Assembly: GCF_001989615.1 (NCBI RefSeq)
Contig: NZ_CP019067.1
Coordinates: 744,001 to 808,000 of the forward strand
DNA length: 64,000 nt
Direction of reading: 5' to 3'
Origin: Halorientalis sp. IM1011
GTDB taxonomy: Archaea > Halobacteriota > Halobacteria > Halobacteriales > Haloarculaceae
A program made the position numbers and the translations under genes. Positions 1 through 64,000 of the stretch are shown piece by piece. The notes beneath the pieces are model-generated. The model searched no databases. It was not told where the DNA came from and saw only the letters and a list, made by a program, of their open reading frames with translations. The first letter of the stretch is position 1, and every line of letters starts with the position of its first letter.

Positions 1-462
1 GCCGCCGACGCCGGGTTCACCCCACTGGTGCTCGCCGCGGGCATCGAGGGGGAAGCCCGCGAGGTAGCGAAGACCCACGCGGCGGTGGCCCGGGAGATTC
101 GCGAGACCGGGAATCCCGTCGAGCCGCCCGCGGTCGTCCTCTCGGGCGGGGAGACGACGGTGACAGTCGAGGGCGACGGGCGGGGCGGACCCAACTGCGA
201 GTTCGCGCTGAGTGCGGCCCGCTCGCTCCCCTCCAGTACTGTTCTCGCCGCGGTCGACACGGACGGCCGGGACGGAGCCAGCGGCGCGGCGGGCGCGCTG
301 GTCGACGCCGAGACGGTCGACGACGACGCGGCTTCGGGGCGAGCACTTTCGGACAACGACGCGGCGACGTACCTCGACGAGCAGGACGCCCTGCTCCGGA
401 CGGGACCGACGGGAACGAACGTCAACGACCTGCACGTGCTGATCGTCAGCGACGAGGAGTGA
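1..462 (+). CDS. Glycerate 2-kinase, MOFRL family, C-terminal part (5' end outside window)
   Basis: The frame is open from the first base and ends at a TGA, giving 153 residues of a C-terminal domain. It carries the MOFRL-type motifs LSGGETTV, a Gly-rich GRGGPN stretch, DTDGRDG and a closing TGTNVNDLHVLI. Known family members phosphorylate glycerate to 2-phosphoglycerate using ATP and work in the cytosol. The N-terminal half lies outside the window, so overall length and start cannot be judged. The next gene on the same strand follows after 57 bases. Confidence 0.88.
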   Translation, partial: AADAGFTPLVLAAGIEGEAREVAKTHAAVAREIRETGNPVEPPAVVLSGGETTVTVEGDGRGGPNCEFALSAARSLPSSTVLAAVDTDGRDGASGAAGALVDAETVDDDAASGRALSDNDAATYLDEQDALLRTGPTGTNVNDLHVLIVSDEE

Positions 463-519
463 GCGGAGCGCGGAGCGGGTTTCGGGCGACTTTTCCCGGA
501 CCGAGGCCAAGGTCGGCGT

Positions 520-696
520 ATGGACGTCGACTTACCCGAGATCTTGCTCGCGGTTCACGTTCTCGTGGGGATGGTGTTCGTCGGGCTGGGGATCCAGAAC
601 TTCGTCGGCGGCCGTCAGGTCGGCCTCGTGTTGAACGGCCTGCTCGGCCTGCTGATCATCGGGATGGGCGTCGGAATCCAGCAACTGCTCGACTAG
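520..696 (+). CDS. Small hydrophobic membrane protein, 58 aa
   Basis: A 58-residue frame starts at ATG with a TATA-like CTTTTCCC about 26 bases upstream, as in a leaderless gene. After a short acidic N-terminus (MDVDLPEI) it is almost entirely hydrophobic and would form two membrane helices separated by a short NFVGGRQ turn. Codon use is typical of the neighbours, which supports a real gene. Its stop overlaps the stop of the convergent ATPase gene by 4 bases. I do not recognise a family. Confidence 0.7.
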   Translation: MDVDLPEILLAVHVLVGMVFVGLGIQNFVGGRQVGLVLNGLLGLLIIGMGVGIQQLLD

Positions 697-1838
697 TCGA
701 GACAGGCCGCGACGACCCGCAACAGGTTCTCTCCGCGCACTTCGTCGGCGAACAGCGGGACGCGTTTCACGTCGTGGCCCCGGAACAGGTCCTGTGCTTC
801 CTTGAGCGCTTGCTGTTGAACCTGCCACCGGCGCTGGCAGAACTCACAGTCGTCCAGATCCGGGGAGACGAACCAGTCGCCCTCCACGTCCGCCACGTCG
901 GTCAGGTCCTGCATGACGCGGTTGACGACGACGGTCTCGACGGGCACGCCGAAGGAGTCCAGTCGGTCGAGCAACCGCTGGGATTCCATCACGCTCAGCC
1001 CCTCTGGTACCATCACGATCCGGAAGTCCGTCTTCGCCGGGTCGCGCAATACGGCCCGAAGCCGCTCGATGCGCTCGCGCAGCACCTCCAGGTCCTCCAC
1101 GTCCGCGCCCTGATCACCGTCACCGCCGCCGAACGGCAGCGAGTCGAAGAGGCCGCTCAGCCGCTGGCGGAGTTTCAGCAACCGGCCCATCATCGAGTCG
1201 AGCAGTTCCGGGAGTTCGAGCAAGCGAAGGGTGTGGCCCGTCGGCGCGGTGTCGACGATCACCCGGTCGAAGCGCTCGTCGTCCATGTACTCGAGCAGGA
1301 GTCGCATCGCGGCCGCCTCGTCCATCCCGGGCATCGGCCCTGCCAGGGGGTCCGCGGCCGCGGCGTCGTCGTCGGCTCCGGGATCGGTCCCCGACCCGGT
1401 ACCGGCAGCGCCCGCACCGGTGCCGCCGGCCTGTCCAGCACCGCCGGGCTGTGCGCCCTGCCCGCCCATCGGGCCGCCACCGCCGAGTAGCTGGCCGAGC
1501 CCGCCCATGCCGCCGAGGCCGCCCTCGGCGTCGAAGGGGCCGTCGCCGACCGCCTCTTCGGGGTCGATCTCGGCGGCGTAGAGGGGGATATCCTCCCGGA
1601 TGCGCTCGGGTTCCGCCGGAATCGTCGTTTCGAGGGTGTCCGACAGCGAGTGGGCGGGGTCGGTCGAGACGACGAGCGTGGCGGTGCCGTCGCGGGCGCT
1701 GGCCAGCGCGGTCGCGGCCGCCATCGTCGTCTTGCCGACGCCGCCTTTCCCGCCGTAGAGGACGTACTCGGCCGCGTCGACGCCTGTCGGGACGGCCGCC
1801 TCGTCGATCTCCTCGACGGCCTCGACCTCGAGATCCAT
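693..1838 (-). CDS. Get3/ArsA-family ATPase
   Basis: This 381-aa ATPase has a deviant Walker A GGKGGVGKT at residues 29-37, the STDPAHSLSD switch motif just after, a Walker B VIVDTAPTGHTLRLL near 193-207 and a CEFC pair near residue 340 that matches the zinc-binding CxxC of Get3/TRC40 dimers. Residues about 106-165 are a Gly/Met-rich, then acidic, low-complexity insert where Get3 proteins carry their client-binding segment. The family either targets tail-anchored membrane proteins or, with ArsB, energises arsenite export; no ars gene is nearby, so a Get3-like role is more likely. The ATG at 1838 was chosen because the next upstream start adds a tail with no family character. Confidence 0.9.
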   Translation of the reverse strand: MDLEVEAVEEIDEAAVPTGVDAAEYVLYGGKGGVGKTTMAAATALASARDGTATLVVSTDPAHSLSDTLETTIPAEPERIREDIPLYAAEIDPEEAVGDGPFDAEGGLGGMGGLGQLLGGGGPMGGQGAQPGGAGQAGGTGAGAAGTGSGTDPGADDDAAAADPLAGPMPGMDEAAAMRLLLEYMDDERFDRVIVDTAPTGHTLRLLELPELLDSMMGRLLKLRQRLSGLFDSLPFGGGDGDQGADVEDLEVLRERIERLRAVLRDPAKTDFRIVMVPEGLSVMESQRLLDRLDSFGVPVETVVVNRVMQDLTDVADVEGDWFVSPDLDDCEFCQRRWQVQQQALKEAQDLFRGHDVKRVPLFADEVRGENLLRVVAACLD

Positions 1839-1928
1839 ATCTACGGGTTCGTCGCGGGACTTGTGTACCCGTCGGTCCACCGACGCCCTCCCCGTGGATA
1901 CTTCGCACTCACACTCCTAGGATCGGCC

Positions 1929-2777
1929 ATGACCGCTCGAACAGGGACGCTCCCCGCGGACACGCACGTCGGTCGTGTGACGCTCGCAGTCGGCGACCTC
2001 GACCCGACCCTCGCGTTCTACCGCGACGTGGTCGGCCTCCGTGTCCACGAGGAGCGCGACGACGAAGCGACGCTGGGCGACGGGACGACATCGTTCCTGA
2101 GTCTGCGCGAACGACCGGACGCGCGACCGCGCGGCGCGACGGCGGCCGGACTCTTCCACACTGCCTTCTGCGTGCCGTCGCGGGCGGCGCTGGGAGACGC
2201 ACTGGAACGCATCGACGAGCAGTGGCGACTCGACGGGGCCTCGGACCACCGCGTCAGCGAGGCGCTCTACCTGTCGGACCCCGAGGACAACGGCGTCGAG
2301 ATCTACCACGACCGACCCCGGTCGGAGTGGCCGGTCGGTGACGACGGGCGCGTGCAGATGGCGACGCTTCCGCTGCCCACCGACGACCTCGCGTCGGCAG
2401 CCGACGGCCGCGACCGCGTGCCCGAGGGGACCGACATCGGTCACGTCCACCTCGAAGCGACGGATCTGGCGGCCGCGCGGCGGTTCTACGTCGACGGACT
2501 CAGACTGAGAGTTCGCCAGGAGTTCGGGTCCGACGCGCTCTTCCTCGCCGCCGGCGACTACCACCACCACGTGGGCGTGAACACCTGGAACGGCCGCACC
2601 GAACCGGCGGGCGAACGCGGTCTGGCCCAGTTCGAACTGGTGGTGCCCGACGCCGACGCGCTCGACGCCGTCGCGGATCGGCTGACGGACCTGGACGTGG
2701 CGGTGACCGGCCGGGCGGACGAACTCTCGGTCGCGGACCCGGACGGTATCGACGTTGTACTCCGGACCGACGACTAG
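1929..2777 (+). CDS. VOC (glyoxalase/extradiol dioxygenase-like) protein, two domains
   Basis: A 282-aa protein built from two vicinal-oxygen-chelate modules. The first opens at HVGRVTLAVGDLDPTLAFY (about 13-31), the second at HVHLEATDLAAARRFY (about 174-189). Conserved metal-ligand positions are visible (H in GHVHL, the YHHHVGVNTW region, a late Glu in QFELVV). This two-domain layout resembles CatE-type proteins in the catechol 2,3-dioxygenase-like group. The substrate is unknown and there is no aromatic pathway beside it. The start was chosen at the ATG that immediately precedes the first domain; an upstream extension of the frame is antisense to the ATPase. Confidence 0.85.
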   Translation: MTARTGTLPADTHVGRVTLAVGDLDPTLAFYRDVVGLRVHEERDDEATLGDGTTSFLSLRERPDARPRGATAAGLFHTAFCVPSRAALGDALERIDEQWRLDGASDHRVSEALYLSDPEDNGVEIYHDRPRSEWPVGDDGRVQMATLPLPTDDLASAADGRDRVPEGTDIGHVHLEATDLAAARRFYVDGLRLRVRQEFGSDALFLAAGDYHHHVGVNTWNGRTEPAGERGLAQFELVVPDADALDAVADRLTDLDVAVTGRADELSVADPDGIDVVLRTDD

Positions 2778-2810
2778 GCGGGGCTCGATGGCGAGAGAAG
2801 GGAAAAGGCG

Positions 2811-2966
2811 TCAGGACCGCGAGGAGCGGGCCTCGCGGACGTCGTTTCCGTCCCTGATCTTGTCCTCGCAGTTGGGACAGACACGCGGTGCGTCGAGAGT
2901 CTCGGGCGTGAACACCCGGACGTACGCCTCAGTCACGAAAGAACCGCAGTTCTGACACTCAGGCAT
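2811..2966 (-). CDS. Small zinc-ribbon protein, DUF7563-like, 51 aa
   Basis: The protein has two CxxC knuckles (MPECQNCGSFVTEAY and RVCPNCED) about 23 residues apart, a typical single zinc ribbon, followed by a charged tail. It resembles a short haloarchaeal family of unknown function. I chose the ATG at 2966 because the zinc ribbon begins directly there; a GTG at 2993 would add nine residues. It lies between two larger genes and may be transcribed alone. Confidence 0.8.
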   Translation of the reverse strand: MPECQNCGSFVTEAYVRVFTPETLDAPRVCPNCEDKIRDGNDVREARSSRS

Positions 2967-3021
2967 CCGACTGAAATCGGGGAATCGCGCCACATATGCT
3001 TTCTGAAACGACGACGAGAAT

Positions 3022-5523
3022 TCACTCCGGCCGGTCGTGGTCGCTCCAGAACGAGTCGAACTGCGGCCCGAGGAAGTCGGGCGTCATCCGGACGAACTCG
3101 CGGCGCTCGGCCGGCGAGAGGTACTCGTGGACCGAATGCACGGCGTCGGGCGTGTAGCGCTCGCCGACCAGCATGCGGACGCCCACCTCCTCGGTCCCGC
3201 GGATGACTCGGCCGATAGCCTGGCGCGCGCGTCGGACCGCGGGCACCGTCAGCGCGTACTCGAAGGCCACGTCGTCGCCGAAGGCCCGGCCGTAGGCAGC
3301 CCTGACCGCTCGGACGCGGGGCGAGCCGATGTTGACCAGCGGGATGCCCACGACGGCACAGGCGTGGAGTTTGTCGCCGTCGTAGTCGACGCCCTCCGTG
3401 AGCGTCCCGCGTGTGCTGGTCACCAGCACCTTCCCCGGGCCGCGGAAGAACTCGCTTTTGAGTTCGTCGGTCGCCTCGTTGCTCGAACTCTCGTCCACCA
3501 GGACGTCCTTCTCGACCACGTCACGGAGGTAGCTGCCGGCCCACGCGGCCTCCCGGTAGTTCGGCATGGCGATCATCACGTTGCCGGGACTGCGCGCCAC
3601 GGTGCGGAGGACCTGCTCGTACTCGTCGCGAGTGCGGTTGCCGTGATCCATGACCGGATCACCGCGGTTCCGGGCGGTGTAGGCCGTTGCATCGACCATC
3701 CAGCTCGCCCGGTTCTCCTCGGGGAACGTCAGCCCGTACGAGCGGGTCTCGACCGGGCGGCCGGGGTCGTCATCGGAGGCCGCGAGGCCGCCGGTCCCGG
3801 TCGCTTCGATGGCGTCCAGCCCCGAGACGCGGGTGAACACGTCCAGCGGTTCCAGCGTCGCGCTCATCAGGACGCCGCCGCCGAGTTCGTCGAAGATGGT
3901 TCTGAGGGCCTCGGCGGGCATGCAGTCGTACAGCAGGAGGCCAGCGGTGTAGACCTCCTGCCACGGGTTGGCGGTCGCGCCCGTGTCCGACGGGGAGTGT
4001 TCGAGTTCGATCTCCCGGAAGGCGGTGGCGTGGTCGCGCTCGTACCAGTTGCCCATCACCGCGCCGACGGCAGCCGCGACGCACTGCCGATTCTCGCCCA
4101 GTTCGTCGAGTGTCGTCTCGATCGCGGTCCCGACCGCGGCCAGCGTCCGCCACAGGTCCCCCGAGTAGCCCGCCGATTCGGCCCACTCGGTGAGGTCGTC
4201 GACTTCCTCCGTTTCGGGGTCGCGCAGCGGAACTTCCAGATCCTCCTCGGGGAGCGAGCGCAGGTCGCTCTCCCAGCCGCGACCGAACTCGGAATCGAGG
4301 TGGTCGGTCACCCTGTCGTCGAGCCAGCCCACGAGGTCGTCGTAGAAGTCCCGCGCGGTCTCGACGGCCTCGACCGGCACGTCGTGACTGGCCAGCCGGT
4401 CGTCGACCTCGCGCTCGTGCTCGCGGCTCTGGCCTCGGAGCTGGAGCAACTGGTTGCAGTCGTTGCGTGCCCGGACGAGGGTGTGTCGCCCCACCCGATC
4501 CGAGAGCAGATCCCGGACTCTCCCCTCTAACCTGTGAGCCTCGTCGACGATCACGAACGTGCTCTCGTCCAGCACCTGCGAGAGGAGCGGGCGCGAGTTC
4601 GGGTCGAACAGGTGGTTGTAGTTGCCGACGACCACGTCGGCCTCGCCCAGCAGCACGCCCATGGCCCGGTGGGGACAGGTCCCGTGGGCGACGGACTCGG
4701 GCAGGAACTCCTCGGCAGTGAGGACGTTGTCCTCGCCGTCGGTGAAGTCGACGGGCGAGCCCTTGTCGCGGGCGTACCAGTCGGCCTCGAAGGGACAGTA
4801 CAGCGGCGGGTCGTCGCCGTCGGCCATCTCCTCGGGGGCGCGGGGCTGCTCGCGGCGGTACGGCGACTCGACGCCCGCAGTTTCGAGTCGGTCGTCGGCC
4901 ATCGTGTTGAACTGCTCGGGGTCCCGGCGGGCCGCCTTCGCGAGGTCGGCCCCGCGTTTCGGGTCCCACCACTGGTCCTCGCCGTCGACGTCGCCGCCGA
5001 CCGCCGCGTCTGCCGCGGCCCCGCTGTGGGCGTCGGTGCCGCCGTCGGCCTCGACGAGGCGAGCGGTGTCTTCCCGGAGGTCCTCACAGCGGTCGTGGAC
5101 GCTGGCGTCCCGCGGGAACAGGTCCTCGCGGCCGTACGGACAGAGGTCGCGTTTGCCGACGAGGGAAATACCGTCGAGCGGGTCGTCGAGGCCGGAATTG
5201 ATCACCCGGAGGTCCTCGACGAACTGGTCGAGTTGCTGTTTGACGGGGGTGACGACGACGACGCTCTCGTAGTCGTCCTCGCGGACGAGCGTGGTCGCGG
5301 CGGTCAGGGCCGCCATGGTCTTGCCCGTTCCGCAGGGTCCCTCCATCGCGAGGTAGCCGTTCTTTCGGCCGGCCGCGATGGCCGCCTCGACGGCGTCGGG
5401 CTGGTTCTCGTAGGGCTCGTCGTAGCCGAAGTACGGCCGCCAGGCCGGCTCGTCGCCGTCGTCGCCGTCCCCGCCGCTTTCGGCCATCGCGGACGACGGG
5501 TCGGATCCCTCGCGGTCGCTCAT
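3022..5523 (-). CDS. Superfamily 2 DNA helicase, XPD/DinG (Rad3) type
   Basis: An 833-aa helicase with Walker A GPCGTGKT (62-69) and the DEAH box (327-330). Between them are four cysteines (128, 146, 243, 283), placed as the 4Fe-4S cluster ligands of XPD, FancJ and DinG. Later motifs include SATLEPLD, TSTRGTLTEGVDYDG and the arginine-finger motif QAIGRVIRG near the C-terminus. The family unwinds DNA 5' to 3' in repair. The acidic linkers in the Fe-S and Arch regions look like halophilic insertions. The next upstream gene on this strand ends 43 bases away. Confidence 0.93.
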   Translation of the reverse strand: MSDREGSDPSSAMAESGGDGDDGDEPAWRPYFGYDEPYENQPDAVEAAIAAGRKNGYLAMEGPCGTGKTMAALTAATTLVREDDYESVVVVTPVKQQLDQFVEDLRVINSGLDDPLDGISLVGKRDLCPYGREDLFPRDASVHDRCEDLREDTARLVEADGGTDAHSGAAADAAVGGDVDGEDQWWDPKRGADLAKAARRDPEQFNTMADDRLETAGVESPYRREQPRAPEEMADGDDPPLYCPFEADWYARDKGSPVDFTDGEDNVLTAEEFLPESVAHGTCPHRAMGVLLGEADVVVGNYNHLFDPNSRPLLSQVLDESTFVIVDEAHRLEGRVRDLLSDRVGRHTLVRARNDCNQLLQLRGQSREHEREVDDRLASHDVPVEAVETARDFYDDLVGWLDDRVTDHLDSEFGRGWESDLRSLPEEDLEVPLRDPETEEVDDLTEWAESAGYSGDLWRTLAAVGTAIETTLDELGENRQCVAAAVGAVMGNWYERDHATAFREIELEHSPSDTGATANPWQEVYTAGLLLYDCMPAEALRTIFDELGGGVLMSATLEPLDVFTRVSGLDAIEATGTGGLAASDDDPGRPVETRSYGLTFPEENRASWMVDATAYTARNRGDPVMDHGNRTRDEYEQVLRTVARSPGNVMIAMPNYREAAWAGSYLRDVVEKDVLVDESSSNEATDELKSEFFRGPGKVLVTSTRGTLTEGVDYDGDKLHACAVVGIPLVNIGSPRVRAVRAAYGRAFGDDVAFEYALTVPAVRRARQAIGRVIRGTEEVGVRMLVGERYTPDAVHSVHEYLSPAERREFVRMTPDFLGPQFDSFWSDHDRPE

Positions 5524-5566
5524 TGGGAACAGGTGGGGGCGTCCTCGGGTATGAACCCCCGGATTC

Positions 5567-6667
5567 TCACTCGAAGTAGTCGGCCAGCCGTTCGGCGGCG
5601 TCCGCGGCGCGCGGTGTCACCAGCGCGAACCGGAACCAGTCGGCCCGGGACTCGCCGAAGGCCGCGCCCGGCATCCCCGCGACACCGGCCTCGTCGATCA
5701 GTCGTTCGACGTTCTCCATGGTCCCCGAAAAGCCCGGGAAGCGGGCCATGACGTAGAAACTCCCCTCGGGCGAGGTGTACTCCGCGCCGGCGGCGTCGAG
5801 TGCGTCTGTGAACGCCCCGATCCGCTCGCGGAGCATCTCGCGGTTCTCCGCGTAGTAGTCCGGCGGTGTCTCCCGGAGCGCCCGCCAGACCGCGTACTGG
5901 GCCGGCCGACTGCTCGTCACGTTGGTCAGCATGTGCCGGGTCCGGAAGCCGTCCATCAGCGGCTCCGGGACGATGGCGTAGCCCACCCGGAAGCCGGTGA
6001 TCGCCAGCGACTTCGAGAACGCGTTGGTGACGATCCGGTGGTCGGAGTCGACCGCGAGCGCGCTGGTGAACGTCCCGCTGTAATCGAAGTGGTCGTACAC
6101 CTCGTCGCTGACCAGCAGGGCGTCGTACTCCTCGGCGATAGCGACGAGTTCGCGGACGGTTTCCTCCGGATAGACCGCCCCCGTGGGGTTGTTCGGGCTG
6201 TTGACGACGATGAGTGCGGTCTCGTCGCTCGCTGCCTCGCGGACGGCAGCGGAGTCGAGTTGTCCGTCGTCGTCGACCGCGACGTAGCGGGCCCGCCCGC
6301 CGAGCAGGTTCGTCCGCCCGGCGTAATAGGGGTAGACCGGATCTGTCAGGATCACCTCGTCGCCGGTACCCCGTGTGAGTCCCTCGGCCATCGCGAGGTG
6401 GTTGGCCTCCCCCGCACCGTTCGTTATCAGCACCTGCTCGACCGAGACGTTCCGGCGGGCGGCGATCTCCTCGCGCAGCTCCAGCAACCCCTCGCTGGCG
6501 GGGTACTGGAACCCCGCGGGGTCGCTGTCGGCGTACTCGATCAACCCATCCCGGAGCGCCCCCGGCGGTTCCCAGTCGGGATTTCCACTCACCATGTCGA
6601 CGACGTCCCGCTCGGCGGCGTCCGCGTACTGCATCACCCGGAAGAACTGCGGCCGCTCGTAGTCCAT
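5567..6667 (-). CDS. Class I/II pyridoxal-phosphate aminotransferase
   Basis: A 366-aa fold-type I aminotransferase. NSPNNPTG (156-163) and SDEVYDHF (187-194) bind the cofactor, Lys219 in NAFSKSLAITGFR is the expected Schiff-base lysine, and the later RFALVTP segment holds the usual substrate-carboxylate arginine. It is an aspartate/aromatic aminotransferase-like enzyme, but the substrate cannot be read from the sequence. The ATG at 6667 starts directly before the family's N-terminal helix; an upstream start would add 19 residues lacking family character. Confidence 0.88.
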   Translation of the reverse strand: MDYERPQFFRVMQYADAAERDVVDMVSGNPDWEPPGALRDGLIEYADSDPAGFQYPASEGLLELREEIAARRNVSVEQVLITNGAGEANHLAMAEGLTRGTGDEVILTDPVYPYYAGRTNLLGGRARYVAVDDDGQLDSAAVREAASDETALIVVNSPNNPTGAVYPEETVRELVAIAEEYDALLVSDEVYDHFDYSGTFTSALAVDSDHRIVTNAFSKSLAITGFRVGYAIVPEPLMDGFRTRHMLTNVTSSRPAQYAVWRALRETPPDYYAENREMLRERIGAFTDALDAAGAEYTSPEGSFYVMARFPGFSGTMENVERLIDEAGVAGMPGAAFGESRADWFRFALVTPRAADAAERLADYFE

Positions 6668-6791
6668 ATCCACGCTCGAACGGGGCAGACCCTGTGTCTT
6701 TCCCAACGCGACCGCCGGAGACATATGTCAATTCTCGATGTCATCGCTCGGCAAATTGATTTATCACCGATGCTCGACTCCACGCGTAGGT

Positions 6792-7232
6792 ATGAAGGAG
6801 CCGTCGATCAGTCCCAAACCGTCGAAGACCCACATTCTCTGGACGAGCGACGAGAAAAACGGGATCAAGCGGTTCGACGGCGACCACCTCCGGAAGTGGT
6901 GTCGACACTACGGCTTCGACTTCGAGACCTACTCCCGGGTCGATCACGAACGCGCCGAGGAGTCCCGGACTCAGTACCAGTGCGTGTTCAGCACCGGATC
7001 GGGATCGGGGGACACCTTCGAGGTGGACGGCGAGGAGTGGACCATCCAGACCGGCGAGTCACCGCGGACGTTCGTGGAGATCGACGAGGAGGGCATCATG
7101 CGGATCCAGGGCTGGTCGACCGAGCGTCTCATCGACGTGGCCGAACTCTGGCACGAGGACGCGGAACTGTACATCGTCGCCACGGGCGACGGCGACAACC
7201 TCCACCTCGATACCGACGACCTGACCCGGTAG
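6792..7232 (+). CDS. Uncharacterised haloarchaeal protein, 146 aa
   Basis: The protein starts MKEPSISPKPSKTH at an ATG with a TTTATCA element about 27 bases upstream, so it is probably leaderless. It is soluble and acidic, with several Trp and His residues (HILWTSDEKNG, WCRHYGFDF, LWHEDAELYI) and no membrane segment or known motif. I do not recognise a family. It is divergent from the aminotransferase and precedes a CinA-C gene on the same strand. Confidence 0.75.
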   Translation: MKEPSISPKPSKTHILWTSDEKNGIKRFDGDHLRKWCRHYGFDFETYSRVDHERAEESRTQYQCVFSTGSGSGDTFEVDGEEWTIQTGESPRTFVEIDEEGIMRIQGWSTERLIDVAELWHEDAELYIVATGDGDNLHLDTDDLTR

Positions 7233-7274
7233 CCGACCGGGGCCTTCTTGGCCGACGCGGGCGTTTTCCGGCGC

Positions 7275-7793
7275 ATGCGCGAGTTCGCCTCCGACACGCC
7301 CATCGAGGAGACGGTCGGCGACCGTCTCCGTGAGGCCGATCATACTGTGGCCGTCGCCGAGGGCTGTACCGGCGGCCTCGTCGCGACGCTGCTGACCGCC
7401 GCACCGGGCGCGAGCGACTTCCTCGACCGGGCGCTGGTCCCCTACTCCTACGACTCGCTACGGGAGTTGCTCGCCCTCGACCGCGAACTGCTCGACGAGC
7501 ACGGCGTCGTCAGCGCGACGGTCACCCGGAACCTCGCCCGCGCCGTCCGCGACACGGCGGGAACGACCTGGGGGCTCGCGACCGCCGGCGTCGCGGGCCC
7601 CGAGGGCGGCACGCCCGAGAAACCCGTGGGCACCGCCTTCGTCGCCGTCGCCTACGCCGGCGAGTGGGGGACCGACACCTCGACGGCCACCGTCGAGCGC
7701 TACGAGGTCGACGGCGATCGCGAGGCGGTCCGCGAGCGGGTCGCGCGACGAGCGCTCTCGGACCTGGATACCCACGTCAGGGACCGGACCTGA
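7275..7793 (+). CDS. CinA C-terminal domain protein (nicotinamide-nucleotide amidase-like)
   Basis: A stand-alone 172-aa CinA-C domain. It shows the family signature VAEGCTGGLVATLLTAAPGAS near residues 28-48, followed by RNLARAVRDTAGTTWGLATAGVAGPEGGTPEKPVGT. Bacterial relatives deamidate nicotinamide mononucleotide in NAD salvage; whether archaeal stand-alone versions do so is inferred. The N-terminal molybdopterin-binding domain of full CinA is absent. The ATG chosen lies 43 bases after the previous stop. Confidence 0.87.
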   Translation: MREFASDTPIEETVGDRLREADHTVAVAEGCTGGLVATLLTAAPGASDFLDRALVPYSYDSLRELLALDRELLDEHGVVSATVTRNLARAVRDTAGTTWGLATAGVAGPEGGTPEKPVGTAFVAVAYAGEWGTDTSTATVERYEVDGDREAVRERVARRALSDLDTHVRDRT

Positions 7794-7836
7794 AGACGGG
7801 AAAGCCTTTGAGTGGGCCGGTCCAGTCGCCGGACGG

Positions 7837-8331
7837 ATGAACAAAGAGGGCCACGTCCTCAACGCAGTTCTGCTGAGTATCGGCCTGGGCTACATCCTCG
7901 AACCGGCCGGCGACTTCTCGACCTTCCGCACCATCGCCGAAGTGACCATCCCGATCACGCTAGGCGCGCTCTTTCCCGACGTCGACACCGCCTTCGGCCG
8001 TCACCGGAAGACGCTCCACAACTTCCTCGTGCTGGGCATCTTCCTCGCCTATCCCCTGGTCTTCGACAACCTCCAGTTCGTCTGGCTGGGCGTGTTGACC
8101 CACTACATCCTGGATCTGGCCGGGAGCAAGCGCGGGTTGGCGCTGCTGTACCCCTGGGACCGGGAGTTCGCTCTGCCCGTCGGTGTCACGACCTCCAGTA
8201 AGTACGCCAGTCTCGCGACGCTCGTGATCACCGGGTTCGAGTTGCTACTCGTCGGCCTGCTGGTCTTCTACGCGCCGGCGTACGTCCCGCCGGAACTGAT
8301 CCAGCACGGGACGACGGTGCTCGGCGTCTGA
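7837..8331 (+). CDS. DUF457/YdjM-type membrane protein, predicted metal-dependent hydrolase
   Basis: A 164-aa protein with about four hydrophobic segments. The conserved polar residues LFPDVDTAFGRHRKTLHNF (about 48-66) and THYILDL (about 88-94) fit the DUF457 pattern of His and Asp residues at the membrane face. The family is described as membrane-bound, metal-dependent hydrolases of unknown substrate. The start ATG follows a short gap after the CinA-C gene; the next gene converges. Confidence 0.82.
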   Translation: MNKEGHVLNAVLLSIGLGYILEPAGDFSTFRTIAEVTIPITLGALFPDVDTAFGRHRKTLHNFLVLGIFLAYPLVFDNLQFVWLGVLTHYILDLAGSKRGLALLYPWDREFALPVGVTTSSKYASLATLVITGFELLLVGLLVFYAPAYVPPELIQHGTTVLGV

Positions 8332-8345
8332 CGGGGCCCGATTTA

Positions 8346-9119
8346 TCAGTACAGTCGCACGTCGTCGAACTCGTCGCGGTAGGCGATATGTCCCGGATGA
8401 GTCGGATCGGTCCCCTGGAGGTAGATCCGGTCGAACTTCTTGTACGTGTTCTCCCAGAGCAGGTGGGCGAACTCGGTCTTGCACCGCAGGGTGTGAGAGA
8501 GCCCGTCGCGGTGGAAGACCCGTCGGTCGGCGTCGGCCTGCAGCGCGGTCACGAACTCCGCCGTGCTCTCGATGGGCTCTTCGAAGCTCGTCCACACCTC
8601 GCCGATGGTCTTCGGGAGGTGAGCGTAGGAGGACGCGAAGGCCGGCAGATCGGTCTCGCGAGCGATTTCGCGGGCGCGCCGGTTGTCACGGGCCAGGTGT
8701 TTGGGGTTGTACACTTCCACCGCGTCGATCACGTCGCGGTACTCCCGGATCAGTTCCGCGTCGAGACTCACCGTCAGAAACTCCGGGTGGGGGACGAGCA
8801 CGCCGGCGTTCTGTCGCCGGAGTTCCGCCATGGTGCCTTCGAGGGTCAGAAAGTCCGGCACGGGGTCGGTGAGGCCGACGGCGAGGACGTGCCGGCGGGA
8901 CCGCCAGTCCCCGGTGAACAGTTCGCGGGCTGGAATCACGAGCAACTCGTCGTCTGAATACTCGCGAGCTTTCTCCTCGATGTCCGGGAGTCGAGTGAAG
9001 TGTGGGGCGTAGACGAGGGCGTCCAGTCCTCGCGCTTTCGCCCGACTGACCACCTCGTCGTCCAGCACCTTCACGTGCATGTCGACCCGGAACCCGTCGT
9101 CGCTCGCCCTGCCGGCCAT
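8346..9119 (-). CDS. PHP-domain protein, atypical metal site
   Basis: A 257-aa protein with a PHP layout: RVDMHVKVLDD at the N-terminus, a YAPHFTRLPD segment, VPHPEFLT mid-protein, VEVYNPKH and a C-terminal basic region. PHP proteins are metal-dependent phosphoesterases. The first motif, normally H-x-H, reads H-V-K here, so one predicted metal ligand is replaced by Lys. ATG 9119 was chosen because it sits just before the first PHP motif; the frame extends upstream into a poorly coding stretch. Confidence 0.8.
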   Translation of the reverse strand: MAGRASDDGFRVDMHVKVLDDEVVSRAKARGLDALVYAPHFTRLPDIEEKAREYSDDELLVIPARELFTGDWRSRRHVLAVGLTDPVPDFLTLEGTMAELRRQNAGVLVPHPEFLTVSLDAELIREYRDVIDAVEVYNPKHLARDNRRAREIARETDLPAFASSYAHLPKTIGEVWTSFEEPIESTAEFVTALQADADRRVFHRDGLSHTLRCKTEFAHLLWENTYKKFDRIYLQGTDPTHPGHIAYRDEFDDVRLY

Positions 9120-9187
9120 TGGTCGTGGGAGGTTTCGTCGGTCGAGTGATATGGATTCTGGTTTCACGCGTAGAGGGCTGGCGAACG

Positions 9188-9195
9188 TTTTTATC
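9188..9195 (+). promoter_or_regulatory. TATA box for the 9219 gene
   Basis: TTTTTATC is centred 27 bases before the ATG at 9219, which predicts a leaderless transcript. Confidence 0.55.
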
Positions 9196-9218
9196 CGTTG
9201 GCCGACTGCATCAGATCG

Positions 9219-9524
9219 ATGCCACATTGGGAGTGTGCGATCGAGGGCGACACGGACCGGTTCGACCGCGTCGAGGACCTCATCATCCATCAGGCGACCG
9301 AACACGAGCGCATCGAGTGTCAGGTCTGCGGGACCGTCCTCCCGGACGGCTACTTCGCGATCCGGCACGCCTTCGACGAACACAGTCGCGCCGAGTACGT
9401 CCGCGCCTACGACGCCACCAGCGACGAGGTGCGCCGCCGCGAGAAGATCAAGGAAGCCATCGAGGACGAGGCCGACATCAACGAGGTCATCGACCGCCTC
9501 GAAGGCAACGGCCCCAGAGCCTGA
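9219..9524 (+). CDS. Small C2H2-like zinc protein, DUF7565-like, 101 aa
   Basis: The protein carries a CQVCGTVLPDGYF knuckle followed by IRHAFDEH, giving a Cx2C...HxxxxH set like a C2H2 finger. An upstream HQATEHE segment adds further His residues, and the C-terminal half is a charged helix. It is probably a nucleic-acid- or protein-binding small protein; no function is known. The start is supported by a TATA box 27 bases upstream. Confidence 0.78.
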   Translation: MPHWECAIEGDTDRFDRVEDLIIHQATEHERIECQVCGTVLPDGYFAIRHAFDEHSRAEYVRAYDATSDEVRRREKIKEAIEDEADINEVIDRLEGNGPRA

Positions 9525-9574
9525 CCCCGCGACTCCCGCTACACCAGTTTCCGAACCGGAAGCGCCGCGACTGG

Positions 9575-9581
9575 TTTTATC
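9575..9581 (+). promoter_or_regulatory. TATA box for the 9606 gene
   Basis: TTTTATC is centred 28 bases before the ATG at 9606. Confidence 0.55.
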
Positions 9582-9605
9582 TTCGCCACCTTCGACGCGT
9601 CGAGT

Positions 9606-10001
9606 ATGCCCTCCAGTTCGACCGACACCCGGAGTTCACTCTGGGACCGCGCGACCGCCCAGCGCAACGTCGTCATCTACGTCGCCATCCTCGTGGCCGT
9701 GCCGACAGCCTACGGGTTCCACACGCTCGTCGATGCCGCCGCCGGTGACTTCCTCCTCCTGATGACACTGGCCACCGGTGTCCCGATGACCTACAACAAT
9801 TACTGGCCTGCCTACGACCGGACCTGGAAAGCCGTCGGCTGGGTACTCGTCACGTGTACCCTCGCCACGGGCGTCTTCACCGGCCTCTATCTGGCCGGGA
9901 CCGACCTGCTCGCGGTCGCACCGTTCCCGGCCAGCGCCGGTGCGTTCGCCGTGACCTTCCTCGGCGTCCACGGCATCGGCTACCTCTGGCACGGGCGATG
10001 A
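9606..10001 (+). CDS. Membrane protein of unknown function, 131 aa
   Basis: A 131-aa protein with a polar Ser/Thr-rich N-terminus and four predicted membrane helices at about 22-42, 47-63, 77-97 and 103-123. Between helices 2 and 3 is a conserved-looking PMTYNNYWPAYDRTWK loop. I recognise no family. The spt5 gene converges on it across a 93-base gap containing two strong hairpins. Confidence 0.72.
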   Translation: MPSSSTDTRSSLWDRATAQRNVVIYVAILVAVPTAYGFHTLVDAAAGDFLLLMTLATGVPMTYNNYWPAYDRTWKAVGWVLVTCTLATGVFTGLYLAGTDLLAVAPFPASAGAFAVTFLGVHGIGYLWHGR

Positions 10002-10053
10002 AAACGGACTAGCAGCCGAAACGGCGTTTCTGACCGCTCTTCTGAGTCTGCTC

Positions 10054-10072
10054 ACGGGCGCTTCACGCCCGT
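10054..10072. terminator. Hairpin between convergent genes, 7-bp stem
   Basis: ACGGGCG and CGCCCGT flank a CTTCA loop. It sits between the 9606 membrane gene and spt5, whose 3' ends converge. It lacks a clear T-tract, so its role as terminator is inferred from position only. Confidence 0.4.
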
Positions 10073-10082
10073 TCGCATGGTA

Positions 10083-10107
10083 TGAGGAGCGCTTTCAGCG
10101 CTCCTCA
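10083..10107. terminator. Hairpin over the spt5 stop codon, perfect 11-bp stem
   Basis: TGAGGAGCGCT and AGCGCTCCTCA pair perfectly around a TTC loop. The structure covers the last codons and the stop of spt5. It may mark transcript 3' ends or stabilise the mRNA. Confidence 0.45.
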
Positions 10108-10532
10108 CTATCCAAGACGCGAATCTGGTCACCGCGGACGGTGACCGGAATCGGGACCGTCGCCTCGTACAGCTCGACGGTAACCTGATCTTTGGACTCG
10201 TCGATGCGCTGGACCTGGGCCTTCTCGCCCTTGAACGGGCCGGCGATGAGTTCGACGATGTCGCCCTCGGCGATCCCCTCAACGTCGGGTTTCGGCGAGA
10301 GGAAGTGTTCGACTTCGGCGATGGAACTTTTCCCCTGGACGACCCCGCGCATGTGCGGAATCTCGTCGGAGATGCGCTCGAAGACGGCGGCGTCGTCGGC
10401 CTCGACCATCACGTAGCTTGTGAGGCTGTCGGGCGCGAGGGCCGCGTGGATCGACGGCTCCTCGCGGTTCATGATCATGTCCGCGACGGTGCGTTCCTGA
10501 CTGGCCGTGGTTTTGACAGCGAAGATACCCAT
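10095..10532 (-). CDS. spt5: Transcription elongation factor Spt5 (NusG-like)
   Basis: A 145-aa protein. The N-terminal NGN domain starts [19 protein letters not shown] and the C-terminal KOW domain (about 85-120) contains [21 protein letters not shown]. Archaeal Spt5 pairs with Spt4 and clamps RNA polymerase for processive elongation. Its ATG lies one base after the secE stop, so the two are co-transcribed, as is common in archaea and bacteria. Confidence 0.95.
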
Positions 10533-10533
10533 G

Positions 10534-10710
10534 TTAGACGGGAGCAGTGGTGATGAAGCTCATCAGCAGGAAGATCACGAATCCCATCAGACCGACCAGG
10601 CCGATTCCGGCCCCGGCGATCTTGGCGATCTGGGAGAACTCTTCCCACGACGGCGTACTGGCGAGCTTCAGCACCCGAACGTAGGAGGTGAGGTCGTACG
10701 GTACTTGCAT
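10534..10710 (-). CDS. secE: Preprotein translocase subunit SecE (Sec61 gamma)
   Basis: A 58-residue frame begins [20 protein letters not shown] and contains [14 protein letters not shown] followed by one membrane helix ([16 protein letters not shown]). This is the classic short SecE/Sec61-gamma layout: an amphipathic cytosolic helix, then a single tail helix that clamps SecY. Placement one base before spt5 and next to ftsZ1 supports it. An A/T-rich TATA-like element (ATAGAAAAAG) lies about 27 bases upstream. Confidence 0.9.
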
Positions 10711-10797
10711 GGCAGGGTGTAGCCCCTGCCCCTTTTTCTATCTATTGGTGCAACTCGACGCTGCGACGGAACGAAAAGCGGACCGCGAGCAGTCGAA

Positions 10798-11955
10798 CTA
10801 CTCCACGTAGTCGATGTCGTCGCCGAGGTTCTCCGCCGCCTGCTCGACCTCGGTCTCGTTCTTGCCGTAGATCTGCGGGCTCTCGACGCCGGTGACGACG
10901 ATCATGGTCTCCATCTTGCCCTCGAAGTCCTGGTTGACCGACGCGCCCCAGATGATCCGGGCGTCCGGATCGATCCGGTCGTAGATCTCCTCGACGACAC
11001 CCTCCGCCTCCTCGATGGACATGTCGGGACCGCCGACCACGTTCACGAGCGCGCTGTTCGCGCCGTCGAACTCCACGTCGAGCAGGGGCGATCTCAGTGC
11101 CGATCTGATGGAGTCCTGTGCCTTGTTCTCGGAATCGGACTCCCCGAGGCCGATCATGGCGACGCCGCCGTTCTCCATGATCGTCCGAACGTCGGCGAAG
11201 TCGACGTTGACGAGGCCGGGCTTGGTGATCAGCTCGGTCATGCCCTTGACCGAGCGCATCAGCACGCGGTCACAGATCTTGAACGCGTCCTGCAGGGGCA
11301 TCGAGGGCGCGTAGTCGAGCAGGCGGTCGTTCGGGACCACGATCACGGTGTCGGAGACGGCGCGCAGGCGTTCGAGGCCCGCGTCGGCGTTGGCCCGCCG
11401 GCGCTCACCCTCCGCGGTGAAGGGAATCGTCACGATGGCGATGGTCAGCGCGCCGGCCTCCTGTGCGGCCTGGGCGACGACCGGGGCCGCGCCGGTGCCG
11501 GTCCCGCCGCCGAGGCCGGCGGTGACGAACACCATGTCCGAGCCGTCGATGGACTGCTGGATGTCCTCGATGTTCTCCTGGGCGGCCTCCTCGCCGATCT
11601 TCGGGACCGACCCCGCGCCGCGGCCGCCGGTGCGTTTCTTGCCGATCAGAATCTTGGTGTCGGCCTTCACCTCGTCGGCGAGGTGCTGGGCGTCCGTGTT
11701 GGCCGCCACGAGCTTCGCGCCGTGGATGCCCTCCTCCATCATCCGGGTGACCGTGTTCCCGCCCGCGCCGCCACAGCCGACCACGGTGATCTTCGTCTCG
11801 AGGTCCTTGACGACGCTCGCCAGTTCCTCGTCGCTCATCTGTCCCGACGTGGACACGTCCTCCGTGGCCGTCGTCCCGCCAGTCTCGGTCTCTTCTGGTG
11901 CCTGTGCCGGCTCCTCGTCGCTTTCCTCCATGGCGTCGTTAATAATGGAGTCCAT
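10798..11955 (-). CDS. ftsZ1: Cell division protein FtsZ, FtsZ1 type
   Basis: A 385-aa tubulin-like GTPase. After an acidic, disordered N-terminus of about 50 residues come [15 protein letters not shown], the tubulin signature [40 protein letters not shown] and the catalytic loop around NVDFADVRT. FtsZ1 is one of two haloarchaeal FtsZ proteins that form the division ring. The gene sits just upstream of secE-spt5 on the same strand. It begins very close to an A/T-rich promoter. Confidence 0.94.
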
Positions 11956-11960
11956 ATTTA

Positions 11961-12048
11961 AAGGGGAAATTGCAGAGCAGGATTAATTATCTTTCCCCTA
12001 CTGTCAGACTACCGTCATACATTGAGTGCCCGAAGTTAAGGGGAAATT
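11961..12048. repeat. Direct repeat AAGGGGAAATT in the ftsZ1-dtdA gap
   Basis: AAGGGGAAATT occurs at 11961-11971 and again at 12038-12048, in the short region between the ftsZ1 start and the dtdA stop. A related inverted CTTTCCCC is at 11991-11998. The copy nearest ftsZ1 lies 6 bases before its ATG, so a regulator could bind there. This is inference from spacing and repetition only. Confidence 0.4.
11981..11991 (-). promoter_or_regulatory. Putative TATA box for ftsZ1
   Basis: On the minus strand GATAATTAATC lies about 31 bases before the ftsZ1 ATG. Confidence 0.45.
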
Positions 12049-12051
12049 AAA

Positions 12052-13437
12052 CTACAGGGGGAACCGGTCTTCCCGTTCCGACCGGACCTGCTCGGGTGGA
12101 ATCGTCCGGCCGTTCACCTCGACGGGTTCGCCCGCGGACAGGCGACCGAACTTCGGTCCTTCGGAGACGCCGAGGGTCTTCGCCTTCTCCGGGTCGAACG
12201 CCTCTTGCCGGGCGACGACGGCGTCCTCGCGGCGCTCGACCGCGTCGTACTCGACCCGGAGTAGGTCCACGATACCGTCGATAATCGCCGTATAATCTCC
12301 ACGGGAAGCGACGGCCGCGCGGCCCGCGACCCGGTTCCCGTTCTCCTCGGTTTCGAAGACCAGCGCGCGGGCGGCGACGAGTTCGCGTGTGCGGTCCTGA
12401 TCGATTCCCTGTGCTCGGTCGAGCAAGTCCGCGGGGAGCGAGACGGTCTCGAACTCGGCGTCGGACGCGGCTTCCCGGGCCGGTTCCCCGAACCGTAGAC
12501 CGTCCACGACGGGGACGAGCGCGTCTTCGAGTCGGCCCGCGAGCGCGAGCGGAACGTCCGTGACTTCCCGGAGCCAGGTCTCGCCGACCACGCGGTACCC
12601 CAGCCCTTCGATCACGGAGACGAGGTCGGGGCGGGTGCCCTCGACGACGGCGTGGTCGGCCGCGCTCGCCTCGAAGGCACGATCGACGAGGGCTCGATTC
12701 TCGGCGGGATCGCCCATGGCGTCCAGTCCCCAGTCCGCGGCGAGGTGGCCGACGCCCCAGTCGGTCTCCCGGGTGATCCGCGTGAATCGCGGGGCGTAGT
12801 GGCCACCGCCGAACCCGACGAGGTGCCGGCGGGTGGTCTCGCCATCGGCGGCGCTCTCCTCCGGGCCCGCGTCGGCAGCCACGGGTTCCGGGTCGGCGTC
12901 GGCCGCGACCCCGCGGAGGTCGAGGATCGCTCGTGCGACCGCCTCGGCGGCCGCCGGATCCGCCCACTGTGGGTCGCCGCTGCCGACCTCGACGAACATC
13001 GAGGGGACGCCCACGTCGGTCGGGCCGTGGTGGGTACACTCCATGCCGACCTCGTAGTCCTCGGGCGCGTGGGTTTCGAGTGCGTCGAGGACGCGGCTGT
13101 GAGCGTGCGGGCAGGCCCGCGCGAGGGCGTCGTCCTCGCCGCCGTGTTCGGCCGGCCCGAAGTTGCCCGTGTGGTGGGCCGTGAGCAGCGGCCCCGTCTC
13201 GCCGCTGTGTCGCGAGGCGAACACGAGCAGGTCGAGGTCCGCGGCGAAGGCCTCGGCGGCGTCGTCGAGTTCGAGGTGCCAGCCCTCGAACTCGCGGAGT
13301 TCCGCGCCATCGGTCCGGTAGGCCGCGGCTGCAGCACTGTCGCCGGTGTCGATCCGTTCCCAGTCGGCCAGGTCGTGTAGTCGCTCGCCGACGTGTTCGG
13401 ACGCTCGGTCGGCACGTGAGACGACGATTCCGAGCAT
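12052..13437 (-). CDS. dtdA: D-aminoacyl-tRNA deacylase, archaeal DtdA
   Basis: A 461-aa protein. The N-terminal half has MLGIVVSRADRASEHVGERL, FASRHSGETGPLLTAHHTGN and MECTHHGPTDVGVPSMFVEVG, all marks of the archaeal DtdA/GEK1 family, which removes D-amino acids wrongly attached to tRNA. The C-terminal part is longer than in many archaea, with acidic spacers typical of halophiles. The ATG shares one base with the stop of the upstream exchanger gene (TGATG), so both are probably one transcript. Confidence 0.92.
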   Translation of the reverse strand: MLGIVVSRADRASEHVGERLHDLADWERIDTGDSAAAAAYRTDGAELREFEGWHLELDDAAEAFAADLDLLVFASRHSGETGPLLTAHHTGNFGPAEHGGEDDALARACPHAHSRVLDALETHAPEDYEVGMECTHHGPTDVGVPSMFVEVGSGDPQWADPAAAEAVARAILDLRGVAADADPEPVAADAGPEESAADGETTRRHLVGFGGGHYAPRFTRITRETDWGVGHLAADWGLDAMGDPAENRALVDRAFEASAADHAVVEGTRPDLVSVIEGLGYRVVGETWLREVTDVPLALAGRLEDALVPVVDGLRFGEPAREAASDAEFETVSLPADLLDRAQGIDQDRTRELVAARALVFETEENGNRVAGRAAVASRGDYTAIIDGIVDLLRVEYDAVERREDAVVARQEAFDPEKAKTLGVSEGPKFGRLSAGEPVEVNGRTIPPEQVRSEREDRFPL

Positions 13438-14822
13438 CAGTCGGCCCCCTCGACGTGGATCGGATCGCGACCGACCGCGGTCCGGACGGCGTCACCCGCG
13501 AGGCCGAACAGTCGCCGGAGTGCATCCCGGCGTTTGACGAACAGTGCCGTGCCGAGCACGAGGTAGACCGCGGTGTAGGCGAACAGCAACTCCTCGCTCG
13601 TGATCGGCAGTTCGAGCAGGCCCCGGATGATCGCGAACTCGATCAGCACCTGCGAGATGAACAGGGCGAACAGAACGACTGCCTCCCGGATCGAGATCTC
13701 GAAGTTGACCAGCAGCGCCAGCGCGAAGTAGGACTGGCCGGCGGTGATCCAGATCTCGGCGGCCTGCCGGGCGTCGAACGGGAGCGTCCCGACCGCGCCA
13801 AGCGCGATGGAGTAGACGACCGCGATGGTTCCGATCAACAGCGTCCACTGATTGAGCTTCGAGGAGATGAGGGCGTTGAACCCCGCCGTCGAGCGGGCCT
13901 TGTTGACGAGAACGGCGACGACGATGAGTTCGGGGGACTCGCTGGCCAGGGGCGCGACCCACTGGATCATGAAGAACTCGGGGATCCCGTTCTGGATGCC
14001 GATCACCTCCAGCCCGTGGGCGAACGGTTCGACCGCGACGAAGATCATCGCCCCGGAGTAGACGAAGAGGGCGATCACGGTCAACGGGCGCCACGGGAGC
14101 GACCACCCCTGGAGGTAGGCCGGGACGCCGACGGTGTGTTCGCTGTGTTCCACGTCGGATTTGAGCACCAGCCCGATGTAGGCCGCGTAGAGCCCGACGA
14201 GAAACAGGGTGTCGATAATGTCGATGCCGCCGCCGAGCGGCACCGCGAACGCCCACGCGGTCGCCAGGAAGAGGAACGTCATCTCCGTGGCGATGTCCTC
14301 GTCGAGCTGGACGGAATCGCTGAGCCAGCCCTCGCGGTTCCGGACGGCCGGATCCCGCGTCTCGAACGACCGCCAGACGGTGAACGCGGCGATGCCGGCC
14401 CATCCGATGCCGATGAGGATGCGGTTGGCACCGGTCATGTTGGCGATGGCGAGGTTGGCGTCGTGACAGGCGGCGGCGATCGGCGTCTCCTGGGCGGCCA
14501 CCTGCGCGGGACTGAGCGCCGAACAGGCTTCGGCCGTCGCGCCGCCAGCGCCTGCGTTCCAGGCGTACAGCGCGTCGACTGCGTATTCGGGCGCGACCGC
14601 AAGCACCGCGAGGACGGCGATGGCGAACGCGCGCGGCACGTCTTTCTCGGCCGTCTCGGCACCCCAGGCGAGCAGGAACGACGCGCCGAGGATCGCCACC
14701 CCGCTGAGCGCGACCTCCGCGACGATTCCGAGGTGAGCCCCGGTGAGGAAGACCGTGACCCACGGTGCCGTCAGCGCGACCGCGATAGCGACCATGACGA
14801 GCGGATGGCGGAGTCGAGTCAC
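13437..14822 (-). CDS. Sodium/calcium exchanger-family membrane protein
   Basis: A 461-aa protein with ten or more membrane helices. The two inverted alpha-repeats are recognisable: VAPEYAVDALYAWNAG (about 82-97) and ASESPELIVVAVLVNKARS with SSKLNQWTLLIGT (about 280-320). The acidic residues in APEY and SPEL match ion-binding positions of the CaCA family. The ion transported is not known. It overlaps dtdA by one base. Its start is 149 bases from the divergent aroE. Confidence 0.85.
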   Translation of the reverse strand: MTRLRHPLVMVAIAVALTAPWVTVFLTGAHLGIVAEVALSGVAILGASFLLAWGAETAEKDVPRAFAIAVLAVLAVAPEYAVDALYAWNAGAGGATAEACSALSPAQVAAQETPIAAACHDANLAIANMTGANRILIGIGWAGIAAFTVWRSFETRDPAVRNREGWLSDSVQLDEDIATEMTFLFLATAWAFAVPLGGGIDIIDTLFLVGLYAAYIGLVLKSDVEHSEHTVGVPAYLQGWSLPWRPLTVIALFVYSGAMIFVAVEPFAHGLEVIGIQNGIPEFFMIQWVAPLASESPELIVVAVLVNKARSTAGFNALISSKLNQWTLLIGTIAVVYSIALGAVGTLPFDARQAAEIWITAGQSYFALALLVNFEISIREAVVLFALFISQVLIEFAIIRGLLELPITSEELLFAYTAVYLVLGTALFVKRRDALRRLFGLAGDAVRTAVGRDPIHVEGAD

Positions 14823-14940
14823 TACCAGCCCGCAACGGACACCGGCAGGAAAAGTTTGCCACTTCGACCCCGCCGCTTTCGAGGGGAACGGGCCGGTGAG
14901 ACTGCGAACGTCCCGGCCGGCGACCGACCGGGAGCGGTGC

Positions 14941-14949
14941 GGTTATTGG
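14941..14949 (+). promoter_or_regulatory. TATA box for aroE
   Basis: GGTTATTGG is centred 27 bases before the aroE ATG at 14972, predicting a leaderless mRNA. Confidence 0.55.
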
Positions 14950-14971
14950 GGTCCCCCGACTGGCCCCCGGT

Positions 14972-15769
14972 ATGGACGTATACGGACTGATCGGGAACCC
15001 GGTGGGGCACTCGCTGTCACCGCCGATGCACGAGGCGGCCTACGAGGACCTGGGGATCGACGCCCGCTACGTCACCTTCGAACCCGACGAGGACGCCGGT
15101 GCGGCGGCCGTCGAGTCGGCCGCGACGCTCGGCGTGTCGGGACTGAACGTCACCATCCCGTTCAAGCAGGACGTGCTGGACGCCGTCGAGCCCGCACCGC
15201 TGGCCGAGCGCATCGGCGCGGTCAACACCGTCGACTTCACGACCGACCCGCCGACCGGCTACAACACCGACGCCGTCGGCGCGACCCGGGCGCTCCGGTC
15301 CCACGACGTGGCGCTCACGGGCAACGCGGTCGTCGTCGGAGCCGGGGGCGCGGGCCGGGCGGTCGCGTTCGGCCTCGCCGACGAGGGCATGACCGTCGAC
15401 ATCGCCAACCGCACCGAGTCCAAAGCCCGGGAACTTGCCGCCGAGGTGCCCGACGCGACGGGCCACGGCCTCGACGCGCTCGACGAACTCGTCCCGGAGG
15501 CCGACGTACTCGTCAACTGCACGAGCGTCGGGATGAAGGAGGACCGTTCGCCGGTCCCGGCCGACGTGCTGCATTCCGACCTCGGGGTGTTAGACGCCGT
15601 CTACGACCCCATCGAGACGCGCCTCCTCCGGGACGCGGCCGAGACGGGCGCGACGACGGTCGACGGCGCGTGGATGCTCCTCTACCAGGGTGTCGAGGCC
15701 GTCGAGCGATGGACCGACAGGGACGCACCTGTCGAAAAAATGAACGCGGTTTTGCGGGAGCGTCTTTAA
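14972..15769 (+). CDS. aroE: Shikimate dehydrogenase (NADP+)
   Basis: A 265-aa enzyme with the substrate-binding [17 protein letters not shown] (9-25), catalytic Lys in [12 protein letters not shown], the NADP site [17 protein letters not shown] and the [11 protein letters not shown] segment. It reduces 3-dehydroshikimate in the chorismate pathway. Placing it before the pab operon is consistent, since p-aminobenzoate is made from chorismate. Confidence 0.95.
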
Positions 15770-15794
15770 GTAGGCGGGTTAACTATATCCGACC

Positions 15795-16496
15795 ATGGGG
15801 CTGTTCAAGATACTGAAGTCGGTCATCGGACTCGGCAGTTCCGGTTCTCGCTCGCCGTCCGGAACAGCCGAGCCCGGTCGCGAAAACGTCGACGTATCGG
15901 TCGAACACGAACCCGACACCGCGTCCGAGGACGCGGTCAAGGGCACCGGTGACGAACCGACCGCCGACACGGAAGCCGCATCGACCCCGGCCGCCGAACC
16001 CGACACGGCCGGTGAACCCGCCACGGAGACCGTGAGCGAGGACGCGACGGAACCCGAAATCGAGGCCGACGAAGCCGAAACCGAGGTTGAGGTGGAGGTC
16101 GAGGACACCGAAGACGAGGAACCCGCAGCGACCGAACCGGAGGCCGAGACCGAGGACGCCGAACCCGGTGAAGTCGAAGCTGAAGACACCGAGGCCGAAG
16201 TGGGCGACGAGGAAGCGGACGACGGGGCCGAGGCGGCGGAAGAGGCCGAAGCGGAAGCGGCCGACACCGGCGACGCGGACGCCGACGAGCCGGAAATCGC
16301 GGTCGAGAACGCCGACGCCGCGACGGACACGATCAAGGGCATCGGCGCGTCCTACGCGGAGACGCTCGCCGACGCGGGAGTCGAGACCGTCGGTGACCTC
16401 GCGGCGGCCGACGCCGAGGAGATCGCCGGACAGACCGACATCTCGGAGAAGCGCGTGGGCCGCTGGATCGCCCGCGCTCGCGGCGAAGACGAGTAG
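15795..16496 (+). CDS. Acidic helix-hairpin-helix protein, 233 aa
   Basis: Three parts are visible. Residues 1-16 (MGLFKILKSVIGLGSS) form a short amphipathic, basic helix that could touch a membrane or partner. Residues about 17-175 are a low-complexity, Glu/Ala/Asp/Thr-rich region predicted to be disordered. Residues about 178-233 form a helix-hairpin-helix domain (IKGIGASYAETLADAGVETV), like DUF4332 or small DNA-binding HhH modules. It begins 26 bases after aroE, with CTTTAAGTAG as a TATA-like site inside the aroE end. Function is unknown; DNA binding is inferred from the C-terminal fold. Confidence 0.8.
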   Translation: MGLFKILKSVIGLGSSGSRSPSGTAEPGRENVDVSVEHEPDTASEDAVKGTGDEPTADTEAASTPAAEPDTAGEPATETVSEDATEPEIEADEAETEVEVEVEDTEDEEPAATEPEAETEDAEPGEVEAEDTEAEVGDEEADDGAEAAEEAEAEAADTGDADADEPEIAVENADAATDTIKGIGASYAETLADAGVETVGDLAAADAEEIAGQTDISEKRVGRWIARARGEDE

Positions 16497-16538
16497 AACC
16501 GCAAAACGGTTACTCCTGTATCCGCTCTCTTCTGGTAG

Positions 16539-18110
16539 ATGACGACGCCGACGGTCGTGACCGACGGGACCACCTTCCGGAGCGTCGCCGACGGCGTCGC
16601 CCCCGGAACCCGCGTCCCCGTCGAGGTCAGGGTCACGGTCCAGGACCCCTTCACGGCCTACCGGCGTGCCAGACCGACCGGCGGGACGAACGACGACGGA
16701 ACCGCCGATGGCGATTCTCCCCACGGCGTCTACCTCGAAACCACGGGCGGCCAGTCCGGCTGGGGCTACTTCGGCGTCGACCCGGTCGACTGGGTCACGG
16801 TCGGCCCCGAGGCGGGGAACGCCCTGGCGGCGCTTGGCGACCGACTGGCCGACGAGTCGCTGGCGCGGGGCGAGTGCGACGTACCCTACCCCTGCGGCGC
16901 GGTCGGCTGGCTCTCCTACGACCTGGCGCGGGACCTCGAATCCCTGCCCGGCGACGCCGCACGCGACCGCGACCTCCCCCGGGTGCAGGTCGCCCTGTAC
17001 GACCGACTGGCCGCCTGGGAGGAACCCCGAGACGAGGAGACGACGCTCAGGGTCACCACCTGTCCGCGAGTCGACCCCGACGGCGACCGGGGGCGACCGG
17101 TCGCGGCGGCCTACGACCACGGACTCGAACGGGCGCGGGACCTGATCGAACGGGCGACGGGAGGGGATCCGGCGGTCGGGCCGCCGCCGGTCGACGCCGA
17201 CACTGCCCGGTTCGAGAGCGACTGCGGCCGGGCGGCCTTCGCTGACCGCGTGCGCCGGGTCGAGGAGTACGTCCGGGACGGCGACACCTTCCAGACGAAC
17301 GTCTCCCAGCGGCTGACGGCCCCGGCGGCGGTCCACCCGGTCGAGGCCTTCGACGCGCTCCGGCGGGTCAACCCCGCGCCCTACTCCGCCTTGGTGGAGT
17401 TCCCCGGCGTCGACCTGGTGAGCGCCAGCCCGGAACTCCTGCTGGAGCGGGACGGCGACGAACTGGTGACCGAACCCATCGCAGGCACCCGTCCGCGGGG
17501 CGAGACCGAGGCCGAGGACGACGATCTGGAGCGGGACCTCCGGACCGACGAGAAGGAACGCGCGGAACACGCGATGCTGGTCGATCTGGAGCGCAACGAC
17601 CTCGGGAAGGTCAGCGAGTACGGCAGCGTCGAGGTGACCGACTACCGCCGGGTCGACCGCTACAGCGAGGTGATGCACCTCGTCTCGGAGGTCCGCGGTC
17701 GCCTGCGCGACGGGGCTGACCTGACCGACGCCATCGCAGCGGTGTTCCCCGGCGGGACGATCACGGGGGCACCGAAGCCCCGGACGATGGAGATTATCGA
17801 CGAGGTGGAGGCCACCCGCCGCGGCCCCTACACCGGCAGTATCGGGATCTTCGGGTTCGACGGGCGGGCGACCCTGAACATCGTCATCCGGACGCTGGTG
17901 CGCTACGGCTCGGAGTACCACCTCCGGGTCGGCGCGGGGATCGTCCACGACTCGGTTCCCGACCGGGAGTACGAGGAGACGCTGGACAAGGCCCGGGCGC
18001 TGGTGACGGCGGTCGACGAGGCGCTGGGTCGGCGCGGTGACCTCGCGGTCGAAGCCGCGAGCGACGGCGGCGAGGCAGGTAGCAAGGATGGCGACGGGGG
18101 GCAATCGTGA
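16539..18110 (+). CDS. pabB: Aminodeoxychorismate synthase component I
   Basis: A 523-aa chorismate-binding enzyme. The conserved C-terminal core includes [58 protein letters not shown] and a final GAGIVHDS segment. Such proteins can be TrpE or PabB. The gene overlaps a glutamine amidotransferase by 4 bases and the third gene is a class IV lyase-like enzyme, so PabB is favoured. It adds ammonia to chorismate to give 4-amino-4-deoxychorismate. Confidence 0.88.
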
Positions 18111-18766
18111 AAGTGCTCGTGATCGACAACTACGACTCCTTTGCCTACAACCTCGTCCAGTACGTCGGGGAGATCGTCACCGATCCCTCGTGGGGAATCG
18201 TCGACGACCCCGACAGGGGCGAGGTGATCGTCCGCCGCAACGACCGTATTTCCGTCGAGGGTATCAGAGACGTGGACCCCGACGGCATCGTCGTCTCGCC
18301 CGGTCCCGGTATCCCCGAGGACGCGGGCGTCTCGGTGCCGATCTTTTCGGACCTCGCGTATCCGACGCTCGGCGTCTGTCTCGGCCACCAGGCGCTCTGT
18401 TCGGCCAACGGTGCGCCGGTCGGCCACGCCGAGGCGGTCGTCCACGGCAAGCCCTCGACGGTCGAACACGACGGCCGTGGGCTGTTCGCCGACCTCCCCG
18501 ACCGCTTCGAGGTGGGGCGGTACCACTCGCTGGCCGTCGAGCACGCGGATCTACCCGACGAGCTCGACGAGACGGCCTGGACCGTCGACGGAGGGGGCGA
18601 GGCGGCGACCGACGACCCCGGGGACCCGCGGGTCGTCATGGGTGTGCGCCACCGGGAACGGCCCCACTACGGCGTGCAGTTCCACCCGGAAAGTATCCTG
18701 ACCGACGCCGGCAAGCGACTGATCGCGGCTTTCTGTGACCGATGTCAGCATACACCTACCACGTAG
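18107..18766 (+). CDS. pabA: Aminodeoxychorismate synthase component II (glutamine amidotransferase)
   Basis: A 219-aa class I glutamine amidotransferase starting at GTG. It contains [17 protein letters not shown], the oxyanion region [11 protein letters not shown], the nucleophile Cys91 in [10 protein letters not shown] and [13 protein letters not shown] with the catalytic His and Glu. It supplies ammonia to the synthase encoded just upstream, which it overlaps by 4 bases, and it overlaps the next gene by 25 bases. TrpG is the alternative, but the neighbour pabC argues for folate synthesis. Confidence 0.9.
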
Positions 18767-19626
18767 ACAGCGAACTGGTACCGGCCGACGAGGCGACCGT
18801 CAGCGTCCGCGACCGCGGGTTCATGTACGGCGACGCGGCCTTCGAGACCCTGCGGGCTTACGGCGGGACGGTCTTCGAGTGGACGGCACACGAGACACGA
18901 CTCCGAAACACCTGCGAGTTGCTGGGCTTCGCCGACGCCGTGCCCGACGATCTCCGCGAACGTGTCCAGGCCACCCTCGACGCGAACGACCTCGACGACG
19001 CCTACGTCCGGCTGTCGGTCTCCCGGGGCGTCCAGCCCGGGAAACTGACGCCCGACCCCGACGTGGACCCGACGGTCGTGGTGATCGTCAAGGACCTCCC
19101 GCGGGGCGGCGTCGAGGGGACGACACCGTGGGACGACCCGGCGGTCGTCCAGACGGTCAAGACCCGGCGGACGCCCGACGCGGCGACCCCCGCGGCCGCG
19201 AAGACCCACAACTACCTCAACGGCATCAGGGCGCGACTCGAACTCCGGCGGGCCGAGACCGACGCGTTCCGCGCCGACGAAGCCCTCCTCCGGACGACCG
19301 ACGACGCCGTCGCCGAGGGCGCGACGAGCAACGTCTGCTTCGTCGACGGCGGCGTCCTCAAGACCCCGAGCGAGGACTGCGACATCCTCCCCGGCGTGAC
19401 CCGGGAGGTGGTGCTGGACCTGGCTCGCGAGGAGGAGTTCCCGGTCGAACCCGGCCGCTACGAGGTCGGCGACATCCGAGACGCCGACGAGGCCTTCCTG
19501 ACGAACACGACGTGGGAGATCAGACCGATCGAGAGCGTCGACGGCATCGAGATCGGGACCGGCCCGATGACGAAACTTCTCGGGCGCTTGTTCGACGAAC
19601 GAGTCGAGCGACGGCACTACGAGTGA
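18742..19626 (+). CDS. pabC: Aminodeoxychorismate lyase, class IV PLP enzyme
   Basis: A 294-aa fold-type IV PLP enzyme with VSVRDRGFMYGDAAFETLRA at the N-terminus, the PLP lysine in KTHNYLNGIRARLE (about 153-166), the GATSNVCFV loop and DEAFLTNTTWEIRPI near the end. Branched-chain or D-amino-acid aminotransferases share this fold. Position after pabB-pabA points to 4-aminobenzoate formation. The 25-base overlap with pabA suggests translational coupling. Confidence 0.85.
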   Translation: MSAYTYHVDSELVPADEATVSVRDRGFMYGDAAFETLRAYGGTVFEWTAHETRLRNTCELLGFADAVPDDLRERVQATLDANDLDDAYVRLSVSRGVQPGKLTPDPDVDPTVVVIVKDLPRGGVEGTTPWDDPAVVQTVKTRRTPDAATPAAAKTHNYLNGIRARLELRRAETDAFRADEALLRTTDDAVAEGATSNVCFVDGGVLKTPSEDCDILPGVTREVVLDLAREEEFPVEPGRYEVGDIRDADEAFLTNTTWEIRPIESVDGIEIGTGPMTKLLGRLFDERVERRHYE

Positions 19627-19627
19627 G

Positions 19628-19888
19628 TCACGACCCGCCGAAGGTCGCGCCCTCCAGCACCGTCTCGACGAGCAACAGAACGTAGACCGCCCCCGCGACG
19701 GCCAGCGCAGCCGGCCAGTCGAACCCGAGCGGCAGGTAGACCAGCGCGCCCGCGAACGCAGCGGCGAGGCCGCCGAGCACGAGCGCCACCCCGGTTTTCG
19801 CCCGACGGTCGAGGTCGATAGCTATCCTACACCACGTCCTCGCGTTCGACGCCCGGCAGGTCGAGGACGAGATCCGGCCCGTAGGCAC
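19628..19888 (-). CDS. Small two-helix membrane protein, start uncertain
   Basis: The convincing part begins around 19825, reading IAIDLDRRAKTGVALVLGG followed by two membrane helices and a short VETVLEGATFGGS tail. No ATG, GTG or TTG stands at that point. The only starts are a GTG at 19888, which would overlap the upstream gene by about 60 bases, and a GTG at 19789, which would cut off the basic DLDRRAKT segment. It converges on pabC. Function unknown. Confidence 0.5.
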   Translation of the reverse strand: MPTGRISSSTCRASNARTWCRIAIDLDRRAKTGVALVLGGLAAAFAGALVYLPLGFDWPAALAVAGAVYVLLLVETVLEGATFGGS

Positions 19889-20879
19889 CGGCGGGCGTCT
19901 GGTAGCCGACCGGCGCGTCCCCGTCGAGGACGCGCTCGGCGATCTCCAGCGACGACTCGACGGTCAGCCTGTAGGTCTCGGGCGTCTCCAGTCGGGCGAC
20001 CGCCCGGCCGCCGTCTTCGTCGGTCACTTCGCCCCAGACGTACCCCCGACCGCGCTCTCGTGTGCGCTCGCCGGGTCCGGTCACCGCCGCGTCGATGACG
20101 TTGCTGAGCGTCGACTTGACGGGGCCGATGTCGAGCAGCGGTGCGACGGGTCGGGTCCCGCGCATCGCCCAGATGGCCGGCTCCGGCGCGGCCATGTACA
20201 CCTCGATGTTGGGGATGCCGGTCGTGTGGTACCCCGTCACCACGTCGCCCCAGGGGATGGTGACGGCCGAGCGCTCGCCCGACCCGAAGTCGATCTTTCT
20301 GGTTCGGTAGGCGGCAGGTACCGCTTCCAGCAGACCGTCCCGGCGGACGTAGCCCCCGTCGCCCGCGTAGTTCAGCATCGTCTTCATGGTCCCCGGCGAG
20401 ATGTCGGCCAACCCTTTGAACGCCAGTGCGAGGTGGGTCGCGTCGGGGAGTCGGTCCGCGAGGTGGGCGGCCAGACAGTCCGTCGGCACCACGTCGAAGC
20501 CGACGCCGGACATGAGCATGACGCCGGCCTCCTCGGCCCCTTCGTCGTACCCCGCGACGGCTTCGAACACGTCGATCTCGCCGGTGATGTCCAGATAGTG
20601 CGTCCCGGACTCGATGGCGGCCTCGACCATCGGTTCGTACGTCTCGACGAACGGCCCGGCGCAGTTGAGGACGACGTCGACTTCGTCGAGCGCGTCGAGG
20701 ACTGCGTCGTGGTCGTCCAGATCGAACGCGGCCGTCTCGCAGTCCAGTTCGGCGGCCTGCTCGGAGAGTTTCCGCTCGTTTCGGCCGGCCAGAATCGGGT
20801 CGAGCCCACGCTCGACGGCTTCCTCGGCGATCAGTTCCCCCGTGTACCCGTAGGATCCGTAGATCAGCAGTTCGGCCAT
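19827..20879 (-). CDS. Saccharopine dehydrogenase-like oxidoreductase
   Basis: A 350-aa protein with the NAD(P) loop IYGSYGYTGELIAEEAVERG at its N-terminus, then LAGRNERKLSE and VLNCAGPFVETYEPMVEA. This matches the Sccpdh-like group (trans-acting enoyl reductase-like), not true lysine-pathway enzymes. A central PTDCLAAHLADRLP segment and GFDVVP are also family marks. The substrate is unknown; mycobacterial relatives act on lipids. It is upstream of the small membrane gene on the same strand. Confidence 0.83.
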   Translation of the reverse strand: MAELLIYGSYGYTGELIAEEAVERGLDPILAGRNERKLSEQAAELDCETAAFDLDDHDAVLDALDEVDVVLNCAGPFVETYEPMVEAAIESGTHYLDITGEIDVFEAVAGYDEGAEEAGVMLMSGVGFDVVPTDCLAAHLADRLPDATHLALAFKGLADISPGTMKTMLNYAGDGGYVRRDGLLEAVPAAYRTRKIDFGSGERSAVTIPWGDVVTGYHTTGIPNIEVYMAAPEPAIWAMRGTRPVAPLLDIGPVKSTLSNVIDAAVTGPGERTRERGRGYVWGEVTDEDGGRAVARLETPETYRLTVESSLEIAERVLDGDAPVGYQTPAGAYGPDLVLDLPGVEREDVV

Positions 20880-20933
20880 ACCGTGCCGTCGCGGGCGTAT
20901 CCCGTTAAGGTAGCGCCCCAGATGTCGCGGTCG

Positions 20934-20941
20934 GTTTAAAT
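20934..20941 (+). promoter_or_regulatory. TATA box of the Rieske gene
   Basis: GTTTAAAT would start transcription near 20965, giving a leader of about 30 bases that contains the hairpin at 20972-20995. Confidence 0.5.
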
Positions 20942-20971
20942 CCGCGTTTCGCGACGAACCGAGGCGTTGAA

Positions 20972-20995
20972 ACCCGGGACCGTCGAAGCCCGGGT
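20972..20995 (+). promoter_or_regulatory. Leader hairpin directly abutting the Rieske gene ATG
   Basis: ACCCGGG (20972-20978) pairs with CCCGGGT (20989-20995), and the ATG follows at 20996. In an mRNA starting near 20965 this stem would sit against the initiation codon. Confidence 0.45.
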
Positions 20996-21490
20996 ATGGA
21001 CGAGGACAGTCGCGTCGCGGCCCTCGACGACGTTCCCACGGACTCTACCTACCTCTTCAGAGTCCGGAACCGCGAGACCGACGAGGAGAAGGAAGCGATC
21101 CTCGTTCGGGTCGTGGACGGCGAGGGTGATCAGCAGAAGCCAACGGAACGGACGGGCGAGGGCGACAGTGGCGAGGACGACCCGGAGGTCGGCGAAATCG
21201 CCTGCTGGCTCAACTACTGCCAGCACTTCACGCACATCAAACTCGACAAGGGCTCGGGCGCGCCGATGCGGGACGGCGAAGTGATCTGTGCCAACCACGG
21301 CGCGTACTTCGAGACCGGGTCGGGACGCTGTACCTACGGCCCCTGCGAGGGGGCGTACCTCCAGCCCGTCGAGATCGACGTCGCCGACGGCGGTGTCTAC
21401 CTGACCGACGAGGACTACGCGTTCGTCGGCGTCGGCCCCGGCGAGGCGGACGACCTCGATCTCTCCTCGAAGTCCAACTACGAGTTCTGA
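20996..21490 (+). CDS. Rieske 2Fe-2S protein, 164 aa
   Basis: The Rieske ligands are present: CQH in WLNYCQHFTHIKLDKG and CANH in EVICANHGAYFE, followed by a Cys pair in GRCTYGPCEGAYL. There is no membrane helix or signal peptide, so it is a soluble Rieske ferredoxin-like protein, perhaps an electron donor to an oxygenase. A polar insert lies at about 40-60 (DQQKPTERTGEGDSGEDD). It overlaps the convergent membrane gene by 13 bases. Confidence 0.85.
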   Translation: MDEDSRVAALDDVPTDSTYLFRVRNRETDEEKEAILVRVVDGEGDQQKPTERTGEGDSGEDDPEVGEIACWLNYCQHFTHIKLDKGSGAPMRDGEVICANHGAYFETGSGRCTYGPCEGAYLQPVEIDVADGGVYLTDEDYAFVGVGPGEADDLDLSSKSNYEF

Positions 21491-21975
21491 CCGGGTGGCC
21501 GGCGCTGGCTCGTCCGGAGACCGCGCGTGGTCCCGACGAGGACCATCAGGGCCCCGACGAAGGATAGCAGTACGGTTCCAAGCAGCGTGACCAGCGAGTT
21601 CCCGAAGGTGACACCGGCCGCCAGCAGCGACGGCAGGCCGACGACGAAAAAGGCACCCAGGAGGACGGAGATCCGCTGTGCTCGTGTGAACGGCTGTTCC
21701 CTGAGGAATCGTCGGTTCGAGCGCCCGGGGACCGCCAGTCCCGCAGCGGTGATCGTCAGTCCGCCGACGATGCCGAGGAGGGACCTGATCAGGGAATCCA
21801 TGCCCCAGCCGGGAACGGAGCCGCGCTGGCTCGGCACCTCCGGTCCCTGCTGGCCCCCCTCGAGCAGGCCGGTCAACAGCTGGGGAAACGCGAGCGTCAC
21901 GATACCGGCCAGCAACACCGCGATCCCCCCCGCCACCAGTGCCGTCCGCAGGACGGCGCCCACTGTTCCGCGCAC
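21478..21975 (-). CDS. Membrane protein of unknown function, 165 aa
   Basis: The GTG at 21975 starts RGTVGAVLRTALVAGG and is preceded by a clear TATA box 27 bases upstream, so a leaderless start is likely. Four hydrophobic helices lie at about 8-30, 55-77, 95-115 and 120-145, with a polar GGQQGPEVPSQRGS loop between the first two. No family recognised. The same frame is open further upstream but runs through the neighbouring regulator gene in a non-coding phase. Confidence 0.7.
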   Translation of the reverse strand: MRGTVGAVLRTALVAGGIAVLLAGIVTLAFPQLLTGLLEGGQQGPEVPSQRGSVPGWGMDSLIRSLLGIVGGLTITAAGLAVPGRSNRRFLREQPFTRAQRISVLLGAFFVVGLPSLLAAGVTFGNSLVTLLGTVLLSFVGALMVLVGTTRGLRTSQRRPPGQNS

Positions 21976-22000
21976 GTTCCCCCCGTCTTCGAGGACCGAC

Positions 22001-22010
22001 CTATAATTTG
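22001..22010 (-). promoter_or_regulatory. TATA box for the 21975 GTG start
   Basis: On the minus strand CAAATTATAG lies 26-35 bases upstream of the GTG, decisive for choosing that start. Confidence 0.6.
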
Positions 22011-22037
22011 CTACTTTCAGGTGAGGTGTCGCCGTCG

Positions 22038-22334
22038 TTACTCGATGCGGAAGGCCGGTTCCTCGACGTCCTCGCTTTTGCACTCCGGACACCGGCCGGG
22101 CCGGTTCAGCAGGTCGTCGAAGTCGTCGAACCCACAGTCCCCGCATGTCGGCGGGGCGACCAGCAGTTCCTCCTCGGTGTGTTCCAGTGAGTGAGCGATG
22201 TGTTCGACGTGACTGATCGCCGCGTTCGCGTCGATTTCGAACTCGCGGGCGATGGCCGCGGCGGACAACGCCTCCTCGCGAAGTCGATCGGCCACGCGCT
22301 GGCGGGTCGTCTCGCCCGTGTTCGCCTCGCGCAT
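22038..22334 (-). CDS. Predicted transcriptional regulator, HTH plus zinc ribbon (COG3357 type)
   Basis: A 98-aa protein. The N-terminal half holds a winged-helix-like segment (RQRVADRLREEALSAAAIAR then IDANAAISHVEHIAHSL). The C-terminal half has two CxxC knuckles, CGDCGFDDF and CPECKSEDV, making a zinc ribbon. This fusion matches an archaeal regulator family of unknown target. Confidence 0.85.
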   Translation of the reverse strand: MREANTGETTRQRVADRLREEALSAAAIAREFEIDANAAISHVEHIAHSLEHTEEELLVAPPTCGDCGFDDFDDLLNRPGRCPECKSEDVEEPAFRIE

Positions 22335-22454
22335 GCCGGTCGTTTGTCGGGGATTCCCATACCTCTTCTGGACGGCGCAATTGATCCTCGAACGGACCGT
22401 TCGGATCGCACGGGGTCCAAAAAGAACTTAGCCCCGTAGGGTGACGCTCCGGAC

Positions 22455-23420
22455 ATGGACGCAGTGGTTCTCGCCGGGGGCTATGCGACGCGGCTATGGC
22501 CGGTCACGAAACACCGGCCGAAGATGCTGCTCCCGGTAGGGGAGACGACAGTCATCGATCGCATCCTCACGGAGCTGGAGACCGACGACCGCATCGAGAC
22601 CGTCTACGTCAGCACGAACGAGCGATTCGGGCCGGACTTCGAGGCCCACGTCGAGGAAGCGGGCTACGAGAAACCGCAGCTCTCCATCGAGGAGACGACC
22701 GAGGAAGACGAGAAGTTCGGCGTCGTCGGCGCGCTGGCCCAGCTCGTCGAGCGCGAGGGCGTCGACGACGACCTGCTCGTCATCGCCGGCGACAACCTGA
22801 TGGGTTTTGCCGTCTCGGACTTTCTCGACTACTTCGAGGAGAAGGGCGCGCCGACGCTGGCTGCCTACGACGTGGGGACCCGCGAGAAGGCCAAATCCTA
22901 CGGCCTCGTCGAACTGGAGGGCGAGCGGGTCGTCGACTTCCAGGAGAAGCCTGACTCCCCCAACAGCACACTGGTCTCGATCGCCTGCTACGCGTTCCCG
23001 GCCGAGAGCATCCGCTTCTCGGAGTACCTCGACGGCGACAACAACCCCGACGAGCCGGGCTGGTTCATCCAGTGGCTCCAGTCCCGCGAGGACACCTACG
23101 CCTTCGCCTTCGACGACGCCTGGTACGACATCGGCACGCCCGAGAGCTACCTCGAAGCCGTCGCCTGGGAACTCGACGGCGGACAGCTCGTCGCCGAGAG
23201 CGCCACCGTCGAAGGCTCCGAGATCGGCGAGAACGTCCACATCCTCCCGGGAGCCGACGTGATCGACTCGACGGTCGAGTCCTCGGTCGTCTTCCCCGAA
23301 GCCACCATCGAGGACTGCGAGATCAGAGACTCCATCATCGACAAGGAGACCCACGTCGAGAACCTCGACCTCGCGGGCGCGCTGATCGGCGCACACACCC
23401 AGATCACGAACGGCAACTGA
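22455..23420 (+). CDS. Sugar-phosphate nucleotidyltransferase
   Basis: A 321-aa enzyme with the nucleotide-binding AVVLAGGYATRLWPVTKHRP at the N-terminus, VIAGDNLMGF, YGLVELEGERVVDFQEKP and WYDIGTPESYLEA. The last 80 residues form left-handed beta-helix repeats (ATVEGSEIGENVHILPGADV). Such enzymes make NDP-glucose or UDP-N-acetylglucosamine type sugars for glycosylation; the exact sugar is not readable. An AAAAAGAACTTA element lies about 30 bases upstream. Confidence 0.88.
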   Translation: MDAVVLAGGYATRLWPVTKHRPKMLLPVGETTVIDRILTELETDDRIETVYVSTNERFGPDFEAHVEEAGYEKPQLSIEETTEEDEKFGVVGALAQLVEREGVDDDLLVIAGDNLMGFAVSDFLDYFEEKGAPTLAAYDVGTREKAKSYGLVELEGERVVDFQEKPDSPNSTLVSIACYAFPAESIRFSEYLDGDNNPDEPGWFIQWLQSREDTYAFAFDDAWYDIGTPESYLEAVAWELDGGQLVAESATVEGSEIGENVHILPGADVIDSTVESSVVFPEATIEDCEIRDSIIDKETHVENLDLAGALIGAHTQITNGN

Positions 23421-23435
23421 CTCCGCTCCCTCTTG

Positions 23436-24158
23436 TTACTGCAGCCAGGCGTCTTCGATCTCGATATATCCGCGTGACCCCTCCCAGACCGTGTCGTACT
23501 CCAGTCGGATCGGGCGGTCCATGTGTGGTCCGTCGGTCACCAGCGTCTCGAACTCGCCGCCCTCACCGAGCACGTGGACGCCGTACTCCTCGTTGAGCGC
23601 TTCGAGGTCGGCGAGGGCACCACGGTCCAGCGTCCGCCCGAGCCAGGACTCGTCCAGGCCGTACGCGGCCACCTGGATGATCCGGATCTCGAAGCCGGCG
23701 TCGAGCATCGCGTCGGCGAGTTCGCGGGGGTCCTCCTGCCAGAGCGGGGCGAACAGGTCGGCGTCGAGCCGGTCGGCCATCGCCTCGATGCGGCTGGTCT
23801 GGTACTCGCTCTCGACAGCGCCCGCGATCAGACCGGCGATTCCGCCGTCCAGTTCCGCGTCGAGTTCCTGAAGGGCGGCTTCGAGTGGTTCCAGTTCCGT
23901 ATCCCCCTGTGCTCCGGAGTCGGTCGCCGCGGCCGCCTCGAAGTCGTCGGGTTCGACGTCGACCAGTGGTATACCGACGCTCTCGGCGGCCAGTTCCGCG
24001 AGTTCCGTGGCCGGGACGTGGTACATGTAGGAGTCACCGTCGGGGTGGACGGTGACGAGGCGTTCGACCGGTAATCCGGCTTCGAGCGCGCGGTACAGCG
24101 CCCACGAGGAGTCTTTCCCGCCCGAGAAGAGACTGACCCACCCGCCGTCGTCTTCCAT
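23436..24158 (-). CDS. dph6: Diphthine-ammonia ligase
   Basis: A 240-aa PP-loop ATPase with SLFSGGKDSSWALYRALEAG at the N-terminus, YMYHVPATEL and the C-terminal motifs GVHVLGEGGEFETLVTDGP typical of Dph6. It amidates diphthine on a His of elongation factor 2, the last step of diphthamide formation. The ATG at 24158 precedes the PP-loop closely; an ATG 33 bases upstream is less likely. The gene converges on the nucleotidyltransferase. Confidence 0.92.
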   Translation of the reverse strand: MEDDGGWVSLFSGGKDSSWALYRALEAGLPVERLVTVHPDGDSYMYHVPATELAELAAESVGIPLVDVEPDDFEAAAATDSGAQGDTELEPLEAALQELDAELDGGIAGLIAGAVESEYQTSRIEAMADRLDADLFAPLWQEDPRELADAMLDAGFEIRIIQVAAYGLDESWLGRTLDRGALADLEALNEEYGVHVLGEGGEFETLVTDGPHMDRPIRLEYDTVWEGSRGYIEIEDAWLQ

Positions 24159-24203
24159 GTGTCCGGGTTGTCGGTGAGCGTGTAAATCCACACCGGTCCG
24201 CGG

Positions 24204-25355
24204 TCACTGCTGTTCGGCGAGTTCCTCTTCGAGGTCGGCCTCGTTGAAGTACGACGAGAAGCGGACGCCGACCAGCGAGACGAAGATTCCAGCGAGGATG
24301 AACAGCAACAGCCTGATCCGCGGTGCGAGCGTCATCCCGTGGATCACGACGGCGCCGAAGTCCATCGCTGGCACCGAAAACGAGGCGAACACGCCCGCAC
24401 TTTCGAGGAAGAACGCAGAGAACCCGCGCACGACGAGTCCGACCGCGACCGCGCCGAAGGGCAGGTTGACGTAGGCGCTGCGTACCCGGTCGTCGCGGAT
24501 GATTTCGTCGAGCAAGCGGCCGGTGGAGCCGGCGAAAGCCGCCGCGGTCAGCCACGGGACCGCGTCGAAGGCAAAGCGCATCGCGAGGATGAAGGGCGCG
24601 TCGTTGCCCGTATTCGACACGCCGATGGCGCCGAAGAACACGCCGATCAGCGCCAGTCCCACGGCCACGACGTAGGTGACCAGCGACACCCGGCCCGAAT
24701 AGAGCGCGTTCTGGATCTGCCCGGGCAGCGACGCCAGCACGGAGTCGACGCCAAGCCCCTTGTAGAGGAAGAACACGCCGATGACGGCGGCGATGGCACC
24801 GGCCGCGACCGCCGGACTGTCCGCGAGCGTCATCAGCGCTGGAAACGCCAGTAAGGCGACACCCACGGGAACGAGGATCGTCTTCCGGAGTTCCTCGTCG
24901 GCGAGGAACTGCTTGAGCAGGTAGTAGGTCGACTCGATGTCGCGGGCCTGGCGGACGACGACTCGGTCCACCGCGTCCACGCGCACGCGACTCTCGACGA
25001 TTGGGACCAGCCGCTCGTCCTCGGCGCTGTCGACGACGACGACCGCCGATTCGAGGTCGTACTCGGCAGTGAGTTGCTCGGTCTGGCGCGCGACCGCGCG
25101 GTCGGCCGAGACGGAGTCGCCGGCCGCCGAGAGGACTGCGACGACCACGTCCTCGCCGTCGTCGCGCAGGTCCCGCGTGACCCGCAACGCCTCCAGCACG
25201 CAGTTGACGCGGCTGTCCTCTGGATCGGCGACGCCGAGATCAGTCACGAGCGACTGGACAGCTTCCCAGCCCACGACCGGCGGTTCGGCAGTGAGGTTCC
25301 CCGTCCGGTCGATACACGCCACCAACGTGGTCACGACCGACTGTTGGTACGCCAT
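24204..25355 (-). CDS. DUF373 family membrane protein
   Basis: A 383-aa protein. About 125 N-terminal residues are soluble (TTLVACIDRTGNL, RVNCVLEALRVTRDL, VVVVDSAEDERLVPIVESR), followed by about seven membrane helices from residue 155 onward. This is the archaeal DUF373 arrangement, function unknown. It is followed by dph6 and preceded by sppA on the same strand, with gaps of 45 and 25 bases. Confidence 0.88.
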   Translation of the reverse strand: MAYQQSVVTTLVACIDRTGNLTAEPPVVGWEAVQSLVTDLGVADPEDSRVNCVLEALRVTRDLRDDGEDVVVAVLSAAGDSVSADRAVARQTEQLTAEYDLESAVVVVDSAEDERLVPIVESRVRVDAVDRVVVRQARDIESTYYLLKQFLADEELRKTILVPVGVALLAFPALMTLADSPAVAAGAIAAVIGVFFLYKGLGVDSVLASLPGQIQNALYSGRVSLVTYVVAVGLALIGVFFGAIGVSNTGNDAPFILAMRFAFDAVPWLTAAAFAGSTGRLLDEIIRDDRVRSAYVNLPFGAVAVGLVVRGFSAFFLESAGVFASFSVPAMDFGAVVIHGMTLAPRIRLLLFILAGIFVSLVGVRFSSYFNEADLEEELAEQQ

Positions 25356-25380
25356 CGGATAAAAAACATTGCAGGCCGAT

Positions 25381-26382
25381 TCAGAGTCGGAAGTCGAACC
25401 CGTCGGTGTCGTCGAACACGCTCGCTATCCCGGCACCGAACGCGTAGGCGACCGACGCCGCCCCACCACCGATGCGGTCGCGGAGGCCCCGTGACGGCTC
25501 GAACTCCCGGACGCTGACCGGTTTCCCCAGCTGGGCCTCCAGCCGATCCTCGACGTCCTCGCGCGTCCCGATCTCGTCGACCAGCCCGATGTCGTGGGCC
25601 TCCCCGCCGAGGTAGATCCGGGCTTCCGTCTCCCGGACGCGTTCGGGGTCCATGCCCCGTCCCTCGGCGACGGTGTCGACGAAGTCGTCGTAATAGTCGT
25701 CGACGATCCCCTGGAGGTACTCGCGTTCGTCCTCCGAGAGGTCCTTCAGCGGGAGGCCCGCGTCCTTGTACTCGCCGGCGGTGAACTGCTCGTAGCTCAC
25801 CCCGAGTTCGTCGGCCAGATCGCTTACGTTGACCCGCGACCCGATGACGCCGATGGAACCGACGATGCTCCCGCGGCGCGCCCACAGTTCGTCACAGCCG
25901 CTGGCGATGTCGTAGCCCCCGCTCGCGCACACGTCGGTCGCGTAGGCGACGGTGGGGCCGTCGAACCGCTCGGCGGCCAGCCGGATGTCCTCGCTGGGGA
26001 CGATCTCGCCCCCCGGCGTGTTGAGTTTCACCAGCAGGGCCTCGGCCGCCCCGTCGTCGGCCTGCTCTATCTGCTCGACGATCGCGTCCGCGTCGGCCCC
26101 GGTCGGCCGGGACACGACGCCACCGTCGGCGGATCTCGTGATCGGTCCCTCGACCGCGACCTCCGCGACGTTGTATCCCGGGAGGAGTGTGCTCGAAACG
26201 GAGCTCCCGGCACGGAGTGCGACCGGCACCAGCAATCCGACCAGCACGATCCCGAGCAACGTCGTCAGGTCCTGCGGATAGACGACCAGCAACAACCATG
26301 CCAGTGCCACGATCGCGATCACACAGACGAGCGCGACGACGCCGCGACCCAGCGCCTGCAGCCGTCTTTGTCCACCACTCAT
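25381..26382 (-). CDS. sppA: Signal peptide peptidase SppA (protease IV-like)
   Basis: A 333-aa protein with two N-terminal membrane helices (about 13-33 and 38-55), then a ClpP-fold protease domain. VKLNTPGGEIVPSEDI and VCASGGYDIASGCDEL carry the oxyanion and nucleophile Ser motifs; the Lys of the Ser-Lys dyad is likely in SIVGSIGVIGSRVN or in FTAGEYKDAG. Such enzymes degrade cleaved signal peptides in the membrane. A TATA-like GATAGTTTTAC lies about 28 bases upstream. Confidence 0.9.
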   Translation of the reverse strand: MSGGQRRLQALGRGVVALVCVIAIVALAWLLLVVYPQDLTTLLGIVLVGLLVPVALRAGSSVSSTLLPGYNVAEVAVEGPITRSADGGVVSRPTGADADAIVEQIEQADDGAAEALLVKLNTPGGEIVPSEDIRLAAERFDGPTVAYATDVCASGGYDIASGCDELWARRGSIVGSIGVIGSRVNVSDLADELGVSYEQFTAGEYKDAGLPLKDLSEDEREYLQGIVDDYYDDFVDTVAEGRGMDPERVRETEARIYLGGEAHDIGLVDEIGTREDVEDRLEAQLGKPVSVREFEPSRGLRDRIGGGAASVAYAFGAGIASVFDDTDGFDFRL

Positions 26383-26552
26383 GGCAGGCTCTCGGGACCC
26401 GACGACAGTAAAACTATCAGCCTGGGGCCGACGGCGGTCGGCGTATTTCGCCCCTCGACCGGGACTGTGACGCCTCACACGAGTTCGTCAGACTCGAACG
26501 GGTCTGAGCGTCGCCACTGGCCGGCGGGAACGGAAAGAGAATATCGCGTCGT

Positions 26553-27443
26553 CTAGAGCAGCCCCGTCTTCTGGAGCTTCATCAGGTCCTCGGTCTCGAG
26601 GGTTTCGCCTTCCTTGAACTTCTGATAGATCTCTTCTGCCTCCTCGCGCGCGGCTTCCTGCTCTTCCTCGCGCTTGCTGCGTTCCTCTTCTTCCTCCTTC
26701 TTGTCGAGTTCGCGCAGGCGCTTCTGGACGCGCACGAAGTCCTCGTGGTGCTGGTCGGCCGCCTCCTGGGCCTCCACGAACTTCTCGTGCATCTCGTCGG
26801 CTTCGTCACGGATCTCGTCGGCCTCGCGGTAGGCCTCGATCATCTGGTTGTGATGTTTCTGGGCCTCGTCCGCGAGTTCCGTGACCTTCTGGTGGTGCTG
26901 GGACGCCTCCGAGCGGATCTCTTCGGCTTCCTCCTTGATCTCCTCGACGTCACCGGTCTGATCGAGCTTCTCCTGTTTCTCCTGGAGCTGCTCGCGTTTG
27001 TCCTCGATCTTCTCGATCAGTTCCCGTTCTTCTTCCGGGTTGAGGACTTCCGTCTGCTGTTTGAACTCCAGATCCTCGATCTCCTCTTTGAGCTGCTCGA
27101 TCGAGGTCCCCTCGTCGAGTTCGAGGTCGGACTTCATCTCCTCGACCTGGTCGAACAGCTCGTTGGCCTCGGCGTTGAGCTCGTTGCGCTTTTCCTTGTG
27201 CTCTTGCACGTCGGAGTTGAGCTCGTCGCGTTTCTCGCGGTGTTCCTGAGCCTCGTCGACCTTCTCGCGCGTCTTCGCGTTGAGGTCGTCCCGCTTCGAG
27301 GCCCGCTCGGATGCGAGCTGGTTCAGATCGTTTCGTCGGTCTCGGAGCTGACCGGCGAGCTTGATCAGTTCACCTTTTGATTTGTTTTCGATATCGTCGT
27401 CTGTTACTTCGATGTTTTCGGATTCGTCGATTGACTCTGCCAT
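26553..27443 (-). CDS. Long coiled-coil protein (COG1340 type), 296 aa
   Basis: Almost the whole protein after residue 25 is a charged coiled coil with Glu/Lys/Arg heptads (KRDDLNAKTREKVDEAQEHR, EEIEDLEFKQQTEVLNPEEE, DEADEMHEKFVEAQEAADQH). There is a conserved-looking C-terminus, EGETLETEDLMKLQKTGLL. It resembles an archaeal coiled-coil family of unknown role. It has a Shine-Dalgarno GAGGTG 6 bases before the ATG and a long leader, which is unusual here. Confidence 0.85.
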   Translation of the reverse strand: MAESIDESENIEVTDDDIENKSKGELIKLAGQLRDRRNDLNQLASERASKRDDLNAKTREKVDEAQEHREKRDELNSDVQEHKEKRNELNAEANELFDQVEEMKSDLELDEGTSIEQLKEEIEDLEFKQQTEVLNPEEERELIEKIEDKREQLQEKQEKLDQTGDVEEIKEEAEEIRSEASQHHQKVTELADEAQKHHNQMIEAYREADEIRDEADEMHEKFVEAQEAADQHHEDFVRVQKRLRELDKKEEEEERSKREEEQEAAREEAEEIYQKFKEGETLETEDLMKLQKTGLL

Positions 27444-27449
27444 GTTTTA

Positions 27450-27455
27450 CACCTC
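27450..27455 (-). promoter_or_regulatory. Shine-Dalgarno site GAGGTG of the coiled-coil gene
   Basis: GAGGTG on the minus strand ends 6 bases before the ATG at 27443 and matches the anti-Shine-Dalgarno sequence, fixing the start. Confidence 0.6.
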
Positions 27456-27559
27456 TATGCCATTACCGCTCCAGCACGCGACAGTTGGGACTGCGTGGCG
27501 GCAGCCAGCACCTGATAAGTAGGGTTCCCTGTCATTCTACGGGCATTCGCACGATACTG

Positions 27560-27582
27560 CCGGAACGCTGGAGGCGTTCTGG
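27560..27582. other. Hairpin in the leader of the coiled-coil gene
   Basis: The arms around GAACGC (27563-27568) and GCGTTC (27574-27579) form a stem of about nine pairs with one G-T wobble and a short TGGAG loop. It lies in the 249-base gap upstream of the coiled-coil gene, about 120 bases before its ATG. Confidence 0.4.
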
Positions 27583-27606
27583 TGACTCATACTACTGGCG
27601 AAGGCA

Positions 27607-27618
27607 ATTTAAATATTC
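27607..27618 (-). promoter_or_regulatory. TATA box upstream of the coiled-coil gene
   Basis: AATATTTAAATT on the minus strand is the only strong TATA-like element in this gap. It predicts transcription starting near 27586 and a leader of about 140 bases. Confidence 0.45.
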
Positions 27619-27692
27619 CGGTCGCTAACCCCCGTGAAAACAGCTACCAAGGGCCCGACGGGAGTGTGGTACTCCATCGCACTGGCCGGCAG

Positions 27693-29546
27693 TCACCCCT
27701 CGAACTGATAGGTGTTTTCGACGACCCGGTCCGGAAGCAACAGTGTGATACTGACCCCCTCGGCGTCGGTCGGAATCGAGACGGTTCCGGGCGTCGCCGT
27801 GTCTCGTGCATCGACGCTGACATCGATCTCGCCGCCGTCGTCGCCGGCCGACCACTCGACGGTCCCCGACGCCTGCTCCGGCCCGTCGTTGAGGAGCGTC
27901 AGCGGCGTCGTCGCGCCGGGAGCCGGATCGACCAGCGTCGCCTGAACGGGTTCGTAAGCCTCGCGCAGGGCCTCGAACCCGGATTTGGGCTCGCCGTCGC
28001 GTTCGAGGACGCCCATCCCGGCCGCGGCCGGATCCCGGAGCGTATGCGCGGCGAACAGCGACGCGTCGCGTCGCCGGAGTTCTTCCGCGACCCGCTTGAG
28101 GACGCGGGCCTGATACGCCTGTGACGCATCGGTCCCGCCGTCGACGTGGGCGTCGTGTTTCGCCCGGTCGAACCCCGGAACGTCCTCCTCGGGCACGACC
28201 GCCCCGAACGCGCCGGCCCCGAACTCGCCGATCACGTCGCCGACCTCGAACGTGTCCAGCAGCCACGCTGCGTCGTCGGCGTCGCCGTAGTCCCAGCCCG
28301 GATAGATCGTCGGCGCGTCGGCTCCACTGCCCAGCGCACCCACCACGGGGAACACCAGTCGATCCTCGGGGAACCCAGCGGCGACCGACTTTGCCGGCCC
28401 GCGGTCGTAGCCGGCCCGCCAGGCGCGCCAGCGCAGTCGCAAGCGGTCGAGCGTCCCCGATCCCAGCGGACTCGAAACGAGGTCGAGCGGGTCGTCGTGG
28501 ACGCTGTAGGCGAACAGCGACGGGTGCCGTCCGTAGGTCCGGTCGAGTGCAGCCGCCAGTTCGCGGCCGCGCTCGGCGTCGAACTCGCCGGGCCCGGTCA
28601 GCGGGAGGTCCTGCCAGACCAGCAGCCCGGCCTCGTTGCAGGCCTCGTAGACCGCCGGATCGGGCGCGTGGGCGTGCATGCGGACGAACGTCGCGTTGGC
28701 TTCGACCGCCCGGTCGATGTCGTCTGGTGTCGCCGAGAGGAGGGTGACCCCACGTCCCGGCACGCGTTCGCCGTTGACGACCAGTCCGTCGGCGTCACGG
28801 TCCATCGAGCAGAGTCCGGTCACGACCGACCGGGTCGCGTCATTGATTTTCGCCCGGACGGCGTAGCGGTGCTGCGGGCCGAGTCCGTCGGGCCACCACA
28901 GCGACGGGTCACGGACGTCGATGGTGTGTTCGACCACGGCCCGCTCGCCGGCCTCGGCCTCGACGGCCGCCCTGTCCATCATGCCCCGGCTCTGGAACTC
29001 GCCCTCCGGACGGAGGGAGAAGGTGACGCGGTCGTCGATGTCGGTGTCCGTCTCGACGACGGCCCGAACGTCGATCTCGGCGTTCCCGTCGACCAGCCGC
29101 GGGTGGACGTCCAGATCGTAGATGTACGTGCCGGGGTGGGTCTCGACGGACGCGTCCCACCAGATTCCCGGGACGCTGTCGCCCTCCGGGAAGAGATCGG
29201 TGTCGTGGACGCCGCCGAACCGGTCCTCGGGCGGCCGGCACTCGACGATCAGTTCGTTCTGGGCTTCGGGTTCGAAGGAGTGGCGGAATGGACGGAAGTA
29301 CGCGTCGTGTTCGCCGACGAGGTCGCCGTTGAGCCAGATTCGCGCGTGGGCGTACAGTCCCCGAAGTTCGACGACGGCGCGGTCCTCGTCGCCCGACCGC
29401 GGGTCGTCGAACACGGAGCGGTACGCGGCGGCCTCGGCGTCGGCGAACACGTCCGGCCGACCCGGTATCTCCACCGGTGTCCACACGTCCGGTTCGGGTT
29501 TGCCCGTGCCCGGCTCGACCGACGTCCCAGTCCACTCGCCCAGCAT
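27693..29546 (-). CDS. Glycoside hydrolase family 2-like protein, altered acid/base site
   Basis: A 617-aa protein with the GH2 order: a jelly-roll sugar-binding domain (about 1-150, with RIWLNGDLVGEHDAYFRPF), an immunoglobulin-like domain (about 150-250) and a TIM barrel (about 250-530). NATFVRMHAHAPDPAVYEAC and GLLVWQDLPL are typical barrel motifs. The usual GNE of the acid/base strand aligns with H350-D351-D352 (FAYSVHDDP), while the nucleophile-like Glu441 in GEFGAGAFG is kept. No signal peptide is visible. It may be a beta-mannosidase-like enzyme with unusual chemistry, or inactive. Confidence 0.8.
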   Translation of the reverse strand: MLGEWTGTSVEPGTGKPEPDVWTPVEIPGRPDVFADAEAAAYRSVFDDPRSGDEDRAVVELRGLYAHARIWLNGDLVGEHDAYFRPFRHSFEPEAQNELIVECRPPEDRFGGVHDTDLFPEGDSVPGIWWDASVETHPGTYIYDLDVHPRLVDGNAEIDVRAVVETDTDIDDRVTFSLRPEGEFQSRGMMDRAAVEAEAGERAVVEHTIDVRDPSLWWPDGLGPQHRYAVRAKINDATRSVVTGLCSMDRDADGLVVNGERVPGRGVTLLSATPDDIDRAVEANATFVRMHAHAPDPAVYEACNEAGLLVWQDLPLTGPGEFDAERGRELAAALDRTYGRHPSLFAYSVHDDPLDLVSSPLGSGTLDRLRLRWRAWRAGYDRGPAKSVAAGFPEDRLVFPVVGALGSGADAPTIYPGWDYGDADDAAWLLDTFEVGDVIGEFGAGAFGAVVPEEDVPGFDRAKHDAHVDGGTDASQAYQARVLKRVAEELRRRDASLFAAHTLRDPAAAGMGVLERDGEPKSGFEALREAYEPVQATLVDPAPGATTPLTLLNDGPEQASGTVEWSAGDDGGEIDVSVDARDTATPGTVSIPTDAEGVSITLLLPDRVVENTYQFEG

Positions 29547-29680
29547 ATACTGTCCGGGCGTCCGCCTGTGCCATATCCTTTACGCGACATTCGACCCTCG
29601 AAGGGGGGCGCAGTCGATTACTTTCACTTTCACTCCGCGGACGGCTCGGTTTGATACGTGATCCTCCCCTCTGTGCTGAC

Positions 29681-29845
29681 ATGATCGAAGAACTGTCCTG
29701 TACCTGTCGCGGCTGTGACCGGGAACTCCGTGACGAGTCGCTCCGACTCACCTACCGGACCGATGGCGGCGAGCGCCGCGCCTACGAGTGTGCCTGCGGT
29801 GCCGTGACGATCACCGTCGCGCGCCGAAACGACCCGCTGAAGTGA
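29681..29845 (+). CDS. Small cysteine-rich zinc-ribbon protein, 54 aa
   Basis: The frame begins MIEELSCTCRGCDREL and contains a second pair, YECACGAVTITV, so four or five cysteines can bind zinc. GGTTTGATAC lies about 28 bases upstream as a TATA-like element. It is divergent from the GH2-like gene and 21 bases before the DUF371 gene. No function recognised. Confidence 0.72.
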   Translation: MIEELSCTCRGCDRELRDESLRLTYRTDGGERRAYECACGAVTITVARRNDPLK

Positions 29846-29866
29846 ACTGAGCGTTTCCGCCCGGCC

Positions 29867-30280
29867 ATGGAAGAAGTCATTCGCGCACGCGGCCACGAGA
29901 ACGTCTCGGCCGAGCACGCGAGTACCTTCGAGGTCACGAGCGACGACTACCTCACCCCCGCCGGGGACTGCATCCTCGGCATCGAGGCCAATCGCGTCCC
30001 CGCGGACTTCGACCCCGACTTCGTCGCCGCCTGCCAGTCGGCCGACGCGACGATCACCGTCACGCTGGAAGCCAGTGGCCACACCGAGACCGTCACCGGG
30101 CGCGGCCACCCCGACCTGTCCTTCGAGAACGAGCGTAGCGCTGTCGGCCGCACGAGCGACTACGTGGACGATCGCACCATCCTCGTCGACGCCGACGCAG
30201 CCGCGGGGGATCTGGGCCGGGATCTCGTGGCGGCACTCGCCGACGGTGCCGAACTGACGGTGACGATCTCCGTCGAGTGA
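29867..30280 (+). CDS. DUF371 family protein, 137 aa
   Basis: The sequence shows the archaeal DUF371 pattern: VIRARGHENVSAEHASTFEV at the N-terminus, then LTPAGDCILGIEANRVPADF and VTGRGHPDLSFENERSAVGR, closing with a beta-rich tail. The family is short, soluble and of unknown role. The start is an ATG shortly after the small zinc-ribbon gene, so the two may be co-transcribed. Confidence 0.88.
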   Translation: MEEVIRARGHENVSAEHASTFEVTSDDYLTPAGDCILGIEANRVPADFDPDFVAACQSADATITVTLEASGHTETVTGRGHPDLSFENERSAVGRTSDYVDDRTILVDADAAAGDLGRDLVAALADGAELTVTISVE

Positions 30281-30352
30281 CCGGCTCGAATCGCGTTACA
30301 GCCGGGCCCGAAATGTAAAATCACTTCAATACGTTGGTCGGGTACTACCGAT

Positions 30353-30820
30353 ATGGCAGGACAACAGGCACAGGGACAGCCCGGTGGGGTACAGACCCGC
30401 GGACCGATCACGCCGGAACGTGCCGGCAAGATCGCGCTCGCGGCGGCAGGCGTCGTCTTCGTGGGGAGTGTCGTCTACAGCGTGTTCAGCATTAGTCTGC
30501 AGGGTGGCTCGATCGATTTCGCCGACCTCCTCGTCAACCACCTGTATGGCATCCCCTACCAGGCTGCGATGATCGGGGCAGTCCTCTGGGCCGTGGCGAC
30601 ACAGGGAAGTAAGGACGCGCTGCTCAAGGGAAGCGCCGTCGTCTACGCGGGCGATCTGCTGAACAGCATCATCGTGGCGACGACGAACGAACTCGTCGAG
30701 ACGAATCTGGGAACGCTTCTCGGCCCCGGCCAGAGCATCCTCTTTTTCGTCGGCTTCGTGATGGCAATCCGGCTCTACCACGGCAAGAACATCCTCCCCG
30801 GCGTCGGCGTCCGTCTCTGA
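30353..30820 (+). CDS. Membrane protein of unknown function, 155 aa
   Basis: A Gln/Gly-rich N-terminus (about 22 residues) is followed by four predicted helices at about 27-47, 60-82, 88-108 and 125-145. There are no known catalytic residues. AATGTAAAATC lies roughly 30-40 bases upstream and may be the TATA element. No family recognised. Confidence 0.72.
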   Translation: MAGQQAQGQPGGVQTRGPITPERAGKIALAAAGVVFVGSVVYSVFSISLQGGSIDFADLLVNHLYGIPYQAAMIGAVLWAVATQGSKDALLKGSAVVYAGDLLNSIIVATTNELVETNLGTLLGPGQSILFFVGFVMAIRLYHGKNILPGVGVRL

Positions 30821-30861
30821 GGATCCGGTGAGCCTTTCGAGGCTCGGTCGCTAGCGCGGGT

Positions 30862-31737
30862 ATGTCCGACGACCCCGAACCGGCCGAGAACATCAGCGGC
30901 GGGACCGCCGGTGGCGGCTACGCCGACACCTTCGACGCCGACACGCCGGCGACCCGCGCCGAGGCCGTCGTCGACAGTCTCGGCGACCTGTACTGGCAGA
31001 AGTCCTACGGCGGTCGGAACGCCTTCGAGTGTCTCGTCCGCACCATCCTCAGCCAGAACACCAGCGACGTGGCCAGCCAACCGGCCCACGACGCCCTGAT
31101 GGACCGATACGCGGAGGCACGAAGCGCCTCGAACGGCGCGAGCGGTGAGCGAAGCGAACCACGATCGGGGGGCGCAGGTGACCTCGCCGAAGCTCTCGCA
31201 GCGGCCGATCAGGTCGAACTCGCCGAGACGATCAGTTCCGCCGGCCTCTACAACCAGAAGTCCGAGCGGATTATCGACATCGCCGACCGCATCGTCACGG
31301 AGTACGGCGGCGAAGACGAATTCGACGCGTTCGTCCGCGAGGACGACCCCGGGGCGGTCCGGGACGCCCTGCTGGAGATGACCGGCGTCGGTCCCAAGAC
31401 CGCCGACTGCGTGTTGCTGTTCGCCGGTGGTCGCGACGGCGTCTTCCCCGTCGACACGCACGTCCACCGCATCACGCGCCGGCTCGGGCTGGCACCACCC
31501 GACGCCGACCACGAGGGGGTCCGCGAGCACCTCGAACGCGACGTACCGGGTGAGAAGTGCGGGTTCGGCCACACTGCGATGATCCAGTTCGGGCGCGAGT
31601 ACTGTTCGGCCCGCACCCCCGCCTGTCTGGACGACCCCGATGCCTGTCCGATGGCCGATCTCTGCGATCAGGTCGGGGTCGACCCGGAGACGGGCGAGGT
31701 CACCGATCCCGCCGATGTCGGGATCGCCGACGACTGA
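30862..31737 (+). CDS. nth: Endonuclease III-type DNA glycosylase
   Basis: A 291-aa HhH-GPD enzyme. NAFECLVRTILSQNTSD is the N-terminal helix, MTGVGPKTADCVLLFAGG carries the hairpin and catalytic Lys, and VFPVDTHVHRITRRLGL has the catalytic Asp. The Fe-S cysteines read C-x6-C-x6-C-x5-C, with the middle spacing longer than the usual x2 (CLDDPDACPMADLC). Residues about 80-102 are an extra Ser/Gly/Arg-rich insert encoded by palindromic DNA. It removes oxidised pyrimidines. Confidence 0.92.
   Translation: MSDDPEPAENISGGTAGGGYADTFDADTPATRAEAVVDSLGDLYWQKSYGGRNAFECLVRTILSQNTSDVASQPAHDALMDRYAEARSASNGASGERSEPRSGGAGDLAEALAAADQVELAETISSAGLYNQKSERIIDIADRIVTEYGGEDEFDAFVREDDPGAVRDALLEMTGVGPKTADCVLLFAGGRDGVFPVDTHVHRITRRLGLAPPDADHEGVREHLERDVPGEKCGFGHTAMIQFGREYCSARTPACLDDPDACPMADLCDQVGVDPETGEVTDPADVGIADD
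31105..31176. repeat. Palindromic GC-rich insert inside nth
   Basis: GAGGCAC at the left pairs imperfectly with GCGCCTC, followed by GCGAGCGGTGAGCGAAGCG. The stretch stays in frame and encodes the SASNGASGERSEPRSGG segment. It shares GAGCGAAGCG with intergenic DNA near 52097-52108. Confidence 0.4.
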
Positions 31738-31971
31738 GCGGAAAACGATGTGACCGTCATCCCGACGGATTGAGGCGAGCAGGCGACACGGGGGGTATCC
31801 GGCGGAGCGGCGTGTCGCACACCCGCCCAGTGCGCTCCGCGGCCGCGGTCAGGTCACGGGCGGGACTGGTCGCGGTTCTGGATATAAACCTACGGCCGGA
31901 GTGACGGAGGGTCCGTCGCTTGTCCACATCGGTGGCGAAGATTGAAACGCGTTCTCCGCCAGGATAGGACC

Positions 31972-32322
31972 GTGAAACGACCGGAACCCTCCGAATGGAA
32001 AGCACGGGACAGCTACCGGAAGCAGATTTTGGCGACGGAAGACGAGATCGGCTCCGAGGGGAACCTGCTACAGGTGGTCGAGGTACCGCCCGGCGAACAC
32101 GTCGAACCGCACTTCCACCGGGAGACACGGGAAGTGTTCTACGTCCAGCAGGCCGGCGGGCGGTTCGTGATCGACGGGACCGAGGTGACACCGGCGGCTG
32201 GCGAGGTCGTGGTCTGCGAACCGGGTGACGTTCACGAGGTGTACAACGAGTCCGACGAACCGTTTCGTATCCTCGTGTTCAAGGCCGATCTGGCCGAGGA
32301 CGATACGGTTTGGGAGGACTAG
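31972..32322 (+). CDS. Cupin-domain protein, 116 aa
   Basis: A single cupin barrel with the metal-site motif PPGEHVEPHFHRETREVFYV (first cupin motif, two His and a Glu) and the second motif VVCEPGDVHEVYNES. Small cupins of this kind bind a metal and can be isomerases, dioxygenases or sensors; the role is not readable. The GTG at 31972 was chosen over a TTG at 31942. The preceding 234-base gap holds a GATATAAACC TATA-like site near 31879-31890. Confidence 0.82.
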   Translation: MKRPEPSEWKARDSYRKQILATEDEIGSEGNLLQVVEVPPGEHVEPHFHRETREVFYVQQAGGRFVIDGTEVTPAAGEVVVCEPGDVHEVYNESDEPFRILVFKADLAEDDTVWED

Positions 32323-34244
32323 AGGAACCGGAAGGTCTCCAGATTCTTGGGCGCGAACGTCCGCATGTTGTACTCGTGGTACAGCGCCGACGAGAGGTCC
32401 TGCGTCGAGGACTCGTCGCCGTGGACACAGAGCACTTTCTCCGGGCGGGGGTTCATCGTCTTCACGAAGTTCTCCAGGCCCTGTCGGTCGGCGTGGCCGG
32501 AGAACCCGTCGACGGTCTCGACGTTACAGTTCAGGGTCAGCGAGTCCGAGCGACCGCGGCCGCGACTGCTGCCGATCGGAACCTGGTCCTGGCCTCGCTG
32601 GATGCTCCGGCCAAGGGTCCCCTGTGCCTGGTAGCCGACGAAGGTCAGCGTCGTATCCTGGTCCGGTCCGAGGTGTTCGAGCCACGACATGATCGGGCCA
32701 CCCGTGACCATCCCCGACGTCGAGAGGATGATCGCGGGGCCGCCGTCGGCGACCTCCTGGCGCTCCTCCTCGCCGCCGTCGATGTGGTTGAACTGGTCGG
32801 CCAGGAAGGGGTTCTCGTCGTCGTGGAAGATCCGGTCGCGCAGGTCGTCGCGCAGGTACTCCGGATAGGTCGTGTGGATCGCCGTGGCCTCCCAGATCAT
32901 CCCGTCCAGATGCACGGGCATCTCCGGAATGTCGCCGCTGCGCATCGCCTGTTCGATGACGAGCATCATCTCCTGGGAGCGGCCCACAGCGAACGCGGGG
33001 ATCAGAATCTTCCCACCCTGGTCGTAGGTTTCGTTGATGACTTCCTTGAGCCTGCGTTCCGAATCCTCCTGATCGGTCTGGTAGTCGTTGCGACCGCCGT
33101 AGGTGGATTCGAGGACGAGCGTCTCCACGCGGGGGAACTCGTTGACCGCGCCGTTGAACAGGCGGGTGTCCTCGTAGTGGATGTCACCGGAGAAGGCGAC
33201 GTTGTAGAGGCCGTCGCCGATGTGGAAGTGGGCGATCGAGGAGCCGAGAATGTGGCCCGCGTTGTGGAGGGTGAGCTTGATGTCCGGCGAGATGTCGGTC
33301 ACGTCACCGTACTCCAGCGGGATGCAGTGTTTGATCGCCTCCCGGACCATCTCCGAGTCGTACGGCGGGGCACGGCCCTCCTTGGCCGCCACGTCGAGAT
33401 AGTCCAGCGTGAGCAGGCCCATCAGGTCCCGCGTGGGCTCCGTGCAGTAGATCGGCCCGTCGTAGCCGTACTTGAAGAGAAGCGGGATGAACGCGGAGTG
33501 GTCGAGGTGGGCGTGGGTCAGGACGACGGCGTCGATCGAGTTCGCGCCCGACCCGAGGGCCTCCGGCACCTGCAGGTAGGGCACTTCGTCCTCGGCCCCG
33601 GGCTTGTCACCGCAGTCGACCAGAACGCGGGTCTCGGGCGTCGAGACGATGAAAGAAGCACGCCCGACCTCGCGGCAACATCCGAGGGTAGTGATGCGCA
33701 CCCACTCGTCGTCGGACATCTCCTCGCGGTGGATCTGCCGGCCGATCCGTTCGAGGATGTCCCGGCGCTCGTCGCGTTCCTGTTTGAGGAAGTTACGGAC
33801 GTTCGAGACCGTCGAGGACTCGATGGGCGGCGTCCGGACGACCTCGGGGGTCCAGCCGACCTTCTGGGTGATCTCACGCAGCGTCGAGCCGTGTCGCCCG
33901 ATCACCATCCCGGGCTTTTCGGCCTCGATGACGACCTCGCCGGTGTCGGCGTGGAAGTCCAGATCCGTGATGCCAGCCTCCTCGGGCGTGACCTCCATGA
34001 TCTGTTCGCGGGCCTTGTCCGGCACGGACAGCACGTCGGGGTCCGGCCGAACGGTGATGCGTTTGCGCAACTGGCTCGCCAGCTGGCGGATGAGATCGCC
34101 GTTCTGGGCGAACTTCTTGGGGTCGCGCGTGTACACGACCAGTTCCGGTCCCTCGTACTGGACGTCCGAGATGGAGATGTCCTCGGGAACTTCGCTGACG
34201 ATCTCTGCTTTCAACTCGTCTAACTGATTTTCTACCGTACTCAT
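32319..34244 (-). CDS. fttA: Transcription termination factor FttA (aCPSF1), beta-CASP ribonuclease
   Basis: A 641-aa protein. Residues 1-150 hold two KH-like domains (EKPGMVIGRHGSTLREI is the KH loop). A metallo-beta-lactamase domain follows with LTHAHLDHSAFIPLLF, AGHILGSSIAHFHIG and FSGDIHYEDTRLF, then the beta-CASP domain with STYGGRND and the final SGHADRQGLENF. The archaeal protein cuts nascent RNA and ends transcription. The ATG at 34244 begins the first KH-like domain; a longer upstream frame has no family character. The stop overlaps the convergent cupin by 4 bases. Confidence 0.95.
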   Translation of the reverse strand: MSTVENQLDELKAEIVSEVPEDISISDVQYEGPELVVYTRDPKKFAQNGDLIRQLASQLRKRITVRPDPDVLSVPDKAREQIMEVTPEEAGITDLDFHADTGEVVIEAEKPGMVIGRHGSTLREITQKVGWTPEVVRTPPIESSTVSNVRNFLKQERDERRDILERIGRQIHREEMSDDEWVRITTLGCCREVGRASFIVSTPETRVLVDCGDKPGAEDEVPYLQVPEALGSGANSIDAVVLTHAHLDHSAFIPLLFKYGYDGPIYCTEPTRDLMGLLTLDYLDVAAKEGRAPPYDSEMVREAIKHCIPLEYGDVTDISPDIKLTLHNAGHILGSSIAHFHIGDGLYNVAFSGDIHYEDTRLFNGAVNEFPRVETLVLESTYGGRNDYQTDQEDSERRLKEVINETYDQGGKILIPAFAVGRSQEMMLVIEQAMRSGDIPEMPVHLDGMIWEATAIHTTYPEYLRDDLRDRIFHDDENPFLADQFNHIDGGEEERQEVADGGPAIILSTSGMVTGGPIMSWLEHLGPDQDTTLTFVGYQAQGTLGRSIQRGQDQVPIGSSRGRGRSDSLTLNCNVETVDGFSGHADRQGLENFVKTMNPRPEKVLCVHGDESSTQDLSSALYHEYNMRTFAPKNLETFRFL

Positions 34245-34456
34245 AGCTCGAAAATGGCCAAAAAGCGGTCCTGTGTCCGAACGGAACACCGCCGGCGGTC
34301 GATGGGGATGGCCCCCACCGGCCCCCGAACGGCGGGACACAGGCTGTCTCCTGTAAGGGTCATAGTGTCGTTTGTGTGATCCGCGATAAGCGGTCCGAAC
34401 TCGTCGCTGCAGGATGAGTCCGGAAAACCGGCCTGTATTCGCCTCTATTGCCCCTA

Positions 34457-34467
34457 CATTATAAAAG
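34457..34467 (+). promoter_or_regulatory. TATA box in the fttA upstream gap
   Basis: CATTATAAAAG is the strongest TATA-like element in the 264-base divergent gap 34245-34508. It would give the 34509 gene a leader of about 20 bases. I see no other gene in the gap. Confidence 0.5.
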
Positions 34468-34508
34468 CCTTCGCAAAACAGTAGGTATTTCACCACGAAA
34501 TCGACACC

Positions 34509-34991
34509 ATGCACGTCTCACCTGCCGTCGTCGCAGCCGAACACGAGTGGGTCCGCGAGCGCGCGCCGACCGTCGTCGCGCTGATCGACACCGTCCGGAC
34601 CGAACTGGGAGAGCAGTTCGGGACCGACGTGGCAACGGTCACGGTCGAGCAGTACCACGAGGCCGTCGATACCGTCTTCGCCGACGGCGACCTCGCGGTC
34701 AACGTCACCGCGCTGGTCCGCCTGCTCCGGAATCTCGACGTTGACGGCGACTATCCCGGGTTCGTCGTCGACGAACTGCTCGGCCGGGAACTGGCCGGGA
34801 TGCTCGCCGGCACCCAGCCGCTCCGCATGCTCGGGGAGGCGACCTTTCACTACGCGGACGTGTTGACCCACGGCGACGCCGACGAGTCGGCCGGCGCGGA
34901 CGACCTGGACGCCGCGCTGGCCGCCGGCTTCCAGACGCGACTCCCGGGCTGGGAGTGGACCGAAACCGCGAGTCCGTTCGATAGCGACTGA
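34509..34991 (+). CDS. Uncharacterised haloarchaeal protein, 160 aa
   Basis: A soluble acidic protein starting MHVSPAVVAAEHEWV with mainly helical, Leu/Asp/Glu-rich sequence and no membrane segment or catalytic motif that I recognise. A repeat-like LRNLDVDGDYPGFVVDELLG segment lies mid-protein and the tail is acidic (DADESAGADDLDAAL). It is divergent from fttA. Confidence 0.7.
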   Translation: MHVSPAVVAAEHEWVRERAPTVVALIDTVRTELGEQFGTDVATVTVEQYHEAVDTVFADGDLAVNVTALVRLLRNLDVDGDYPGFVVDELLGRELAGMLAGTQPLRMLGEATFHYADVLTHGDADESAGADDLDAALAAGFQTRLPGWEWTETASPFDSD

Positions 34992-35028
34992 GCGACGGCT
35001 TCGTGACAGACAGAAACCGGAGAACGGC

Positions 35029-35178
35029 GAGCGCGTGTCGGTGCCACCCTCGGGACCCCACCCCGTCAGTCCCCTGTACCCCCCAAGGTACCGTCGGAGG
35101 ACCGTACCACGGGCCCAGCCCCGATGGCCCCCCAGCCATCGGGCTATACGGTGACACACGCTTTCCAGGGGTGTACCC
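35029..35178 (-). ncRNA. Candidate structured non-coding RNA in a convergent gap
   Basis: No protein gene lies in 34992-35236, where both flanking genes end. A strong TATA box at 35200-35208 would start a minus-strand transcript near 35177, just at GGGUACACCCC. From there the RNA could form a 9-bp hairpin (35120-35128 with 35135-35143, 6-nt loop), a second hairpin (35087-35095 with 35100-35108, one mismatch, GGAG/CUCC loop), and a 5-bp stem (35052-35056 with 35069-35073). Long-range arms also match: 35165-35178 with 35076-35088, and 35153-35161 with 35031-35039 (9 pairs, one wobble). It does not match RNase P, SRP RNA or tRNA as I know them. The 3' end is uncertain. Confidence 0.5.
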
Positions 35179-35199
35179 TTCGCCGGATATAGAGGGTCA

Positions 35200-35208
35200 T
35201 TTATAAAT
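35200..35208 (-). promoter_or_regulatory. TATA box of the candidate RNA gene
   Basis: TTTATAAAT is a near-perfect, almost palindromic archaeal TATA box located where no protein gene needs a promoter. It could also fire rightward, antisense to the DICT gene. Confidence 0.6.
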
Positions 35209-35236
35209 TATCGTCGACAACCGGCCACGGCCCCAG

Positions 35237-35956
35237 CTAACCCTCGACGTGCGCGGCCCGGAGATGCGTCACCAGTCGCTCGACACGGTCGGGGTCGTAC
35301 GTCCAGAAGCCGCCGTACGTGTCGGGTTCGCGTTCCCGGGCGATCAGCGCACAGGCCTGGGACTGTGTATCGGGACAGAATCCCACGAACCAGAACCGCC
35401 CGAGTTCACCGTCGGACTCGGTGTGTTCCGTGACGCCGGGAATCGGCGCTGCGTCCCACCGGCCGTCGAAGTAGACGTGCACGTCGAGATCGCTCTTCGC
35501 GAGACGTTCGTAAACGGATCGCTGAGCGGCCAGCGCCTCGGGTCGCTGGAAGCCGGCGTGGAGTTCTCCCCGACCGTGTCGCCAGGCCCGATCTTCGATC
35601 TCCCGGGTCGCCGCCAGCAGTTGCCGGCGCTCGAATGACTGAAAGAGCGTGTCGTCGAGCAGTTCCAGCAGCGGTTCGAGCGAGCCGGTCTGGGGGGTCT
35701 CGGCGTCGAGAACGCCGGCTGTCGGCTCGAACAGTGTCGCGACCGCTTCGAGGGGAACGGAGCCGAGAAATCGGTCACCCTGCCGGACCGTAACGAACCC
35801 GTCGGCGGACCCGTCCGGGAGTCGATCGAACCGCACGTCGACGTGCCACTCCGAGAGGCGGTCGGCGAGGTCTGACGGTGGGTCGGCGGCGTAGACGGTC
35901 ACGGTCCGCCGTCCGGCCGACAGGTCGTCGACGAACGCCCGGAGCGACTCGGTCAT
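35237..35956 (-). CDS. DICT sensory-domain protein, 239 aa
   Basis: A protein with the DICT pattern: an N-terminal helical part (MTESLRAFVDDLSAGRRTVT) and a core with FQSFERRQLLAATREIEDRA, then VYERLAKSDLDVHVYFDGRW and a C-terminal ALIAREREPDTYGGFWTYDP. DICT domains are proposed to sense light or redox signals beside other regulators. The start overlaps the upstream HTH gene by 4 bases, so sensor and HTH are split over two genes of one operon. Confidence 0.85.
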   Translation of the reverse strand: MTESLRAFVDDLSAGRRTVTVYAADPPSDLADRLSEWHVDVRFDRLPDGSADGFVTVRQGDRFLGSVPLEAVATLFEPTAGVLDAETPQTGSLEPLLELLDDTLFQSFERRQLLAATREIEDRAWRHGRGELHAGFQRPEALAAQRSVYERLAKSDLDVHVYFDGRWDAAPIPGVTEHTESDGELGRFWFVGFCPDTQSQACALIAREREPDTYGGFWTYDPDRVERLVTHLRAAHVEG

Positions 35957-36348
35957 CCGTCGATCAGGTCGCGGAGCGACTCGGGCCGTTCTCCGCGGGC
36001 CTGGGCCTCGACCCGGAAGGTCAGGTCGAGACACTCGTCCACCCAACTGGGATACGCCCCGAGCGAGACGACTCCAGTGTCTGCGTCGTGTTCGACGAGG
36101 CCACAGTCGAGGAGTTTCGGGAGGTGGATGTGTCGCAGCGCGATCTGCGTCTGTTCGTGAGCCAGTCGGTCGGCATCGACACCCTGGACCGAGGCCAGCC
36201 AGCCGGCCAACACGTCGGTCAGTTCGGTCCGGGTCGCGGACCCGTGTTCCCGGAGGTAGTAGAGCAGAAACCGCCGATAGTAGTTCGCGAGCGCCTCCAG
36301 TCGACCGTCGACCGCAGGGGGTGTGGCAGGCATGGTATTCGCTCCCAT
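35953..36348 (-). CDS. Winged-helix/HTH protein (DUF7344-like), 131 aa
   Basis: The protein has a winged-helix-like core: LANYYRRFLLYYLREHGSAT, TELTDVLAGWLASV, ALRHIHLPKLLDCGLVEHD and the beta wing TGVVSLGAYPSW. It is probably a DNA-binding regulator acting with the DICT protein encoded after it. The TATA TACATAAAC at 36372-36380 is centred 28 bases before the ATG at 36348; ATGs at 36354 and 36333 are alternatives. Confidence 0.8.
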   Translation of the reverse strand: MGANTMPATPPAVDGRLEALANYYRRFLLYYLREHGSATRTELTDVLAGWLASVQGVDADRLAHEQTQIALRHIHLPKLLDCGLVEHDADTGVVSLGAYPSWVDECLDLTFRVEAQARGERPESLRDLIDG

Positions 36349-36371
36349 GGCCATATCTGTATCGCAGGTTG

Positions 36372-36380
36372 GTTTATGTA
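36372..36380 (-). promoter_or_regulatory. TATA box for the HTH-DICT operon
   Basis: TACATAAAC on the minus strand is centred 28 bases from the ATG at 36348, favouring that start. Confidence 0.55.
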
Positions 36381-36435
36381 TTTTGGCGGCGTAAATAGAG
36401 TTACTCCGGGGAACGTGTGGGGCGGACACGGCGGG

Positions 36436-36442
36436 TTTATTA
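36436..36442 (+). promoter_or_regulatory. TATA box for proS
   Basis: TTTATTA is centred 26 bases before the proS ATG at 36465, predicting a leaderless mRNA. Confidence 0.6.
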
Positions 36443-36464
36443 CGCCCGTGTCGGACTATCCTGT

Positions 36465-37916
36465 ATGAGCGATTCGCAGGAGCTCGGTATCACCGAGAGC
36501 AAGGAACACGCCACCGGCGAGTGGTACGCCGAAGTGATCCAGAAGGCCAAGCTCGCCGACTACGCGCCGATGGGCGGGTTCATCGTGACGCGCCCGCGCG
36601 GGTACGCACTGTGGGAACGCCTCCAGAACCACCTCGATTCGTGGTTCAAAGACACGGGCGTCACCAACGCCTACTTCCCGATGTTCATCCCCGAGTCCTA
36701 CCTGGAGAAGGAGAAAGACATCGTAGAAGGGTTCGACCCCGAGGTGGCGTGGGTGACCCACGGCGGCTACGACGAACTCGAAGAGCGACTGGCCGTGCGA
36801 CCTACGAGCGAGTCCATCATCACCCCCTTCCTCGCGCAGTGGACCCGGAGCCACCGCGACCTCCCCCACCGGATCAACCAGTGGTGTTCCGTGGTTCGCT
36901 GGGAGGCCACCGAGACCAAGCCCTTCTTCCGCACCAAGGAGTTCCTCTGGCAGGAGGGTCATACCGCCCACGCCGAGGAAGACGAGGCGTGGGACGAGGC
37001 GATGACCCGCCTCGACCAGTACGAGAGACTCTACGAGGACGTGCTCGGCATTCCGGTCCTCCGCGGTCGCAAGCCCGACCACGACAAGTTCCCCGGGGCC
37101 GACACCACGACGACCGTCGAGGCGCTGATGCCCGACGGGAAGTCCGTCCAGGGCGCGACCTCCCACTATCTCGGCCAGTCGTTCGCCGAGGCCTACGACG
37201 TGACCTACGTCGACGAGAACGAGGACGAACAGACCGCCCACACCACCTCGTGGGGACTGTCCTGGCGCTCGCTCGGCGCGCTGGTGATGACCCACTCCGA
37301 CGATCAGGGACTCGTCCTCCCGCCCGCCTTGGCGCCCGAGCAGGTCGTGATCGTCCCGATCTGGCAGGAAGACACCAAAGAGGACGTACAGGAGTACGCC
37401 GAGGACCTGGCGCTGGACCTCGACGACCGGTTCCGCGTCCACCTCGACGATCGCGACCAGCGCAACCCCGGGTTCAAGTTCAACGAGTGGGAGCTCAAGG
37501 GCGTCCCGCTGCGGATCGAGGTCGGGCCCAACGAGGTCGACGACGAGGAAGTCACCCTCGTCCACCGACCCGACGGCGAGACCGAGACCGTCGACCGCGA
37601 CGGGCTGGCCGACGCCGTCGACGACCACCTCGACACCGTCTTCGCGAAACTGAAGGCCGACGCCGAGGAGAACCTCGAAGCGAACGTCCGCGAGGCCCAC
37701 AGCCGCGAGGACATTCTGGGGACCATCGGCCAGCACGGCGGCTACGTCAAGGCACCGTGGTGTGGCGACGAGGACTGTGAGGACCCGATCAAGGAGGCCA
37801 TCGCCGCCGAGATCGTGATGGTCCCGATGGACCCCGAAGAAGACCCCATCGGCGACGACTGCGCGATCTGTGGCGAGGACGCGACCGAAACCGCCTACTT
37901 CGCGAAGAGTTACTGA
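36465..37916 (+). CDS. proS: Prolyl-tRNA synthetase, archaeal/eukaryotic type
   Basis: A 483-aa class IIa synthetase. The core has GFIVTRPRGYALWERLQNHL, the motif 2 region WCSVVRWEATETKPFFRTKE, LAVRPTSESIITPF and the motif 3-like SWGLSWRSLGALVMTHSDD. The C-terminus has a cysteine-containing zinc-binding-like part (CGDEDCED and CAICGEDATETAYFAKSY), typical of the archaeal form. It charges tRNA-Pro. Confidence 0.96.
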   Translation: MSDSQELGITESKEHATGEWYAEVIQKAKLADYAPMGGFIVTRPRGYALWERLQNHLDSWFKDTGVTNAYFPMFIPESYLEKEKDIVEGFDPEVAWVTHGGYDELEERLAVRPTSESIITPFLAQWTRSHRDLPHRINQWCSVVRWEATETKPFFRTKEFLWQEGHTAHAEEDEAWDEAMTRLDQYERLYEDVLGIPVLRGRKPDHDKFPGADTTTTVEALMPDGKSVQGATSHYLGQSFAEAYDVTYVDENEDEQTAHTTSWGLSWRSLGALVMTHSDDQGLVLPPALAPEQVVIVPIWQEDTKEDVQEYAEDLALDLDDRFRVHLDDRDQRNPGFKFNEWELKGVPLRIEVGPNEVDDEEVTLVHRPDGETETVDRDGLADAVDDHLDTVFAKLKADAEENLEANVREAHSREDILGTIGQHGGYVKAPWCGDEDCEDPIKEAIAAEIVMVPMDPEEDPIGDDCAICGEDATETAYFAKSY

Positions 37917-38071
37917 CCACCGCCGGCAGAAGGCGGAGTTTTTCGCCGCTAGATCACCGGTTCTTGGCCTGTGACGGTAGCACACGGCGACCAGTCGGAC
38001 GAAAAGCAGTTTCGTCATTGACTCGACTGTTCCACCGCCTCGCATCCTCTCGCACAACTATAACGGTTTTT

Positions 38072-38092
38072 CAATACATAGTGTCAGTATTG
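38072..38092. promoter_or_regulatory. Inverted repeat in the gltB upstream gap
   Basis: CAATAC (38072-38077) and GTATTG (38087-38092) form a hyphenated inverted repeat. It lies about 10 bases before a TATA-like TTTATAT (38103-38109). The 267-base gap 37917-38183 is A/T-rich and otherwise empty; a second TATA-like CTTATTGG is at 38157-38164. Confidence 0.4.
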
Positions 38093-38183
38093 TTGTGAAT
38101 GTGTTTATATCCCCTTATTTGAGTTTAACAGACCCTTAGCCCTTGAGGGACAGTCTCTTATTGGGGCAGTCGAAGTACCGCGT

Positions 38184-41100
38184 ATGGTTGGGCAACGGAC
38201 TACTAACGAGTCTGCGAGCGAGGTCGGGCTCGCGGATCCCACTGATGTACGGTCTAACTGCGGCGTGGGCGTCGTGATGGATCTCGACGGGGGTCGGGAC
38301 AACGACGTCGTCGCCGACGGTCTGGAACTGCTCGCGAACCTCGAACACCGCGGAACCACGGGCGCGGAGGAGAACACCGGCGACGGGTCCGGTATCCTGT
38401 TGCAGATGCCTCACGAGTTCTTCGCGGCCGAGGTCGACGCCGATCTCCCGCCCCGCGGCGAGTACGCGGTCGGATCGCTCTTTCTCCCCCGCGACGACGA
38501 GGCCGCCGCCGCGGGTCTGAAGGATCTGTTCGAGTCGACACTCGCCTCGGAGGGACTGGAGGTCTTCCACTGGCGCACCGTCCCGACGGACAACGAGACG
38601 CTCGGCGCGACGGCAATCGAGTCCGAGCCCCGCGTCGAGCAGGCGTTCGTCCGCCCCGAGGGCGACGTGGACGACGAGGAGTTCGACAAGCGCCTCTACG
38701 TCGCCCGGCGGGTAGTAGAGAACACCGTCGAGGACGAGCGGCCGGCAGGTTACGAACGCTTCTACGTCGTCTCGCTCGATCAGGACACGGTCGTCTACAA
38801 GGGGCTCCTGCTCGCGGAGCAACTGCCCGAGTACTACCCAGAACTGACCGACGAGCGGATGACTTCGACGTTCGCGATGGTCCACGCGCGATTCTCGACG
38901 AACACGCTCGGTGCGTGGCACCTCGCACACCCCTACCGCAACATCATCCACAACGGCGAGTTCAACACCATCCAGGGCAACATCAACTGGATGCGGGCTC
39001 GCGAGACGGACCTCTCTGCGGAGGGCTTCGCCGACCACTTCTCCGAGGACGAGATGGAGAAGCTCAAGCCGATCATCGACGACCCCGAGCAGTCCGACAC
39101 CGCGAGCGTCGACAACGGTCTCGAACTGCTCATGGAGGGCGGCCGGGACCTCCCCCACGCGCTCCGGATGCTCATCCCGGAGGCCTGGCGTGGCGAGGCG
39201 AACATGATCTCACAGGAGCGCCGGGACTGGTACGACTACCACGCCTCGCTGGTCGAGCCGTGGGACGGCCCCGCCCTCGTAGCGGCCACCGACGGCGAAC
39301 GGGTCGGCGCGGTGCTGGACCGCAACGGTCTGCGCCCCTGCCGGTACGACATCCTGCAGAACGGCCGCCTCGTGATGTCCAGCGAGGCCGGCGCGCTGGA
39401 TCACGACCCCGCGGAGATCGAGGAACGCGGCCGGCTCCAGCCCGGGCAGCTCTTCCTCGCCGACCCCGAGGAGGGGCGGGTCGTCCCCGACGACGAGGTC
39501 TTTGACGACCTCACCGACGAGAAGTACGCCGAGTGGGTCGATCGAGAGCAGGTTCACCTCGACGACGTGGCCGACCACGAGACCGAGCCCCAGGGAGAGG
39601 TCGACGCGCTTCGTTCCTACCAGGCGCTGTACGGCTACACCTACGACGAGGTCGATCACCTCATCCAGCCCATGGCCGAGAAGGGGAAAGACCCCGTGGG
39701 CTCGATGGGCGACGACACGCCGCTGTCGGTGCTAACCGACCACAACCGGCCGCTCTTCAGCTACTTCAAACAGCTGTTCGCGCAGGTCACGAACCCGCCG
39801 CTGGACTACATCCGCGAGGAACTGGTGACCTCGCTGGAGTCGCGGCTGGGCTACCAGCGCAACCTGCTCGACGAGACCCAGACTCACGCCCGGCAACTGG
39901 TCGTCGACTCACCGATCCTCACCGACGAGGAGACGACGGCGATCAAGGAACTGGACGAGAACGGCATGTCGACGGCGGTCGTCGATATCACATACGACCC
40001 CGACGAGGACCTCCGAGCGGCCGTCGAGGACGTACGCGCCGAGGCCGACGAGGCCGCCAAAGAGAACGACATCCTCGTCCTCTCGGACCGGGGTGCGGGC
40101 GAAGACGCCATCCCGATCCCGAGCCTGCTGGCCGTGGGCGGCGTCCACCACCACCTCGTGCGCAACGGCCTCCGCAACCACGTCGGACTCGTCGTCGAGT
40201 CGGGTGACCCCAGAACGGTCCATCACTTCGCGACGCTGATCGGCTACGGCGCGGGCGCGGTCAACCCCTACCTGGCCTACCAGACCATCGAGGACCTCGT
40301 GGCCGGGCCGGACGGCGCGAACCTCGGAACCGCCATCGAGGCCTACGTCGGCGCGGTCGAGGACGGCCTCCTGAAGACGATGGCCAAGATGGGCATCTCG
40401 ACGGTGGAGAGCTATCAGGGCGCACAGATCTTCGAGGCCGTCGGGCTCGATTCGGACTTCGTCGCCGAGTACTTCGAGGGGACGACCTGCCGGACGGAAG
40501 GCATGGAGATCGAGGACCTCGAATCGGACCTGCGGACCCGCTACGACGTGGCCTTCAGCGACGACCCCGAGATCGAGCGCCAGGGCGAGTTCGAGCACCG
40601 GACCGGCGGCATCCACCACCAGTGGAACCCCGAGACGGTCGGGACGGTCCAGCAGGCCGTCCGGCAGGGCGACTACGAGAAATACAGGGAGTTCGCCGAG
40701 AAGATCAACGACCAGACCCAGGAACTCCAGACCCTCCGGGGCCTGCTCGAGTTCGACACAGAGGATCGGGAGTCGATCCCCATCGAGGACGTCGAACCCA
40801 TCGAGGACATCGTCGAGCGCTTCGAGACGGCCGCGATGTCCCTGGGGAGCCTCTCCCCGGAGATGCACGAGAACAACGCCATCGCGATGAACCGGTTGGG
40901 GGCCAACGCCAACACCGGCGAGGGCGGCGAACCGCCCGAGCGCTTCGGCACCGAGAAGGAGTGTACGACCAAGCAGGTCGCCTCCGGCCGCTTCGGCGTC
41001 ACCAGCGACTACCTCTCGGCCGCCGAGGAGATCCAGATCAAGATGGCTCAGGGGTCAAAGCCCGGAGAGGGCGGCCATCTGCCCGGGAAGAAGGTCAACG

Positions 41101-42746
41101 AGATGATCGCCCACGTCCGGTACGCGACGCCGGGCGTCGGCCTCATCTCCCCGCCGCCGCTGCACGACATCTACTCCATCGAGGACCTCAAGCAGTTGAT
41201 CCACGATCTCAAAGCCGCGAACCCCGACGCCGACATCAACGTCAAACTGGTCGCCGAGGACGGCATCGGCACCATCGCGGCGGGCGTCGCGAAGGCCAAC
41301 GCCGACGTGGTCCACATCTCGGGCCACGACGGCGGGACCGGCGCGTCGCCGAAGACCTCGATCAAGAGCGCGGGCCTGCCCTGGGAACTGGGCGTCGCCG
41401 AGGCCAACCAGATGCTCCGGGCGACGGACCTGCGCTCCCGGATCAAGGTCAGCACCGACGGCGGCATGAAGACCGGCCGTGACGTGGCCGTCGCCGCCAT
41501 GTTCGGCGCGGAGGGGTACGCCTTCGGGACCGCCTCGATGGTCACCTCCGGCTGTGTGATGGCCCGGCAGTGCCACGAGAACACCTGTCCGGTCGGCGTC
41601 GCGACCCAGAACGAGAAGCTTCGGGCCCGGTTCCCGGGCACGCCGGAGAACGTCATCAACTACATGACCTTCGTCGCGCAGGAACTGCGCGAGATCATGG
41701 CCGACCTCGGCTTCGAGACCGTCGACGACATGATCGGCCGGGTCGACGTGCTCTCCCAGCGCGACGACGTGGACCATCCCAAGGCCAAGAAACTCGACCT
41801 CTCCTCCGTGCTCGCCGAGCCCGCGGGCGACGACGACCGCTACAAGACCCGCGAGCAGACCCACGAGGTCGACGAGCAACTCGACTGGGATATCCTAGAG
41901 GAGATCGGCGACACCGTCGAGACCGGCGAGCCCGTCTCGCTGTCGATGGACATCGACAACGTCGATCGCGCGGTCGGTGCGACCCTCTCGAACCGGATCT
42001 CACAGGAACACGGCACGCCCGGTCTCCCCAGTGACACCATCCGCGTCGACTTCGAGGGCGTCGCCGGCCAGAGCTTCGGGGCCTTCCTGCAGGACGGCGT
42101 CACCTTCGAGCTCACGGGGACGGCCAACGACTACGTCGGCAAGGGCCTCTCCGGCGGGAAGATGATCGTCAACACGCCAGCCGAGGCCCCCTACGAGCCC
42201 GAGGAGAACACCCTGATCGGCAACGTCGCCCTCTACGGCGCGACCCAGGGCGAACTCTACGTCAACGGCCAGGCCGGCGAGCGCTTCGCCGTCCGCAACT
42301 CCGGCGTCCGGGCGGTCGTCGAGTCGGTCGGCGACCACGGCTGTGAGTACATGACCGGCGGCGCGGTCGCGGTGCTTGGCGACACCGGCAAGAACTTCGC
42401 GGCCGGCATGTCCGGCGGCGTCGCCTACGTCCTCGACCGCGAGGGCGACTTCGACCGGAAGGTCAACCGCGGCATGGTCTCGACGTTCGACACCCTCGAC
42501 GAACGGGACCGCAAGATGTTGCGCCGCCTGATCGAGAACCACGTCGCCTACACCGGTTCGGATCGCGGCCAGTACATCCTCGACAACTGGGAAGCGGAAC
42601 TGGAGAACTTCGTCAAAGTTCTCCCCGACGCCTACGCGGAGATCATCGCGGACGACGACGAGGCCGACGTGCGGACCGAACCGCCCGAGCCCGCCACCCC
42701 GAGCGCCGACGCCAGCGAGCCGGCGGCGGGGCAGGCTGACGACTAG
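38184..42746 (+). CDS. gltB: Glutamate synthase, large (alpha) subunit
   Basis: A 1520-aa enzyme. A propeptide-like stretch of 26 residues precedes NCGVGVVMDLDGG, whose Cys27 is the expected nucleophile of the amidotransferase domain. Then come the central domain, the FMN domain (RYATPGVGLISPPPLHDIYS, SGHDGGTGASPKTSIK), the 3Fe-4S cysteines in CVMARQCHENTCPVGVATQ and the C-terminal GXGXG beta-helix (GGAVAVLGDTGKNFAAGMSGG). It makes glutamate from 2-oxoglutarate and glutamine. No small-subunit gene is beside it, so electrons probably come from ferredoxin or a distant gene. Confidence 0.96.
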   Translation: MVGQRTTNESASEVGLADPTDVRSNCGVGVVMDLDGGRDNDVVADGLELLANLEHRGTTGAEENTGDGSGILLQMPHEFFAAEVDADLPPRGEYAVGSLFLPRDDEAAAAGLKDLFESTLASEGLEVFHWRTVPTDNETLGATAIESEPRVEQAFVRPEGDVDDEEFDKRLYVARRVVENTVEDERPAGYERFYVVSLDQDTVVYKGLLLAEQLPEYYPELTDERMTSTFAMVHARFSTNTLGAWHLAHPYRNIIHNGEFNTIQGNINWMRARETDLSAEGFADHFSEDEMEKLKPIIDDPEQSDTASVDNGLELLMEGGRDLPHALRMLIPEAWRGEANMISQERRDWYDYHASLVEPWDGPALVAATDGERVGAVLDRNGLRPCRYDILQNGRLVMSSEAGALDHDPAEIEERGRLQPGQLFLADPEEGRVVPDDEVFDDLTDEKYAEWVDREQVHLDDVADHETEPQGEVDALRSYQALYGYTYDEVDHLIQPMAEKGKDPVGSMGDDTPLSVLTDHNRPLFSYFKQLFAQVTNPPLDYIREELVTSLESRLGYQRNLLDETQTHARQLVVDSPILTDEETTAIKELDENGMSTAVVDITYDPDEDLRAAVEDVRAEADEAAKENDILVLSDRGAGEDAIPIPSLLAVGGVHHHLVRNGLRNHVGLVVESGDPRTVHHFATLIGYGAGAVNPYLAYQTIEDLVAGPDGANLGTAIEAYVGAVEDGLLKTMAKMGISTVESYQGAQIFEAVGLDSDFVAEYFEGTTCRTEGMEIEDLESDLRTRYDVAFSDDPEIERQGEFEHRTGGIHHQWNPETVGTVQQAVRQGDYEKYREFAEKINDQTQELQTLRGLLEFDTEDRESIPIEDVEPIEDIVERFETAAMSLGSLSPEMHENNAIAMNRLGANANTGEGGEPPERFGTEKECTTKQVASGRFGVTSDYLSAAEEIQIKMAQGSKPGEGGHLPGKKVNEMIAHVRYATPGVGLISPPPLHDIYSIEDLKQLIHDLKAANPDADINVKLVAEDGIGTIAAGVAKANADVVHISGHDGGTGASPKTSIKSAGLPWELGVAEANQMLRATDLRSRIKVSTDGGMKTGRDVAVAAMFGAEGYAFGTASMVTSGCVMARQCHENTCPVGVATQNEKLRARFPGTPENVINYMTFVAQELREIMADLGFETVDDMIGRVDVLSQRDDVDHPKAKKLDLSSVLAEPAGDDDRYKTREQTHEVDEQLDWDILEEIGDTVETGEPVSLSMDIDNVDRAVGATLSNRISQEHGTPGLPSDTIRVDFEGVAGQSFGAFLQDGVTFELTGTANDYVGKGLSGGKMIVNTPAEAPYEPEENTLIGNVALYGATQGELYVNGQAGERFAVRNSGVRAVVESVGDHGCEYMTGGAVAVLGDTGKNFAAGMSGGVAYVLDREGDFDRKVNRGMVSTFDTLDERDRKMLRRLIENHVAYTGSDRGQYILDNWEAELENFVKVLPDAYAEIIADDDEADVRTEPPEPATPSADASEPAAGQADD

Positions 42747-42768
42747 AACGCACCCACTTTTTACGTCA

Positions 42769-42793
42769 GGGGGGTCGCCCACGGCGACCCCCC
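42769..42793 (+). terminator. Strong hairpin 22 bases after gltB
   Basis: GGGGGGTCGCC (42769-42779) and GGCGACCCCCC (42783-42793) form a perfect 11-bp stem with a 3-base loop. A CTTTTTAC tract lies before it and GCGCAAAAA after. It is probably the gltB transcript end. Confidence 0.5.
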
Positions 42794-42823
42794 TGCGCAA
42801 AAACTTGGGGAAAAAGGCCGCTC

Positions 42824-42840
42824 GCGCGCCGTCGGCGCGC
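42824..42840. other. Second GC palindrome after gltB
   Basis: GCGCGCC-GTC-GGCGCGC is a perfect 7-bp stem 30 bases after the first hairpin. Its flanks are also near-symmetrical. Confidence 0.4.
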
Positions 42841-42922
42841 TCGCGGTTGCTATGCTGGCCGTCCGCCGCACCACCGGCTACTGGGTTCGACTGCGCACCG
42901 CTAAAAAACCGCTCCGACGGCG

Positions 42923-43081
42923 TCAGTTACTGTTGCGGAGGCCCTCGATACGACCTTCGAGGTCGTCGATAGCGTCCCGGACCTCCTGTTTGGCCGACTC
43001 GCTCATCTGCTCGGTCTCTTCGACGGCACTGTCGAAGGCGTCCCGAACTCGTTCGAGAGCGTCGTCGGTCTTGTCGGACAT
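42923..43081 (-). CDS. Small helical acidic protein, 52 aa
   Basis: The frame reads MSDKTDDALERVRDAFDSAV and continues as one long amphipathic helix rich in Glu, Asp and Arg, closing RIEGLRNSN. It has the codon and acid bias of real haloarchaeal genes. Short coiled-coil proteins like this are common in haloarchaea; no function is recognised. Confidence 0.68.
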   Translation of the reverse strand: MSDKTDDALERVRDAFDSAVEETEQMSESAKQEVRDAIDDLEGRIEGLRNSN

Positions 43082-43154
43082 TGCACCCGGGATATGTCAC
43101 TCGCGAGTGGTAAAAGCTGTGGCAGAATCGTTGCCAAACCGCGACCGAAACCGG

Positions 43155-43406
43155 TCAGAACCTGCGGTCGGACCCGTCGTCAGCGTCTCGGCGCGTCCAC
43201 GACGCACGGCTCCTATCGGCCGCTGTTTGGTCGTCCGCTCGATCTTCGACTGCCGTCCGCCTGTCGGCGCGAGCCGATTCCTCCGCTCGCTGTCGGTCCA
43301 TCACGTCGGTGTCGTCGGTCTCGGCGTTAACCAGCGCCCACAGCACGAGCGGCACGCCCAGCGCGAACACCAGACCGAACACCAGGACGAACCCGCCGGC
43401 GGTCAT
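43155..43406 (-). CDS. Small membrane-anchored protein, 83 aa
   Basis: One N-terminal membrane helix (GGFVLVFGLVFALGVPLVLW) is followed by a 55-residue charged cytosolic tail rich in Asp, Arg and Ala. Its ATG shares one base with the stop of the zinc-ribbon gene upstream (TGATG), so they are translated as a pair. No family recognised. Confidence 0.7.
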   Translation of the reverse strand: MTAGGFVLVFGLVFALGVPLVLWALVNAETDDTDVMDRQRAEESARADRRTAVEDRADDQTAADRSRASWTRRDADDGSDRRF

Positions 43407-43621
43407 CAGCCCATGAACACGTCCAGCAGGTTGCTCGTGCCCGCGTCGGACTTGTACAGTTCCGTGTAGCCGCAGTTCGTACAGGAGACCGTTTTGAACC
43501 CGCGATTCTGGATGTCGAACATCTTGGACAGGCCGCCGCCGGTAGTCGTGATCGTGTCGACTTCGGCGTCGTCGTGGCCGCACTTCGGACAGCCGTGCTC
43601 GGAGGGGTTTTCAGGGGGCAT
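43406..43621 (-). CDS. Zinc-ribbon nucleic-acid-binding-like protein, 71 aa
   Basis: A 71-aa protein with CPKCGHDDAEVDTI and CTNCGYTELYKSD, two CxxC knuckles about 37 residues apart, matching the small COG3478 zinc-ribbon group. FKTVSC and the closing LLDVFMG are also typical of it. Likely binds zinc and perhaps nucleic acid; function unknown. Confidence 0.82.
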   Translation of the reverse strand: MPPENPSEHGCPKCGHDDAEVDTITTTGGGLSKMFDIQNRGFKTVSCTNCGYTELYKSDAGTSNLLDVFMG

Positions 43622-43649
43622 ACGTACGAGTCTGGAACCTGTACCCCTA

Positions 43650-45434
43650 TCAGTATTTTGCCGGCTCGTCCGACTCCGTGGCCCGCTGGAGTTCCATCCG
43701 AACCGCCGCGCCGGAATCCGTGTTCGACCACGAGACCGTCCCGCCGGAGTTACGCACGATCCAGTCGATCAGCCAGAGACCGATTCCGCTCGCGTGGATC
43801 AGCTCGGTCTCCTCGCCGGTCTCGATGGCCTGCATCTCCTGCTCGGGGATCCCGGGACCGTCGTCGCTGACGGTCAGAGTGACGGTGTCGTCGTCGGCCC
43901 GGACCTCGATATCGACCGTCGGCTCCGGGCCTGGATCGTGGACGATGGCGTTCTCGATCGCGTTCTCGAAGGCCGCCGAGAGGTAGACGCTCCCCCGGAC
44001 GGACACGCCGGACGGCACCTCGGCACGGATCGTCGCCTCCGGGTATTCGGCTCTGAAATCGGCCAGCGTGTCCTCGAGCAGGGGTTCGAGGTCGACGTCG
44101 ACCAGGTCGGCATCGGTGCCGACGACGCGGTCGACGATGCGGGTCTTTCGGCTCGTGGTCGCGAGGTCCTCGGCCGTTTCGACGATCTGTTCGGCCCGTG
44201 TCACCACGTCGTCGCTGTCGGCGTTGGCGGCGATCCACTCGGCGTTGCCCTGGACGACGTTCACGTCGTTCCGGATGTTGTGCCGGATGATCCGCGAGAG
44301 GACCTGTTTGAGCGTCTGGAGTTCCCCCTCGCGGTTGCGGAGTCGCTGTTCGCGTCCCTTCTGGCTCGTGATGTCGTTCATCACGATGGCCCGACCGACG
44401 AGCGAGTCGTCCCCGCCGGTGATCGGAGAGACGTTCACGTCGTAGCAGTTCCGCTCGCCATCGGACTGCACCCAGATCTGCTGGCGGCTCCCGTCGTTGA
44501 CCAGCCCGTCCTCGAAGAACTCGTCGAGGTCGACGACGTCGTAGATCGGCCTGCCGATGAGCCGTGTCTGGGTGTCCAACATCTCTTTGGCCGTCGTGTT
44601 CACGTCGACGACGTAGTCGGTCGCGTCGAGGATGACGACCCCGCTGTCCATCTCCTCGACGACGAAGTCACGTGCCAGCGGTACGACGTCGTCCGAACGC
44701 GGGTCGAGGAGTTCGAGGAACCGGTCGATGGGCAGCGAGCGCACGAACCGGCGGCTTGCCAGAACGACCAGCCCGAAGACGCCCCAGAACAGGAAGACGA
44801 TCGGGACGAACATCATGTGTGGCAGCGGGCTGTAGCCGATCACCGAGAGGATGTTGGCGAGCCAGATGGTGATGCTGGCCAGCAACAGGATCACCGTGAA
44901 CGTTCGATAGAGGTTGCGCGAGCGCCGGAACTTCTTGAACAGGACGGCGTGGGTGAGCGCGTGGATGACGTAGACGACCAGCACGGAGAGCCAGAGACCG
45001 ATCGCCCACTCGTGGCCGACTCCGACCCAGCCGCCGGTGCGGTCGACCGTCCGCTCGACGAACACGAGGTCGTGCAGGGGGTTCGAGACGGTGAGCGCGG
45101 TGATCGAGGCGACCGCGACGCCGAAGGCGGTGAACAGCGGCCACGACAGCCACCGTTCGTAGCCGCTGTAGCTGAGACAGAACAGACACCAGGTGGCCGT
45201 CGTCAGCGCGGCAAAGGCCAGGACGCTCCCGACCAGCACCCGGGTCGTGAGGGGATCGACGACGGACAGCGCGGCCGCGGAACTCCCGGCCCAGAGCGCC
45301 ATCGCGACCATCGCCCACGCGTACATGCTCGCGGAGAGCCGGTCGCTCTGCCGCCGGACGTAATACGCACTGACGAGGGCGAGCAACGCACTCGCGATCA
45401 GTGGCACCGTATACGGCGTGTGCTGGAGTCTCAT
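43650..45434 (-). CDS. Sensor histidine kinase with 7TM, PAS and kinase domains
   Basis: A 594-aa protein. About seven helices fill residues 8-230, like the HisKA_7TM sensor domain. A PAS domain follows at about 250-370 (SGVVILDATDYVVDVNTTAK, DLDEFFEDGL), then the phospho-acceptor region ILSRIIRHNIRNDVNVVQGN (His in RHN) and the ATPase with NAIENAIVHDP, VSDDGPGIPEQE and GIGLWLIDWIV. No response regulator is adjacent. The signal is unknown. Confidence 0.9.
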   Translation of the reverse strand: MRLQHTPYTVPLIASALLALVSAYYVRRQSDRLSASMYAWAMVAMALWAGSSAAALSVVDPLTTRVLVGSVLAFAALTTATWCLFCLSYSGYERWLSWPLFTAFGVAVASITALTVSNPLHDLVFVERTVDRTGGWVGVGHEWAIGLWLSVLVVYVIHALTHAVLFKKFRRSRNLYRTFTVILLLASITIWLANILSVIGYSPLPHMMFVPIVFLFWGVFGLVVLASRRFVRSLPIDRFLELLDPRSDDVVPLARDFVVEEMDSGVVILDATDYVVDVNTTAKEMLDTQTRLIGRPIYDVVDLDEFFEDGLVNDGSRQQIWVQSDGERNCYDVNVSPITGGDDSLVGRAIVMNDITSQKGREQRLRNREGELQTLKQVLSRIIRHNIRNDVNVVQGNAEWIAANADSDDVVTRAEQIVETAEDLATTSRKTRIVDRVVGTDADLVDVDLEPLLEDTLADFRAEYPEATIRAEVPSGVSVRGSVYLSAAFENAIENAIVHDPGPEPTVDIEVRADDDTVTLTVSDDGPGIPEQEMQAIETGEETELIHASGIGLWLIDWIVRNSGGTVSWSNTDSGAAVRMELQRATESDEPAKY

Positions 45435-45604
45435 CAGTGGAACCGGCCCGGGGATTTCGGAGACGTAACCGCCGGGACAGACGGTAGAGCGCCGATAAAA
45501 GGTTGGCCGTGTATTGGCTGCCGATACAGCCGAGTCTGGCCGGAGCCCGAGCGGGGGCCGATCCCGGACCGAACCTTTTCACCCGTGGCGTCGTGGAAGC
45601 AGAT

Positions 45605-46594
45605 ATGACACGGGCGCTGGTCATCGGTGGGACGCGCTTTATCGGTCGCCACACCGTCGCGGAGTTGCGCGACCACGGCTACGACGTGACGATCTTCAAC
45701 CGCGGCGAACACGACAACCCCTTCGACGACACCGGGGTCGAACACGTCGAGGGCGACCGCACCGACGACGGCGACCTCGCCGACGTCGCCCACGCCGTCT
45801 CCCCGGACGTGGTGATCGACTGCGTGGCCTACCAGCCCCGCGACGTGCGGGCCGCGACCCGGATCTTCGACGACGTCGAGGCCTACGTCTACGTCTCCAG
45901 CGGCGCGGCCTACGGCGAGGAGGCCATCCCGAAACGCGAGGGCGAGACGGCGCTCTGTGAGTGCTCCGACGAGCAGGCGACCGACGACTCGGCGGACAGT
46001 TACGGCCCCCGGAAGGCGGCGGGGGATCGAGCGGTGTTCGCTGCGGCCGAGGACGGCGTGAACGCGACGAGCGTCCGCCCCTGCAACGTCTACGGACCCC
46101 ACGACTACACCGGCCGGGTGGACTACTGGATCGAGCGCGTCTCGACTCACGATCGAGTGCTGGTCCCCGGTGACGGGACGAACGTCTGGCACCGGGCCTA
46201 CGTCGAAGACGTGGCATCGGCGCTCCGGATCGTCGCCGAAGAAGGCGACCCGGGCGAGGCCTACAACGTCGGCGACCGGCGGGCGACGACGCTCGACGAA
46301 CTGGTCGAGGGGATCGCCTCGGTACTGGACGAGTCGGTCGAGATCGTCCACACCGGGCCGCGGGAACTCGCGGCCGGCGATATCGACCCCGGGGAGTTCC
46401 CCCTCTACCGGGACTACCCGCACCTGCTCTCGACGGCGAAGTTGTCCGGACTGGGCTGGGAGGCGACGCCGGTGGAATCGGCACTCGAAGCGACGGTCGA
46501 GGACTACGTCGAGAGCGAGCGCGACGGGAGCGAACACGGGCCTGACCGCGAGCGCGAGGAGCGCGTGCTGGGCGTGCTGGACACGCTGGCCTGA
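45605..46594 (+). CDS. NAD-dependent epimerase/dehydratase
   Basis: A 329-aa short-chain-dehydrogenase-fold protein. Its nucleotide loop is VIGGTRFIGRHTVAELRDHG, followed by VYVSSGAAYGEE and the catalytic pair Y-x3-K in DSYGPRKAAGDRAV, then NVGDRRATTLDELV. It resembles extended SDRs that change nucleotide sugars, or RNA-binding relatives such as CSP41. The C-terminus is Glu/Arg-rich. AACCTTTTCACCC about 28 bases upstream is a TATA candidate. Confidence 0.87.
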   Translation: MTRALVIGGTRFIGRHTVAELRDHGYDVTIFNRGEHDNPFDDTGVEHVEGDRTDDGDLADVAHAVSPDVVIDCVAYQPRDVRAATRIFDDVEAYVYVSSGAAYGEEAIPKREGETALCECSDEQATDDSADSYGPRKAAGDRAVFAAAEDGVNATSVRPCNVYGPHDYTGRVDYWIERVSTHDRVLVPGDGTNVWHRAYVEDVASALRIVAEEGDPGEAYNVGDRRATTLDELVEGIASVLDESVEIVHTGPRELAAGDIDPGEFPLYRDYPHLLSTAKLSGLGWEATPVESALEATVEDYVESERDGSEHGPDREREERVLGVLDTLA

Positions 46595-46608
46595 GACGAG
46601 GGGGAACG

Positions 46609-46616
46609 CATTAATC
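46609..46616 (+). promoter_or_regulatory. TATA box for egsA
   Basis: CATTAATC is centred 26 bases before the egsA ATG at 46638. Confidence 0.55.
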
Positions 46617-46637
46617 CGTGGCACGACACGGGAGCGT

Positions 46638-47693
46638 ATGTTCGAGAAGTCTTCGTGGATCCGTCTACCCCGGAACGTGGTGGTGGGGCACGGCGTCCTC
46701 GACGAGACAGTTGACGCCGTCGCCGAACTCCACCTGACGGGACGGCCGCTGGTGGTGACGAGTCCGACGCCGAAGGAGGTCGCAGGAGACCGCGTCGTCG
46801 AGGCCTTCGGGGCCGAGGGGGCCCAACCGGCGCTGACGACGGTCGAGGAGGCCAGTTTCGCCGAGGTCGAGCGCGTCATCGAGACCGCACGCGCCGAAGA
46901 GGTCGGGTTCCTGATCGGCGTCGGCGGCGGGAAGGTCATCGACATCACGAAGATGGCCGCCGACGACCTCGGACTCGGGTTCGTCTCGGTGCCGACCGCG
47001 GCCAGCCACGACGGCATCGTCAGCGGTCGCGGCTCGGTCCCCGAGGGCGACACGCGCCACAGCGTCGCCGCCGAACCGCCGCTGGCCGTCGTCGCCGACA
47101 CCGAGATCCTCGCGGCGGCTCCCTGGCGGCTGACCACCGCGGGCTGTGCCGACATCATCAGCAACTACACCGCCGTCAAGGACTGGCAGCTGGCCCACCG
47201 GCTGAAAAACGTCGAGTACTCCGAGTACGCCGGCGCGCTCAGCCAGATGACTGCCGAGATGCTCGTCGAGAACGCCGACTCGGTGAAGAAGGAACTCGAA
47301 GAGTCGGCGTGGGTCGTCGTCAAGGCGCTGGTCTCTTCGGGCGTGGCGATGTCCATCGCGGGCTCGTCCCGGCCCGCGAGCGGGGCCGAACACCTCTTCT
47401 CGCACCAACTCGACCGGCTCGTGCCCGGCGAGGCGCTCCACGGCCATCAGGTCGGCGTCGGCTCGATCATCACGGAGTACCTCCACAGCGGCCAGACGGA
47501 GTGGCGCAAGATCCGGGACGCACTGGCCGGAATCGGTGCGCCGACGACCGCCGACGAACTGGGGATCGACGACGAGACCGTCATCGAGGCGCTGACGACC
47601 GCCCACCGCATCCGGGATCGCTACACGATCCTCGGCGACGGCGTGAGCGAACCCGCGGCCCGCGAGGCCGCCCGCGCGACCGGCGTCATATGA
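46638..47693 (+). CDS. egsA: sn-Glycerol-1-phosphate dehydrogenase [NAD(P)+]
   Basis: A 351-aa enzyme with the nucleotide region FLIGVGGGKVIDITKMAADD, VPTAASHDGIVSGRGSV, and the metal ligands AGCADIISN (Asp), GAEHLFSHQLD and HGHQVGVGS (His). This is the archaeal enzyme that makes the sn-1 glycerol phosphate backbone of ether lipids from dihydroxyacetone phosphate. It is a firm archaeal marker. Confidence 0.96.
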   Translation: MFEKSSWIRLPRNVVVGHGVLDETVDAVAELHLTGRPLVVTSPTPKEVAGDRVVEAFGAEGAQPALTTVEEASFAEVERVIETARAEEVGFLIGVGGGKVIDITKMAADDLGLGFVSVPTAASHDGIVSGRGSVPEGDTRHSVAAEPPLAVVADTEILAAAPWRLTTAGCADIISNYTAVKDWQLAHRLKNVEYSEYAGALSQMTAEMLVENADSVKKELEESAWVVVKALVSSGVAMSIAGSSRPASGAEHLFSHQLDRLVPGEALHGHQVGVGSIITEYLHSGQTEWRKIRDALAGIGAPTTADELGIDDETVIEALTTAHRIRDRYTILGDGVSEPAAREAARATGVI

Positions 47694-48162
47694 GAAGCTG
47701 ACTCTCCGGCGGCTCGGCGCGCCACTGACACTCCGCCGGAGGTGTGCCGCCGACGTGTGTGCCGGTGAACAGAACCAGCAGTCGATAGACCGGGTCGGCC
47801 TCGGCGTCGTCTTCGTTCCGGACGCCCGCGATGGTGACCGCTTCGAGCCCGTCGATTCGGCACTCGACCCCGGTCGACTGGACGGCACTCCGGGCGCGAT
47901 TCTCGATGGACGCGCCGGAGCTGACGATGGACGCCGGGGCACGGACCGCCTCCCCATCGGGACGGACGAGCACCTCGTCGGCATCGTTGCGGACGTGGAC
48001 GTCCACGCGACCGACCGTCCCCTCCCACTCCCGGGCGATCTCCTCGTAACACTCCGAGGAGACCGACACCGTCGTCTGTGACACCGGAAACGACCCATAC
48101 CCCGCTTCGAGTTCGGCCAACAGGTCCTCGACGCAGTCCCGTGACCGACCGGCAAATTTCAT
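47686..48162 (-). CDS. Uncharacterised protein with Nudix-like C-terminal part, 158 aa
   Basis: The start is an ATG with GTTTATTT 27 bases upstream, so it is leaderless. The first 60 residues are unfamiliar (MKFAGRSRDCVEDLLAELEA). From about residue 68 there is a pattern like Nudix proteins, ending VYRLLVLFTGTHVGG. The catalytic box seems degraded: ENRARSAVQSTGV stands where a Nudix enzyme would have REVxEExG. It is convergent with egsA, overlapping it by 8 bases. Any Nudix relation is weak. Confidence 0.68.
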   Translation of the reverse strand: MKFAGRSRDCVEDLLAELEAGYGSFPVSQTTVSVSSECYEEIAREWEGTVGRVDVHVRNDADEVLVRPDGEAVRAPASIVSSGASIENRARSAVQSTGVECRIDGLEAVTIAGVRNEDDAEADPVYRLLVLFTGTHVGGTPPAECQWRAEPPESQLLI

Positions 48163-48185
48163 GCACCCATCCAGACATGGTCCGG

Positions 48186-48193
48186 AAATAAAC
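48186..48193 (-). promoter_or_regulatory. TATA box for the 48162 start
   Basis: GTTTATTT on the minus strand is centred 27 bases from the ATG at 48162. Confidence 0.6.
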
Positions 48194-48286
48194 CCGTCAC
48201 ATCTTTTCGACCTCGTGGGAAGCACACAACCCCCGATTGACGCACTACGAGAGTGGACGATATCGAGCGCCGGGGCGACCGAAGGG

Positions 48287-49177
48287 TCAGCCCAGGTCGG
48301 CGTCGCGGAAGACGTAGTAGGCGAGCGCTCCGGCTCCGACGGCCCAGACGAGCAGGGTGAGGAGGGCGAACCACTCGGTGAGGTAGAACGGCGGTGACTG
48401 CATATTCCCGACCATCGCGCCACGCGGCCCCAGACCGTCCATCCTGATGCCGGGATACGGGACCGGGAAGTCGGTGAACACGATCGACGCGATGCGGGTG
48501 TACGCGGCGGTCGGGCTGAGGTAGCTCAACAGCAGGTACCAGCGAGTGGGGCCAGCGCCGCCGAATGGCAGCGCGACGAACTGGATCAGGCCGGTCCAGG
48601 CGACGTGGGTCACGAAGAACAGGCCGATCACGCTCGTAATGGCCCGACGCCGCGTGCTGGCGAGCGCCGACAGGCTCACGGCGAGCGTCGTGAACACGGT
48701 CCCGAGCAGGAGCGTCGCGAGGAACAGGCCGAGAACCGCGACGGAGAACTCCGCTGGCGAGCCGAGTCCGACGAGCACGGGTATCGTGACCGCCATCGTG
48801 ACGAACCCGACGGCGACGCTCACCGAGATCACCGCGGTCCGGCCGAGGATCTTTCCGACGAAAATCTCCGCGCGTTCGAAGGGGAGCCCGAGCAGGAGTT
48901 TGATGCTGCCCGAGCGACGCTCGCCGACGACCGACATGTATCCGACGATCAGCGCGATGATCGGAACGATCCAGGTGATCGGACTCGTCAGCGAGACCAG
49001 CACGAGTTTCGGGAGGACGCCAGCCGGAACCTCCGGCGAGACGTCCATCCGGGAGACCTGATACGCGGCGAGGACAACGAGCAGCGCGAAGAGGGCGCTG
49101 ACGACCCAGACCGTCTTCGACCGCACGGCGTCGTCGAAGTCCTTCCGGGCCATGACCGAGAGCTGTCGGTCCCTCAT
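48287..49177 (-). CDS. ABC-2 type transporter permease
   Basis: A 296-aa protein with six predicted helices. It begins MRDRQLSVMARKDFDDAVRS, has an ABC-2 core (IVGYMSVVGERRSGSIKLLL, FERAEIFVGKILGRTA) and a last helix near TLLVWAVGAGALAYYVF. It overlaps the ATP-binding gene by 4 bases, so the two encode one exporter. The substrate is unknown. Confidence 0.9.
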   Translation of the reverse strand: MRDRQLSVMARKDFDDAVRSKTVWVVSALFALLVVLAAYQVSRMDVSPEVPAGVLPKLVLVSLTSPITWIVPIIALIVGYMSVVGERRSGSIKLLLGLPFERAEIFVGKILGRTAVISVSVAVGFVTMAVTIPVLVGLGSPAEFSVAVLGLFLATLLLGTVFTTLAVSLSALASTRRRAITSVIGLFFVTHVAWTGLIQFVALPFGGAGPTRWYLLLSYLSPTAAYTRIASIVFTDFPVPYPGIRMDGLGPRGAMVGNMQSPPFYLTEWFALLTLLVWAVGAGALAYYVFRDADLG

Positions 49178-50106
49178 GCCGACACCTCCCGGGCCTCGTC
49201 CTCGTCGATCAGCTCCGCGAACAGCTCTTCGAGCGAGGACTCGGTGGTCTCGAAGTCGGTGACCGTCGCGCCCGCGTCCTCGATCCGGCTGATCACTCTG
49301 GCCTTGGCAGTCGAGTCCGACAGAGTCATCGTCAGCTCCGGCCCGTCGGCCCGGACGTTGGACACGTCGTCCATCGCCTCCAGATCCGTGATGGTGAGAT
49401 CCGGCTGGCTGTCGACGGTCACGTGTAGCGTCGTCCCGACGCCGACGGTGTCGCGGATCTCGTCCAGCGACGCCACCTCGATGAGTCGCCCCTCGTTCAT
49501 GATCCCGACCCGGTCACAGACCGCCTCCACCTGCCCGAGGATGTGACTGGAGAAGAAGACGGTCGCGCCGCGGTTCACTTCCTGCCGGATGACGTTGCGC
49601 ATCAGCCGGATCCCGTTGGGGTCCAGCCCAGTCGATGGCTCGTCGAGGATCAACAGATCCGGCTCGTCGACGAGCGCCATCCCCAGCACGAGTCGCTGGG
49701 CCATCCCCTTCGAGTAGTCGCCGGCGTTCCGCTCGGCGTCCTCGGGGTCGAGTCCCACCCGGTCCAGAATCTCGTCGGGGTCGTCGTCGGCCCCCCGGGC
49801 CTCCACCACGAACTCCAGATGGCGACGACCTGAGAGCCGGTCGTAGAGCTGGTAGCCGTCGGGGAGGACGCCGACTCGTTCGCGGATGTCGACGGCCTCC
49901 GTCCGCGTCGGATGGCCGAACACGCGCGCCTCCCCCGAGGACGGCGGCGTGTAGTCCAGTAGCATGTTGATCACCGTCGACTTCCCGGCTCCGTTCGGGC
50001 CGAGAAAGCCGAACACCTCCCCCTCCTGGACGGTCAGGTCGACCGAGTCCACGGCGACCACGTCGCCGTATCGTCGCGTCAGACCGTCCGTCTCGATCGC
50101 GACCAT
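49174..50106 (-). CDS. ABC transporter ATP-binding protein
   Basis: A 310-aa ATPase with Walker A GPNGAGKST near residue 37, Q-loop region VLPDGYQLYDRLSG, signature-like YSKGMAQRLVLGMALVDEP and Walker B LLILDEPSTGLDP, then the H-loop SSHIL. After the core are about 90 residues of a small C-terminal domain. It drives the permease encoded downstream. The ATG at 50106 sits just before the first strand of the domain. Confidence 0.94.
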   Translation of the reverse strand: MVAIETDGLTRRYGDVVAVDSVDLTVQEGEVFGFLGPNGAGKSTVINMLLDYTPPSSGEARVFGHPTRTEAVDIRERVGVLPDGYQLYDRLSGRRHLEFVVEARGADDDPDEILDRVGLDPEDAERNAGDYSKGMAQRLVLGMALVDEPDLLILDEPSTGLDPNGIRLMRNVIRQEVNRGATVFFSSHILGQVEAVCDRVGIMNEGRLIEVASLDEIRDTVGVGTTLHVTVDSQPDLTITDLEAMDDVSNVRADGPELTMTLSDSTAKARVISRIEDAGATVTDFETTESSLEELFAELIDEDEAREVSA

Positions 50107-50178
50107 ATGCCTCCTCTCTACCGCCCCGCCAACAAGTTTTCCCCTTCGACAGTGACAGGTCAGACCCACCCGGAAGCG

Positions 50179-51981
50179 TCAGACGTGCCGATCGAGGAAA
50201 TCGACGACCGCGGTGTAGGCCTCGATCCGATTGTCCAGTTTCGAGATACCGTGACCCTCGTCCTCGAAGATCAGTTTCTCGACGGGGACGCCCTGTGTCT
50301 CGACTTCCGCGGCGATCTGCTCGGCCTCGCCGACGGGCACCCTCGGGTCGTTCGCGCCGTGGAGGACGAACAGCGGGGCGTCGATGCGGTCGGCGTCGTG
50401 GATCGGACTGATCGATTCGAGGAACTCCCGGTCGTCTTCGAGCGATCCGTACTCGGCCTCGCGGTGTTCCCGCCGCCAGGCCCCGGTGTTCTCGAGGAAG
50501 GTGACGAAGTTGGCGATGCCGACGGAGTCGACACCCGCGGCCCAGAGGTCGGGGTACTCGGTCATCGCCGCCAGCACCATGAACCCGCCGTAGGAGCCAC
50601 CCTTGGCGACGATCCGGTCCGGGTCGACCGCGGGGTGCTCGGCGAGCCAGTCGACCGCCGCCCGGATATCTTTCACCGAGTCCATCCGTTTCTCCACGTC
50701 GTCGAGGTGCGTGTAGGCCGTGCCGTAGCCCGTCGATCCGCGCACGTTGGGCTCGAAGACCGCGTAGCCCCGCGAGAGGAAGTACTGGGTCAGTCCCGAG
50801 AACGAGGGGCGGCGCTGGCTCTCGGGGCCGCCGTGGATGTCGACGACGACGGGGACGCCGTCCGAGGGCCGGTTCTCCTGATCGGGCAGCGTGAAGTAGG
50901 CGGGAATCTCCCGGTCGTCGAAGGTCTCGTAGTGGACGAGTTCGGGCTCGCGGAACGACGACCGTGGGATGCCGGCCGTCGAGGCGCGGGTCCAGCGCTC
51001 GGTGTCGCCGTTCTCGAACTCGACGACGTGGACGTTCGTGTTGTCCGTACGGCTGGACGCAGAGAGCGCGAACCGGTCCGCATCGGGGCTGAAACTGACA
51101 CCGCCCGCTGTTCCGTCGGGCAGGTCCGGCCCAGGCCGGGTCTCGTAGGTGGTCGCGCCCGTCAACTCGCCCACGGTGATCTCGGTGTAGCCGTCGACGT
51201 TCCGGGAGTAGGCCAGATTCCCGGTCTCGTCGTCGAGTGCGATGCCGTCGACGTTCCACTCGCCACCGTCCTCGACGACCTCGAACTCGCCGGTGTCGAG
51301 GTCGAGGCGTTCGAGTCTGAGAGTATCGCTGTCCCAGTCGGTACAGCAGTAAATCGCCTCGCCGTCGGGGCCCCACGAGGGGCTGTCGTACCTGACCTCG
51401 CCCTCGTGGGGAGTCACGTGTTCGATGTCGCCAGAGTCCAGATCGAGGACGTAGAGGTCCTTGTCGAACGAGGAGGCGTGTTCGGTGACGAGCAGGCGGT
51501 CGTCGTCGGGACTCCAGCCAGCCAGCGCGAGCCAGCCGTCGCCCTCGTGGACCAGTTCTGCCTCGTCGCCGTGTTCGTCGCGGCCCTGGACGTACACGTC
51601 GAAGACGGACTCGTCGCGGCGGTTGGCGGCGAAGGCGAGGCGGTCGCCGTCGTGGGACCACCCACCCCAGTAGTGGATGGCGTCGGGGGTCGCGGTCAGC
51701 GGCGTGACCTCGCCGGAGTCGAGGTCCAGTCGAAACAGCTGGGTGAACTCGTCGCCGCCCTCGTCCATACCGAAGGCGAGTTCGCGGCGCTCGGGCGAGA
51801 ACGAACAGAAGGTGACGCGTTCGTCGTAGAAGGTGCGTTGCTCGGGCCAGCCGCCGGGTTCGTCGAGCGTCCAGATCTGTGGTGTCCCCGTCGTGTCCAT
51901 CAGGAAGGCGACCGTGCCCTCGGGGCCGACCGACGCGCCGTAGGCGCTGCGGACGTTGAGATACCGCTCCAGGTCGTGCAT
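50179..51981 (-). CDS. S9 family prolyl oligopeptidase-like peptidase
   Basis: A 600-aa enzyme. Residues about 1-340 form a beta-propeller with WD-like repeats (YWGGWSHDGDRLAFAANRRD, SPSWGPDGEAIYC). The C-terminal hydrolase has the nucleophile GGSYGGFMVLAA, the Asp in LHGANDPRVPVGE and the His in EDEGHGISKLDN. It matches acylaminoacyl-peptidases of the S9C type. It has no signal peptide, so it should act on cytosolic peptides. Confidence 0.93.
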   Translation of the reverse strand: MHDLERYLNVRSAYGASVGPEGTVAFLMDTTGTPQIWTLDEPGGWPEQRTFYDERVTFCSFSPERRELAFGMDEGGDEFTQLFRLDLDSGEVTPLTATPDAIHYWGGWSHDGDRLAFAANRRDESVFDVYVQGRDEHGDEAELVHEGDGWLALAGWSPDDDRLLVTEHASSFDKDLYVLDLDSGDIEHVTPHEGEVRYDSPSWGPDGEAIYCCTDWDSDTLRLERLDLDTGEFEVVEDGGEWNVDGIALDDETGNLAYSRNVDGYTEITVGELTGATTYETRPGPDLPDGTAGGVSFSPDADRFALSASSRTDNTNVHVVEFENGDTERWTRASTAGIPRSSFREPELVHYETFDDREIPAYFTLPDQENRPSDGVPVVVDIHGGPESQRRPSFSGLTQYFLSRGYAVFEPNVRGSTGYGTAYTHLDDVEKRMDSVKDIRAAVDWLAEHPAVDPDRIVAKGGSYGGFMVLAAMTEYPDLWAAGVDSVGIANFVTFLENTGAWRREHREAEYGSLEDDREFLESISPIHDADRIDAPLFVLHGANDPRVPVGEAEQIAAEVETQGVPVEKLIFEDEGHGISKLDNRIEAYTAVVDFLDRHV

Positions 51982-52174
51982 GTCGGAGCCACGGGCGGCC
52001 GCGGTTTAGTGGTGCCGGCGCGAGTGGTGCCAGTGGGTGTGGTGTCCGATCACCGATCGGAGGGTCCGGTCGAGCCGGGAAGCGCCGCGCCATAGGGTGA
52101 ACGCGAGCGAAGCGGGAGCTACAGTCCCGGACAAAGGACAGGGATTTTTGAGCGGCCGCCGTGTCCCCCCGGGT

Positions 52175-53233
52175 ATGCGGGTCGCCTTCGTGTCGGAGCG
52201 GACGGTGTTCCACGAATCCACCGAGGGGCGGGAGCGCCTCCACCGGATCGCGACGAACCTCGACGCTCGCGGCCACGACGTGACCGTCTACTGCGCCCAG
52301 TGGTGGCCGGATTACCCCGAGACCATCGACCACGAGGGCATCACCTACCGCGGAATCACCGTCTCCGACTCGAAGGCCGCCTTCCTCGCCCGGATCCCCT
52401 GGACGGTGGCGCTGGACCGACCGGACGTGATCCACGCGACGCCGGAACCGCCGTGGGTCGTCACCGCCGCGAAACTCGCGGCGATTCCGGCCCGCGCGCC
52501 GCTGGTCGTCGAATGGTTCGGCGACGAGGACCTCCCCGACTCGCGGGCGACGAGGTACGCCGCGAAGTTGCCCGACACCGTGATCGCCCCCTCGGAACTC
52601 GTCCGGACGACCGTCCGCGAACACGGCGCGACCGGCGACAACACCCGGGTCGTCCCCGAGAGCATCGACACGTCGCTGATCGACGAGGTCGACCCCGACG
52701 AGGACGCCGACATCGTCTACGCGAGAGAACTCGACGCCGACGCGAACGTCCAGACGCTGTTGCTCGCCCTCGCCGAACTGCGCCAGCGCGACTGGTCGGC
52801 GACGATCATCGGTGACGGCCCTCGCCGCGAGGAGATCGAACAGCAGGCCGCGGATCTGCGCATCGACGACCGGATCACGTTCGCCGGCGACCTGGATCGT
52901 GAGGAACGGCTCTCGATCTACCGGGGCGCACACACCTTCGTCCACACCGCTTTCCGCGAGAACTTCGCCACCGAACTCCTGTGGGCGCTGGCCTGTGGCT
53001 GTATCGGCATCGTCGAGTACCAGGCCGAGTCGAGCGCCCACGAACTCATCGAGACCTACCCCCGGAGCTTCCGGGTCACCGACGACGAGGAACTCACCGC
53101 TGCCATCGAGGAGGCCGCCGGCATGGAGCGACTCGACCGGGACCCGGATCTGGACCGGTACGATCACGAGAACGTCCTCGACCGGTACCTCGACTGCTAC
53201 CGCGACCTGCGCGAGGAACGCGGTCTCTTTTGA
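52175..53233 (+). CDS. Glycosyltransferase, GT4 family
   Basis: A 352-aa GT-B enzyme. MRVAFVSERTVFHESTEGRE is the N-terminal Rossmann start, NLDARGHDVTVYCAQWWPD follows, and the C-terminal half has ATIIGDGPRREEIEQQAADL and RITFAGDLDREERLSIYRGA with a late HTAFRENFATELLWALACGC. The donor and acceptor are unknown. A GGATTTTTG element is 28 bases upstream. The 193-base gap to the divergent S9 gene contains a GCGAGCGAAGCG repeat. Confidence 0.88.
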   Translation: MRVAFVSERTVFHESTEGRERLHRIATNLDARGHDVTVYCAQWWPDYPETIDHEGITYRGITVSDSKAAFLARIPWTVALDRPDVIHATPEPPWVVTAAKLAAIPARAPLVVEWFGDEDLPDSRATRYAAKLPDTVIAPSELVRTTVREHGATGDNTRVVPESIDTSLIDEVDPDEDADIVYARELDADANVQTLLLALAELRQRDWSATIIGDGPRREEIEQQAADLRIDDRITFAGDLDREERLSIYRGAHTFVHTAFRENFATELLWALACGCIGIVEYQAESSAHELIETYPRSFRVTDDEELTAAIEEAAGMERLDRDPDLDRYDHENVLDRYLDCYRDLREERGLF

Positions 53234-53287
53234 GCAGGCTCACTTCTGTGCCGTCCCGGTTTTCCGTTCGCCGCTGGAAGGGCCGGT

Positions 53288-54736
53288 ATGCAGGAGCCGA
53301 CCCAGCGCGTCGCCGACGGTGTCACGACGACCGACGCCGCCGCGGCCGCCGACCTGATCCCCGACGACGGCATCGTCCCGACGAGCGGCCTCAGCGCCGG
53401 CCCGAAAGATATCGCCCACGAACTCGCCGCCTCGGACCGGGACCTGTCGCTCTCGGTCCCCGCGAGCGCCGACGCGGGCTTCGTCGCCGACACCGAACTC
53501 CCCAACGCCGACGCGCTCGACCTCCGCTATCCCTTCTCGGCGTGGCCGAACCTCAAGCGCGCCATCAATGACGGACGGGTCGGCTTCGTCGACGACCACC
53601 TCTCGGTCGTCGAGCAGTCGGTCGCACAGGGCTACTTCGGCGACCCCGACGTGGCCCTCGTAGAAGCCCTCGCAGTCGGCGAGGACTGGCTGATCCCGAC
53701 GACCGCAGTGGGCGGCGTCCCGGGGTTCGTCGCTGCGGCCGACGAGGTGATCGTCGAGGTCAACGAGGCCCTGCCGCTCGAACTCCAGCAGATGCACGAC
53801 ACCTGGACACCGTCGACGCCGCCCCGCGACCCCATCGCGCTGTCGGCGCCGGACGAGCGCCTCGGCGACCAGTTCGTCCGGTTCGACCCCGACAAACTGG
53901 CGGCCGTCGTCCGCACCGAGAACGATCCGATCGCGTACCCGTTCCGTGACCCCTCCGACGTGGAGCGGACCATCGCGGACAACGTGGTCGAGTTTCTGGC
54001 CGACGAACTGGCCGAGAACCCGGCCTTTCGCGAGCGATTCGCCTTCGAGGTCGGAATCGGGTCACTGGGTAACGAGATCGCCGAACGGATCGGCGACCTC
54101 GACCTGAGCGACCGCGAGGCAGTCTACTTCGGCGAAGTCGCACAGGACGGTCTGCTCGACCTGCTGGAGTCGGGGACGCTCTCGGCCGCGAGCGCGACCG
54201 CGCTCGTCCTGGGCGAGAACGGCATCGATAAGTTGCTCGACCGCCCGGAACTCGTGGCGGACACCGTCCTCACGCGGTCGATGAGCGTCTCGAACGACCC
54301 CGGCCTGATCCGGGCGTTCGGCGTCGTCGCGATCAACACCGCCGTCGAGGTCGACGTGTACGGCCACACCAACTCCTCGCACGTGCGCGGGTCGCAACTC
54401 CTCCAGGGGATCGGCGGCTCCGGCGACTTCGCCCGCAACAGCCTGCTCTCGATGATGGTGTTACCTTCGACGGCACAGGACGGCGAGATCTCGCGGATAG
54501 TCCCGATGGCCTCCCACGTCGACCACCCCGATCACGACGTAGAGGTGGTCGTGACCGAACACGGCGTCGCCGACCTGCGGGGGCTGACCCCCGACGAACG
54601 GTTCGAGGAACTCGTCGGCGAGTGTGCCCATCCCGATTTCCGACCGGACCTCCGGCGCTACGGCGAACGCGCCGCCGAGGACGGCGGGCACATGCCCCAC
54701 GACCTGCCGTCGGCGTTCGATATGCACACCGAGTAG
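53288..54736 (+). CDS. Acetyl-CoA hydrolase/CoA-transferase family enzyme
   Basis: A 482-aa protein of the class that includes succinyl-CoA:acetate CoA-transferase and acetyl-CoA hydrolase. It begins MQEPTQRVADGVTTTDAAAA, has PDVALVEALAVGEDWLIPTT, the predicted catalytic Glu in YFGEVAQDGLLDLLESG, NSSHVRGSQLLQGIGGSGDF and the C-terminal VVVTEHGVADLRGLTPDE. It swaps or hydrolyses acyl-CoA thioesters; the exact partner is unknown. Confidence 0.88.
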   Translation: MQEPTQRVADGVTTTDAAAAADLIPDDGIVPTSGLSAGPKDIAHELAASDRDLSLSVPASADAGFVADTELPNADALDLRYPFSAWPNLKRAINDGRVGFVDDHLSVVEQSVAQGYFGDPDVALVEALAVGEDWLIPTTAVGGVPGFVAAADEVIVEVNEALPLELQQMHDTWTPSTPPRDPIALSAPDERLGDQFVRFDPDKLAAVVRTENDPIAYPFRDPSDVERTIADNVVEFLADELAENPAFRERFAFEVGIGSLGNEIAERIGDLDLSDREAVYFGEVAQDGLLDLLESGTLSAASATALVLGENGIDKLLDRPELVADTVLTRSMSVSNDPGLIRAFGVVAINTAVEVDVYGHTNSSHVRGSQLLQGIGGSGDFARNSLLSMMVLPSTAQDGEISRIVPMASHVDHPDHDVEVVVTEHGVADLRGLTPDERFEELVGECAHPDFRPDLRRYGERAAEDGGHMPHDLPSAFDMHTE

Positions 54737-54763
54737 TCACCCCCTTCGTGAGCCCGACGCGGC

Positions 54764-57202
54764 TCACTCGGCGTCGGCCGGATCGTCCGCGGCCTCGACC
54801 GCCCGGACCGCGGCGACGTTCTCTTTCACGTCGTGGACGCGGACGATGTCGGCCCCGCGCTCGGCGGCGATGGTCGTCCCCGCGACGGTCGCGGCCAGTC
54901 GCTCGTCGGGGTCGCGGTCGATCCGCCCGAACATCGACTTGTGGGAGTGGCCGACCAGTACCGGGCAGCCGAGCGCCCGGAACTCGTCGATCCGACCGAG
55001 GAGTTCGAAGTCCTCGGCGGGAGACTTGGCGAACCCGAGTCCGGGGTCGACGATGATCTGTTCGCGGTCGAGTCCCGCTTTCTCGGCCAGCAGGACGCGT
55101 TCGGTCAGTTCGTCGAGGACATCCGTGACCACGTCGTCGTACTCGCGTTCGGTGTCTGGATCGACCGGCGTCTCCTCGCTGTGCATCACGACGACGGGTA
55201 CGTCGTGGTCGGCCGCGACAAGCCGCATCTCGGGATCTTCGAGGCCCGACACGTCGTTGAGAATGTCCGCGCCGGCGTCGAGGGCCGCACGGGCGACGGC
55301 GGCCTTGCGCGTGTCGACCGCGATGGACACGTCGAGGTCGCTGATCCGTTCGATCACCGGGACGACGCGGTCGATCTCGTTCTCGACGGGTACCGGCTCC
55401 GCACCGGGACGGGTCGATTCCCCGCCCACGTCGATGATATCGACGCCGTGATCGACCATCGCCTCGGCGCGGTCGACGGCGGCCTCGACGGCCTCGAACT
55501 CCCCGCCGTCGTGGAAGCTGTCCGGTGTGACGTTCAGGATTCCCATGACGGCCGTCCCGTCCTCCCACGGATACCCCCGCTCGTCGGGGCCGTGGCCTTC
55601 GATCTCCAGAGTGGCACGGAGGTCGTCGGCGAGCGGCGAGAGGCCGTAGGGCTGGCCGTCCAGTTTCCCGCAGAGTCGCTTGAACTGCGCGAGCGTCCCC
55701 ATGAGCACGGCGTCGACGTTCTCGCGGTCCTGATCGACCAGCCCGGAGACGGCACACTCCCCGCCCAGCGAGAGCAGTTCCTCCTTGAGGTACTGGGCCT
55801 GTCGGGGCTGGACGCGGGTCCGCAGGACGCGGTGGACGCCCTTCCCGCCCATCCGCCAGACGCCAGCATCGGTGACGTGGGCGCGTTCGAGCGTCTCGCG
55901 GGATTCGGCCACCGAGTCGACGTGTGTCGGGACCATCGGTCGGGTCCAGTCTTCCCGGGCCTCCGAGACGCAGTACAGCGAGCCAGTCACCAGCACGCAG
56001 TCGTCGGTTCCGGCGGCCTCACGGGCCATCTCGAACGCGCCGGCCAGGTCGCTGCGGGTCTCGACCGTGGCGTCGGTCTCGGCCTCGAACGCGCGTGCGA
56101 GCACGTCGTCGGCCTCGGCCCGGTCCAGATCCGGTTCGCAGGCGACGACTCGTTCGGGGTCGGGCAGCGCCGCGGCGATCCCGCGGTGGTCCTTGTCGCT
56201 CATCGCCCCGATCACGACGTGGAGGTCGTCGTAGTCGAAAGAGTCGAGCGTGTCGGCCAGGGCGGCACAGCCGCCGGGGTTGTGCGCGCCGTCGAGGACG
56301 ACCAGCGGATCCCGACCCATCACCTCGAATCGACCGGGCCAGTGGGCGTTGCGCAGGCCCCGGGCGAGGTCGTCGCCGTCCACGTCCGCGACCTGTCGGG
56401 AGAGCGCCGCCGCGACGCCGGCGTTGCGGGCCTGGTGGTCACCGAGCAGCGGGAGTTTCGTGTCGACGGCCCAGCCGTCGCCGTCGAGGGAAACGGCGGC
56501 TTCCAGGCCGTCGCGGCCGCCGTAGGTGACGGTACAGTCCGCTGCGCCGTCGTCGCCGACGGTGTAGAGGTCGCCGGCGACCGCACGGGCGGCCTCGCGG
56601 GCGTCGCCGGTCGCGCCCGTCACGAGGGGCGCGTCGGCTGGGGCGACGTGGGCCTTGTCGCGGGCGATCTCGGCGACGGTGTCGCCCAGCAGGTCGGTGT
56701 GTTCGAGCGTGACGGTCGTGACGGCGCTGGCGACGGGGTCGACGACGCTGGTGGCGTCGTGGCGGCCACCGATGCCGACCTCCAGAATTGCGACGTCGAC
56801 GTCGGCACGACGGAAGGCCCAGAGTGCCAGCACGGTGAGCGTCTCGAAGAAGGTGGGAGCCTCGCCGTCGGCCGCGCGGTCGGTGACGTAGGGGCCCGCC
56901 TCCTCGACGAACTCGATCGTGGCCGACTCGGTGAGTTTGTGGCCGTTGATCCGGACGCGCTCGCGCACGTCGTCGAGGTGTGGAGAGGTGTAGAGACCGA
57001 CGTCGAGACCGGATTCGCGGAGGACGCGTTCGGTCATCCGGGCCGTGCTGCCCTTCCCGTTCGAGCCGGCGATCTGGATCGCTCGAACGGACTCCTGTGG
57101 GTCGTCGAGATGTGCGAGAAAGTCCCGCGTCGGCGTCGTGCCCGCCCGCGGCGGGTACCGGCGCAGATCGAAGAGGAAGTTCGCCGCGTCGTGGAACTCC
57201 AT
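54764..57202 (-). CDS. folCP: Fused dihydrofolate/folylpolyglutamate synthase-dihydropteroate synthase
   Basis: An 812-aa two-domain protein. Residues 1-410 are FolC (IQIAGSNGKGSTARMTERVL, VGIGGRHDATSVVDPVASAV, DGAHNPGGCAALADTL). A linker of about 100 residues follows. The last 280 residues are dihydropteroate synthase (MGILNVTPDSFHDGGEF, DIIDVGGESTRPGAEPVPVE, ADILNDVSGLED, VVVMHSEETPVDP). Fusion of these two folate enzymes is known in haloarchaea. It uses the p-aminobenzoate that the pab operon should provide. Confidence 0.94.
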   Translation of the reverse strand: MEFHDAANFLFDLRRYPPRAGTTPTRDFLAHLDDPQESVRAIQIAGSNGKGSTARMTERVLRESGLDVGLYTSPHLDDVRERVRINGHKLTESATIEFVEEAGPYVTDRAADGEAPTFFETLTVLALWAFRRADVDVAILEVGIGGRHDATSVVDPVASAVTTVTLEHTDLLGDTVAEIARDKAHVAPADAPLVTGATGDAREAARAVAGDLYTVGDDGAADCTVTYGGRDGLEAAVSLDGDGWAVDTKLPLLGDHQARNAGVAAALSRQVADVDGDDLARGLRNAHWPGRFEVMGRDPLVVLDGAHNPGGCAALADTLDSFDYDDLHVVIGAMSDKDHRGIAAALPDPERVVACEPDLDRAEADDVLARAFEAETDATVETRSDLAGAFEMAREAAGTDDCVLVTGSLYCVSEAREDWTRPMVPTHVDSVAESRETLERAHVTDAGVWRMGGKGVHRVLRTRVQPRQAQYLKEELLSLGGECAVSGLVDQDRENVDAVLMGTLAQFKRLCGKLDGQPYGLSPLADDLRATLEIEGHGPDERGYPWEDGTAVMGILNVTPDSFHDGGEFEAVEAAVDRAEAMVDHGVDIIDVGGESTRPGAEPVPVENEIDRVVPVIERISDLDVSIAVDTRKAAVARAALDAGADILNDVSGLEDPEMRLVAADHDVPVVVMHSEETPVDPDTEREYDDVVTDVLDELTERVLLAEKAGLDREQIIVDPGLGFAKSPAEDFELLGRIDEFRALGCPVLVGHSHKSMFGRIDRDPDERLAATVAGTTIAAERGADIVRVHDVKENVAAVRAVEAADDPADAE

Positions 57203-57255
57203 ACGGCGACCGAGCACAGCGGCGCGCTTTAGCGTGTCGGACTCCCCCGATTGGG

Positions 57256-57912
57256 TCAGTCCGGGCCGACCTGTGAGATGATCCGCGACTCGATCTTCCG
57301 CAGGTGTTCACCGACGGTGCTGGTCGAGCAGTCCAGTTCCCCCGCGATGTCCTCGTTGGTCGCCTGTCGGGGAATCTCGTAGTACCCCTTCGCCAGCGCG
57401 ACCTCCAGCACTTCGAGCTGGCGGTCTGTCAGCAGTGTCGTCACGTCGACGCGGTCGACGGGGCCCGAATCGTCCTCCTGCAGTTCGATGTCCAGGTCGC
57501 CGGGGCGCATCCGGGCGGCCTCGCGGATCTTCTTGAAATCGCCCGCGACGGACATGTGCAGGCCGCCATCTTCGTCGATGTCGATCGGCGGGTCGATGAT
57601 GAGGTCGTACTCGTCCATGAGCTGGATCATCGCCGAGAGCACCGTGTTCGCCGCGAAGCGAACGTGTGCGCGCACGCCGTCGTCGTCGACGTCGAAGACG
57701 TCGTAGGAGAGTGCGCTCTCCTCCTCGTCGAGAATCGTCTCCAGTTCGTCGGCGTCGCCGATGAGGTGATAGAGCAGGACGCTCGTCCCGTCGGACATCA
57801 GATCGAAGTGGAGTGCGGCCTCGCGGGACAACTCGGGGTGCTCGACGATGGCCTCGTCGAGCGGATTGTACGTGCCGTCCTCCGTCCGGAGGACGATGTT
57901 GAACTCCCGCAT
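57256..57912 (-). CDS. HTH regulator, bacterio-opsin activator (bat) type
   Basis: A 218-aa protein. The first 150 residues are a sensor-like region (MREFNIVLRTEDGTYNPLDE, VRFAANTVLSAMIQLMDEYD). The C-terminus is the HTH_10 domain: LLTDRQLEVLEVALAKGYYE, IPRQATNEDIAGELDCSTST and VGEHLRKIESRI. Proteins of this class regulate single operons in haloarchaea. It is divergent from the R2lox-like operon across a 259-base gap, so it may control that operon. The ATG at 57912 was preferred over an extension of 53 residues. Confidence 0.85.
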   Translation of the reverse strand: MREFNIVLRTEDGTYNPLDEAIVEHPELSREAALHFDLMSDGTSVLLYHLIGDADELETILDEEESALSYDVFDVDDDGVRAHVRFAANTVLSAMIQLMDEYDLIIDPPIDIDEDGGLHMSVAGDFKKIREAARMRPGDLDIELQEDDSGPVDRVDVTTLLTDRQLEVLEVALAKGYYEIPRQATNEDIAGELDCSTSTVGEHLRKIESRIISQVGPD

Positions 57913-58122
57913 GTCCTCCAGTTCTAGCCAAGGGAACAAAAGGGGTTCGGCAGTGATGTGAGGTGAGGGGCCCAGTAACTGTCGCCACAACCGCTGAACT
58001 CCCTGTTCGATGATGACAGACCCGGGCGGTTGTGCGTCCCCGGAAGCCGTGGTATTATCTGTCAGCCACACATATCGATGTCTCGTTGACTACCTGCGGC
58101 GTCCGGCCCTGCTTAAAAAGTT

Positions 58123-58139
58123 CCCCACATTATCGGGGG
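58123..58139. promoter_or_regulatory. Inverted repeat CCCC-N8-GGGG at the R2lox-like promoter
   Basis: CCCC (58123-58126) and GGGGG (58135-58139) flank ACATTATC immediately before the TATA element, in the position of a repressor or BRE-overlapping site. Confidence 0.35.
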
Positions 58140-58147
58140 TATATGTA
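58139..58147 (+). promoter_or_regulatory. TATA box for the R2lox-like operon
   Basis: GTATATGTA is centred about 29 bases before the ATG at 58172. Another A/T-rich GCTTAAAAAG lies at 58111-58120. Confidence 0.55.
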
Positions 58148-58171
58148 TCCAGTTGTCTGTTGTACAGTGGC

Positions 58172-59209
58172 ATGGGTATGGACGCCAGCACAGATACCAT
58201 CGAAGCGGGGCGGATCGACACCGACAACACGTACTACGAGTTGTACCAGAAGTCGGTCGAACTGGGGACGTGGGACGCGGAGAAACTGGTCCGGAAGGTC
58301 GGGTTCGAGGAGGATCGCGAGGTCTGGGAGGGGCTCGACGAGAACGAGAAAGAGCAGTGGTCGCGGCTCATTTCGTACTTCATCGACGGCGAACACGCGG
58401 TCGCACAGGACGCCCGTCGCATCATGAAGACGGTGTCCTCGCCGTGGTTCGACCGGTCGATCGAGAAGGAGATGTTCGCCTCCGCACTCGCGCTGGAGGA
58501 GGCAAAGCACACGCAGTTTTTCGACCTGTACCTGACGAACGTGATGGTCGATAAGTTCCCGCAGTACGAACTCGACACGCGTCGCGGGGGCATCCAGATC
58601 CCCCGGACCGAGGCCTGCGGGGCGGGCGAGATGTTCGAGCGCCAGGGCACACTGCAGGCCCAGGCTGCTGACGGCGGTGCACCCGTCGACATCGCCCGCG
58701 CGGCGACCAACTACCACATCGGCGTCGAGGGGATCCTCGCCCGGGGTGGCTACTTCGCCAAGAACCGGATGATGCAGGAAGCGCCCCTCAAGCTGCTCAA
58801 CAAGGGCTTCCAGTTCATCAGCACCGACGAGGGTCGACACATTACGTTCGGCCTCGAAGTGCTGAACGAACTCATCGAGAAGGAACGCGAAGGGATTCCG
58901 GAGTACCAGGGCGTCGAGAACGCCATCTGGGAGCAGGCCATCGAGGACATCGGCTACATCACCGACACGGCCTACTTCATCACCGAATCCGTCGGCGACC
59001 CGCTCGACGTGGACTTCTCCGAACTCGTCAACCGCGGTGCGCGACTGGCCGGGGACATGATGTTCGACACCCTCGACCTGGACGCCGGGAGCGCCCAGGA
59101 GTTCATGCAGGCCTCCGCGGACGCGATGGAGAACGCCCAGGGCAGCGACTACGAGGCGGTCATCGAGAAGTACGACCACATCTACTCGCAGAAGATGGCA
59201 GGTGACTGA
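58172..59209 (+). CDS. R2lox-like ferritin-fold metalloprotein (often annotated ribonucleotide reductase beta)
   Basis: A 345-aa protein with two E-x2-H motifs: E110-AK-H113 (LEEAKHTQFF) and E220-GR-H223 (STDEGRHITFG), plus Glu186 in YHIGVEGILA. Tyr181, five residues before Glu186, and Val77 in GEHAV correspond to the Tyr-Val crosslink pair of R2-like ligand-binding oxidases. Two residues before Val77, where the first metal-binding Glu is expected, stands His75, with Glu74 next to it. No nrdA gene is near. It is the first gene of an operon with a small protein and a ferredoxin. It starts at ATG 58172 or 58178. A true RNR function cannot be excluded from sequence alone. Confidence 0.8.
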   Translation: MGMDASTDTIEAGRIDTDNTYYELYQKSVELGTWDAEKLVRKVGFEEDREVWEGLDENEKEQWSRLISYFIDGEHAVAQDARRIMKTVSSPWFDRSIEKEMFASALALEEAKHTQFFDLYLTNVMVDKFPQYELDTRRGGIQIPRTEACGAGEMFERQGTLQAQAADGGAPVDIARAATNYHIGVEGILARGGYFAKNRMMQEAPLKLLNKGFQFISTDEGRHITFGLEVLNELIEKEREGIPEYQGVENAIWEQAIEDIGYITDTAYFITESVGDPLDVDFSELVNRGARLAGDMMFDTLDLDAGSAQEFMQASADAMENAQGSDYEAVIEKYDHIYSQKMAGD

Positions 59210-59211
59210 CC

Positions 59212-59472
59212 ATGACGAAACTCACGGAGATCGAAGGCGCGGACTTCACGGCATCGGACGACGAGATCGAACAGGCGATCGAGGAAGCGGCCGACGACCT
59301 CGGCATGTCGCCCGAGAAGGTCTCCGAGGAAGTCGCCTACATCCTCGACTCCGGTACGGGTCGAGCTAACAACGAGGGCGTCGCCGGCGCGGCCGCCAGC
59401 GACAACGTCGACACGAACGACGACCCGCGGCTGGAAGCGCTCGAGATGTTCAAACTCCGCCAGGAACTATGA
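59212..59472 (+). CDS. Small acidic protein between oxidase and ferredoxin, 86 aa
   Basis: The protein begins MTKLTEIEGADFTASDDEIE and is helical and acidic, with a glycine/asparagine-rich stretch (TGRANNEGVAGAAASDNVDT) and a C-terminal helix ending KLRQEL. It starts two bases after the R2lox-like stop and overlaps the ferredoxin by 4 bases. I recognise no family. Its tight placement suggests an accessory or linker role for the oxidase. Confidence 0.78.
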   Translation: MTKLTEIEGADFTASDDEIEQAIEEAADDLGMSPEKVSEEVAYILDSGTGRANNEGVAGAAASDNVDTNDDPRLEALEMFKLRQEL

Positions 59473-59837
59473 GCGGGCGGGCAGACACGGCCGACGACGC
59501 GGCCAACGAACCCGCGACCGACGGCGGCACCTACGAGGTCGACCTCGTCCACGAGGGCGAGGAGATCAGTCTGGCCGTCGACGAGGACGAGTACATCCTC
59601 GACGCGGCCGAGGACGCGGGGCTGGACCTGCCCTACTCCTGCCGGAAGGGACAGTGTACCTCCTGTGTCGGGACGGTCGAAGCGGGTGAGATCGACCAGA
59701 GCGAGGGCGCGGCGCTGGACCCGATGCAGGAAGACGACGGGTTCGCGCTCCTCTGTATCAGCTACCCGAAATCCGACTGCACCATCGAGACCGAGACGCA
59801 GAGCGACCTGTTCGGCGGCGACATGGACATCCTCTAG
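59469..59837 (+). CDS. Plant-type 2Fe-2S ferredoxin, 122 aa
   Basis: After an acidic N-terminal extension of about 20 residues, the beta-grasp core shows DLPYSCRKGQCTSCVGTVEA, with C-x4-C-x2-C, and the fourth Cys in FALLCISYPKSDC. It is the third gene of the R2lox-like operon and probably passes electrons to that oxidase or to the nearby acyl-CoA dehydrogenases. It differs from the major haloarchaeal ferredoxin in its extension and its acidic tail (LFGGDMDIL). Confidence 0.9.
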   Translation: MSGRADTADDAANEPATDGGTYEVDLVHEGEEISLAVDEDEYILDAAEDAGLDLPYSCRKGQCTSCVGTVEAGEIDQSEGAALDPMQEDDGFALLCISYPKSDCTIETETQSDLFGGDMDIL

Positions 59838-59926
59838 AGAGTCGAGACGCCGTTTCGTCGCTTTTTCGGGTGCTCACACTACCGAACAGTGACTACTTAA
59901 TTACCCTAACGTTCCCCGTCGAACGG

Positions 59927-59935
59927 TATTTAAAC
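59927..59935 (+). promoter_or_regulatory. TATA box upstream of the first SCP2 gene
   Basis: TATTTAAAC would start transcription near 59960, giving a leader of almost 90 bases before the ATG at 60047. Confidence 0.5.
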
Positions 59936-60036
59936 AACCTCAGATTGCCGGGAGAACTATTTTCAGTGTTTCCGGTGTTCGTATGTGTGGATCCGTTGGC
60001 GGGCGCTCAGTTGGGGGACGCGTGACCGCGCAACGG

Positions 60037-60042
60037 GGTGAT
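60037..60042 (+). promoter_or_regulatory. Shine-Dalgarno GGTGAT of the first SCP2 gene
   Basis: GGTGAT ends four bases before the ATG at 60047 and matches the 3' end of 16S rRNA. It rules out the in-frame GTG at 60038, which lies inside it. Confidence 0.6.
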
Positions 60043-60046
60043 ACCC

Positions 60047-60778
60047 ATGAGTACACAGGAACGACAGTTCGAACTCGACGATTACTTCCCGACCACGGCA
60101 TGGCTTACCAGGTACCAGCACGCGCTCGACGACAGCGAGGAACTCGAGGAGACCGGTGACGGCTGGGGCGTCGGCTGGAACGGCGACTTCGTCTTCGAGA
60201 TGCAGAACCTCCCGGTCGAAGAGCGGGCGGTGAACGACCTCCCCGAGGAGGTCTGGCAGGCGCTCGAACAGGGCATCTCCCAGCTCCCCGAGGACACGCT
60301 CGAGACCGTCCTCGAAGACGCACCCGAGGACGTGCGCGAGGGAATCGAGTCCCGCGACGGGCCCCTCCCCGAGCGTGCCGCTCAGGAACTGCTGGAGACG
60401 AACGTCTCCGAGGCACCCGAGAAGGTCTGGCCGGGACTGCGCCGTGTCATGCCCGACATCATGGACGATCTGCTCACCCAACTCGAGGAGAACGTCACCG
60501 ACGACGGCACGGTGTACGCCTGGATCGGGCTGAAAGACGGTGGCTGTTACAACACGGACACGATGGACAGTCTCGACGAACGCGACCACGGATTCGTCCT
60601 GACCGGCGACTTCGACCAGTGGGTCGACCTGGTCAACGGCGATCTGGACGTCGTCGAAGCGATCATGTCCGGCAAGCTGGAACTGGACGGCGACATGCAG
60701 AAGATCCTCCAGTACTCCGACGCCGCGCTGACGATGACCGACGTGGCCAGCGACCTGGACAAGCGGTTCCTGTTCTAA
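60047..60778 (+). CDS. SCP2 (sterol carrier protein 2) fold protein, 243 aa
   Basis: About 130 N-terminal residues are acidic and helical (QFELDDYFPTTAWLTRYQHA). The C-terminal 110 residues are an SCP2 domain: TGDFDQWVDLVNGDLDVVEA, IMSGKLELDGDMQKILQYSD. SCP2 domains hold fatty acyl chains, sterols or other hydrophobic ligands. It has a long leader with a Shine-Dalgarno site, so it is translated differently from its leaderless neighbours. A second SCP2-fold gene follows. Confidence 0.85.
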   Translation: MSTQERQFELDDYFPTTAWLTRYQHALDDSEELEETGDGWGVGWNGDFVFEMQNLPVEERAVNDLPEEVWQALEQGISQLPEDTLETVLEDAPEDVREGIESRDGPLPERAAQELLETNVSEAPEKVWPGLRRVMPDIMDDLLTQLEENVTDDGTVYAWIGLKDGGCYNTDTMDSLDERDHGFVLTGDFDQWVDLVNGDLDVVEAIMSGKLELDGDMQKILQYSDAALTMTDVASDLDKRFLF

Positions 60779-60851
60779 CTGTCCCAAATCGAATATTTTC
60801 TTCGCCCACGCCAGGTGGTTTCAGAGCCATCAGTGTGTAAATTTCCCTCGT

Positions 60852-60861
60852 GTTGTACAAC
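60852..60861. promoter_or_regulatory. Perfect palindrome GTTGTACAAC upstream of the second SCP2 gene
   Basis: GTTGTACAAC lies 24 bases before the TATA element of the 60977 gene. The 8-mer GTTGTACA also occurs at 58159-58166, at the start of the R2lox-like transcript. Confidence 0.4.
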
Positions 60862-60884
60862 TAAACTGACCGGTTTGGCGTCGC

Positions 60885-60894
60885 CATATAAAAC
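60885..60894 (+). promoter_or_regulatory. TATA box for the second SCP2 gene
   Basis: CATATAAAAC predicts a start near 60916 and a leader of about 60 bases. A CCCCCT/AGGGGG inverted repeat (60894-60899 and 60921-60926) surrounds the predicted start. Confidence 0.55.
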
Positions 60895-60976
60895 CCCCTC
60901 ACATACGACGGGATACCCTCAGGGGGATAGCGCTTGGACGTTGTAGTAGCCATCGGCCACAGGGTGCCGGTGGGGA

Positions 60977-61552
60977 ATGGGCGAAACCATGTCAGACGAA
61001 CTCATCACACGCGTCGAAGACACGCTCGACAAGGACGAAGAACAGCTGAAAGAAGACCTGCCGGAACTGCTCGACGACATCGAGGGCCAGGAAGAGGAGC
61101 TCATCAGCGAGAATCCGGACCTGTTCGCGCAGGTCATCGGTCGCATGGGCGACATCGACATCGCGGGCTTCTACGAGGACGAGCCCGAAGCCGGTGACCA
61201 GTTCCAGGACCTGCTCTGGACGGGCGTCAACATGCTCGTCGAGGAGAACCCCGAGATCAAAGACCAGATCGCCGCGAACATCACGGCGAACTTCGAGGCC
61301 GACGACTGCCCGATGGAGGGTCACCTGGACGTCGACGCAGACGAGGAGACCATCACGGGCGGCTCCGGGACGGTCTCGGACGCCGACCTGACGCTCTCGG
61401 GCCCCGCCGACACGCTGACGGGCCTCATCACCGGCGGCATCGACCCGGTGCAGGGCTTCATGCAGCAGCAGTACGAACTGGACGGCTCCGTCCAGAAGGG
61501 CACCCAGCTCGCCTCCGTCATGGGCGAGATCACCGACAACGTCCCGAACTGA
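60977..61552 (+). CDS. Second SCP2-fold protein, 191 aa
   Basis: Residues 1-75 are acidic helices (ELITRVEDTLDKDEEQLKED, EEELISENPDLFAQVIGRMG). The rest is SCP2-like: NITANFEADDCPMEGHLDVD, SGTVSDADLTLSGPADTLTG and IDPVQGFMQQQYELDGSVQK. Its layout parallels the preceding SCP2 gene. It should bind a hydrophobic or CoA-bound ligand. An ATG at 60989 (MSDELITR) is an alternative start. Confidence 0.82.
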   Translation: MGETMSDELITRVEDTLDKDEEQLKEDLPELLDDIEGQEEELISENPDLFAQVIGRMGDIDIAGFYEDEPEAGDQFQDLLWTGVNMLVEENPEIKDQIAANITANFEADDCPMEGHLDVDADEETITGGSGTVSDADLTLSGPADTLTGLITGGIDPVQGFMQQQYELDGSVQKGTQLASVMGEITDNVPN

Positions 61553-61714
61553 CGCTCCCGCCACACTGACACGAGGTCCGCGGTACGTGGACGCCGTCCT
61601 GGGCACGTGGAGCGATCGACACCGATTCGATCCGACGGCGTCCCGAATTCGAGTCCTGTCGTACACTGATCGGGCAGGACCCCGAGCCGACACACCAATT
61701 CAACATAATTAATC

Positions 61715-62920
61715 ATGCAATTGACCGAAGATCAGGCGGCGTTCCGCGAGGAACTGCGTTCGTACCTGCAGCGCGAGGTCGAGCCGGTCGTCGACGAGGC
61801 CGACAAGGAACCGTTCACCCGCGACGAGATGGTGAAGTACATGAAAGATCTCGAGGAGCTGGGGATCGGGTTCAGCCCCGACACCGTCGGGGAGTTCTTC
61901 GGTGACCTGCGTCGGTTCGCCATCGTCTCCGAGGAGATCAGCTACTACTGGCCGAGCCTCAACGTCGGACTGCTGATGGGCTTTCCCGCCCAGTTCGTCC
62001 GCTTCGCCAGCGAGGAGACACAGGCCAACCAGCTCTCGAAACTGGAGACCGGCGAGTGTATCGGCTCGCTCGCGGTCACCGAACCCGAAGGTGGCTCGGA
62101 CACGGCCCAGCCCCGAACCGTCGCCCGGAAGGAGGGCGACGAGTACGTCCTCGAAGGGGGGAAGACCTGGGTCGGCAACGCACCCATCGCGGACGTCTCG
62201 CTGGTCGTGGCCCACGACGAGGAGGCCGACACGCAGGACATGTTCCTGATCGACCGCGAGTACTCCGATTACGAGGCCGAGACCCTCAATAAAATCGGCT
62301 GGAAGGCAGTCAACAACGGCCGGATGTACCTCGACGGCGTCCGCGTCCCCGAGGACAACAAGCTGTCGGCGATCATCGGCAACGCGATCCGCGACGGGAA
62401 CCAGATCACGGACGTGGTGCCGTTCCCGGACTCGGTGGCCGAACTCTTCTTCGACCAGAAGGCGCTGAACGCGACCTTCTCCTTCATGCGCACCGGGATG
62501 TCGTTCATGTCCGTCGGCATCATGCAGGCCGCCTTCGACGAGGTCGTCGACTACGTCGAGGAACGGGAGACCTTCGGCAAACCCATCGCCGAACACCAGC
62601 TCGTCCAGGAACTGCTCTACGACATTCGGGTCGACCTCGAAACGTCCCGCCAGCTCTCCCGGCGGGCGCTCGAGTCCCTGGAAAACGGCGACAGTGACGC
62701 GCGCCTGCTCTCGTCGATGGCGAAGGGCTACACCGCCGAGAAGGCCCACGAGGCCACCTCGAACGCCATCCAGGTGATGGGCGGTGAGGGGCTCAAGACC
62801 GAGAACCGGCTGGAACGGTACTTCCGCGACGCCCGCGTCATGCCGATCCCCGACGGGACGACCGAGATCCAGAAACTCATCGTCGGCAAGGAGATCACGG
62901 GCCGTTCGGCCTACAACTGA
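61715..62920 (+). CDS. Acyl-CoA dehydrogenase, 401 aa
   Basis: A flavin enzyme with CIGSLAVTEPEGGSDTAQPR, GGKTWVGNAPIADVSLVVA, then DEVVDYVEERETFGKPIAEH and a C-terminal ATSNAIQVMGGEGLKTENRL. The usual catalytic Glu motif (YEGT) reads PDGTTEIQ, so Asp380 is at that place. The family oxidises acyl-CoA to enoyl-CoA and passes electrons to ETF. It follows the SCP2 genes on the same strand after 162 bases; an AT-rich CATAATTAATC is directly before its ATG. A paralogue begins at 63734. Confidence 0.9.
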   Translation: MQLTEDQAAFREELRSYLQREVEPVVDEADKEPFTRDEMVKYMKDLEELGIGFSPDTVGEFFGDLRRFAIVSEEISYYWPSLNVGLLMGFPAQFVRFASEETQANQLSKLETGECIGSLAVTEPEGGSDTAQPRTVARKEGDEYVLEGGKTWVGNAPIADVSLVVAHDEEADTQDMFLIDREYSDYEAETLNKIGWKAVNNGRMYLDGVRVPEDNKLSAIIGNAIRDGNQITDVVPFPDSVAELFFDQKALNATFSFMRTGMSFMSVGIMQAAFDEVVDYVEERETFGKPIAEHQLVQELLYDIRVDLETSRQLSRRALESLENGDSDARLLSSMAKGYTAEKAHEATSNAIQVMGGEGLKTENRLERYFRDARVMPIPDGTTEIQKLIVGKEITGRSAYN

Positions 62921-63570
62921 CCTGCGGCGTCCGCGGTCCCGGCTGGAGCGTCCCCGACCCGTTTTCGCACTCGCTCGGTGAACAGCCGAATCCCGACCAG
63001 CGCGACCATGCCGACCAGCGGCGCGATCCGTGGCGGTCCCTCACGTTCGGCGTCGGCATCGCTATCGTCGGTCACGACGCCGTCGTCGTCGGCAGGCCGA
63101 TCCGCCTCGAACGTCTCGACGGCTACCTCGGCCTCCATCTCGGTCTCGGCGACGGCCGCCGACTCGTCACTCCCGGTGTCGGTCGCGTCGTCGCCTTCCT
63201 CCGCAGTCGTCTCGCTCTCGTCGGTCGGTGCGTCGTCGGCGACGTCGATGGCCCCGGCGTCACCGACGATCTCGACGCTGCCGTCGCGGTCCCGGTCGAA
63301 GTCCGGTCGGTCGCGCTCGTTCTCGGCGTCGCCCTCGTCGTCGCCGCGCCTGTCGAGAACGTAGCGGAGGACGACACCGAGCGCCGCCAGCCCCAGTCCG
63401 GCGAGGGTGAGCAGTGTCGTCCACCGCCGGGAGTCGGATCCGTCGCTGTCTGAGTCCCGATCGTCGTCGGTCGGTCCACCCGTTTCGGTTCCCGCGCCAT
63501 CCGACTCCCCACCCGGGAGCCGTGCGGTGATCGTGTCGGGAACGCGTCCCTGGAGGTTCGGTCGATCCAT
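62911..63570 (-). CDS. Acidic membrane protein, 219 aa
   Basis: Two membrane helices, WTTLLTLAGLGLAALGVVLR (about 45-65) and APLVGMVALVGIRLF (near the C-terminus), flank a very acidic region of about 120 residues (Asp/Glu/Ala/Thr). An ATG at 63657 would add 29 residues, but that stretch has low third-position GC unlike the rest, so I chose 63570. No family recognised. It lies between the two acyl-CoA dehydrogenase genes, overlapping the first by 10 bases at the 3' end. Confidence 0.72.
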   Translation of the reverse strand: MDRPNLQGRVPDTITARLPGGESDGAGTETGGPTDDDRDSDSDGSDSRRWTTLLTLAGLGLAALGVVLRYVLDRRGDDEGDAENERDRPDFDRDRDGSVEIVGDAGAIDVADDAPTDESETTAEEGDDATDTGSDESAAVAETEMEAEVAVETFEADRPADDDGVVTDDSDADAEREGPPRIAPLVGMVALVGIRLFTERVRKRVGDAPAGTADAAGQL

Positions 63571-63733
63571 GTACCGCTGACTACGGTTTCCAGCCCAAAA
63601 CCGTTGTGCCAACCGATACCAGCCATAAAGCAGCCTCGTATGTGACGGGGTAGACATTACGCGATCGCACCGTAAGATCCGCTAACCTGGCCGCGGGCGC
63701 AGTGCGCTCGCGCCGCCATGGGGGAGACGACAC

Positions 63734-64000
63734 ATGCAATTCGACAAGACACACGAGATGTTCCGTGACTCGCTCCGGGACTATCTCGAAAGCGAGATCG
63801 CACCGGACGTGCAGGAACTGGACAAACAGGAGATGACCAAGGAGGAGGCCGTCGGCTACCTGCGGGATCTCCGGAAACTGGGGATCGGTTTCGATCAGGA
63901 GACCGCCCAGGACTACTTCGGCGACCTCAAGTACTACGTCATCGGCTCCGAGGAGATCGCCCGCGTCTGGCCGAGCCTGAACGTCATGCTCAACATGTCG
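63734..64000 (+). CDS. Acyl-CoA dehydrogenase paralogue, N-terminal part (runs off the window)
   Basis: The first 89 residues are visible. The order MQFDKTHEMFRDSLRDYLES, YLRDLRKLGIGFDQETAQDY and VIGSEEIARVWPSLNVMLNM matches the start of the 61715 enzyme (RSYLQREVEPVVDEADK, LEELGIGFSPDTV, EEISYYWPSLNVGLLM) over its whole length. It is therefore a second copy of the same family. The catalytic part is outside the window. Confidence 0.86.
   Translation, partial: MQFDKTHEMFRDSLRDYLESEIAPDVQELDKQEMTKEEAVGYLRDLRKLGIGFDQETAQDYFGDLKYYVIGSEEIARVWPSLNVMLNMS

Follow-up and report, generated by a model that had tools for sequence, protein, structure and literature searches.

A probable small RNA gene with its own promoter, restricted to the archaeal genus Halorientalis

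The minus strand of the Halorientalis sp. IM1011 chromosome very probably carries a small non-coding RNA gene of about 165 nt, previously undescribed in the sources that we searched and equipped with its own promoter. It is located at positions 35013–35180 of the 64-kb stretch of DNA analyzed here (hereafter called the window), and homologs are found in seven other Halorientalis species. Comparison of these sequences makes it highly probable that the RNA exists as a transcribed gene and, provided that it does, base pairing in trans with mRNAs is its likely mode of action, as judged from related systems. Since both of these statements have to hold for the full one, namely that this is an autonomous, genus-restricted sRNA gene of about 165 nt acting in trans by mRNA pairing, we put the latter forward with somewhat less assurance, as a fairly probable reading. 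A preliminary description of this DNA had placed a structured minus-strand RNA with its own promoter at this site; the RNA gene is well supported by comparison, while the architecture drawn for it is not. The remark that it does not resemble RNase P, SRP RNA, or tRNA was right, as Rfam returned nothing at the gathering threshold (best sub-threshold E = 2.8). No small-RNA study on Halorientalis was found in the literature searched.

Locus, promoter, and distribution of the RNA gene

The RNA is encoded in a 245-bp gap between two protein genes, whose convergent arrangement had been noted in the preliminary description. Downstream of it, the gene of a 160-aa protein (34509–34991, plus strand), which is conserved across the family and has no Pfam match, ends at position 34991. 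Upstream and on the same strand as the RNA, the gene of a DICT-domain protein (35237–35956, minus strand; PF10069, E = 1.8e-10) ends at position 35237, and its own upstream partner encodes a DUF7344 protein (35953–36429, minus strand; PF24035, E = 3.1e-16). At 34400–34520 of the window, the 160-aa gene stands divergent to a gene of a KH/beta-CASP (aCPSF1-like) protein. These two genes still adjoin each other in many genera of the family, and the sequence TTATAAAAGCCTTCGCAA recurs between them.

The predicted promoter contains the TATA box TTTATAAAT at 35199–35207 (minus strand), the near-perfect box already pointed out in the gap. This nearly palindromic 9-mer occurs once within the 64-kb window, and the eight species that carry the RNA all have the box in the conserved form (T/A)ATAAA(T). 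Conservation among them begins at the box itself, and the sequence upstream of it is unalignable. Further downstream lies an almost invariant initiation block, CTATATCCGGCGAAG (35178–35192, minus strand), which is identical in six species, while H. salina keeps its first 11 bases and H. marina keeps it partly (ATAcCCGGC). Haloarchaeal promoter elements including TATA and the '-10 WW' element have been reported (PMC4983044), and the TATAT of CTATATCCGGCGAAG, situated near −10 of the predicted start, fits the latter. Judging from the spacing to the TATA box, transcription would start at 35176–35180 (minus strand), about 25–28 nt downstream of the TATA center. A BRE was not recognized in this promoter. 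When CTATATCCGGCGAAG was sought in other genera, four matches with one mismatch were obtained, none of them in a similar context.

By DNA search, five further Halorientalis genomes were found to contain the element, and a covariance model (R1) was built from their sequences together with that of the window. The species that seeded the model score 125–180 bits, a match by construction; H. pallida, although outside the seed, reaches 172 bits. The copy of H. marina scores 23.9 bits (E = 2.8e-5 on its own locus, 0.02 for the whole genome); its position immediately 3' of the same DICT gene identifies it as an ortholog and not a chance match. The eight carriers are the window species, H. persicus, H. 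regularis, H. salina, H. marina, H. pallida, and the Halorientalis genomes G005 and G007; no copy was detectable in a further genome of the genus, G006. Among 392 sampled Halobacteriales genomes, searched with strict filters and with seven candidates scored per genome, matches were found in Halorientalis alone, and the loci of other genera inspected beside the 160-aa gene lack the RNA. Two BLAST matches outside the genus (L007 and L008) lie inside other sequence and were dismissed as chance, as were matches of the covariance model in Halostella and Halomarina loci, which are in the wrong place. As far as could be searched, the RNA gene is restricted to the genus Halorientalis. The homologous DICT and 160-aa genes of Halostella pelagica are convergent and nearly abut, forming a junction without the RNA (L068, around 5696). 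The RNA was probably gained, or greatly remodeled, in the Halorientalis lineage. Because the neighboring genus Halostella has the same junction without it, the emergence of an RNA gene between two protein genes appears to be traceable here. Spread as a mobile element was considered and rejected: the RNA is a single copy at one locus, and no plasmid, phage, or viral-contig match was found.

The RNA is also retained where its neighbors are not. In G007, the DICT gene is gone and the DUF7344 gene is a truncated remnant, while the RNA and its promoter are retained. In H. regularis, several frameshifts break the DICT gene (sequencing error is possible), while the RNA shares 94% identity with its H. 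persicus counterpart. The RNA of H. salina and H. marina faces other genes, with the 160-aa gene located some 1.1 kb away. Since the RNA is thus kept without an intact DICT gene in two species and with another 3' neighbor in two more, it is best regarded as an autonomous gene. The loss in G007 and the frameshifts in H. regularis also indicate decay of this DUF7344-DICT pair in some members of Halorientalis. Two extra genes separate the RNA from the 160-aa gene in both H. marina and H. salina, and in H. salina this pair encodes a 170-aa membrane protein and a 159-aa protein.

Sequence conservation and secondary structure

The conserved stretch runs for 190 bp from the TATA box on, and conservation of the RNA body fades past GGTTTC at 35013–35018, the putative 3' side. 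Between the window and H. persicus, the RNA is 88% identical, compared with 58% at the four-fold sites of the 160-aa gene and 60% at those of the DICT gene. The corresponding values are 87%, 60%, and 54% for H. regularis and 86%, 62%, and 63% for H. pallida; for G005 and G007, the RNA is 75% identical, and the four-fold sites of the 160-aa gene are at about 60%. Sequence conservation, starting at the TATA box, is far beyond chance. Substitutions in the best conserved block are distributed 8/8/8 over the three codon positions, with no codon periodicity, and single-base indels occur within the RNA between close species. Comparison thus shows that the RNA body is non-coding and under purifying selection.

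The helices proposed in the preliminary description fared differently in the relatives. The perfect 9-bp hairpin, CCCGAUGGC-UGGGGG-GCCAUCGGG at 35120–35143 (minus strand), is conserved as a structure and paired in all eight species. Seven of its pairs are invariant; one G-C pair is changed to A-U on both sides in H. marina, and one C-G pair has become U-G in G007. In a shuffle control, one such double change was matched in 64 of 500 cases, which is weak, so that the hairpin rests on its conservation together with one compensatory event. The 8-of-9 hairpin (GGUACGGUC-CUCC-GACGGUACC, 35087–35108, minus strand) and the crossing 9-pair arm, whose 3' half at 35031–35039 (minus strand) has its partner at 35153–35161, are both present as sequence in the window but lose pairs in the relatives. 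For the 5'-GGUAC/GUACC pairing, which dominates the window fold, partition functions give a probability of 0.69 in the window vs. 0–0.05 in H. persicus, H. regularis, H. pallida, G005, and G007. Neither the enclosing stem nor the suggested pseudoknot is supported; conservation in relatives favors the 9-bp hairpin, the sole one of the three helices to survive in eight of eight species, and not the other two.

A second stem-loop is plausible at 35069–35102 (minus strand), where GUCCUC/GGGGAC would enclose GUACC-UUGGGG-GGUAC, an inner hairpin located at 35076–35091. The arms of the inner hairpin are invariant in six of the eight species. The outer arm is possible in most species, in slipped registers instead of clean column pairs, as exemplified by GUCCUC/GGGGAC in the window, GCCUCC/GGGGGC in H. 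persicus, and GGUUCCC/GGGAACC in G007. Its combined shuffle p of about 0.004 is modest and ignores phylogeny, and the case for this stem-loop is suggestive only. Another, variable hairpin just upstream of the 9-bp hairpin was discarded, as it is strong in H. salina alone and has an overall shuffle p of 0.47. Toward the 3' side, the conserved block GGGGUGGGGUCCCGAGGGUGGCACCGACACGCGCUCGCCGUUCUCC (35019–35064, minus strand) is a candidate interaction region; within it, GGGUGGCACC and CGCGCUCGCCGUUC are almost invariant in seven species and degraded in H. marina. Runs of at least four U are absent from the conserved body in all species except H. marina.

Folding energy was abandoned as evidence for the RNA, not being significant relative to shuffled sequence. 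The minimum free energy (MFE) of the minus-strand fold gives z = −0.89, and 38 of 200 shuffled sequences fold equally well or better; the plus strand has z = −2.23, so that energy fails to single out the RNA strand. Averaged over the eight species, z is about −1.5 for the RNA strand and about −1.3 for the opposite one. Since perfect hairpins are cheap in GC-rich DNA, energy by itself would be insufficient for the claim of a structured RNA. A stretch of G-runs at 35047–35084 (minus strand) matches the G-quadruplex (G4) motif G3+N1-7, and this motif is present in five of the eight species. The window, with a GC content of 66%, contains three canonical motifs on both strands together (35047–35084 and 6545–6573, minus strand; 17844–17868, plus strand). 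In four of the eight species, a G4 is predicted in the MFE structure, and G4-aware folding prefers it there by 8–15 kcal/mol. The G-run counts are no higher than composition predicts, and the motif is missing in H. salina, H. marina, and G005. The quadruplex was rejected as a defining feature of the RNA, being a property of a subset of species only.

Proposed mode of action and alternative explanations

The RNA is situated between protein genes, has its own basal promoter (TATA and −10), is non-coding, and is conserved in eight species, all of which are features of haloarchaeal intergenic sRNAs. On this basis, we propose that the minus strand would be transcribed from about 35178, driven by the TATA/−10 promoter, and that the product would fold into the 9-bp hairpin and probably the second stem-loop. 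The conserved, probably single-stranded stretches, chiefly the 3' block at 35019–35064, would stay free and may pair with mRNAs encoded elsewhere in the genome. By analogy with other haloarchaeal intergenic sRNAs, such pairing could alter the stability or translation of these mRNAs. A search for complements of GAGAACGGCGAGCGCG from the 3' block with at most two mismatches gave 33–80 matches per strand per Halorientalis genome, vs. 2–8 for the reversed control; it was swamped because this word is a common coding (codon-usage) motif in these genomes.

Several points speak against the reading as an autonomous, trans-acting sRNA gene: the folding energy is no better than that of shuffled sequence, there is only one clear compensatory pair change, the complement search yielded no target, U-runs are missing from the conserved body outside H. 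marina, and no copy was detected in G006. A structural RNA that binds a protein or serves as a decoy through its invariant hairpin or a G-quadruplex, instead of pairing with mRNA, is unlikely, although the 9-bp hairpin is almost invariant even in sequence and the RNA contains one of the three quadruplex motifs of the window, occurring in five of eight species and energetically preferred in four. Against it stand G-runs that do not exceed composition, their failure to form the motif in H. salina, H. marina, and G005, and the lack of a known protein partner. The haloarchaeal cytoplasm contains KCl at very high, multi-molar concentrations. A new lineage-specific structured RNA whose G-run quadruplex, for example, would be potassium-stabilized under such conditions and bind or sequester a protein is a still more doubtful proposal. 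We are equally hesitant about a role in cis, in which the RNA would be antisense to the 3'-UTR of the 160-aa gene, or would belong to the DICT mRNA, either as an RNA derived from its 3'-UTR or as a processing element. About 20–45 nt separate the end of the RNA from the 160-aa gene's stop codon in the window, H. persicus, H. regularis, and H. pallida, so that the two transcripts could overlap, and the RNA is directly 3' of the DICT gene on the same strand. However, other genes intervene in H. salina and H. marina, where the distance to the 160-aa gene is about 1.1 kb; the RNA persists with its promoter where the DICT gene is gone (G007) or broken (H. regularis), and it has a promoter of its own.

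A small protein gene of about 45–60 codons, starting at an ATG within the hairpin, is very improbable. Seven species keep its frame open, and five share a GWHRHALAVLRF-like stretch in that frame, but at 66% GC open frames occur often, substitutions show no codon-position bias, and frameshifts separate the middle parts of close species. Additionally, H. marina has an in-frame stop, G005 and H. salina show changes of frame, and a shared stop codon is lacking. It is hardly credible that the RNA guides modification of rRNA or tRNA, despite a compatible size, compatible hairpins, and the divergence of haloarchaeal H/ACA guides (PMC2584109). The C box (RUGAUGA) of C/D guides is found in no species and the D box CUGA is not conserved. 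As for box H/ACA, there is no conserved ACA after the hairpin, no conserved UGA/GA motif, and no kink-turn, the hairpin being a plain 9-bp stem. Antisense matches to 23S rRNA are no longer than those of shuffled sequence, no Rfam family matches, and confinement to one genus is unlike a housekeeping guide. Just as remote is the view that this is not a gene and that a conserved DNA element or functionless shared sequence is being seen, as conservation far above that of synonymous sites extends from a canonical promoter through 190 bp, in a single copy at one locus to which no plasmid, phage, or viral contig matches.

Comparison with known archaeal small RNAs

Like the haloarchaeal H/ACA guide hairpins HP1 and HP2 (PMC2584109), the Halorientalis RNA is predicted to be a structured RNA of an archaeon and comes from intergenic sequence; unlike them, it lacks guide features. 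It shares its size range, its promoter elements, and its restriction to related species with the haloarchaeal itsRNAs (PMC5867862, PMC7002113), which were found by RNA-seq, whereas the Halorientalis RNA was recognized by comparative genomics only. Its nearest counterpart is sRNA132 of Haloferax volcanii, an intergenic RNA of 138 nt with its own BRE/TATA/−10 promoter, restricted to its genus, with conserved gene order and two predicted stems; it affects a target operon, and an interaction with the 3'-UTR has been predicted (PMC6560208). The RNA described here likewise is intergenic, has its own TATA/−10 promoter, occurs in one genus at a conserved location flanked by conserved protein genes, and has two predicted stems. 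In contrast to sRNA132, it would be about 165 nt long and belongs to another genus and locus, so that the likeness is one of anatomy, with no sequence similarity claimed. If transcribed, the Halorientalis RNA would represent an undescribed RNA family outside Rfam with clear signs of selection. Next to sRNA132 of Haloferax, it would then be a further clear-cut example of a haloarchaeal regulatory RNA that is specific to one genus and apparently young.
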